From contig CANQVH010000044.1 of NCBI GenBank assembly GCA_947627245.1, positions 1-32,053 of the forward strand: 32,053 bases of DNA, written 5' to 3'. Positions 1 to 32,053 of the stretch are shown piece after piece. The notes under the pieces were generated by a model that was not told the origin of the DNA, did not search any database, and was given only the letters and a program-made list of their open reading frames with translations. The translations under genes were made by a program, and so were the position numbers. Each line of letters starts with the position of its first letter. The first letter of the stretch is position 1. The stretch comes from an uncultured Lachnospiraceae bacterium (GTDB lineage Bacteria > Bacillota > Clostridia > Lachnospirales > Lachnospiraceae).

Positions 1-27
1 ACATCTTTTTCCCTGATGGCATGAAAA

Positions 28-71
28 GACCCCTTTCATTAGACTTTTATTTTGTCTAACAAAAGGGGTTC
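28..71. terminator. Nested hairpin, possible terminator of a gene to the left
   Basis: CCCCTTT (30-36) pairs with AAAGGGG (62-68), and inside it TTAGAC (39-44) pairs with GTCTAA (54-59). On the minus strand it is followed by a short T-rich stretch. No gene is visible between the window edge and copA, so its owner is unknown. Confidence 0.35.
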
Positions 72-168
72 ACTTCATTTTGCGGCGGTCCTTTTTCGTG
101 TCCTTCATTATGGAAACAAAAGATAATTCTGCATAAGAACGGTCGGTTTTGGTTATAGAAAATAGTGC

Positions 169-197
169 TTGCATTTTGAAAAGCGCGGATATATAAT
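169..197 (+). promoter_or_regulatory. copA promoter
   Basis: TTGCAT (169-174), a 17-base spacer, and TATAAT (192-197). The copper operator starts 1 base after the -10, so a bound repressor would block RNA polymerase. Confidence 0.8.
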
Positions 198-198
198 A

Positions 199-215
199 AT
201 ACCCGTAAGGGGTAT
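199..215. promoter_or_regulatory. CsoR-type copper operator
   Basis: ATACCC-GTAAG-GGGTAT is a perfect 6+6 inverted repeat around a GC-rich centre. It closely resembles the TACCC...GGGTA operators bound by the copper sensor CsoR in Bacillus and relatives. It sits at the transcription start of copA. A csoR-family gene with the copper-binding residues is present at 8840-9142. Binding itself is inferred. Confidence 0.8.
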
Positions 216-257
216 CCTGAAAACAGAGAAATCAAGACAGATGCGGAGGTGCGGCAA

Positions 258-2864
258 ATGGAACAATATACCGTGACCGGGATGAGCTGCGCGGCGTGCA
301 GCGCCAGAGTCGAGAAGGCGGTCCGGAAGGTGGACGGCGTCACGGACTGCTCCGTGAGTCTTTTGACAAATTCCATGGGCGTGGAGGGAACGGCCTCCCC
401 GGCGGCGATCATAAAGGCGGTCGAGGATGCGGGCTACGGCGCGTCGCCGAAAGGCAGGCGGGAAGCGTCCGGCGCATCGGATGCGGCTGCCTCGTCAGCG
501 CCGGACTATGACAGCGCGCTGGCCGACACAGAGACGCCGAAAATGAAGCGAAGGCTGATCGCTTCGCTGTGCCTGTTGATTCCGCTGATGTATGTCTCGA
601 TGGGGCATATGATGTGGGGTTGGCCGCTGCCGCGCTTCTTCGACGGGAACCATGTCGCGGTAGGGTTGGTGCAGCTTCTGCTCACCGCCGCGGTCATGAT
701 CATCAACCAGAAGTTTTTTGTGAACGGACTGAAAGGTGTCCTGCACGGCGCGCCGAACATGGATACGCTCGTCGCGCTCGGAGCCGGGGCGTCCTTCGGC
801 TACAGCGTCTACGCGCTGTTTGCGATGACCGGCGCGCAGGCGGGCGGCGACCATGCGGCCGTTATGAGCTATATGCATGAATTTTATTTCGAGTCGGCGG
901 CGATGATCCTGACGTTGATCACGGTAGGGAAGATGCTCGAGGCACGTTCCAAGGGGAAGACGACCGACGCGCTCAAGGGCCTTATGAAGCTCGCTCCGAA
1001 GACTGCCACGGTGCTGCGGGACGGAGTCGAGACGGAGGTCGGCATCGCTGAGGTGCGCATCGGAGACCGCTTTGTGGTAAGGCCGGGTGAGAATATCCCT
1101 GTGGACGGCGTCGTCGTCGAGGGAAGCAGCGCGGTCAATGAGTCCGCCCTGACCGGCGAGAGCATCCCGGTCGACAAGGCGGCGGGGGACAGCGTATCGG
1201 CGGCCACCGTGAACCAGTCGGGCTTTCTGACCTGCGAGGCGACGCGGGTCGGCGAGGATACGACGCTCGCGCAGATCATCCGGATGGTCAGCGACGCGGC
1301 GGCGACGAAAGCGCCGATCGCCAAGATCGCGGACCGCGTGTCGGGCGTGTTCGTGCCGACGGTCATTGCGATCGCCATTGTGACGATCGTGGTATGGCTG
1401 ATTGTGGGACAGAGCGTCGGCTTCGCGCTCGCGAGGGGCATTTCGGTGCTGGTGATCAGTTGTCCGTGCGCGCTCGGGCTGGCTACGCCGGTCGCGATCA
1501 TGGTGGGTAACGGCATGGGCGCGAAGCACGGGATCCTGTTCAAGACGGCAGTGTCTCTGGAAGAGACGGGCAAGGTGGAGATCGTCGCGCTCGACAAGAC
1601 CGGGACGATCACGAGCGGGGAGCCGCGCGTCACGGATATTTGCCCGGCGAACGGCGTGTGCGCAGACGGCACAGGCGCGGACGGTGTAAATACAGACAGT
1701 GCGGGTGCAGTGGCGAACGGTGCGGCTTCGGCCGAGGAGCGTCTGCTTGGGGCCGCGTTTGCGCTGGAGCGCAGAAGCGAACACCCGCTGGCCAAGGCGG
1801 TGCTCGCGCTGGCGCAGGAGCGGAAAGTTGCGGTGCGTGAGACCGATGATTTTCAGGCGCTTCCGGGCAACGGTCTGAGCGGGACCTGCGAGGGGCACAG
1901 CCTTGCGGGCGGCAATCTCGCGTTCATCCGCACAAAGGCGGAGATCTCGAAAGCTATGGAGGAAAAGGCTGCCGCGCTGGCCTCCGAAGGGAAGACGCCG
2001 CTGTTCTTCAGCGAGGACGGGAGGCTTCTGGGCATTATCGCGGTGGCCGACGTCGTCAAGGAGGACAGTCCGCAGGCGGTGAAGGAGCTTCAGAATATGG
2101 GGATTCGCGTCGTCATGCTGACCGGCGATAACGAGCGGACCGCGAAGGCGATCGGCGAAGTCTCCGGTGTGGACGAGGTGATTGCCGGAGTGCTCCCGGA
2201 CGGTAAGGAGAGCGTGATCCGCGGACTGCAGAAGCAGGGAAAAGCCGCGATGGTCGGCGACGGAATCAACGATGCGCCGGCGCTCGTGCGGGCGGACATC
2301 GGCGTCGCGATCGGCGCCGGGACCGACGTCGCGATCGATGCGGCGGACGTGGTGCTGATGAAGAGCAGACTGCCGGATGTCGCGGCTGCGATCCGCCTGA
2401 GCCGGGCGACGCTGCGCAACATTCACGAAAACCTGTTCTGGGCATTTTTTTACAATGTGATCGGAATTCCGCTGGCGGCGGGCGTCTGGTATCCGCTGCT
2501 CGGCTGGAAGCTGAACCCGATGTTCGGCGCGGCCGCGATGAGCCTGTCGAGCTTTTGTGTAGTAACGAACGCGCTGCGTTTGAATCTGTTCCCGATGTAC
2601 GATACATCGCGGGACAGAAAGATAAAAAAGAGAAAGCGAAAGGAGCAAAAAGAGATGGAAAAGACAATGGAGATCAAGGGGATGATGTGCGGACACTGCG
2701 AGGCGCGCGTGAAGAAGGCGCTTGAGGCGCTGCCGGAAGTGACTGAGGCGGTCGTGAGCCACGAGAACGGCACGGCGGTCGTGAAGCTGAGCGCGGCAGT
2801 CGCGGACGACGTACTCAAGAAGGCGGTTACGGATCAGGATTATGAGGTGACCGCGATTCGGTGA
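258..2864 (+). CDS. copA: Copper-exporting P1B-type ATPase with fused C-terminal CopZ-like domain
   Basis: This 868-residue membrane ATPase pumps Cu(I) out of the cytoplasm. The N-terminal HMA domain has the metal site GMSCAAC (Cys11, Cys14). The transmembrane metal site CPC is at 402-404. TGES marks the actuator domain, DKTGT begins at the phosphorylated Asp446, SEHP lies in the nucleotide domain, and GDGIND is near 667. The nucleotide domain carries a low-complexity Gly/Ala/Asp insertion of about 30 residues after DKTGT. A basic linker (about 788-803) leads to a second HMA domain with CGHC (811-814), similar in size and sequence to the free chaperone CopZ. I chose the ATG at 258 because GGAGGT (245-250) is 7 bases upstream; a GTG at 249 is in frame but poorly placed. 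Transcription should be released by copper through the CsoR-type operator. Confidence 0.95.
2641..2657 (+). promoter_or_regulatory. Internal ribosome-binding site for a CopZ-sized product
   Basis: AGGAG (2641-2645) lies 9 bases before an in-frame ATG (2655) inside copA. Starting there would give a 69-residue free HMA protein ending at 2864, the usual size of CopZ. This may be a working second start or the relic of a copA-copZ operon that fused when the copA stop codon was lost. Confidence 0.5.
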
Positions 2865-2933
2865 CTGCGCTTTGGCGGCGGGCGTGACCCGAGACGCCGA
2901 ATAGAACGCGAAAGCGAAATTTGACAAAAAAAG

Positions 2934-2996
2934 GAGCGGACGGCGCCCGAAAGGATAGACGCATACTTCCTGACGGGACAGTCCGCTCTGTTTTTC
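2934..2996 (+). terminator. Probable copA terminator
   Basis: GAGCGGAC (2934-2941) pairs perfectly with GTCCGCTC (2981-2988), followed by TGTTTTT. The loop is long (39 bases), which is unusual. Confidence 0.55.
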
Positions 2997-3062
2997 TGCC
3001 GTTTTTCCGAAGGATTTTCATTTCTTAGAAAAATATTAAGAAAACTAAACGGAAAGCATTCA

Positions 3063-3090
3063 TTGTTTTTAATTGCACACATGTTATAAT
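3063..3090 (+). promoter_or_regulatory. Promoter of the surface-protein gene
   Basis: TTGTTT (3063-3068), a 16-base spacer, and TATAAT (3085-3090). The 5' leader is about 100 bases long. Confidence 0.6.
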
Positions 3091-3194
3091 CACGATACAG
3101 AAGATAAAGCGTTGCCGATCCCGAAGCGGACGGCGGCGATACAATCCGTATTCAGAGACATAGAAATCATGCTAAAGGAGAGGAAGGAGCAGCT

Positions 3195-6101
3195 ATGAAA
3201 AAGACGAGAAGAAGGATTTTGGGGATTATGATGGCGTGCCTGATGATCTGTCTTCCTGCGATGCAGGCGCTTGCGCAGACGTATGACGCGGGCGTGATGG
3301 ATCCCGCGCCGATCCTGTTCCCGGGCGACGAGCTGACGGGCATTATGACGCCGGTCACGCTGGACGGGGAGCCGGTCGCGCTGGGCGAGGGAGAGACATC
3401 ATGGACAAATGACAGCGAGGGCAAAGTGTACAGCGCCGCGGCGGCGGAGGACGGTTCCGTAGCGCTCACGCTGGCAGGATACGAGCTGGACGTGACAGGC
3501 GGGACATCCGTTGCGGCTGATAAAGCGGCAGGGCCTCTCGGCGGACATTATGTTCCGGCGGAGGACGAGGTCGTGGACGAGAGCGCGCCGAAGACGGACC
3601 GCGCGTATTATCCGGCGTATACGATCGTGAAGATCAAGGCCGACGAGCCGGAAGAGGGCATGGAGTTTGAAAAGTGGACGGTCGATTCGGAGGATGTCAT
3701 TCTTGAGGATGAGCTGAACAGCGAGACGACTGTCACATTGCCGGAGAAGAAGGTTTCGATCACGGCAAATTACCGCCCGATACAGACGGAGGCAGATCCG
3801 GGCGCTGGTGGTGAGGTGACCGATCCGAATGCAGAAGGCGCACCGGGTGAAGTGATTGATCCGAATGCCGCAGATGCGCCGGGCGAAGTGACCGATCCGA
3901 ATGCCGCAGGCGAACCGGATGGAAACATAGATATGGGACTTGAAGGTACACCGATTGAGATAACCGATCCGAACGGTGCAGGCGTACCGGATGAAAACGT
4001 GGATCCGGGACTTGAGGGTACACCGGTTGACGGTGTCGATCCGAACGGCGCAGGCGCACCGGATGGAAATGTAGATCCGGGACTTGAGGGCGCACCGGTT
4101 GACGGCGTTGATCCGAACGGCGCAGGCGCACCGGATGAAAACGTAGATCCGGGGCTTGAGGGTACACCGATTGATGAGATCGATCTGGGCGGCGGAAACG
4201 CGACGGACACCATGATGCCGGGCGATCCTTCGGCGATCATTGTCACGACGGGAGACACGTACAATTCGGAAGGCGTGTATACCTTGGATGTGTACTACGG
4301 CACGGTGGGCAACGAGGGGATTGCCGGCACGGAAATCGCAAACGGGACAGGAATGAGCTACAGCATTTCCGCAGGGACCGAGGTATCTGTTTCGGCGAAC
4401 GACTACACGATTAACGGCTTCAATTTCTCCTACTGGGACAATGAATCCGGAAATGTTGCTTTGACTCCGGCGGAAAATACCGAGAGCGTGAGCTTTACGA
4501 TGCCGGAAGGAGACGTCGTGATTACCGCGAAGTACGCAGACGCGGAGGGCAATCCGGTGGGAACTCCGCAGTACCAGCCGAATCCGGTTGATGAGGCGGA
4601 CCCGACACCGGCTCCGACTATAGATCCGACACCGGGACCGATCACAGGTTCGGAAAATTCGATCGCGCCTATTGATGAGACTCCGACTCCCCCCGCTACG
4701 CACAGTGTGACGGTAAATTGCGGAACGGCGAAGGGACCGGACGGAACTGCTTCGACGACATTTGCAACGGGTACTCAGGTCACGATTACCGCCGCGGACA
4801 GGACGGCGGAAAATCTCAGCTTCAATGGATGGACAGTGGATTCGGGAAATACGACACTGGCAAATGCAGCTTTAACAGAGACGACTTTCACGATGCCGGA
4901 TGCGGATGTGATGATTACCGCCAATTATGCACAGATCCAGACGGAACCGACGCCGGCTCCGGCTTACGGCGTGACGGTTTCCGGTGGCGTCATCACAGCC
5001 ACGGGGATCGCGAGCGGTTCTTTTGAGGCGGGCGCGACCGTGCAGCTTCAGGCGAATGCTCCGGCGGCCGGGATGAAGTTCGTCAAATGGTCTGCGAAGA
5101 CGGAAGCGGGCGAGGCCATTGCGGACTCTGCATTCTCGGCGGTAGGCGAGGCGACAACAAACTTTGTGGTTCCGGCATCTGCGGTAACGGTGACTGCCGA
5201 GTTTGCAAAGATTGAGTATACGATCACCGTAAACGATGGCACTGCGAATTACGCGAAGGCAGGAAGCGACACGAAGGTCAGGATCACTGCGGACGAAGCG
5301 CCGGAGGGGATGGAGTTTGATTACTGGAAGGTAGACAGCGGAAACGTGACCCTCAGAAACGCTTCCAAGGCGACGACGTCCTTCCTTATGCCGACTGCAG
5401 ACGTAGAGGTGTCCGCATACTATCGGATGAAAGAATATCATGTGACTGTACAGAACGGTCATGCAGATGAAGATACCTACTATATGGGACAGGAGGTTAC
5501 GATATACTCCAACTACCCGTCAAGCGGCAGAGAGTTCGACCAGTGGCAGAAGGTCAGCGGCAAGGTGACGTTCGGCGATGCAACCAGATGGAAGACGACG
5601 TTTACGATGCCGGCAAGCGACGTGACGGTGAGCGCGGCCTACAAGGACGGTCCGGCTCCGAGCAGCAATCAGGTACTGGATCTCGTAGCAGGCGGAGAGT
5701 ACATTACGGACAATACGATCAAATTCACGGCGGCAGGCGCGGGAATGGACAATTCCAATCCGAACCCGGGTGATTACCGCTATCGTCCGACCGGCTATCA
5801 GATCGGGAACGTGACCGGCTCGTGGCAGTCCGCGCCGTATACGACGTCCATGTCGATCAAGGCGCGCGGCGATTACACGCTGAAGGTGAACTACAGCAAG
5901 GATGTGTTTGATGGGACCAACTGGGTTCCGGACGGGACCACAGATACCAGATCCGTGACTTTCCGGGTGCTGACTCCGGCAGAAGCGGTGAAGACCGGCG
6001 ATGAGACGCCGATCGTGATGATGGTAATTCTGGCCGGTGCATCCTGCCTGCTGTTCCTGCTCCTGCTGAGCGTATTCATTCGCAGAAGAAGCAGAAACTG
6101 A
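3195..6101 (+). CDS. Large secreted repeat protein with C-terminal membrane anchor
   Basis: 968 residues. A signal peptide (1-27, cleaved after ALA) is followed by a run of about ten 12-residue acidic repeats (roughly 200-331). Six divergent beta-rich repeats of the InlB B-repeat/Listeria-Bacteroides type lie at roughly 135-197, 350-450, 505-580, 590-680, 680-750 and 755-825. These typically read Y-x-V-x-V-x-x-G, then G-x-x-V-x-I-x-A, then F-x-x-W and T-x-F-x-M-P. The C-terminus has VKTGD (932-936), a hydrophobic span and RRRSRN, which resembles a sorting signal but lacks the proline of LPXTG or PPKTG. The SD GGAAGGAG (3182-3189) sits 5 bases before the ATG. The gene is alone in its transcription unit. 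It is probably a wall- or membrane-anchored adhesin or stalk protein; the ligand is unknown. Confidence 0.85.
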   Translation: MKKTRRRILGIMMACLMICLPAMQALAQTYDAGVMDPAPILFPGDELTGIMTPVTLDGEPVALGEGETSWTNDSEGKVYSAAAAEDGSVALTLAGYELDVTGGTSVAADKAAGPLGGHYVPAEDEVVDESAPKTDRAYYPAYTIVKIKADEPEEGMEFEKWTVDSEDVILEDELNSETTVTLPEKKVSITANYRPIQTEADPGAGGEVTDPNAEGAPGEVIDPNAADAPGEVTDPNAAGEPDGNIDMGLEGTPIEITDPNGAGVPDENVDPGLEGTPVDGVDPNGAGAPDGNVDPGLEGAPVDGVDPNGAGAPDENVDPGLEGTPIDEIDLGGGNATDTMMPGDPSAIIVTTGDTYNSEGVYTLDVYYGTVGNEGIAGTEIANGTGMSYSISAGTEVSVSANDYTINGFNFSYWDNESGNVALTPAENTESVSFTMPEGDVVITAKYADAEGNPVGTPQYQPNPVDEADPTPAPTIDPTPGPITGSENSIAPIDETPTPPATHSVTVNCGTAKGPDGTASTTFATGTQVTITAADRTAENLSFNGWTVDSGNTTLANAALTETTFTMPDADVMITANYAQIQTEPTPAPAYGVTVSGGVITATGIASGSFEAGATVQLQANAPAAGMKFVKWSAKTEAGEAIADSAFSAVGEATTNFVVPASAVTVTAEFAKIEYTITVNDGTANYAKAGSDTKVRITADEAPEGMEFDYWKVDSGNVTLRNASKATTSFLMPTADVEVSAYYRMKEYHVTVQNGHADEDTYYMGQEVTIYSNYPSSGREFDQWQKVSGKVTFGDATRWKTTFTMPASDVTVSAAYKDGPAPSSNQVLDLVAGGEYITDNTIKFTAAGAGMDNSNPNPGDYRYRPTGYQIGNVTGSWQSAPYTTSMSIKARGDYTLKVNYSKDVFDGTNWVPDGTTDTRSVTFRVLTPAEAVKTGDETPIVMMVILAGASCLLFLLLLSVFIRRRSRN
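3793..4188 (+). repeat. About ten tandem 36-base in-frame repeats
   Basis: The units encode 12-residue variants alternating between DPNGAGAPDENV and DPGLEGTPVDGV. The last six units form a 24-residue (72-base) higher-order repeat. Early units (DPNAEGAPGEVI) are the most divergent, so the array appears to have grown from its 3' half. Confidence 0.9.
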
Positions 6102-6157
6102 GGATGGACGAACGATAGGCAAGAAAAAGAATAAGGAATAATAAGAAATAATCATTT

Positions 6158-6199
6158 CGCCGCAAAATAGTTGAAAAGCTGTTTTGCGGCGGTTTTTTG
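6158..6199 (+). terminator. Terminator of the surface-protein gene
   Basis: CGCCGCAAAA (6158-6167) pairs perfectly with TTTTGCGGCG (6182-6191), followed by GTTTTTT. It is strong and lies immediately upstream of the IS200 element. Confidence 0.9.
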
Positions 6200-6289
6200 T
6201 TGTCAGAATGTATTGAATGAAAAGCCTAATCCCCCAGCTATGCTGGGGAGAATAGGGTAGTTGGAAACGGTGAGGATATCAATAAAAAT

Positions 6290-6343
6290 CCTCCTATGCT
6301 ACAATGAAATTGGTGTCGCAAGCCAAATTTCAAGCATAGGAGG
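6290..6343 (+). promoter_or_regulatory. tnpA leader hairpin hiding the ribosome-binding site
   Basis: The 11 bases at 6290-6300 pair perfectly with 6333-6343, which include part of the tnpA Shine-Dalgarno GGAGGAGG (6339-6346). An inner GAAA/TTTC-TTGG/CCAA stem extends it. An alternative pairing GAGGAT (6272-6277) with ATCCTC (6288-6293) would open it. In known IS200 elements such a structure keeps transposase translation very low. Confidence 0.75.
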
Positions 6344-6351
6344 AGGTCCAA

Positions 6352-6780
6352 ATGGACAATAGAAGTTTATCACACACCAAATGGAAATGCCAGTACCACA
6401 TAGTTTTTATTCCAAAATACCGCAAGAAGGTATTGTACGGAAAGGTTCGGGAGGATGTGCGAGAGATAATAAGTACGCTATGCAAGTACAAAAATGTGGA
6501 CATCATAGCAGGGGCAGTGTGTATCGATCATGTACATTTAAGCGTAGCAATACCGCCGAAGATAAGCATATCGAATTTCATGGGGTATTTGAAGGGGAAA
6601 AGTACGTTAATGGTTTACGACAGACATCCTGAACTACAGAGTAAATGGGACAAAGCATTTTGGGCAAGGGGATATTACGTAGAGACAATCGGTAATATAA
6701 CAGACGAAGCAGTACAGAAGTATATAAAAGAGCAGGCAGAGGAATCGAGAAAAGAAGATTCCAGAAGTACCGCTTTATAA
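6352..6780 (+). CDS. tnpA: IS200/IS605-family Y1 transposase
   Basis: 142 residues, a normal length for the family. The HUH metal-binding motif is D-H-V-H (His60, His62), and the catalytic tyrosine is Tyr124 in the YIKEQ context near the C-terminus. The enzyme cuts and joins single-stranded DNA at the subterminal hairpins using a 5'-phosphotyrosine intermediate. All key residues are present, so it should be active if translated. The start is fixed by the SD GGAGGAGG ending 5 bases upstream of the ATG. This is the only protein of the element. Confidence 0.95.
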   Translation: MDNRSLSHTKWKCQYHIVFIPKYRKKVLYGKVREDVREIISTLCKYKNVDIIAGAVCIDHVHLSVAIPPKISISNFMGYLKGKSTLMVYDRHPELQSKWDKAFWARGYYVETIGNITDEAVQKYIKEQAEESRKEDSRSTAL

Positions 6781-6889
6781 GCGGACCAGTAACAATGCTT
6801 GCGACACCGCCCTGCGGGGCGAGCAGTAATATTAGCCCTTTGGAGGGCTAATAGCAAACCACCAGTTGAACTGGTGGTTGCTGACTTAG

Positions 6890-7711
6890 TTATTGAAGAA
6901 GGAATTTTCGGATGATCTCCGCAAGCCCGTCATGATTGTTGTCAGCCTGTGTGACATAATTGCCGTGCTCTGCAACGCCCGGAAAGGCATTGCACATGAC
7001 GGCGCCGATCTGCGCAGCCTCCAGCATGGAAATATCGTTCTGTGCGTCCCCGGCCGCCACGGAATTCTCCGGCGGGACGTCCAGATAATCGCACATCCAG
7101 CGGATCGCAGAGCCCTTGGAGACGCCGATCGGAACGATCTCCAGATAGTCGTTGCTCGAAAAGAAACTGGAAATCGTATCGGAATAGGATGAAAGAATTT
7201 TTTCCCGGAAAGCGTCCAGATACTCATGGGCATCGTAGAGGATCGCAAGTATCTTGTGAGGATCCTCGGTCAGCACACGGTCAACATTGGCGACGACACG
7301 GCTTGGATGGCCTGTGAAACGCTCATAATCACGGAGCATCCGGGTATCATGCTCGGAGAGCACATGGCTGCTGTCGTATGTCTGGATATGGATGTTCCAC
7401 GCATCGGCCGCGTCGAATAACGGACGCACCAGCGCGCGCGGAAGCGTCCTGCTGTAGATCGTCTTCTCGTGATACAGATCGTAGATCTGTCCGCCGTTCC
7501 ATGCGATCACATAGCAATCCTCGCCGGAAAATCCGAGACGTTTGGCAAGCGCAAGAGCGCTCGTCAGGGAACGGCCCGTAGAGATCACGATAGCGTGTCC
7601 TTTGGAGAGCGCTTCGTCGATCGCGGCCTGATTGCCCGGAGAAATCTGTTTCTCGTCGTTCAGGAGAGTTCCGTCCAGATCGGTAAAAAGTATTTTTTTA
7701 TTTGACTGCAT
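6890..7711 (-). CDS. Cof-type HAD-superfamily phosphatase
   Basis: 273 residues. HAD motif I is DLDGTLLN near residue 11, motif II is ISTGRS, motif III is the lysine in SKGSA, and motif IV is GDAQND. A large cap (about 85-190) marks the Cof/C2B subfamily, which typically dephosphorylates sugar phosphates, flavin or B6 phosphates. The substrate cannot be read from sequence. I chose the ATG at 7711, beginning MQSNKK, because GGGAGG lies 9 bases upstream; a much longer reading frame upstream lies wholly inside the PHP gene. It overlaps the PHP stop codon by 14 bases, so the two are probably translationally coupled. The IS200 element ends within a few bases of its stop codon. Confidence 0.9.
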   Translation of the reverse strand: MQSNKKILFTDLDGTLLNDEKQISPGNQAAIDEALSKGHAIVISTGRSLTSALALAKRLGFSGEDCYVIAWNGGQIYDLYHEKTIYSRTLPRALVRPLFDAADAWNIHIQTYDSSHVLSEHDTRMLRDYERFTGHPSRVVANVDRVLTEDPHKILAILYDAHEYLDAFREKILSSYSDTISSFFSSNDYLEIVPIGVSKGSAIRWMCDYLDVPPENSVAAGDAQNDISMLEAAQIGAVMCNAFPGVAEHGNYVTQADNNHDGLAEIIRKFLLQ

Positions 7712-8567
7712 GACCGGCCGCCTCCCTGCGCTTTGCCCGCAGTCCGTCGAGAACAGAGTACGGGATTCTGAGATTGCCGTCGATTCCGGTGCCGAGCGAA
7801 ATGGAAGGCTTGTTTGACCCGTGGAAATCGGAGCCGCCGGAGGGCGCAAGATCATATTTCTCGGCAAGCGCGAGCAGCCGTGCGCTCTGCTCTTCATTGT
7901 AGGTGGAGTAGTAGACCTCCATTCCGATCAGACCGGCATCCTTCAGTCCGCCGATCAGCTCTTCGAGCTGCAGGGCAGTCAAATGATACTGGAACGGATG
8001 CGCAAGGATCGGGATGCCGCCGTACTTGCGGATCAGTCGCGCTGCATCGAACGGCGTGCTCTTTTCGCGCGGGATAAAGTATTTGCAGTCTTCGCCGATG
8101 TAGTTGGCAAACGCTTCGCTGATATCATTCACATATCCGTGGTCGAGAAGATAGCGGCCGAAATGCGCCCGCGTCCACGCGATCTTTCCGAAGGACTGTT
8201 CCATCTTGTCCCATGTGATGTCGATGCCGTCCGCAGCCATGCGGTCGATCATTTTCCGATTGCGGAAGAGACGTTCGTCGCGGTACTCGGCCACTTGCGC
8301 CTGAAACTCCGGATTCTCCAGCTCAAACTCCAGCCCGACAATATGAATGTCCATGCCAAGATGTTCCGTGGAAAACTCGACGCCGGGGATGACCTCGACG
8401 CCGTATTCCGAGGAAGCCGCAAGCGCTTCCGCGATGCCAGCGGTATTGTCGTGATCCGTCAGGGCGAAGGCGGACAGACCGCATTCGGATGCCAGACGCA
8501 CCACGTCCTTCGGCGAGAGCGTGCCGTCTGACTGGTTAGAGTGAACATGAAGATCGATGTATTTCAT
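7698..8567 (-). CDS. PHP-domain phosphoesterase (RNase AM / nucleoside bisphosphate phosphatase type)
   Basis: 289 residues with the full metal-binding set of the PHP superfamily: HVHSNQSDG near residue 7, LTDHD, PGVEFS, AHP and GSDFHG. The architecture, with an insertion between PGVEFS and AHP, is that of the YciV/TrpH family. Members hydrolyse 3',5'-bisphosphonucleotides or trim 5' ends of RNA. It is a cytoplasmic protein and the first gene of a two-gene operon with the HAD phosphatase. The SD is AAAGGAA. Family membership is confident; the precise substrate is not. Confidence 0.9.
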   Translation of the reverse strand: MKYIDLHVHSNQSDGTLSPKDVVRLASECGLSAFALTDHDNTAGIAEALAASSEYGVEVIPGVEFSTEHLGMDIHIVGLEFELENPEFQAQVAEYRDERLFRNRKMIDRMAADGIDITWDKMEQSFGKIAWTRAHFGRYLLDHGYVNDISEAFANYIGEDCKYFIPREKSTPFDAARLIRKYGGIPILAHPFQYHLTALQLEELIGGLKDAGLIGMEVYYSTYNEEQSARLLALAEKYDLAPSGGSDFHGSNKPSISLGTGIDGNLRIPYSVLDGLRAKRREAAGHAVK

Positions 8568-8579
8568 AGAGTATTTTCC

Positions 8580-8622
8580 TTTCGTGTTCCGGTATATAGT
8601 TTGCAGACATTTCGTGTTCCGG
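8580..8622. repeat. Direct repeat of 13 bases, 30-base period
   Basis: TTTCGTGTTCCGG occurs at 8580-8592 and 8610-8622, in the leader between the PHP promoter and its start codon. It may be a regulator site or a small duplication. Confidence 0.7.
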
Positions 8623-8651
8623 CGTATTTGCCCGGCTCGCTGCTAAAGACG

Positions 8652-8680
8652 AGTATAATCGAAAAAGCTCATAATGTAAA
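8652..8680 (-). promoter_or_regulatory. Promoter of the PHP-HAD operon
   Basis: On the minus strand: TTTACA (8680-8675), 17 bases, TATACT (8657-8652). It lies 85 bases upstream of the PHP start. Confidence 0.75.
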
Positions 8681-8778
8681 CAGGGAAAAGCAATGTGAGG
8701 AGGCAGAACGCGTGGCGAGGAAAGAGGAATCCTTAGGGAAAATTAGTCTTTCCGCTATTCCTTTTTCGCGCGGAATGG

Positions 8779-8807
8779 TTGTGTAAATTTTGAATTTAGT
8801 ATAGAAT
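8779..8807 (+). promoter_or_regulatory. csoR promoter
   Basis: TTGTGT (8779-8784), 17 bases, TAGAAT (8802-8807). No TACCC...GGGTA operator is seen here, so csoR may not be autoregulated by copper. Confidence 0.65.
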
Positions 8808-8839
8808 AGGATTGATGCAGGATGAATCAGGAGGGAATT

Positions 8840-9142
8840 ATGGATAATCATACAGAATGTGGCTGCAAGTTGAAACACCGCGAGAACGAGGAATACCGGA
8901 ACCTGATGAATCGCCTGAAGCGCATTGAGGGACAGATCCGCGGTATACAGGGAATGGTGGAGGAGGAGCGCTATTGCGTGGATATCCTGACGCAAGTGAT
9001 GGCGGTGCAGTCCGCGCTGAACAGCTTCAATAAGGCCCTGCTGTCGAACCATATCAAGACCTGCGTTGTCGATGATATCCGTGACGGCAATCACGAGGCC
9101 GTGGACGAGCTGTGCGGCACGATCCAAAAGCTGATGAAATAA
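8840..9142 (+). CDS. csoR: Copper-sensing repressor, CsoR/DUF156 family
   Basis: 100 residues, all-helical. The ligands Cys46, His71 and Cys75 have exactly the spacing of the Cu(I) site of Mycobacterium CsoR (Cys36, His61, Cys65), which favours copper over nickel, formaldehyde or sulfide sensing. Cu(I) binding should release it from the copA operator at 199-215. Two extra cysteines (7 and 9) lie in the N-terminal arm. I prefer the ATG at 8840 to the one at 8822 because AGGAGGG (8829-8835) lies between them, just before 8840. It stands alone, 4 bases from a convergent gene and 6 kb from its likely target. Confidence 0.92.
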   Translation: MDNHTECGCKLKHRENEEYRNLMNRLKRIEGQIRGIQGMVEEERYCVDILTQVMAVQSALNSFNKALLSNHIKTCVVDDIRDGNHEAVDELCGTIQKLMK

Positions 9143-9146
9143 CGGA

Positions 9147-9920
9147 TTACTCTGAGATCTCCTCGGAAGCTGCCTCTGTCTCGGCGAGGGAGAGGTCGAT
9201 CCCGGTGAAATAAGCGATCGCCTTGAGGGCGTTTTCTTTGTTTTCCGGGCGCCATGCGGCGCAGAGAACGGGCTGTTCAAGCAAGCCGCCGTATTCCTTG
9301 TAAAAATCGCTGCCGGACAGATCGATTCCCATCGGAATCGGCTCGGAATAGGAGACGACCTCGCCCAAGTCGTCGGTCTCCGCTACCTTGTTCTCGAGCA
9401 GCAGGTCGGAGAGCTGAGCATACATATCCTTCGGGAGAAACTCCCGCAGATCGCAGAACAGCCCTTGACCGGACTCCTCAAGAAAAACGTCTTGCGGGCA
9501 GATGATCAGATCGATCGCTCCGGCCATGAGCCTTGTCTTGTAAGCCATATCCATCTGGTAATTATCCAGCGCGTAGGTATCGGAGCGCATGAAATCATTC
9601 TTACTGTCCAGTCCGATGTTCTCCTCGAAAAAGCTGTCCATCTCCTCGCTTTGCTCAGGCAGAGTCCCGTTCAGGAAACAGAGCGAGAGACGGCACTCGG
9701 AGCGGTTGAAAACGGTCGTATTCAGGACGGAAAAGATAAGCACGGCCGCGGCGATCACCACAAGCGTGATTTTCAGATAATAGTCCTTGTAATAGCCCAG
9801 CCGTTGCCGGAACGGGAGGCTTTTGATCTCCTCCTTCGTGATCGTATCCTTGGAGCGCTGATAGATCGCGGCATCGTCGTCCAGCGCAGTTTTTTTAAAC
9901 TTAACAATCTTACTGTCCAT
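9147..9920 (-). CDS. Single-pass membrane protein of unknown function
   Basis: 257 residues. A charged cytoplasmic N-terminus of about 48 residues is followed by one transmembrane span (about 50-70), then an outward-facing acidic domain of about 185 residues. The phrase AIDLIICPQDVF and the alternating strand/helix pattern resemble a solute-binding-type alpha/beta fold, but I cannot assign a family. The C-terminus is acidic. It converges on csoR with only 4 bases between the genes and no clear terminator. A -10-like TATAAT lies at 9988-9983 on the minus strand, without a good -35. Confidence 0.75.
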   Translation of the reverse strand: MDSKIVKFKKTALDDDAAIYQRSKDTITKEEIKSLPFRQRLGYYKDYYLKITLVVIAAAVLIFSVLNTTVFNRSECRLSLCFLNGTLPEQSEEMDSFFEENIGLDSKNDFMRSDTYALDNYQMDMAYKTRLMAGAIDLIICPQDVFLEESGQGLFCDLREFLPKDMYAQLSDLLLENKVAETDDLGEVVSYSEPIPMGIDLSGSDFYKEYGGLLEQPVLCAAWRPENKENALKAIAYFTGIDLSLAETEAASEEISE

Positions 9921-10130
9921 CGCGTTTTCCTTCTTTACTTTATCCCAAACACATTCAAAATTTTTTCCAAAACAGCACTTTTATTATAATCCCTTTTCTG
10001 ACAAAAGGAAAGAGCTATATTTTATCATGCAAAGTTAATCTGATACTGGTCTGAAGCAGAGATGTGTGATAAAATAAGATCGTATTGCAGAACATACATG
10101 TTTACAGGAAAACGAACAGGGAGGTTTACG

Positions 10131-11768
10131 ATGAGAACAGGTTTCAGAAAGAAGGTTACAGCGGTATTTGCGGCGGGTGCGGTCGCGCTTGCGGGACTCG
10201 TTCCGCTCACGGCTTCGGCGGCCTATGTCGATACGGAGCGTGCGAACTGGGCGGCGCTCGCGGATGATTACGGCACGCTCTGGGATGAAGCGATGGCAGA
10301 GTCTCAGGAGAGCGAGACCGGCTCCGGCGAGCTCAAGCTCGAATTCGGGGATCTGGTGCGCACGATGATCGGCAGTATCTTTACGACGTCGGACGGAGAG
10401 CCGATGGATTTCTCGTGGCTTGAGAGCATTGCAATCAAGGCCGCCGCGTCCAAGGAGGACGGCAATGCTTTTAAAACAGCGCTCGGCCTGTGTCTGAATG
10501 ATACGCTGCTGGCTTCGCTGGAGCTGCCGATCGATCTCGGAAGCGACACGGTCAAATTCCGCGTGCCGGAGCTCAGCCCCAATTATCTCGGGGCGCCGTT
10601 TGAATTCGAGACGGATGAGATGAGGCAGCAGTGGCAGCGCTTTAAGGAAGTGATGAATCCGGAGTTTCTGGCGGAGCTCGCGGCGGACGGCGGCGAGGTT
10701 GCGGAGCTTCTGAAACGTTACGGGGATATTTTGTTCGATCATATGACTGACTGTGAGACGGAAGAGAAGACCGAAACGATGGCCGGTATCGAGCAGACCT
10801 TTACCGTGGAGGAGGGACGCATCTACGCGGTGGATCTGGCAAATGTCATACTGGAGATGGCGAAGCAGGCGAGGGACGACGAGATTCTAAAGGAGATGAT
10901 CGAGAATCTTGGGACATTCTCACAGCAAGAGGATCTTTATGAGGAATATCAGCGGGCGATAGACGAGACAATCCGCGATATGGAGGAGGATATGTCCAAG
11001 CTGGATAGGCTCGACGAGGAAGATTATATCTCGGCAAGGGTCTGGCTGGATGGGGACGGCAAGTGCGCAGGCCGGGAGTTTTCGCTTATCGCGGATGGCA
11101 GTCAGAGGGCTCAGCTTGCATGGCTCAATGTCCGGGAGGGCGATCAGGCGGCGCTGCGTATGTATTTCATCACGGATGACTGGCTGAACGACGGAAGCAG
11201 CGTTCTCTCCGGCGTCGGCACGATTACGGACGGCAGGCTGGACGGCGAGTACATGGTAACGCAGAACGGTCTCCCTCAGTGTAAGATCGAGGTGAGCGAT
11301 TACGATGTGGATGCCGCTGCAGGCGATCTGGACGGCACCTACAAGCTGACTTATGCAGGGGAAACGGATGATTCGCAGAATTCGTTCCCGCTTGAGGATT
11401 ATGCGCTGATCCTTGACGTGGAGGCGAGAGCAAAGGAGAAGATCAACAACGTCTCCCTGAGCCTGATGATGAACGATGAAACGGTTGCGGCTCTGCACAT
11501 AAGGGACGGTGCGGGCGAAGAGCTGCTGGCCGGAAGTGGTGCGGACGATGGGATCCTTTACGACGCGAACGATCAGGAGGATCTGCAGAAGTATGCGGAG
11601 GAGGTCAATCCGGAGACGATCATTGAGAATTGCCGGAAGGCCGGAGTGCCGGAGGAGTTCATCGAGCAGGTTGCGGGACTTGTCACGCAGATGACGGAGG
11701 AGGATCACGCGGGCGATTCGGAGACGTCGGAGTTATCGCAGACGCCGGAGGCGTCCGGGGTACTGTAA
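10131..11768 (+). CDS. Secreted protein of unknown function
   Basis: 545 residues with a clear signal peptide (basic start, hydrophobic core, cleavage near TASA/AYV at about 28). The mature protein is acidic and has a helical first half rich in Glu/Asp, then beta-rich stretches from about 320 to 470. I see no lipobox, wall anchor or catalytic motif. The start at 10131 is chosen because AGGGAGG (10118-10124) precedes it by 6 bases and the signal peptide begins there; an upstream in-frame ATG at 10062 would bury the signal. It is followed after 91 bases by the SpoIID-like gene on the same strand. I do not recognise the family. Confidence 0.8.
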   Translation: MRTGFRKKVTAVFAAGAVALAGLVPLTASAAYVDTERANWAALADDYGTLWDEAMAESQESETGSGELKLEFGDLVRTMIGSIFTTSDGEPMDFSWLESIAIKAAASKEDGNAFKTALGLCLNDTLLASLELPIDLGSDTVKFRVPELSPNYLGAPFEFETDEMRQQWQRFKEVMNPEFLAELAADGGEVAELLKRYGDILFDHMTDCETEEKTETMAGIEQTFTVEEGRIYAVDLANVILEMAKQARDDEILKEMIENLGTFSQQEDLYEEYQRAIDETIRDMEEDMSKLDRLDEEDYISARVWLDGDGKCAGREFSLIADGSQRAQLAWLNVREGDQAALRMYFITDDWLNDGSSVLSGVGTITDGRLDGEYMVTQNGLPQCKIEVSDYDVDAAAGDLDGTYKLTYAGETDDSQNSFPLEDYALILDVEARAKEKINNVSLSLMMNDETVAALHIRDGAGEELLAGSGADDGILYDANDQEDLQKYAEEVNPETIIENCRKAGVPEEFIEQVAGLVTQMTEEDHAGDSETSELSQTPEASGVL

Positions 11769-11802
11769 GCGGAGGAGCAAAGAATCGGCGGACGCCCTAT
11801 GT

Positions 11803-11829
11803 CACCTGCGGCTCTAGCGTCATATGATA
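11803..11829 (+). promoter_or_regulatory. Sigma-K-like (late mother-cell) promoter
   Basis: CATATGATA (11821-11829) fits the sigma-K -10 pattern CATAnnnTA, with CACC 14 bases upstream as a possible -35. It lies 30 bases before the ATG. The spacing is 2-3 bases short of ideal. The paralog at 27318-28595 has the same arrangement. Confidence 0.45.
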
Positions 11830-11859
11830 GAGTAATCAGAAAACGGGAACGGGAATCAT

Positions 11860-13608
11860 ATGGCTATCGGATATCTGCAGGTACAGGCGAGGACCGCACG
11901 CGGCGCTGTCCCGATCGAGGGCGCTATTGTCTGGGTGTTGGACGACGAGGAGAATGTCCTCGATCGCCTTGTTACGGATGAGAGCGGAGAGACGCAGACG
12001 GTCTCTCTGGAGACGCTGGACGGGAGCTATTCAAGAGATCCGGAGTATACGGGGAAGCCGTATGCGCAGTACGGCGTGATCGTGGACGCGGAGGGCTTCG
12101 AGCCGGTCTCGGTGGAGAATATCCCGATCTTTGACGGGGAGACGGCGGTGCTGCCGGTGCTGCTCGCGCCGCTGCAGGATCGGCGGCCGTCCCAGACGAT
12201 GGAGGAGATCGAGATCGGGGCGCCCGCCGTGGGGTTGGGAGATCGACAGAAAAGCGGGGAGCTCGGGACGGGTGTCCGGCAGGGATCGACGCCCGCCTGC
12301 CACACGGCATTGCAGAGCGGATCGTCTGTGTATGAGAGAAGTCAGGAGGAAAGTCCGGACAGATCGCGCGTGCTACGGCAGGTGGTGATCCCGAATCCAA
12401 TCACCGTGCATCTGGGCGCGCCGGATGCGCCGGCGGCGAACATACAGGTTCCGTTTCTGGACTATGTGAAGAACGTTGCGAGCAGCGAGATCTATCCGAC
12501 GTGGCCGAGGGAAGCGCTGAAGGCAAATGTCTACGCGATCATGACTTTCGCGCTGAACCGCATTTATACGGAGTGGTACAGGAGTCGCGGCTATGATTTC
12601 GATATTACGAACAATACCGCATACGATCAGTATTATGTGCCGGGGCGGCCGATCTATGACTCGATCAGCAGCGTGGTCGACGAGGTTTACGGGGAATATG
12701 TAAAAAGACGCGGACAAAACGCGCCCTACTTTACTTCGTTCTGCAACGGGACGACGGTGACCTGCGCGGGATTGTCCCAGTGGGGAAGCGTTGCGCTTGC
12801 CAACCGGGGTTATTCGGCACAGCAGATCCTGCTGTATTATTACCCGGACGATATCGAGATCGCGCGGACCAATATCGTCACAAACGCGTTGTCGTCCTAT
12901 CCGGGGACGGCGCTGCGCGTCGGAAGCAGCGGGCTGGACGTCCAGACGATCCAGACATGGCTTGAGCGGATTCGACGCAACTATCCGGCGATCCCGGCTA
13001 TCACGGATTCGCCCGGCGTTTTCGGCGAGAGCACGCGCGCGGCGGTACGGATATTTCAGAGTATTTTTGGTCTGACGGTTGACGGCATTGTGGGAAGAGC
13101 CACATGGTATAAGCTGTCCAACCTGTACACGGCGGTGACGAGGCTGGCGGAGCTTGACAGCGAGGGCACGAGCCTCGGCATCGGGACGGTTCCGCCCGGC
13201 ACGGTTTTGCGGCAGGGCTCGCGCGGGCAGGACGTGGTGACGCTTCAGTACCTTCTGAATGTGATCGCCCAATATTATCCGGCGCTTCCGGCTCCGGCGC
13301 AAGACGGCATCTTCGGCAGCGGGACCAGACAGGCGGTCGTGGCGTTCCAGCGGCATATGGGGTTGGATCCGGACGGGATCGTCGGAGCGCGGACATGGAG
13401 AGCCCTGTACGACCATTATCTTGGCATCGAGGAGAATGTTCCGGCGCCCGGACCCGGCGAGGATACGATTGCCTATGTGGTACAGGCGGGCGACACGCTC
13501 TGGAAGATCGCGAGGCGCTACGGGACCACGGTGGAGGCGATCAAGCGGGCGAACGGTCTGATCGGCGACACGATTCTGGTCGGGCAGGTGCTTCGGATTC
13601 CGGTTTAA
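11860..13608 (+). CDS. Leaderless SpoIID-like protein with two peptidoglycan-binding domains and LysM
   Basis: 582 residues. The N-terminal beta-sandwich (1-100) resembles a carboxypeptidase-regulatory/CnaB fold. A low-complexity linker leads to a SpoIID/LytB-type domain (about 195-330) with NVASSEIYPTWPREALKA and GLSQWGSVALA; its Glu in SSE aligns with the catalytic Glu of SpoIID transglycosylase. Two PG_binding_1 domains follow (about 346-425 and 446-525), then a LysM (537-582). There is no signal peptide or membrane span, which is odd for a wall-binding protein and fits a protein made in the mother cell and placed on the spore. The SD is weak. A paralog lies at 27318-28595. It might instead be released by lysis or a dedicated exporter. 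Confidence 0.88.
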   Translation: MAIGYLQVQARTARGAVPIEGAIVWVLDDEENVLDRLVTDESGETQTVSLETLDGSYSRDPEYTGKPYAQYGVIVDAEGFEPVSVENIPIFDGETAVLPVLLAPLQDRRPSQTMEEIEIGAPAVGLGDRQKSGELGTGVRQGSTPACHTALQSGSSVYERSQEESPDRSRVLRQVVIPNPITVHLGAPDAPAANIQVPFLDYVKNVASSEIYPTWPREALKANVYAIMTFALNRIYTEWYRSRGYDFDITNNTAYDQYYVPGRPIYDSISSVVDEVYGEYVKRRGQNAPYFTSFCNGTTVTCAGLSQWGSVALANRGYSAQQILLYYYPDDIEIARTNIVTNALSSYPGTALRVGSSGLDVQTIQTWLERIRRNYPAIPAITDSPGVFGESTRAAVRIFQSIFGLTVDGIVGRATWYKLSNLYTAVTRLAELDSEGTSLGIGTVPPGTVLRQGSRGQDVVTLQYLLNVIAQYYPALPAPAQDGIFGSGTRQAVVAFQRHMGLDPDGIVGARTWRALYDHYLGIEENVPAPGPGEDTIAYVVQAGDTLWKIARRYGTTVEAIKRANGLIGDTILVGQVLRIPV

Positions 13609-13647
13609 AGGCGGGTGGAAGCAAAATAAAAGGAGAGGAGAGGACAT

Positions 13648-14784
13648 ATGGCAGAGAAATGGACAAAGAAACTGGGCTTCGGCCTGATGCGGCTTCCGTC
13701 GCTCGATGCGAACGATCCGTCGAAGATCGACATCGAGCGCGTGAAAGAGATGGTGGACGCCTTCATCGAGAGAGGCTTCACTTATTTTGACACCGCGTGG
13801 ATGTACTGCGGCTTCAAGAGCGAGAACGCCGCGAAGGAAGCGCTGGTCGACCGTTATCCGAGAGACAGCTTTACACTCACGACGAAGCTGCACGCGGAGT
13901 TTATCAGGACGAAGGAAGACCGGGACAAGATTTTCCATGCGCAGATGGAGAAGACGGGTGTGAGCTTCTTTGACTACTATTGGCTGCATGATGTGAATTC
14001 GCACAGTCTGGAGACCTTCGAGAAGCTTGACTGCTTCCGCTGGCTGCAGGAAAAGAAGGCGCAGGGACTCGTGAAGCACATCGGGTTTTCGTTCCACGAC
14101 ACGCCGGAGCTTCTGGACAAGGTATTGACGGAGCATCCGGAATTTGAGTATGTGCAGTTGCAGATCAATTATCTGGACTGGGAGAGCAATGCGATCCAGT
14201 CAAGGAAATGCTACGAGACGGCGGTCAAACACAACAAGCCGGTGATCGTCATGGAGCCGGTGAAGGGCGGTACGCTCGCGAAGGTTCCGGAGGAGGTTGA
14301 GCGCCTGTTCAAAGGCTACGCGCCGGAGGCTTCGATTTCGTCATGGGCGATCCGCTATGTCGCGAGTCTGGACGGGGTGTTCAAGGTATTGAGCGGGATG
14401 AGCACGCTGGAGCAGGTGTTGGACAACACCGCGTTCATGACGGATTTTGTGCCCGTGAACGATGAGGAGAAGGCGCTGATCGCGAAAGCGGTCGAGATCA
14501 TCAACGGCAGCATCGCGATTCCCTGTACCGGATGTGAGTACTGCGCGCCGGGATGCCCGCAGCAGATCCCGATCCCGAAATGCTTCTCGCTCTACAATGC
14601 GGACAAGCAGGAGGTAGAGACGAAGGGCTGGACCCCGCAGGGCGAATATTACGACAACATGACGAAGAGTACCGGAAAGGCGAGTGACTGTATTGAATGC
14701 CGCCAGTGCGAGGGCGTCTGTCCGCAGCATTTGCCGATTGTCGACTATTTGAAGACTGTTGCGGCTTATTTTGAGAAAAAATAA
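13648..14784 (+). CDS. Aldo/keto reductase with C-terminal [4Fe-4S] ferredoxin-like domain
   Basis: 378 residues. An aldo/keto reductase TIM barrel (about 1-280) has the active-site set Asp47 and Tyr52 (DTAWMY), Lys80 (TTKLH) and His114 (YWLHDVN). A C-terminal domain carries two cysteine clusters, CTGCEYCAPGCP and CIECRQCEGVCP, for two iron-sulfur clusters. This fused form is common in anaerobic Clostridia and is annotated as predicted oxidoreductase. The substrate is unknown; it probably links NAD(P)H or ferredoxin to reduction of an aldehyde or ketone. The SD is AGGAGAGGAG. A diverged copy of its last 12 codons lies just downstream. Confidence 0.92.
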   Translation: MAEKWTKKLGFGLMRLPSLDANDPSKIDIERVKEMVDAFIERGFTYFDTAWMYCGFKSENAAKEALVDRYPRDSFTLTTKLHAEFIRTKEDRDKIFHAQMEKTGVSFFDYYWLHDVNSHSLETFEKLDCFRWLQEKKAQGLVKHIGFSFHDTPELLDKVLTEHPEFEYVQLQINYLDWESNAIQSRKCYETAVKHNKPVIVMEPVKGGTLAKVPEEVERLFKGYAPEASISSWAIRYVASLDGVFKVLSGMSTLEQVLDNTAFMTDFVPVNDEEKALIAKAVEIINGSIAIPCTGCEYCAPGCPQQIPIPKCFSLYNADKQEVETKGWTPQGEYYDNMTKSTGKASDCIECRQCEGVCPQHLPIVDYLKTVAAYFEKK

Positions 14785-14847
14785 TAGAATGTCAAGAGAA
14801 CTGAGACAAATCTGAAGACCGTCGTGGTCTATTTTGAGAAGAAATAG
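14749..14847 (+). repeat. Duplicated 3' end of the aldo/keto reductase gene
   Basis: The last 36 bases of the gene (14749-14784) recur at 14812-14847 with 28 of 36 matching. The copy still reads L-K-T-V-V-V-Y-F-E-K-K-stop against L-K-T-V-A-A-Y-F-E-K-K-stop. All eight differences are transitions, and most are synonymous. Confidence 0.85.
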
Positions 14848-14873
14848 AGGAAATATTTCGGAAAAAATCAGAG

Positions 14874-14907
14874 AAAAAGGGTTATCTATGGCGGATAATC
14901 CTTTTTT
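14874..14907 (+). terminator. Terminator after the aldo/keto reductase
   Basis: AAGGGTTATC pairs with GATAATCCTT (one G-T pair), followed by a run of T at 14902-14907. Confidence 0.85.
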
Positions 14908-14955
14908 GTTAAGAAAATTTAAGATTATTTTAAAGGGGAGGTAAGAACTATTCGG

Positions 14956-14961
14956 TATAAT
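14956..14961 (+). promoter_or_regulatory. -10 element of the lipid operon
   Basis: TATAAT preceded by G, 31 bases before the PAP2 start. No convincing -35 is visible, so an activator may be involved. Confidence 0.45.
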
Positions 14962-14991
14962 TGTGAGGACAATGTGTGAAAGGAAGGATGT

Positions 14992-15648
14992 ATGCAGAAG
15001 GTCAGGGAAATCATACCAAGCGAAATGCGGCTGCCGCTGCTCATGGCGATCGCCTGCAATACGGTGACTTATTTCGGAACGCGGCTGCTGACGACGGGAC
15101 GGGTTCACTATGATATCTCCTGCGCGGCGGACAGTCGGATTCCGCTCGTGCCGTGGACGGTCGCCATCTATTTCGGGAGTTATGTGTTCTGGATCGTGAA
15201 CTACATTATAGGCGTCAGGCAGTACCGGGAAAAGGCGTACCGGTTTATCAGCGCGGATTTTGCCGCGAAGCTGGTCTGCCTGCTCTGCTTCCTGATCTTT
15301 CCGACGACGAACACGCGCCCGGAGATCACGGGAAGCTCCGTCTGGGATTCGCTGATGCGCTTCCTCTACGAGATCGACGCGGCGGACAATCTCTTCCCTT
15401 CCATTCACTGTCTGACAAGCTGGTTCGGCTTTCTTGCTGTGCGGAGCAATGAGCGGGTGCCGAAATGGTACCGCGCGGTCTCCCTCGTCGTCGCGCTCGC
15501 GATCTGCGTATCGACGCTCACGACGAAGCAGCATGTGCTCGTGGATGTGTTCGCGGGCGTAGCGCTCTCGGAGGTCAGCTACCGGCTTGTGGAGAAGAGC
15601 GGATTTTCGAGGCATTACAGGAACATGATGATGCGGCTTGCAAGGTGA
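14992..15648 (+). CDS. PAP2-family membrane phosphatase
   Basis: 218 residues with about five membrane spans. The PAP2 signature is present as NLFPSIHC (motif C2, PSxH) and STLTTKQHVLVD (motif C3, with His and Asp). The Arg usual in motif C3 (SR...H) is replaced by Thr. The family dephosphorylates lipid phosphates such as phosphatidate or undecaprenyl pyrophosphate on the outer membrane face. It heads an operon with a VTT protein, a CDP-alcohol transferase and Psd, which suggests a role in phospholipid metabolism. The SD is GAAAGGAAGG. Genes follow with short gaps. Confidence 0.85.
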   Translation: MQKVREIIPSEMRLPLLMAIACNTVTYFGTRLLTTGRVHYDISCAADSRIPLVPWTVAIYFGSYVFWIVNYIIGVRQYREKAYRFISADFAAKLVCLLCFLIFPTTNTRPEITGSSVWDSLMRFLYEIDAADNLFPSIHCLTSWFGFLAVRSNERVPKWYRAVSLVVALAICVSTLTTKQHVLVDVFAGVALSEVSYRLVEKSGFSRHYRNMMMRLAR

Positions 15649-15669
15649 CGGGAAGGAGTGAAGATCCGC

Positions 15670-16227
15670 TTGAATAAAAAACTGCGAATTCTGGTGATTG
15701 CGGGCTTTGTGATCCTTCTGGCTTTACTCGCGAAGCTTCTGATAGGTCACAGATTTAATTCGGTCGAGTCTCTTCAGCGGTACATGGAGCGCTTCGGCGT
15801 GGCGGCGCCGCTGTTCCTCACGGGATTTCAGGCGTTTCAGGTCGTGGTTCCGGTGGTGCCGGGCTATTTCGGCTGCGCGGCCGGAGCGATCATGTTCGGC
15901 ACGGCGACCGGGTTCTGGTGCAATTACATCGGGATCAGCGCGGGATCGATCATCGCCTATTTTCTGGGGAGAAAATACGGGATCGACCTTGTGCTTACCA
16001 TGTTTTCGGAGGAAATGTACGAAAAGTGGAGCGACCGGATCCGAAAGAGCAGATCCTACGGCCTGTTCCTCTTCATCGCGACGCTGCTGCCGCTTTTTCC
16101 GGACGATTTCCTGTGTTATTTTTCCGGACTGACGAAGATGAACAGCAGGAAATTTATCTGGATCATCCTTCTCGGGAAACCGTGGTGCATATTGGCTTAC
16201 AGTATTTTGTTCGGGCTCATCAGGTAA
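15670..16227 (+). CDS. VTT/TVP38 (DedA-like, SNARE-associated) membrane protein
   Basis: 185 residues with several membrane spans and the VTT-domain core: FQVVVPVVPGYFGCAAGA, the glycine-rich GISAGSIIAYFLGRKYG, and LLPLFPDDFLCYFSGLT. Related proteins act as lipid scramblases or undecaprenyl-phosphate translocases, which fits the lipid operon. I chose the TTG at 15670 with GGAAGGAG (15651-15658) 11 bases upstream; the GTG at 15658 overlaps that SD and could not use it. The last 42 bases of the gene are duplicated downstream. Confidence 0.82.
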   Translation: MNKKLRILVIAGFVILLALLAKLLIGHRFNSVESLQRYMERFGVAAPLFLTGFQAFQVVVPVVPGYFGCAAGAIMFGTATGFWCNYIGISAGSIIAYFLGRKYGIDLVLTMFSEEMYEKWSDRIRKSRSYGLFLFIATLLPLFPDDFLCYFSGLTKMNSRKFIWIILLGKPWCILAYSILFGLIR

Positions 16228-16272
16228 AAGTGGCGCATATTGGTTTACCGTATTTGGTTCGGGCTTATCAAG
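16183..16272 (+). repeat. Duplicated 3' end of the VTT gene
   Basis: The final 14 sense codons (16183-16224) recur at 16231-16272 with 36 of 42 bases matching. W-C-I-L-A-Y-S-I-L-F-G-L-I-R becomes W-R-I-L-V-Y-R-I-W-F-G-L-I-K, without a stop. The copy fills the gap before the next gene and opens its reading frame upstream. Confidence 0.85.
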
Positions 16273-16287
16273 AAAAGGAGGCGTGTC

Positions 16288-16929
16288 ATGAAAAAGAAAC
16301 TGCTGGGATACTATGATTATACGGTGATACTTACATACTGCGGCATGCTTTTCGCGTTTTACGGCATCCTGTGCGTGCTCGGACAGAAATACTGGGAGGC
16401 GGTCTTGTGCCTGATGTTTTCCGGCATCTGCGACATGTTTGACGGCGCGGTGGCCTCCACGAAGGAGCGAAACGAGAAGGAGAAGAGCTTCGGGATTCAG
16501 ATCGATTCGCTGAGCGACCTGATCAGCTTCGGCGTGCTGCCGGGCATTTTCGTCTATATGATCTGCGGGCAGAGCAGGCTCTCCGGCGTGGTGGCCGCGG
16601 CGTTTGTCCTGTGCGCGCTGATCCGTCTGGCGTATTTCAACGTGCTGGAGGCGGAGCGGCAGAAGCAAAGCGAGGGGAAGCGCAAGAGCTATCTCGGCGT
16701 TCCGGTGACGACGATCGCGGTGCTGCTTCCGATCGTCTACATCCTGTATGACAATCGCATCTGCAAAAGGCTGATCTATTTTCCGCTTTTGCTCTTCGCG
16801 ATGGGAATCGGATATCTGTCGCCGATCGAGATCAAAAAGCCCGGCATCATCGGGAAGATCGGGCTGATCGTTCTCGGCGTTCTCGAAGCGCTTGCGCTGT
16901 TGTTCTTTATGGGATGGGATGCGGTATGA
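16288..16929 (+). CDS. pssA: CDP-alcohol phosphatidyltransferase, phosphatidylserine synthase type
   Basis: 213 residues and about six membrane spans. The CDP-alcohol motif is present as D-x-x-D-G-A-V-A-S...G-I-Q-I-D-S-L-S-D. The four metal-binding Asp residues are intact, but the usual Arg after Ala is Ser and the spacer before Gly is longer, as in some Clostridial and eukaryote-like forms. It should make phosphatidylserine from CDP-diacylglycerol and serine, and the Psd gene next to it would then make phosphatidylethanolamine. I chose the ATG at 16288, preceded by AAAGGAGG; upstream frame is only the duplicated VTT tail. It overlaps psd by ATGA. Confidence 0.88.
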   Translation: MKKKLLGYYDYTVILTYCGMLFAFYGILCVLGQKYWEAVLCLMFSGICDMFDGAVASTKERNEKEKSFGIQIDSLSDLISFGVLPGIFVYMICGQSRLSGVVAAAFVLCALIRLAYFNVLEAERQKQSEGKRKSYLGVPVTTIAVLLPIVYILYDNRICKRLIYFPLLLFAMGIGYLSPIEIKKPGIIGKIGLIVLGVLEALALLFFMGWDAV

Positions 16930-17816
16930 AAGAGTCAATTTCACTGAGATTTCTATATGGAACCGCCCCGGGAAGGCTGGCGCTTCGTCTGCTGGTGCAG
17001 CCGGGGGTGTCGAGGGTCGCGGGACGGTTTCTCTCGTCGCGCGCGTCCGCGTGGATCGTGCCCTGCTACATTCGGAGGCACGGGATCGATCTGAACGGCG
17101 TGGAGATACCTGCAGGCGGCTTCCCGTCGTTTAACGCGTTTTTCACACGGAGGAGACGAAATGCGTTCGCAGGCGCTGCGTCCGGGTCAAAAAATCCGGA
17201 AAAATCCGCCGCTTCGTCTGCCGACTGTCTGCTCAGCCCGTGCGACGGTTTTCTGACGCCGATCCCGGTCAAAAGCGGCACGGTGTTTGATATCAAGCAC
17301 ACGCGGTTTTCCTTGGAGGATCTGTTGCAGGACAAGGCGCTTGCCGCGTGTTTTCGGGACGGGCTGGCGCTCGTCTTCCGTCTGACGCCCGCGAACTATC
17401 ACCACTATTGCTATGCGGCGGACGGAACCGTGCTGCGCCATAAAAAAATAGCCGGGAAGCTGCACTGCGTCCGGCCGATCGCGCTGCGGGAAATTCCCGT
17501 GTTTGCGCAGAACAGCAGGGAATATCAGGTCATGCGTACCAAGAGATTCGGGATGGCGGTGCAGATGGAGATCGGAGCTCTGCTCGTCGGCAGGATCCGC
17601 AACGAGCGCCTGACGATGGAGACAAACCATGTCCATGCGCGGGAAGAGAAAGGCTATTTCGAGTTCGGAGGCTCGACGATCCTTCTGCTGCTGGAAAAGG
17701 ACGCGGTGCGTATCCGCGAAGAACTGTATGGGCACAAAAACGCGGACGGGGAGATCCCGGTGCGCGCGGGAGAGGAGATTGCAGACGCCTGCGGGGCTCA
17801 CAGCAGATCGAAGTAA
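16926..17816 (+). CDS. psd: Phosphatidylserine decarboxylase proenzyme
   Basis: 296 residues. The self-cleavage motif GGST (FEFGGSTILLL, near residue 252) supplies the Ser that becomes the pyruvoyl group, in place of the common LGST. The TPANYHHYCY segment carries the conserved His pair, and SPCDG the Asp of the triad. It converts phosphatidylserine to phosphatidylethanolamine on the membrane. The start is the ATG in the ATGA overlap with the pssA stop, with GGGATGGG 7 bases upstream. An Ala/Ser-rich insertion (about 80-97) is unusual. Its stop codon lies inside the end of the convergent phosphate transporter gene. Confidence 0.92.
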   Translation: MKESISLRFLYGTAPGRLALRLLVQPGVSRVAGRFLSSRASAWIVPCYIRRHGIDLNGVEIPAGGFPSFNAFFTRRRRNAFAGAASGSKNPEKSAASSADCLLSPCDGFLTPIPVKSGTVFDIKHTRFSLEDLLQDKALAACFRDGLALVFRLTPANYHHYCYAADGTVLRHKKIAGKLHCVRPIALREIPVFAQNSREYQVMRTKRFGMAVQMEIGALLVGRIRNERLTMETNHVHAREEKGYFEFGGSTILLLLEKDAVRIREELYGHKNADGEIPVRAGEEIADACGAHSRSK

Positions 17817-19582
17817 TGATCGTGCGCCTCTTGATACTCCCGATTGAATTTTGCGTCGCGCCCTGAGTGCAGCACGGAGATGTAGTCGTGTACCTGATGC
17901 ATGATCTCCGGGCTTGTCCGCGCGATCGTCGCCACGCCGATGTTTGAACAGATGTCGGAGATGCGCTCGATCTCGGTGAGCAGGTTCAGAAATTCCGTGC
18001 CCGCGAAGATCGAACATTTTCCGGCGCGCAGACGCTCGATGTGATGATCCTTTAACGTGCTTACCATATCGTCGACCACTTCTTCCAGCGGCTCGATGTG
18101 CCGGGCCGCCGCGACGTCGCGCTTCTTGAATGTCTCGTCGCTGTAGTTCAGGATCTTTTCAAGAAGCTCTCTCAGCACCTTCAGCTCCGCCATCGCGGCG
18201 TCCGAGAACGAGGCGTCGTGCTCGTGCAGATCGGTGGCAATTTCCTCGATGTTCATCGCGTGGTCGCTCAGGCGCTCGAATTCCGTCGCCACGGAGTAGT
18301 AGTGATTCATGATCTCCAGATGATTCTGCGCCGTGATGTGGGCGGAGATCTGGATCAGGTAATTGCTGATCCGGTCGTTCATGCTGTCTATGTAATCTTC
18401 GTCCTCGATGATCTTCGCGGCGGCCTTTTCGTCATAGTGGGTAATCAGCTCGAACGCGCGGTCGATGCTCTTGCGCGCCAGCTCGTACATCACGAGGAGC
18501 GCGTCGTAGCAGCGCCCGAAAGCAAGCGCGGGCGTGCTGAAGAAGACCGGGCTGAGCGCGTCCAGAAGCTCGTCGTACTTGCCGGTCTCGGAGGGAATAT
18601 CCTTCACCAGCCGGTGGCTCTGCTTCTCGTAGAGCCCGAGCGTCGGGAACAGCAGGATCGCGCAGGCGAGGTTGAAGATCGTGTTCATGTTCGCGATGCC
18701 GCCGGAGTACATGACGCGATTCCAGAGGCCGTCGAGCAGACCGAGCCGGTGAATGATCGTGACCGTCGCCAGAATCAGGACGGATTTTCCGAGGTTGTAC
18801 AGGATATTGACGATACCGACGCGCTTGGCCTCCGGCTTTGCGCCGATATTACAGACGATGGCGGTCGTCACGCAGTCGCCCAGATAGACGCCGACCAAGA
18901 CGGCGTAGGTCGCGCTGAACGTGAGCAGGCCGGAGGTGGAAAACGCCTGCAGGATACCAATCGTCGCGGACGAGCTCTGCAGGACGAAAGCGACTCCGGC
19001 GCCGATCAGATAGCCGAGGAACGGGTTGTCCCCGAGGCTCGAGAACAGATGCTCGATGATCCCGCCCTCGGTGAGCGTGCTGACCGCGTCGGTCATGCTC
19101 ATCAGGCCGGAAAACAGGATGCCGAAGCCGATGACGATCTGGCCGACCTTGCTTGAGCTCTTGCTCTTCCGGCCCATGATGATGACGATACCGACGATCA
19201 GGGCGAGCGGAGCCAGTGTGGACGGCTTGAAAAACTGCAGGAAGGACGTGCCGGACGCGTCCAGATCGAGAAGACGGATGATCTGGCCGGTGACGGTCGT
19301 GCCGACATTCGCGCCGACGATGATGCCGAGCGACTGGTGCAGGGAGATGATCCCGGCGCCGACCAGTCCGGACGTGATGACGATGGTCGCCGTGGAGGAC
19401 TGGATCAGAGCCGTCATCCCGAGACCGAGAAGAAATGCCTTGACCGGCGTGTTCGTGAGCTTTTCCAGCGCCGTCTTCAGTGTGCCGGAGGAGCTTTCCT
19501 TCAGGCCGTCTCCCATGATCCGCATTCCGTACAGGAACATGGCGAGTCCGCCCAGCAGCGTAATGATATCGAATACGTTCAT
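17798..19582 (-). CDS. Na+/phosphate cotransporter with C-terminal PhoU-like domain
   Basis: 594 residues. The two inverted Na/Pi-cotransporter repeats carry QSS motifs (LIQSSTATIVITSGLV and VLQSSSATIGILQAFS), with about nine membrane spans in the first 310 residues. The C-terminal 250 residues are helical and PhoU-like, typical of bacterial NptA/YjbB proteins that move phosphate, often outward. Its last 19 bases overlap the end of psd on the other strand, so the two transcripts must run into each other. The leader has TTTACA repeats in 11-base register that resemble a Pho box. Confidence 0.92.
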   Translation of the reverse strand: MNVFDIITLLGGLAMFLYGMRIMGDGLKESSSGTLKTALEKLTNTPVKAFLLGLGMTALIQSSTATIVITSGLVGAGIISLHQSLGIIVGANVGTTVTGQIIRLLDLDASGTSFLQFFKPSTLAPLALIVGIVIIMGRKSKSSSKVGQIVIGFGILFSGLMSMTDAVSTLTEGGIIEHLFSSLGDNPFLGYLIGAGVAFVLQSSSATIGILQAFSTSGLLTFSATYAVLVGVYLGDCVTTAIVCNIGAKPEAKRVGIVNILYNLGKSVLILATVTIIHRLGLLDGLWNRVMYSGGIANMNTIFNLACAILLFPTLGLYEKQSHRLVKDIPSETGKYDELLDALSPVFFSTPALAFGRCYDALLVMYELARKSIDRAFELITHYDEKAAAKIIEDEDYIDSMNDRISNYLIQISAHITAQNHLEIMNHYYSVATEFERLSDHAMNIEEIATDLHEHDASFSDAAMAELKVLRELLEKILNYSDETFKKRDVAAARHIEPLEEVVDDMVSTLKDHHIERLRAGKCSIFAGTEFLNLLTEIERISDICSNIGVATIARTSPEIMHQVHDYISVLHSGRDAKFNREYQEAHDHYFDLL

Positions 19583-19603
19583 CTCTTTTTCACCTGTATC
19601 TTC

Positions 19604-19635
19604 AAACTTTACACAATTTTTTCATAAACTTTACA
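19604..19635. promoter_or_regulatory. Pho-box-like direct repeat before the phosphate transporter
   Basis: AAACTTTACA occurs at 19604-19613 and 19626-19635, exactly 22 bases (two helical turns) apart, with a degenerate TTTTTC in the middle register. PhoP/PhoB sites consist of short direct repeats every 11 bases. Orientation and position (22-53 bases before the start codon) leave open whether it activates or represses. Confidence 0.4.
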
Positions 19636-19649
19636 TGCCATACATACCA

Positions 19650-19678
19650 TATTTACCAGAACTGCGCGTGTTTTGCAA
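19650..19678 (-). promoter_or_regulatory. Possible promoter of the Na/phosphate cotransporter
   Basis: On the minus strand: TTGCAA (19678-19673), 17 bases, TAAATA (19655-19650). Confidence 0.45.
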
Positions 19679-19696
19679 GAGTTTTTTCAGTTTGTG

Positions 19697-19725
19697 TTGG
19701 TAATGCCCCGGAAGTGTGATATAGT
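19697..19725 (+). promoter_or_regulatory. Promoter of the beta-galactosidase gene
   Basis: TTGGTA (19697-19702), 17 bases, TATAGT (19720-19725), ending 44 bases before the ATG. Confidence 0.6.
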
Positions 19726-19769
19726 AGCGGAAGAAAGGTTCAAAAAAGCAACGGAACGGGAGGAAGCGT

Positions 19770-21815
19770 ATGCAGAGATATATGTGGCCTGAAATGACGA
19801 TGGGCGTTTGCTATTATCCGGAGCACTGGCCCCGCGTGCTCTGGGAGAGCGATCTTGACCGCATGAAGGAGGCGGGGATCTCGATGATTCGGATCGCGGA
19901 GTTTGCGTGGAGCAAATTCGAGCCCGAGGAGGGCGTATTTACCTTCGCGTTTTTTGACGAGTTTCTGGAGCTTTGCGGGAAAAAAGGCATGAAGGTGATC
20001 CTTGGGACGCCGACAGCTACGCCTCCGGCATGGCTGACACAGAACTATCCGGAGGTGCTGAACTGCACGATGGAGGGCGTCCCGTACCGGCACGGCGGGC
20101 GGCGACATTACAACTACAATGCGCCGAAATACCGGGAGCTCTGTGCGCGGATCGTGGAAGAACTCGCGCGGCACTACGGGCAGCATCCGGCGGTCGCGGG
20201 CTGGCAGATCGACAATGAGCTCAACTGCGAGATCTGCGAATTCTACTCGGAGGCGGATGCGGAGGCGTTTCGCATATTTTTGCGGGAAAAATACAGAACG
20301 CTCGACGGACTGAACGAGGCGTGGGGGACGGTCTTCTGGAATCAGACCTATACGGACTGGTCGCAGGTGGACGTGCCGCGGCAGGTGGCGAATCAGGGCT
20401 GGAATCCGCACATGCGGCTGGATTATTACCGCTTCATCTCGCACAGTGCGCGCGCTTTTTGCAAAATGCAGTCGGAAATTTTGGAGAAATACAAGAAGCC
20501 GGGCGACTTCATCACGACGAACGGGATTTTCGGGAATCTGGACAACCATCAGATGATGGAGGAAAGCCTGAATACCTATATGTATGATTCCTATCCGAGC
20601 TTTGCGTTCGGGTTGGATCGGAGTCCGCGGGAGTCGGACGACCTGAACGACCGGAAATGGACGCGGAATCTGATCGAGACGCGCTCAGTCTGTCCGCATT
20701 TCGGCATCATGGAGCAGCAGTCCGGGGCGAACGGCTGGGCGACGCGGATGGAGGGGCCTGCGCCGCGGCCGGGGCAACTGACGCTGTGGGCGATGCAAAG
20801 CGTCGCGCAGGGAGCGGATCTGATCTCATTTTTCCGATGGCGGACGTGTACGTTCGGCACGGAGATGTACTGGCACGGGATACTGGACTATGACAATCGC
20901 GACAACCGCAAGCTGGCCGAGGTGAAGGATTTCTACGGAAAGCTCCGGACGCTGGCTCCGCTGTGCGGCGCGGAAAATATCGCGGCCTTTGGTCTTCTGA
21001 AGGATTATGACAATGTGTGGGACGCGCAGGCGGATGTCTGGCACGAGCGCATTGCGTGGAAGAGCGAGAGCGAGATCTTCTGCGCCTCGGAGCTTTGCCA
21101 CACGCCGTATGATATCATCTATGTGCGGGAAGGATTGACCTTGGATGCGCTTCGGAAATATCCGGTGCTGTTTTATCCGCATCCGATGCTCATGGACGAG
21201 GAGCGGGCGGCGCTGTTGAAGCAGTACGTCGAGGAGGGCGGCACGCTGATCCTCGGCTGCCGCGCCGGGACAAAGGACATGCAGGGCAGATTCGTCATGC
21301 TGCCGCAGCCGGGACTTCTGCGGGAGCTGACCGGGACGGACGTGCGGGACTTTACCTTCACGAGTCCGAACGAGGACGCGGTAAAGATGGACTGGGACGG
21401 GCAGGAGCTGGAGGCGCCGGTGTTCAACGATATTCTGGAGCCGCTTGCGGGAACGAAGGTGCTGGCATGCTACCGGAACAGTTATTATGCGGGGAAAGCC
21501 TCGATGACGGAGCGAAGGCTGGGAGCGGGCCGCACAATCCACTACGGCGGCGCGTTTAGCCGGGAGCTTGCAGAGGAGCTGTTTCGCTATACCGGGATCT
21601 ATGAGCCGTTTTCGTCGGAGCTCGAGGCGCCGCGGGACGTGCAGATCGTTTGGCGCGAAAAGGACGGGAGACGGTACTGCTTCGTGCTTAACTTTATGGA
21701 CGCAAAGCGCGAGATCAGGCTGAAGCGCCCGATGCGGCTGCTGTACACAGGAGAGCGCTGCGACGGCACGCAGACGTTGCCGCCGTTCGGGACGGCGGTG
21801 TACGAGGTCGGATGA
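19770..21815 (+). CDS. GH42 beta-galactosidase
   Basis: 681 residues, the normal GH42 length. The N-terminal TIM barrel starts with MGVCYYPEHWP. The acid/base is Glu150 in WQIDNELN and the nucleophile is Glu315 in GIMEQQSG. A trimerisation/Rossmann-like domain (about 385-610) and a small beta domain follow. There is no signal peptide, so it acts on imported galactosides, typically galacto-oligosaccharides or pectic galactan fragments rather than lactose. GGGAGGA precedes the ATG. It is a single gene facing pdxR. The final 30 bases and 13 bases of downstream sequence are repeated about 2.3 more times after the stop. Confidence 0.95.
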   Translation: MQRYMWPEMTMGVCYYPEHWPRVLWESDLDRMKEAGISMIRIAEFAWSKFEPEEGVFTFAFFDEFLELCGKKGMKVILGTPTATPPAWLTQNYPEVLNCTMEGVPYRHGGRRHYNYNAPKYRELCARIVEELARHYGQHPAVAGWQIDNELNCEICEFYSEADAEAFRIFLREKYRTLDGLNEAWGTVFWNQTYTDWSQVDVPRQVANQGWNPHMRLDYYRFISHSARAFCKMQSEILEKYKKPGDFITTNGIFGNLDNHQMMEESLNTYMYDSYPSFAFGLDRSPRESDDLNDRKWTRNLIETRSVCPHFGIMEQQSGANGWATRMEGPAPRPGQLTLWAMQSVAQGADLISFFRWRTCTFGTEMYWHGILDYDNRDNRKLAEVKDFYGKLRTLAPLCGAENIAAFGLLKDYDNVWDAQADVWHERIAWKSESEIFCASELCHTPYDIIYVREGLTLDALRKYPVLFYPHPMLMDEERAALLKQYVEEGGTLILGCRAGTKDMQGRFVMLPQPGLLRELTGTDVRDFTFTSPNEDAVKMDWDGQELEAPVFNDILEPLAGTKVLACYRNSYYAGKASMTERRLGAGRTIHYGGAFSRELAEELFRYTGIYEPFSSELEAPRDVQIVWREKDGRRYCFVLNFMDAKREIRLKRPMRLLYTGERCDGTQTLPPFGTAVYEVG

Positions 21816-21926
21816 ACCTGCGCGGCCGTTTGGGACAGCGGTATACGAGGTCGGATGAGCCTGCGTCGCTGTTTGAGATAGCGGTGTACGAGGTCGAATG
21901 AACCTGCGCGACGCTTGGGACAGACC
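21786..21926 (+). repeat. 43-base tandem repeat built from the end of the beta-galactosidase gene
   Basis: Copies start at 21786, 21829 and 21872, with a short fourth copy at 21915. Copy 1 still encodes F-G-T-A-V-Y-E-V-G-stop with three silent changes; copy 2 gives F-E-I-A-V-Y-E-V-E-stop. The unit is not a multiple of three, so only the first copy is in the gene. Confidence 0.9.
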
Positions 21927-21938
21927 ATGCGAAGAAAG

Positions 21939-21969
21939 ACCGCCGGACAGTCTAGGATTGTTCGGCGGT
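21939..21969. terminator. Bidirectional terminator between beta-galactosidase and pdxR
   Basis: Eleven bases at 21939-21949 pair with 21959-21969 (one G-T pair). On the minus strand the stem is followed by CTTTCTT. The pdxR stop codon lies in the loop and stem, so the end of pdxR is part of its own terminator. Confidence 0.7.
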
Positions 21970-23553
21970 TTGTGACGTCTCGGCTTCGGTATTCTCATTG
22001 AGAATATCACACAGGATCCGGATCGCTTCGTCGATCTGCTCTTCGGGAAGGGCGGAGTAGTTGACGATGAAGCGGTGCTCGATCCCCGGTGCGAGCTGCG
22101 CGTAGAAGCCGGAGAGCGCGGCGATCCGAAGCCCTTTTTGCAGCGCGCGTTCACAGACCTCTGCGTCGGACAGCGCGGTCTGAAGCTCCAGAATGAAGTG
22201 CAGGCCGGAGTTTTCCTCGCGGATGGCCGCGAACGGAGCCAGTTCGCTTCGGCGTATCCGGTCGATCAGCATGTCCCGCTTCTTGTGATAGTAGCTGCGC
22301 ATGCGGTTGAGGTGCTTCTCGAAGGAGCCGTTCTCGATAAAATGCGCGAGCGTGTACTGCTCAAAGTTGGACACGGTGCAGGAGTAGAACGACAGCTCCC
22401 GATAAAAACGGTCGGCAAGGTGTCGCGGCAGGATCATATAGCTGATCCGGACGGTGGAAGCCAGCGTCTTGGTAAAGGTGTTGATGTAGATGACCTTCTC
22501 GGACAGGTCGATGCTCTGCATGGCGGGGATCGGATTTCCGGACATGCGGAATTCGCTGTCGTAGTCGTCCTCGATGATGTAGCGGTCCTCCGCGCGGGCG
22601 GCCCAGCCGAGCAGTTCATACCTGCGGCTGATCGGCGTGACGAGTCCGGTGGGAAAGTGATGCGAGGGCGAGAGGTGGAGCACATCGGCCCCGGACGCTT
22701 CGAGGGCCGGGACGCAGACGCCGCTTGCGTCCAGCGGAATGTGGCAGCAGGCTACACGATGCTTTCCGTAGATGCGGGCAATTTTTCGGTAGCCCGGATC
22801 CTCGACGGCATAGGTCTTGTCGAAGCCGAGCAGTTGAATCAGCAGACTGTAGAGATATTCGGTCCCGGCGCCCATGATGATCTGCTCCGGGGTGACGATG
22901 ATGCCGCGGAAATCCCTCAGGTGCCGGACGATGGCGCGCCGAAGCTTCATGACGCCCCCGCAGGGCGGATTTGTGACGAGCTCCTGCCTGCTTTCGTTCA
23001 GGACCTCGCGCGCGAGCTTCGCCCAGATGGAGAACGGAAAATTCCGGATGTCGGTCCGGTTGCCGGTCAGGTCAATGCAAGGAGCGGGGTGGCCTGCTAC
23101 GCCTGCTGAACCCGGCAGACGGGCCGCGTCGGGCAAAGATTGGGCTGTGCTGCTTTGGCCGAAGGCTGCGTCGGATAAGGACCGGGCTGTGCCGCTTTGC
23201 CTGAAGGCTGTGCCAGACAAAGACCGGACTGAGCTGTTTTGGTCGAAGGCTGCGCCAGACAAAGACCGAGCCGGGGTGCTTTGGCCGAAGGCCGCGCATG
23301 GCGGGAGCGCGCTGATATCGGAGACGAAAAATCCCTTCTTCGGAACAGAATACAAATAGCCCTCGGAGATGAGCTGGGCGTAGGCGTTTTCCACGGTGAT
23401 GACGCTTATGCCCAGATTTTTTGCGAAGCTGCGCTTGGAGGGAAGCTTTTCCCCGGCGCGCAGATTGCGCGAAAGTATGTCGTTTTTGATGCATTTGTAC
23501 AGATGCTGGTACAGAGAATCTGACCCTGTATCGGAAAAGGAATACGTGAGCAT
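21952..23553 (-). CDS. pdxR: MocR/GntR-type regulator of pyridoxal phosphate synthesis
   Basis: 533 residues. The N-terminal GntR winged helix (about 1-75) has SKRSFAKNLGISVITVENAYAQL. A linker follows, then a fold-type-I aminotransferase domain (about 165-520) with the PLP-binding lysine in NTFTKTLAST. Such proteins sense PLP and activate pdxST, which is divergent here. I chose the ATG at 23553 with GAGGTG 9 bases upstream; in-frame sequence upstream is intergenic and overlaps pdxS. The linker holds four 14-residue tandem repeats of the type A-A-F-G-Q-S-x-x-A-R-S-L-S-G/D, much longer than the usual 20-50 residue MocR linker. Confidence 0.9.
   Translation of the reverse strand: MLTYSFSDTGSDSLYQHLYKCIKNDILSRNLRAGEKLPSKRSFAKNLGISVITVENAYAQLISEGYLYSVPKKGFFVSDISALPPCAAFGQSTPARSLSGAAFDQNSSVRSLSGTAFRQSGTARSLSDAAFGQSSTAQSLPDAARLPGSAGVAGHPAPCIDLTGNRTDIRNFPFSIWAKLAREVLNESRQELVTNPPCGGVMKLRRAIVRHLRDFRGIIVTPEQIIMGAGTEYLYSLLIQLLGFDKTYAVEDPGYRKIARIYGKHRVACCHIPLDASGVCVPALEASGADVLHLSPSHHFPTGLVTPISRRYELLGWAARAEDRYIIEDDYDSEFRMSGNPIPAMQSIDLSEKVIYINTFTKTLASTVRISYMILPRHLADRFYRELSFYSCTVSNFEQYTLAHFIENGSFEKHLNRMRSYYHKKRDMLIDRIRRSELAPFAAIREENSGLHFILELQTALSDAEVCERALQKGLRIAALSGFYAQLAPGIEHRFIVNYSALPEEQIDEAIRILCDILNENTEAETSQTAEQS
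23119..23300 (-). repeat. 42-base tandem repeat in the pdxR linker
   Basis: Full units at 23152-23193, 23194-23235 and 23236-23277 are flanked by partial units. They are in frame (14 residues). Units 1 and 2 differ at ten positions, eight of them transitions. Confidence 0.9.
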
Positions 23554-23587
23554 TCGGACGGACACCTCGATTCTGAACTTATTAAAA

Positions 23588-23613
23588 ATATTCAAATTGG
23601 ATATTTTAAAATA
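23588..23613. promoter_or_regulatory. Candidate PdxR operator between pdxR and pdxS
   Basis: ATATTCAAATTGGATAT (23588-23604) is a 17-base pseudo-palindrome with one mismatched pair. It is overlapped by the perfect palindrome TATTTTAAAATA (23602-23613). They lie just upstream of and over the -35 position of pdxS. Confidence 0.5.
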
Positions 23614-23625
23614 GTCAGATATCAT

Positions 23626-23631
23626 TATAAT
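23626..23631 (+). promoter_or_regulatory. pdxS -10 element
   Basis: TATAAT with no good -35 at 17 bases (ATTTTA at 23603-23608). This fits a promoter that needs an activator such as PdxR. The leader to the ATG is about 97 bases. Confidence 0.55.
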
Positions 23632-23734
23632 AGCAGACGTCGGTTCTGTAAAGAGGGAACAGACGAATTCGTTTGCTTGACCCTGATGGGGAGGCTGACA
23701 GCGAACGGATGGAAGAAAAAGGAGGAGTGCAGAG

Positions 23735-24622
23735 ATGGAAAACCAGACAAAGAAAACAAGATATGAGTTGAACAAGGAGCTGGCGCAGATGCTCAAGGGC
23801 GGCGTGATCATGGATGTGACGACGCCGGAGCAGGCGCAGATCGCGCAGGAGGCCGGAGCGTGCGCGGTCATGGCGTTGGAGAGGATCCCGGCGGATATCC
23901 GCGCGGCCGGAGGAGTTTCCCGGATGAGCGACCCGGCGATGATCAGAGGGATTCAGGAGGCCGTCTCGATCCCGGTCATGGCGAAGTGCCGAATCGGCCA
24001 TTTTGCGGAGGCGCAGATCCTTGAGGCGATCGAGATCGACTACATTGACGAGAGCGAGGTGCTTTCCCCGGCGGACGACGTCTATCATATCGATAAGACG
24101 CAGTTCAAGGTGCCGTTTGTCTGCGGAGCGCGCGATCTCGGCGAGGCGCTGCGCAGGATCGGGGAGGGCGCGTCGATGATCCGCACAAAGGGCGAGCCGG
24201 GCACGGGCGATGTGATTCAGGCGGTGCGGCACATGCGGCAGATGAACCGGGAGATCGCGCGGGTCCGTTCGATGCGGGAGGATGAGCTGTTCGAGTGCGC
24301 GAAGGAACTGCAGGTCCCGTACGAGCTGGTGAAATACGTACACGAGAACGGCAGGCTTCCGGTCGTGAATTTCGCGGCGGGCGGCGTGGCGACCCCTGCG
24401 GACGCGGCGCTGATGATGCAGCTCGGCGCGGAGGGCGTGTTCGTCGGCTCCGGCATCTTCAAGTCGGGCGATCCGCAGAAGCGCGCGGCGGCGATCGTCA
24501 AGGCGGTCACGAACTACAAAGACGCGAAGCTGCTGGCAGAGCTCTCGGAGAATCTGGGCGAGGCGATGGTCGGGATCAACGAGCAGGAGATCGCGCTTCT
24601 GATGGCAGAGCGGGGAAAATGA
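23735..24622 (+). CDS. pdxS: Pyridoxal 5'-phosphate synthase, synthase subunit
   Basis: 295 residues, the standard length of this highly conserved (beta/alpha)8 enzyme. It condenses ribose 5-phosphate, glyceraldehyde 3-phosphate and ammonia to PLP. Lys84 in MAKCRIGH is the first Schiff-base lysine, and TKGEPGTG carries the second and the phosphate site. SD GGAGGAG lies 7 bases before the ATG. It forms a 12+12 complex with PdxT, whose gene follows after 89 bases. It is divergent from pdxR. Confidence 0.98.
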
Positions 24623-24711
24623 AAAAGAGGCGGATAAAACGAATGTGGGTGTTTTGCGGTCATGATGTCCGGAAAACATGCGACAATGAATGAAAGCAGG
24701 AGGACACTGGA

Positions 24712-25287
24712 ATGAGGATAGGCGTACTTGCCGTGCAGGGCGCGTTCGCGGAGCATGAGCAGATGCTGCGAGCGCTCGGCGCGGAGTGTTTTGAGATTCG
24801 GCAGCAGGCAGATCTGGACGGCCAGATGGACGGTCTGGTGCTTCCGGGCGGGGAGAGCACGGTGATGGGAAAGCTCCTGCGAGAGCTCGGGCTGCTTCTG
24901 CCGCTGCGGGAGAGGATCGAGAGCGGGCTTCCCGTTCTGGCGACGTGCGCCGGGCTGATCCTGCTCGCGGAGCATATCGACGGGGAGGAAGGAAGCCATC
25001 TCGGGACACTGCCGGTCACGGTGAAGCGCAATGCCTACGGAAGACAGCTCGGCAGCTTTTACACGGAGGCAGAAATAAAGCACATCGGGACGATGCCGAT
25101 GCACTTTATCCGCGCGCCGTATGTGGAAACAGTCGAAAACGGCGTAGAGGTGCTCGCTGAGGTGGACGGACGGATCGTGGCTGTCCGGTATCAGAATCAG
25201 CTTGCGCTGTCCTTCCATCCGGAAGTATCCGGGGACACGAGCGTGCACCGCTATTTCCTGAATATGTGCGAGAGAACAGAGAAATAA
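24712..25287 (+). CDS. pdxT: Pyridoxal 5'-phosphate synthase, glutaminase subunit
   Basis: 191 residues, class I glutamine amidotransferase fold. Catalytic Cys79 lies in ATCAGLILLA, with His and Glu in SFHPEV; PGGEST is the oxyanion-side motif. It splits glutamine and channels ammonia to PdxS. AGGAGG precedes the ATG. Last gene of the pdxST unit, ended by a strong terminator. Confidence 0.97.
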   Translation: MRIGVLAVQGAFAEHEQMLRALGAECFEIRQQADLDGQMDGLVLPGGESTVMGKLLRELGLLLPLRERIESGLPVLATCAGLILLAEHIDGEEGSHLGTLPVTVKRNAYGRQLGSFYTEAEIKHIGTMPMHFIRAPYVETVENGVEVLAEVDGRIVAVRYQNQLALSFHPEVSGDTSVHRYFLNMCERTEK

Positions 25288-25290
25288 TAG

Positions 25291-25330
25291 AAAACTCTGA
25301 AAGACCATTTAACGGACTTTCAGAGTTTTT
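25291..25330. terminator. Bidirectional terminator for pdxST and tRNA-Glu
   Basis: AAAACTCTGAAAG (25291-25303) pairs perfectly with CTTTCAGAGTTTT (25317-25329). T runs follow on the plus strand, and a T-rich stretch follows on the minus strand. Confidence 0.92.
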
Positions 25331-25333
25331 CTA

Positions 25334-25405
25334 TAGTCCCTAGGGGAATCGAACCCCTGTTTCCGCCGTGAGAGGGCGGCGTCTTAACCGCTTGACCAAG
25401 GAACC
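25334..25405 (-). tRNA. tRNA-Glu (anticodon CTC)
   Basis: The cloverleaf is complete: acceptor GGTTCCT/AGGGACT with a G1-U72 wobble pair, D arm with GGTCAAGCGGTTAAGAC, anticodon stem CCGCC/GGCGG around loop CTCTCAC, and T arm AGGGG-TTCGATT-CCCCT. The discriminator base is A and CCA is not encoded. It is a single tRNA gene on the strand opposite its neighbours. Confidence 0.95.
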
Positions 25406-25415
25406 ATGCTTAGAC

Positions 25416-25444
25416 AGTATAACAGGAGTCACCGGAAAAAGCAA
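25416..25444 (-). promoter_or_regulatory. tRNA-Glu promoter
   Basis: On the minus strand: TTGCTT (25444-25439), 17 bases, TATACT (25421-25416), ending 10 bases before the mature 5' end. Confidence 0.8.
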
Positions 25445-25485
25445 GCATTTTTTAAAAAAATGGAACTAAAATTTTTCGGAATTCG

Positions 25486-25513
25486 TTGATATTGAGTAAT
25501 TATTATGTATAAT
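25486..25513 (+). promoter_or_regulatory. Promoter of the ABC exporter operon
   Basis: TTGATA (25486-25491), 16 bases, TATAAT (25508-25513), back to back with the tRNA promoter. Confidence 0.75.
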
Positions 25514-25559
25514 AAAAATAGAAGGATAAGAGAAAGCTGTATGCGGGAGGAAAGATACG

Positions 25560-26435
25560 GTGGACGCGATCAGGATCGAACGGCTTACAAAATATTACGG
25601 GACGTCACGCCGGAGAATTTGCGGCATCGAGCAGGTCAGCCTGACGGTCGGGCAGGGAGAGTTTTTCGGCTTTATCGGTCCGAACGGGGCGGGCAAATCG
25701 ACGACGATAAGGACATTGCTGGGTCTGATCTTCCCGAGTAGCGGTGAGGCTCAGGTGTTGGGAATGGATATTAGGACGGAGAAGGAGAAAATCCTCGCGC
25801 GGACGGGATATCTGCCGTCCGAGGCGATGTTCTATCCCGGGATGCGGGTAAGGGACGTGCTGAAGCTGTCGGCCGATCTTCGCGGAAAGGACTGTCGGAA
25901 GGAGGCAGCAAGGCTGTGTGAGCGGCTGAAGCTGGATCACATGCTCAGGGTGGATGAGCTGTCCTTCGGCAACCGCAAGAAGGTTGCGATCGTCTGCGCG
26001 CTGCAGCATGAGCCGGAGCTGTTGATTCTGGACGAGCCGACCGGCGGCCTCGATCCTTTGATGCAGAGAGAGTTTTTTGAAATTCTGCGGGAGCGGAACG
26101 AAGCGGGGACGACGGTTTTTCTGTCCAGTCATATTCTTTCGGAGATACAGCGCAACTGCACGAAGGCGGCGATCATCCGGGAGGGACATATCATCGCCTG
26201 CGATACGGTGGAAGCCTTGTCCCGTACGAACGCGAAGCGCATCACGGTTCACGGGAAGGTTGATCCGGGCGCGCTTGACGGAGTGAAGGACCTGCAGGAA
26301 ACGCCGGAGAGCTGCAGCTTCTTGTACGGCGGGGACATGAAAGCGCTGCTCGGCGTCTTGGCGGCAGGAGAGATTCGGGATCTTTCGATCTCCGAGCCTG
26401 ATCTGGAAGAAATATTCCTGCACTACTATTCGTGA
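25560..26435 (+). CDS. ABC transporter ATP-binding protein
   Basis: 291 residues. Walker A GPNGAGKST (about 38-46), signature LSFGNRKK (a variant of LSGGQ), Walker B LLILDEPTGGLDP and the H-loop SSHI are all present. The CcmA/BcrA-type exporter subfamily is typical for a single ATPase paired with an ABC-2 permease. It starts at GTG 25560 with GGAGG 9 bases upstream. The C-terminal 70 residues resemble the regulatory tail of antibiotic or lantibiotic exporters. The permease gene follows after 18 bases. The cargo is unknown. Confidence 0.93.
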   Translation: MDAIRIERLTKYYGTSRRRICGIEQVSLTVGQGEFFGFIGPNGAGKSTTIRTLLGLIFPSSGEAQVLGMDIRTEKEKILARTGYLPSEAMFYPGMRVRDVLKLSADLRGKDCRKEAARLCERLKLDHMLRVDELSFGNRKKVAIVCALQHEPELLILDEPTGGLDPLMQREFFEILRERNEAGTTVFLSSHILSEIQRNCTKAAIIREGHIIACDTVEALSRTNAKRITVHGKVDPGALDGVKDLQETPESCSFLYGGDMKALLGVLAAGEIRDLSISEPDLEEIFLHYYS

Positions 26436-26453
26436 AAGCAAGGAGAACAAGCG

Positions 26454-27239
26454 ATGACACTTATGAAACATGAACTGCGGCAGGGCAGGCTTTCCTTTGC
26501 AGTGTGGACAGGCGCAATTGCGGTTTTACTCGTGATTTGTCTGCTCGTGTTCCCGGAGATGAAAGGGGAAATGGAAGCGATCGGTCATCTTTTTGCCGCG
26601 ATGGGAAGTTTTGCGGCGGCGTTCGGTATGGATCGGCTGGACTTCGGTTCGCTGAGCGGGTTTTATGCGATCGAGTGCGGGAACGTGCTCGGGCTGGGCG
26701 GCGCGTTTTTTGCGGCGTTTATGGGAATTTCGATTCTCGCTAAAGAGGAGAGGGACAGGACGGCGGAATTTCTGCTGACGCATCCGGTGTCGCGGGCGCG
26801 TGTGGTGACGGAAAAGCTGGCGGCGGTCATGCTTCAGATCGTTGCAATGAATCTGATCCTGCTTTTGGTGGCGCTGCTTTCCATCTGCGTGATCGGGGAG
26901 GCAGTGCCTTGGAAGGATCTTTTGCTGATGCATTTTGCCTGCTTCCTGATGCAGATTGAGCTGGCGGCGGTTTGTTTCGGGATCTCCGCCTTTCTGCGCC
27001 GCGGCGGGATCGGGATCGGTCTGGGGATCGTCACGGTGCTGTATTTTTTGAACCTGATCGCCAATATGAGCGAAAAAGTGAAGTTCTTCAAATATATTAC
27101 CCCGTTCGGGTACTGTGAGGGCGCGGATATCGTCATGAACGGCGGACCGGATGTTCGCATGGTGGCGATCGGAATGTTTTTTGCGGTATTTGGGGTGGCG
27201 GCGGCGTATCGAACGTATTGCAGGAAAGATATTCGGTGA
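26454..27239 (+). CDS. ABC-2 type permease
   Basis: 261 residues with six predicted membrane spans. The pattern fits the ABC-2/NosY-like family: a long N-terminal loop, then FAAFMGISILAKEERDRTAEFLLTHPVSR, whose ER...T-EFLL-PV-R segment is the coupling region. AGGAG (26441-26445) precedes the ATG. It pairs with the upstream ATPase to form an exporter. No peptide precursor or immunity gene is adjacent, and the nearest regulator is not linked. Confidence 0.9.
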   Translation: MTLMKHELRQGRLSFAVWTGAIAVLLVICLLVFPEMKGEMEAIGHLFAAMGSFAAAFGMDRLDFGSLSGFYAIECGNVLGLGGAFFAAFMGISILAKEERDRTAEFLLTHPVSRARVVTEKLAAVMLQIVAMNLILLLVALLSICVIGEAVPWKDLLLMHFACFLMQIELAAVCFGISAFLRRGGIGIGLGIVTVLYFLNLIANMSEKVKFFKYITPFGYCEGADIVMNGGPDVRMVAIGMFFAVFGVAAAYRTYCRKDIR

Positions 27240-27268
27240 GTCATGTGTAAAAAATAGAAGAAAAACAC

Positions 27269-27309
27269 AGAGGTCCGGAAAGCAGGAAGATTTTCCGGGC
27301 CTCTTTTTT
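27269..27309. terminator. Bidirectional terminator between the permease and the SpoIID-like gene
   Basis: AGAGGTCCGGAAA pairs with TTTTCCGGGCCTCT, followed by TTTTTT on the plus strand. The minus strand also has a T-rich tail. Confidence 0.9.
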
Positions 27310-27317
27310 GTTGCCTG

Positions 27318-28595
27318 TCAGACGGTATTTTCCGCGAGCCGCGTGACCGCCACGTAGATCTCTTGGATGCGGTACCAAGTGCGCGGCCCGATGATGCCGT
27401 CCTGTGTCAGACCGAAGATGGACTGGAAGGTCCGGACCGCTTCGAGCATGTTTTCTCCGAAAATCCCATCCGGCGTCAGCTTCGGGATCAGCGGATAGCT
27501 GTCGGAGATCGTGTTGAGCTGTTCCTGAATTTTGAGTACTTCCGCGCCGACGGAGCCGACCTTGAGCAGATAGCCGGGATAGGATTCCGGGATGCCGGAG
27601 ACTTCTTCGGCCGTGTTGATGTAGATGGAGTCGCCGTAATAGTAGCGAAGGATGGAGAGCGCGTCGTAGCCGTCTTCGCCGAGCCCGGCGCTTCCCCACT
27701 GGGACAGCCAGTTCGGACACTGGATCCTCTGTCCGTCGCAGTACTGTGTCAGGATCGGCTGGCGCACGTTCGGGCGCGACAGGTAGTTCAGGAACACTTC
27801 ATCCACCACATCGGAAATGCTCTGGAAAATAGTGCGTCCCAGACTCCATTTCTGGTCGTAGGCGGTGGAGGAGGTGATCGTGAAATCGTATCTCTGGTTG
27901 CGGTACCACTCGGTGTACACGCGGTTCAGCGTGAAGGACTGAATCGCCAGAATATTCGCGATGAGAGTTTCGCGCGGCCATGTGGCGTAGATCTCGCTGC
28001 TGGCGACATTCTTGATATAATCGCGGTAGCGCACGTAATAGCTCGAGGCGGAGTTGTCGTTCGGAGGACCGTCGTGGACGATGATGTATTCCGGCACAAC
28101 GATCTCGTTCAGCACGATTTCGCCGCTTACGTTGACCGGCTTGATCTCCGCCTCGGCGATCTTGGGCGGATAGCTTCCGTACAGCGTGTGCTCGGGAACG
28201 ACGATCTTGTCCGGGAAGCCGCCTTCGATAAGCGGGTGCAGGCGTATAGTCTGCAGGGAGACCTCCCCGCTGAGCACTTCGGCGCCGCTGATCACGGCCG
28301 GCTCGTATCCCGGCGCCGTGACGCGCAGCGTGTATTCCGCATAGGGCATGTTGGGGGACGGCTGCAGACTGTATTCTACGGGCGGCGTCCCCAGATCGAT
28401 GACGCCGGTCCGGCCTGCCGTGTCTGTCTGGAGTTCTTCGAGCGTGTTTTCCGGATCTCCGGTGTAGGAAATGTCGACGACGGCATCTGCAATGGGCGCG
28501 TTCTGCTCAGACAGCACCGTGACCTGAAGTCCGCCACGGTCCGTCTGATCGGTCTGCGCCGCCGCCAGATGCCGTCCTGTAAGATTCATGTTCAT
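27318..28595 (-). CDS. Leaderless SpoIID-like protein with one peptidoglycan-binding domain
   Basis: 425 residues and a clear paralog of the protein at 11860-13608. It has an N-terminal beta-sandwich (about 20-120), and a SpoIID-type domain (about 185-330) with NVASSEIYATWPRETLIA and WLSQWGSAGLG; the Glu of SSE is kept. One PG_binding_1 domain follows (about 340-420) with PDGIFGENMLEAVRTFQS. The second binding domain and LysM are absent. There is again no signal peptide. GGAG lies a few bases before the ATG at 28595; a second ATG two codons later is possible. It is expressed alone from a sigma-K-like promoter and ends at a bidirectional terminator. Confidence 0.87.
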   Translation of the reverse strand: MNMNLTGRHLAAAQTDQTDRGGLQVTVLSEQNAPIADAVVDISYTGDPENTLEELQTDTAGRTGVIDLGTPPVEYSLQPSPNMPYAEYTLRVTAPGYEPAVISGAEVLSGEVSLQTIRLHPLIEGGFPDKIVVPEHTLYGSYPPKIAEAEIKPVNVSGEIVLNEIVVPEYIIVHDGPPNDNSASSYYVRYRDYIKNVASSEIYATWPRETLIANILAIQSFTLNRVYTEWYRNQRYDFTITSSTAYDQKWSLGRTIFQSISDVVDEVFLNYLSRPNVRQPILTQYCDGQRIQCPNWLSQWGSAGLGEDGYDALSILRYYYGDSIYINTAEEVSGIPESYPGYLLKVGSVGAEVLKIQEQLNTISDSYPLIPKLTPDGIFGENMLEAVRTFQSIFGLTQDGIIGPRTWYRIQEIYVAVTRLAENTV

Positions 28596-28622
28596 AGAGC
28601 GCTCCGACGAAAGGATTCGCTA

Positions 28623-28652
28623 TATCCTATGCGTGTGGGGCGGAATCTGTGT
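28623..28652 (-). promoter_or_regulatory. Sigma-K-like promoter of the second SpoIID-like gene
   Basis: On the minus strand: ACAC (28652-28649), 17 bases, CATAGGATA (28631-28623), matching mAC-16/17-CATAnnnTA. It lies 27 bases before the start codon. Confidence 0.55.
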
Positions 28653-28889
28653 ATAGTGAACAACCGGACGCCGCAAGAGCCGATGTGCCTGCCCACCGCA
28701 AACAAGTTGCTCTCCTTGATTCGCTCCGCCGCCTATTGACAACTGTCTCCGCAAACTCGCTACGCTCAAACATGCTCCGACAGTTGTCGCTATGCTCGCG
28801 AATCTGCGTCAAACTGCCTATCGTTTGCTTGCGGGCAGGCAGCATCCGACTCTTTTGCGGCTGTTCCGTTCGCAGACTACGCACAGCCC
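28637..28889. repeat. Large imperfect inverted repeat 1 with nested perfect hairpin
   Basis: The arm at 28670-28703 pairs with 28823-28861, including GCCGCAA/TTGCGGC, GCCTGCCC/GGGCAGGC and GCAAAC/GTTTGC. Weaker pairing continues outward to about 28637 and 28889. Inside it a perfect 10-base stem GACAACTGTC (28738-28747) / GACAGTTGTC (28779-28788) closes a 31-base loop, and CTGCCT/AGGCAG (28814-28819/28837-28842) offers an alternative hairpin. No convincing coding sequence lies here. This and the next entry fill the whole 28653-29059 gap. Confidence 0.85.
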
Positions 28890-29038
28890 GAACAGGGAAT
28901 TGCGATGCCAAGGCAAACCGTTGAGGGCCGCCGGTACTTAGCGAATGCAAAAGCATGAGCTTAGTACCGCTGCGTGACCGATCCGAGCGGAAGCGCGTTT
29001 GCATTGGCATCGACAATTCCTGTCGGGCGTCCGTATAT
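28876..29038. repeat. Large imperfect inverted repeat 2 with nested hairpin
   Basis: The arm at 28886-28916 pairs with 28997-29028 (GCCCG, ACAGG, AATTG, CGATGCCAA and GCAAAC blocks and their complements). Pairing continues weakly to 28876 and 29038. Inside, 28932-28969 folds into CGGTACT/AGTACCG, AGC/GCT, tandem G-A mismatches and ATGC/GCAT around an AAAA loop. Its left end abuts inverted repeat 1. It starts 22 bases past the beta-mannosidase stop codon. Confidence 0.88.
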
Positions 29039-29059
29039 CGTATTGAACTAAACACGAAA

Positions 29060-31492
29060 TTACCGAATGTCATATACACTGCGGACACACACACCGTCGG
29101 GCGTCCCGCGCACGATGCGGACGCGGCGCGTGCCTGCGTTCATGTCGAAGTAGTTGTCCTCGAGCACGACGTCCGGGCCGCACTGGATCTCGACGCTGCG
29201 GGCGTAGGCTGCGGCCGTGACGACCACCTCATCGCCCTCGATGCGCGCTGTGAGCGCCGGGTCGAGAAAGCGGAAATGCTTCGGCGCGCAGAAGAGTACG
29301 GTACCTTCGCCGATGAGCGCGCCTGCCCGGTCGGTCAGCTCATAAGAATAGTAGCAGCCGTAGGTCTCCTGATCGGAGAAATCCTGCTCGGGCAGCCACA
29401 CGGCGGAAAGAGCCGGAACCTCGACGTCGAACGTGCCTTCCTCGATCACGGAAGCGTCTGTGCGGCGCAGCGCCCAGTGCGCTTTTCCGGAGAAGGCCTG
29501 CATCGTCTCGTTGCTCACGTTCAGGTGCGCGGTTTTCTTCAGATCAAACGGCTCGGCGTTTACATTCGTGTCCTGACTCAAAATCCCCTCCTCCTGACAG
29601 GAGATCAGCACGGGGGCGAAGAAGCGCTTTGCATAGTAGTGCAGAGCCTTCCAGCGGCCAAAATAGTCGATGCTCGACCAGCTTGCCACCGGCCAGCAGT
29701 CGTTGAGCTGCCAGATCACCGCGCCCATGCAGCAGCCGCGGTGCCTTCTCCAATGCTCGACGCCGTACTGCATCGCCTGCGCCTGAAGCAGTTGGGAGGC
29801 GTAGACCAGCCGGTCCAGATCGCCCGGATAGAGATACATCTGGGAGAGGTAGGACACGATGCGCCCGTTCGCGGAGGCGTTGCGCTGGTGCTTTTCCATA
29901 ATGTAGGAGAAGACGTTGCGGTCTTCCGGCTCGGTGAAGCTCTCGATCGTCGCCATGCAGGGGAACGACTGGAAGCCGAACTCCGAGACATAGCGGAAAA
30001 GATAGTTCCGGTAGTCCGTGAAGGGCTTCAGACCGTGCCAGACCTCCCAGTAGTGGACGTCGCCTCTGGTCGGGTCCTGCGGGTCGTCGAAGCTGCCGCC
30101 GCTGCTCGGGCTCGCCGGCCAGTAGAATGCCTGCGGGTCCTCGACCTTCAGCACCTTCGGAATGATATATTCGTACATCTTGATGTAATCCGCCGCCTGC
30201 CGTTTCGAGGATACCCACTCGCCGACCGCGACGAACTGCTCCATCTCGTTGTTGCCGCACCACAGCGCAAGCGACGCATGATGGCGCAGGCGCCGGACGT
30301 TGTCCGCGAATTCGGCGGTGATATTTGCTTCAAATTCGTCCGAGAGGTTGTATACGGCGCAGGCGAACATGAAGTCCTGCCAGACCAGCAGACCCAGCTC
30401 GTCGCAGATATCGTAAAAATAATCCTCCGGGTAATAGCCGCCGCCCCAGACGCGGATGCAGTTCATATTCGCGGCTTTCGCGTCTTCCAGAAGCCTGCGC
30501 GTGCGCTCCGGCGTAACGCGGGGCAGGAGGTTGTCCTCCGGGATGTAGTCTGAGCCCATCGCGAACACGGACACGCCGTTCACGCAGTGGGCAAACGACT
30601 CGCCCCATTCGTCTTTTTTGCGCTCGACAGTCATCGTGCGCAGACCGACGCGGCCCTGCCATTCATCGAGATCGTGTCCCTCGCCTTCAAGAGCGACATG
30701 TACGGTGTAGAGAGGCTGTCCGCCGAGACCTGTCGGCCACCAGAGCTGCGGATTCGGCACCGGGATCGTGCAGTGTGAGCTCTTGCCGGTGAGAACCGTC
30801 CCGTCCGGGGCGGTAACGGTCACATGGACACTGACCGGATCTTCGGTAAGATGTTCCAGATGCGTGCATACCTCGAGCGAGACCTTGCCTTCCTCGTGAT
30901 GTTGCAGGATCAGCACGTCGCGGATGCGGGCCGTGCTCATGCTAAGGAGGGAGATGGGTCTCCAGATGCCTGCGTCGGGCAGGCGGGGACCCCAGTCCCA
31001 GCCGAACATACAGTGCGCCTTGCGGATATGCGGAAAGCCGACCATTGCGTCTGAGGTGCCGTCCGCGCGGGACTGAGCATAGGCTTCCTTAATATATTTC
31101 GTCGGGGAGGCGAACTGCACGCGGATCGTGTTTTCGCCGGGACGCAGGAGAGCGCGGACGTCGAATTCCCATGTACGGTGCATGTTGTCGGCATGTCCGG
31201 CAATCCGGTCGTTGATCGTGATGTCGGCGAGGGTGTCCAGTCCCTCGCAGCGCAGCAGAACGGCGTCGGATTTCAGAAATTCCTCGTCCACGGAAAAGCT
31301 GCGGCTGTAGGTGAAATCGTGATCCATGAGCTTCAGGGCGTCCATCTCATTGTCCCGGTAGAACGGATCGGGAATGAGCCCTGCGGTGAGCAGGTCGTGA
31401 TAGACGGAGCCCGGAACCGTCGCGGGGACAGAGGAAAAGGCGCCTTCGGAGACGTCAAGCGTCCAAGCGCCGTTTAAAGAGATTGTTTTCAT
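29060..31492 (-). CDS. GH2 beta-mannosidase
   Basis: 810 residues, the usual size for this GH2 branch. An N-terminal jelly-roll (SLNGAWTLD, ATVPGSVYHDL), an Ig-like domain and a TIM barrel are present. The acid/base is Glu416 in WCGNNEME and the nucleophile is Glu504 in VSEFGFQS. RVWGGGYYPEDYFYDICDELGLLVWQDFMFAC is strongly typical of beta-mannosidases. There is no signal peptide, so it cleaves imported manno-oligosaccharides from the non-reducing end. I chose the ATG at 31492; a TTG at 31498 sits closer to the SD GGGAGGT (31510-31504) and is possible. The divergent solute-binding protein gene is its likely partner. Confidence 0.93.
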   Translation of the reverse strand: MKTISLNGAWTLDVSEGAFSSVPATVPGSVYHDLLTAGLIPDPFYRDNEMDALKLMDHDFTYSRSFSVDEEFLKSDAVLLRCEGLDTLADITINDRIAGHADNMHRTWEFDVRALLRPGENTIRVQFASPTKYIKEAYAQSRADGTSDAMVGFPHIRKAHCMFGWDWGPRLPDAGIWRPISLLSMSTARIRDVLILQHHEEGKVSLEVCTHLEHLTEDPVSVHVTVTAPDGTVLTGKSSHCTIPVPNPQLWWPTGLGGQPLYTVHVALEGEGHDLDEWQGRVGLRTMTVERKKDEWGESFAHCVNGVSVFAMGSDYIPEDNLLPRVTPERTRRLLEDAKAANMNCIRVWGGGYYPEDYFYDICDELGLLVWQDFMFACAVYNLSDEFEANITAEFADNVRRLRHHASLALWCGNNEMEQFVAVGEWVSSKRQAADYIKMYEYIIPKVLKVEDPQAFYWPASPSSGGSFDDPQDPTRGDVHYWEVWHGLKPFTDYRNYLFRYVSEFGFQSFPCMATIESFTEPEDRNVFSYIMEKHQRNASANGRIVSYLSQMYLYPGDLDRLVYASQLLQAQAMQYGVEHWRRHRGCCMGAVIWQLNDCWPVASWSSIDYFGRWKALHYYAKRFFAPVLISCQEEGILSQDTNVNAEPFDLKKTAHLNVSNETMQAFSGKAHWALRRTDASVIEEGTFDVEVPALSAVWLPEQDFSDQETYGCYYSYELTDRAGALIGEGTVLFCAPKHFRFLDPALTARIEGDEVVVTAAAYARSVEIQCGPDVVLEDNYFDMNAGTRRVRIVRGTPDGVCVRSVYDIR

Positions 31493-31544
31493 AATCAAAA
31501 TGCACCTCCCATTGATTTTGTCATAGAAGCGTAAAAACGATTGG

Positions 31545-31576
31545 TTTCAATTTGTATCGGAAATTTCAATTTGTAT
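31545..31576. promoter_or_regulatory. Direct repeat over the beta-mannosidase transcription start
   Basis: TTTCAATTTGTAT is repeated exactly at 31545-31557 and 31564-31576 (19-base period). The second copy runs into the -10. A further CAATTTG lies at 31604-31610. This looks like a tandem regulator site that would repress when occupied. Confidence 0.6.
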
Positions 31577-31603
31577 TGTAAGACAGTGGATTTGCAATGT
31601 CAA
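31575..31603 (-). promoter_or_regulatory. Promoter of the beta-mannosidase gene
   Basis: On the minus strand: TTGACA (31603-31598), 17 bases, TACAAT (31580-31575). The 5' leader is about 75 bases. Confidence 0.8.
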
Positions 31604-31689
31604 CAATTTGAAAATAAATTGCTTTTACTTTGTGCATTTTTAAATGAAAAAGTCCTTGTGACAAAGACACTTGTCGTTTTTGGTGTAAA

Positions 31690-31708
31690 AATTGTATATT
31701 TTACAATT
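31690..31708. promoter_or_regulatory. Inverted repeat upstream of the solute-binding protein promoter
   Basis: AATTGTA (31690-31696) and TACAATT (31702-31708) form a perfect inverted repeat, 25 bases before the -35. It is a possible regulator site in an AT-rich region. Confidence 0.4.
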
Positions 31709-31733
31709 ATTTTTAAAATTTTGTTTGTACACA

Positions 31734-31762
31734 TTGACAACAAAACAAAATAATTGTATGAT
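31734..31762 (+). promoter_or_regulatory. Strong promoter of the solute-binding protein gene
   Basis: TTGACA (31734-31739), 17 bases, TATGAT (31757-31762), near-consensus sigma-A, preceded by AT-rich sequence that could act as an UP element. A 6-base stem CGGTCC/GGACCG (31775-31780/31787-31792) lies at the start of the transcript. Confidence 0.85.
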
Positions 31763-31823
31763 ATATATACTTACCGGTCCCGAAGCGGACCGAAAAAATT
31801 TATTTAAAAAAGGAGGATATGTA

Positions 31824-32053
31824 ATGAAGAAACTAGTTTCAATGCTTCTGGCGATGGCTATGGTCCTTTCGATGGTAGTCAGCACGGTGGCACTCGCTGA
31901 TGAGGCGGGCGACGTTGAGCTTCCGCGTGAGGAGACGCTCTATTTCGCAGGTCAGCAGTGGGGCGCTGTCAACAGTTGGAACCCGATCGGCACGAACCAG
32001 AACAACTCGATGGGTATCGCGGCAGGCGCAGGCTGGCGTGAGGTAATGTTCGA
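31824..32053 (+). CDS. Solute-binding protein, family 5 (partial, cut by the window edge)
   Basis: The first 76 residues are visible. A signal peptide (about 1-25, cleaved after ALA) is followed by LYFAGQQWGAVNSWNPIGT, the usual opening of family-5 solute-binding proteins of oligosaccharide or peptide ABC importers. SD AGGAGG (31811-31816) lies 7 bases before the ATG. There is no lipobox cysteine, so by this sequence it is not a standard lipoprotein, unlike most Gram-positive binding proteins. Divergent placement with a beta-mannosidase suggests uptake of manno-oligosaccharides, but the importer genes lie outside the window. Confidence 0.8.
   Translation, partial: MKKLVSMLLAMAMVLSMVVSTVALADEAGDVELPREETLYFAGQQWGAVNSWNPIGTNQNNSMGIAAGAGWREVMF

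Follow-up and report, generated by a model that had tools for sequence, protein, structure and literature searches.

A probable MITE-like repeat with two covarying hairpin modules in a Lachnospiraceae genome

Organisation of the element and its copies

The window, meaning the whole 32,053-nucleotide stretch of Lachnospiraceae DNA analysed here, carries a probable MITE-like element of 413 bp (28646..29058, plus strand) between two minus-strand genes, one GH2 beta-mannosidase-like and one with peptidoglycan-binding and SpoIID-like domains. The bounds are set by the ends common to homologous copies and correct those of a sequence-only reading of this DNA, which had placed the block at 28637-29040. 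Imperfect terminal inverted repeats of the TTCGTGTWTAGT type surround two structured modules. The left repeat occupies 28646..28672 (plus strand, TCTGTGTATAGTGAACAACCGGACGCC) and the right repeat 29028..29058 (minus strand, read there as TTCGTGTTTAGTTCAATACGATATACGGACG). The right end lies one base short of the mannosidase stop codon (TAA, 29062-29060, minus strand), and the putative promoter proposed earlier falls inside or beside the right terminal repeat (29028-29058). A 155-aa ORF running through the block has no Pfam match, and a coding block was thus rejected, in agreement with the earlier judgement that reading frames here are unconvincing. Rfam searches were negative, both for the element at gathering scores and for the block at E up to 5, and a known riboswitch, T-box or named large RNA was rejected on this basis; none of these had been recognised in the letters either. 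Elsewhere, the window encodes a tRNA (25334-25405, minus strand), its sole Rfam match at gathering score, and an intact-looking IS200-type Y1 transposase (6352-6780, plus strand; PF01797).

The block folds at -175.4 kcal/mol on the plus strand (z -6.29) and at -192.4 kcal/mol on the minus strand (z -7.39), with 0/100 shuffles as good in either case. Both of the large imperfect hairpins described from the letters were found, and the folding energy exceeds chance whichever strand is considered.

A 461-base query around the block yielded 28 matches in the bacterium's own genome (3.84 Mb, 151 contigs). Seven copies are full-length, including that of the window, and the other six are 90-95% identical to the window copy. 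At three or fewer mismatches, the left end occurs at 18 genome places and the inverted right end at 7, and the reversed pattern gives 0 for each. The copies are modular, with partial, one-hairpin and nearly bare forms beside the full-length ones. Hairpin 1 stands alone in L011 and L013, differing material separates the two hairpins in L010 and L012, L021 and L024 comprise hardly more than both ends, and L014 carries a chain of further modules. A site downstream of a cyclophilin gene is occupied twice, by both hairpins in the own genome (L003) and by hairpin 2 only in genome G069 (L154).

A second dispersed repeat (GGGCGACTGCCCGCGA...GCGATAACYCCGG) takes the place of the usual left end in L013 (about 1400-1500, contig C56) and L024 (about 1380-1480, contig C60), both of the own genome. 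L014 has an end similar to this repeat directly after a TatD-like reading frame. On contig C32, two ends of the window's type (type D, see below) stand nearly back to back (TTCGTGTATAGCTCAATACGATACACGAA) as an almost bare element of ~30 bp (L104). Six further type D end matches in this genome appeared chance-like, with the exception of this bare pair, and no transposase partner was seen near type D end matches in the own genome.

Element ends frequently coincide with stop codons. Among the 14 copies of the own genome with locatable ends, 12 have an end at the stop of an ORF of at least 840 nt, counting stops from 6 bases before to 11 bases inside the element; ends were located by a loose motif and then chosen by hand from that list. 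Random flank positions gave 60/8400 such cases per direction. In 11/14 copies (L001-L006, L009, L010, L011, L012, L020) a protein family supports the ORF as a real gene. The genes ending at copies include alanine racemase, cyclophilin, histidyl-tRNA-synthetase-like, GalT, HflX-like GTPase and mannosidase genes. Of the other three copies, L008 ends at an ORF for which Pfam gives no match, and L007 and L013 lack a qualifying stop. Several copies provide the gene's stop codon themselves: a TAG within the terminal repeat serves as the stop at 7/14 qualifying ends, including the unsupported L008 end. The flush position could reflect either targeting or survival. In L005, the ORF that stops at the copy (1913-3403, minus strand) matches an aminotransferase and the C-terminal end of YfhO, and is perhaps a fused or overlapping frame.

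Fold and distribution of the two hairpins

Hairpin 1 with its outer arms (28665..28874, plus strand) is homologous in other copies. Covariation and model matches define its conserved core (28697..28834, plus strand; model R3). The inner hairpin (28738..28788, plus strand), which shows compensatory changes in helix 6, has the perfect 10-base stem that the sequence-only reading had noticed (GACAACTGTC/GACAGTTGTC, 28738-28747 / 28779-28788). Fourteen of the 38 pairs show compensatory changes across 14 copies, and the covariation of 0.271 compares with 0.099 in shuffled alignments (sd 0.012), a value that 0/500 shuffles reach. Of 295 genomes of the order, 4 are positive with model R3, for which genus copies alone were used: the own genome, two others from the same family and one from a different family. 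Seven distant copies of hairpin 1 sit on long self-complementary arms that are seemingly unrelated to those of the window. In L055, a GA-cis RNA match (115-197, minus strand; 39.1 bits) and a tRNA lie close to a hairpin-1 relative.

Hairpin 2 is the family-wide module. Including stem P1 it spans 28884..29032 (plus strand; model R1), as delimited by the genus alignment and covariance model matches, and its core of P2/P3 arm, internal loops and GNRA hairpin spans 28909..29006 (plus strand; model R2), as delimited by covariation and the family survey. The consensus consists of the variable stem P1, a three-way junction, the long arm P2/P3 (ACGYCGGYACUUAG ... CUUAGUACCGCURCGU) and a small 3'-side hairpin, AGC-GNRA-GCG. 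In the window copy, the fold and covarying pairs place the terminal stem-loop ATGC-AAAA-GCAT at 28945..28956 (plus strand) with GA flanking it on both sides, as first read, and alignment columns place the small hairpin AGC-GGAA-GCG with its GNRA loop at 28986..28995 (plus strand).

Compensatory changes occur in 18 of the 31 consensus pairs across 29 genus copies. In a wider alignment of 56 sequences, 88.3% of paired cells are filled by pairs against 75.3% after shuffling, and the covariation is 0.348 against 0.131 (sd 0.007; 0/500 shuffles reach it). Sliding of the pairing partners abolishes this covariation, and the number of further pair types shows no excess (46 vs 46.2 in shuffles). A U.U mismatch in the P2/P3 arm is present in 54/56 sequences, and one pair within CGYCGG/CURCG is C-G in 36/56 and U-A in 20/56. 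This alignment (A5, the set of model R2) was drawn from 78 measured copies; 57 references remained after weak arm scores and near-identical cores were dropped, and the 56 rows result from adding the window copy and leaving out L231 and L239. In alignments A4 and A5 the letters fixed by the core motif are invariant by construction, since the copies were found with that motif. For the genus, copies were instead collected through DNA similarity and with models, independently of the motif, and they too keep the GNRA loop (GGAA, GAAA, GAGA, GGGA, GCGA, GTGA). Alignment A1 retains two rows that are partly off-module or cut (L058:1227-1374 and L016). A covariation check had been proposed with the sequence-only reading, and compensatory changes proved strong in both hairpins.

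Counts of G.U against A.C are 36 vs 4 in the genus set (pairs picked by RNAalifold, hand count) and 40 vs 54 in the family set (hand-set pairs), and these two sets give no decision on the strand of the folded molecule.

By DNA similarity the block is found in 10/60 genomes, all of the own genus, and the R1 model finds hairpin 2 in 26/47 genus genomes, a count that includes the own genome; the largest number in a single genome is 25 matches. A scan of genome contigs with the core motif, which prescribed a GRRA loop and the core's 3' half and left the 5' partners and arms free, identified at least 118 stretches. The 80 motif loci listed are mostly labelled Lachnospiraceae, Clostridiales, Eisenbergiella, Mediterraneibacter, Blautia, Roseburia and Acetatifactor, with single MAGs labelled Selenomonadaceae and Mogibacterium. 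Across the order, a survey with model R2 (strict filters, 13 candidates scored per genome) was positive in 30/295 genomes, all within the 48 sampled genomes of the own family, and in 0/247 outside it. Hairpin 2 is limited to one family within the sampled order. With at most 150 candidates scored per genome, R2 matches number at least 134 in the cultured gut bacterium Eisenbergiella tayi, at least 93 in a Blautia MAG, and 92, 60, 53, 27, 9 and 9 in six further genomes, the high counts being lower bounds. The core motif occurs 0 times in viral contigs, where the flanking mannosidase has no match either, and single queries of the window block against phage sequences and of an E. tayi copy against plasmid sequences gave no match.

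Module matches fall at contig ends in G028, G008, G022 and G076, as if the repeats break assemblies. Inverted pairs of module copies a few hundred bases apart occur in L164, L186, L199, L210, L212, L231 and L237; REP dimers form such inverted pairs.

Arms, ends and target sites

The conserved core, with its three-way junction and GNRA hairpin, is surrounded by arms that are self-complementary and mostly unlike between copies. Their median length in 78 measured copies is 30.5 nt and the maximum is 125. In the 17 E. tayi copies whose arms measure 60 bp or more, mismatches amount to 20% in the 10 bp nearest the tip, 9% in the next 10 and 0-6% further out, and those at the neck are mostly a recurring bulged A and a 2-nt internal loop. 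Between the E. tayi copies listed (exact-core-motif copies only), arms beyond the neck are unrelated or about 70-88% alike. Low mismatch within copies combined with divergence between them indicates that paired arms changed together while the copies drifted. The simplest reading of this pattern would be copying or conversion between the arms of one copy, which would keep them alike in place of selection on each pair. This idea is weakened by the loci outside E. tayi, where mismatches are not concentrated at the neck: in successive 10-bp bins they amount to 14, 8, 12, 20, 18, 8 and 4% at 20 further loci whose arms measure 45 bp or more, and to 11, 1, 9, 19 and 20% in the first five bins of 11 Blautia copies. 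Runs of at least four C within 15 bases of the palindrome occur on the right side in 15/82 cases and on the left side in 0/82.

Some copies are flanked by target duplications. Of 81 palindromes, 4 lie between direct repeats of 9 bp or longer, compared with 0.1 expected from re-paired flanks. In two further genomes, exact repeats of at least 8 bp flank 2/9 and 2/14 fully flanked copies, all with the exact core motif, where 0.0 are expected; L496, which is the same copy as L175, is counted in both surveys. The duplication is missing in most copies (77/81, and 7/9 and 12/14 in the two further genomes).

Copies were sorted by four end types. Those with the exact core motif number 22 in E. tayi (30 stretches), 11 in Blautia (10 stretches), 20 in G076 (20 stretches; 11 of these copies are truncated where a contig or stretch ends) and 14 in G075 (20 stretches). 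Type A ends (GGGTGCAGATAAA) have 9 bp duplications in two copies of a sister genome of E. tayi (G354) and none in three others. Among 11 copies with type B ends (GTWACWGTTCA), the duplication is 8/8 bp in L363, L469 and L480 and 7/8 in L479 and L482. Type C ends (CAGGACAAACGCA) have 10 bp duplications in 2/7 distinct copies. Type D ends, the window's TTCGTG type (TTCGTGTWTAGT), show no target duplication by eye. Copies fitting none of the four motifs number 17/22, 10/11, 62/65, 3/9 and 7/14 in five sets. A 78-bp palindrome in G354 (L416, 4202-4280) has type A ends and no tip, apparently through internal deletion, and is flanked by ATTCTCTAT and ATTCTCCAT.

The sister comparison covered the 5/30 E. 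tayi stretches with both flanks inside 400 kb of sister sequence, and one of them gives an exact empty site. When the flanks of L363 are joined with the duplication counted once, they match G354 over 490/490 bases at 91%, and the sister sequence is uninterrupted with a single CCTCTCCGG. Two more relatives likewise match the joined flanks across 1-490, at 75% and 74% (522 and 506 bases). The 300-bp element is missing at this site in all of these matching genomes. For L344, L352 and L365 the element is likewise missing in the sister, with junctions that are not clean. The sister's copy at the L356 site is a different one, flanked by a separate 9-bp duplication (GCAAGTGCC), and the idea of an insertion common to both sisters was therefore dropped. 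The sister copy L419 has a 9-bp duplication as well (GTCAATTCT), and those in L408 and near base 83,394 have none.

No autonomous partner was seen among the end pairs in the part of the relatives' genomes that was covered. Three end pairs of the 1.3-1.7 kb class were considered and set aside: L217 encloses an ORF that is peptidase-like by eye, and L200 and L399 each have one poor end.

Interpretation and comparison with known systems

We conclude that the block probably represents a MITE-like, non-autonomous mobile element in which TTCGTGTWTAGT-type repeats bracket one or more hairpin modules, two of them in the window copy. It combines terminal inverted repeats, a length of 413 bp, an ORF without a Pfam match and 28 genome matches. 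The sequence-only reading had offered a large structured RNA, a non-autonomous mobile palindromic element or a dispersed repeat. Many dispersed copies were found in the own genome and in relatives, which supports the mobile-repeat reading, so that the second and third options stand together, and the compensatory changes bear out the structural part of the proposal. Recurrence and compensatory changes are both present, and the element matches neither an Rfam nor a coding family. The duplications and the exact empty site come from relatives in which this module sits between other terminal repeats. As no duplication was seen by eye at type D ends, the mobility of its subfamily, which we consider probable, rests on dispersal, shared ends and analogy with these relatives. 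A transposase supplied in trans would move the elements.

The same tip occurs in at least three end types with differing duplication lengths, in addition to the window's type D. This points either to unrelated MITE-like elements that share an apical module or to one lineage with fast-changing ends. We tentatively suggest the former, in which a conserved module of three-way junction, GNRA hairpin and invariant internal loop caps long palindromes and may be carried by several unrelated mobile elements. The latter, with types A-D as one family that changes arms and ends very fast, is a somewhat doubtful yet realistic possibility: E. tayi arms differ by about 12-30% or more under nearly the same tips, and the ends of G076 copies and some E. 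tayi copies are alike (GTAACAGTTCA, GTTACTGTTCA), but the duplication length varies with end type (8, 9 and 10 bp, in the few copies of 3 exact plus 2 near, 2 and 2).

It is improbable that the block is mainly a structured regulatory or trans-acting RNA, such as a 3' UTR element, terminator or small RNA, with dispersal as a by-product of duplication. Such an RNA would account for the strong covariation, the conserved GNRA hairpin, U.U mismatch and junction, and for the copies of the own genome that adjoin stop codons. However, neighbouring genes do not recur, the largest cluster among 152 neighbour proteins being 7, and of the 64 copies with both neighbours called, 40 lie between co-directional, 12 between convergent and 12 between divergent genes. 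The target duplications and the empty site in relatives, and a folding strand left undecided by G.U against A.C, also count against it. Of the features expected of the large structured RNA proposed earlier, the covarying fold was found and a fixed gene context was not.

Movement of a REP/REPIN-like element by a Y1 (RAYT/IS200-type) transposase is very unlikely, since, despite intergenic palindromes at high copy number and the Y1 gene elsewhere in the window (6352-6780), Y1 genes show no association with the module across 47 genus genomes (13/26 module-positive vs 12/21 module-negative, hand count) and the duplications of 8-10 bp are not expected from Y1 single-strand transposition.

If a MITE-like palindrome capped by a shared module is the right description, the fold itself would be the selected part, since it is conserved family-wide while arms and ends turn over. 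The conserved tip may act as a folded single strand, either as RNA in read-through transcripts or as single-stranded DNA, to which a conserved factor present in these bacteria would respond by recognition of the fold. We speculate that the cap is recognised by a family-wide factor of the host or of the element, for example so that long palindromes escape hairpin nucleases or get transposed, or else that it is an independent mobile unit targeting hairpin apices. Evolution would then conserve the centre of a transposable palindrome and not its ends, which is unusual and testable. Such a repeat would likewise account for a group of large hairpins between genes at which assemblies break and which would confuse structured-RNA screens.

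No description of this repeat family was found in the literature covered, most subscription papers and preprints being outside its scope. Several known systems share features with it. Correia elements of Neisseria, which are likewise small, palindromic and located near genes, have inverted repeats that start with TATAGTG, and the left end of the window's element contains this string too; we mention this as a resemblance, not as a homology assignment. Type B ends, which start GTAAC or GTTAC and have 8-bp duplications, resemble those expected of an IS66-derived MITE. In IS66, inverted repeats start GTAAGCG and direct repeats are 8 bp (PMC11946415). Type B ends are mostly GTAAC/GTTAC and not GTAAGCG, no IS66 gene bearing them was seen in the sequence covered, and the window's element has type D ends.

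REPs and REPINs, including CGTC-tagged REPs, are likewise high-copy intergenic palindromes with many inverted pairs and are probably non-autonomous mobile DNA (PMC3733652; PMC3116915). REPs have a length of 20-40 bp, and GTAG REPs an accompanying Y1 transposase (PMC3733652). REPs are thus much smaller than the element here, which also counts against a Y1-moved REP, and the Y1 association is lacking here. An assignment to CGTC-tagged REPs was rejected, CGTC standing at the stem end in only 6/37 short-arm and 1/46 long-arm copies and thus not being general.

The nearest described system known in organisation is the BOX element of Streptococcus pneumoniae. BOX elements are modular small interspersed repeats (boxA, variable boxB, boxC) whose inverted-repeat ends pair in a long stem-loop, with target duplications, ~100 copies and no transposase inside (PMC3049150). 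Compared by description only, the two have in common modular repeats, pairing inverted-repeat ends, target duplications (here in a minority of relatives' copies), about a hundred copies and the lack of an internal transposase. They differ in sequence and hosts, and the repeat family described here has arms reaching 125 bp and a three-way-junction core with a GNRA hairpin that is conserved across a bacterial family inside several end types.
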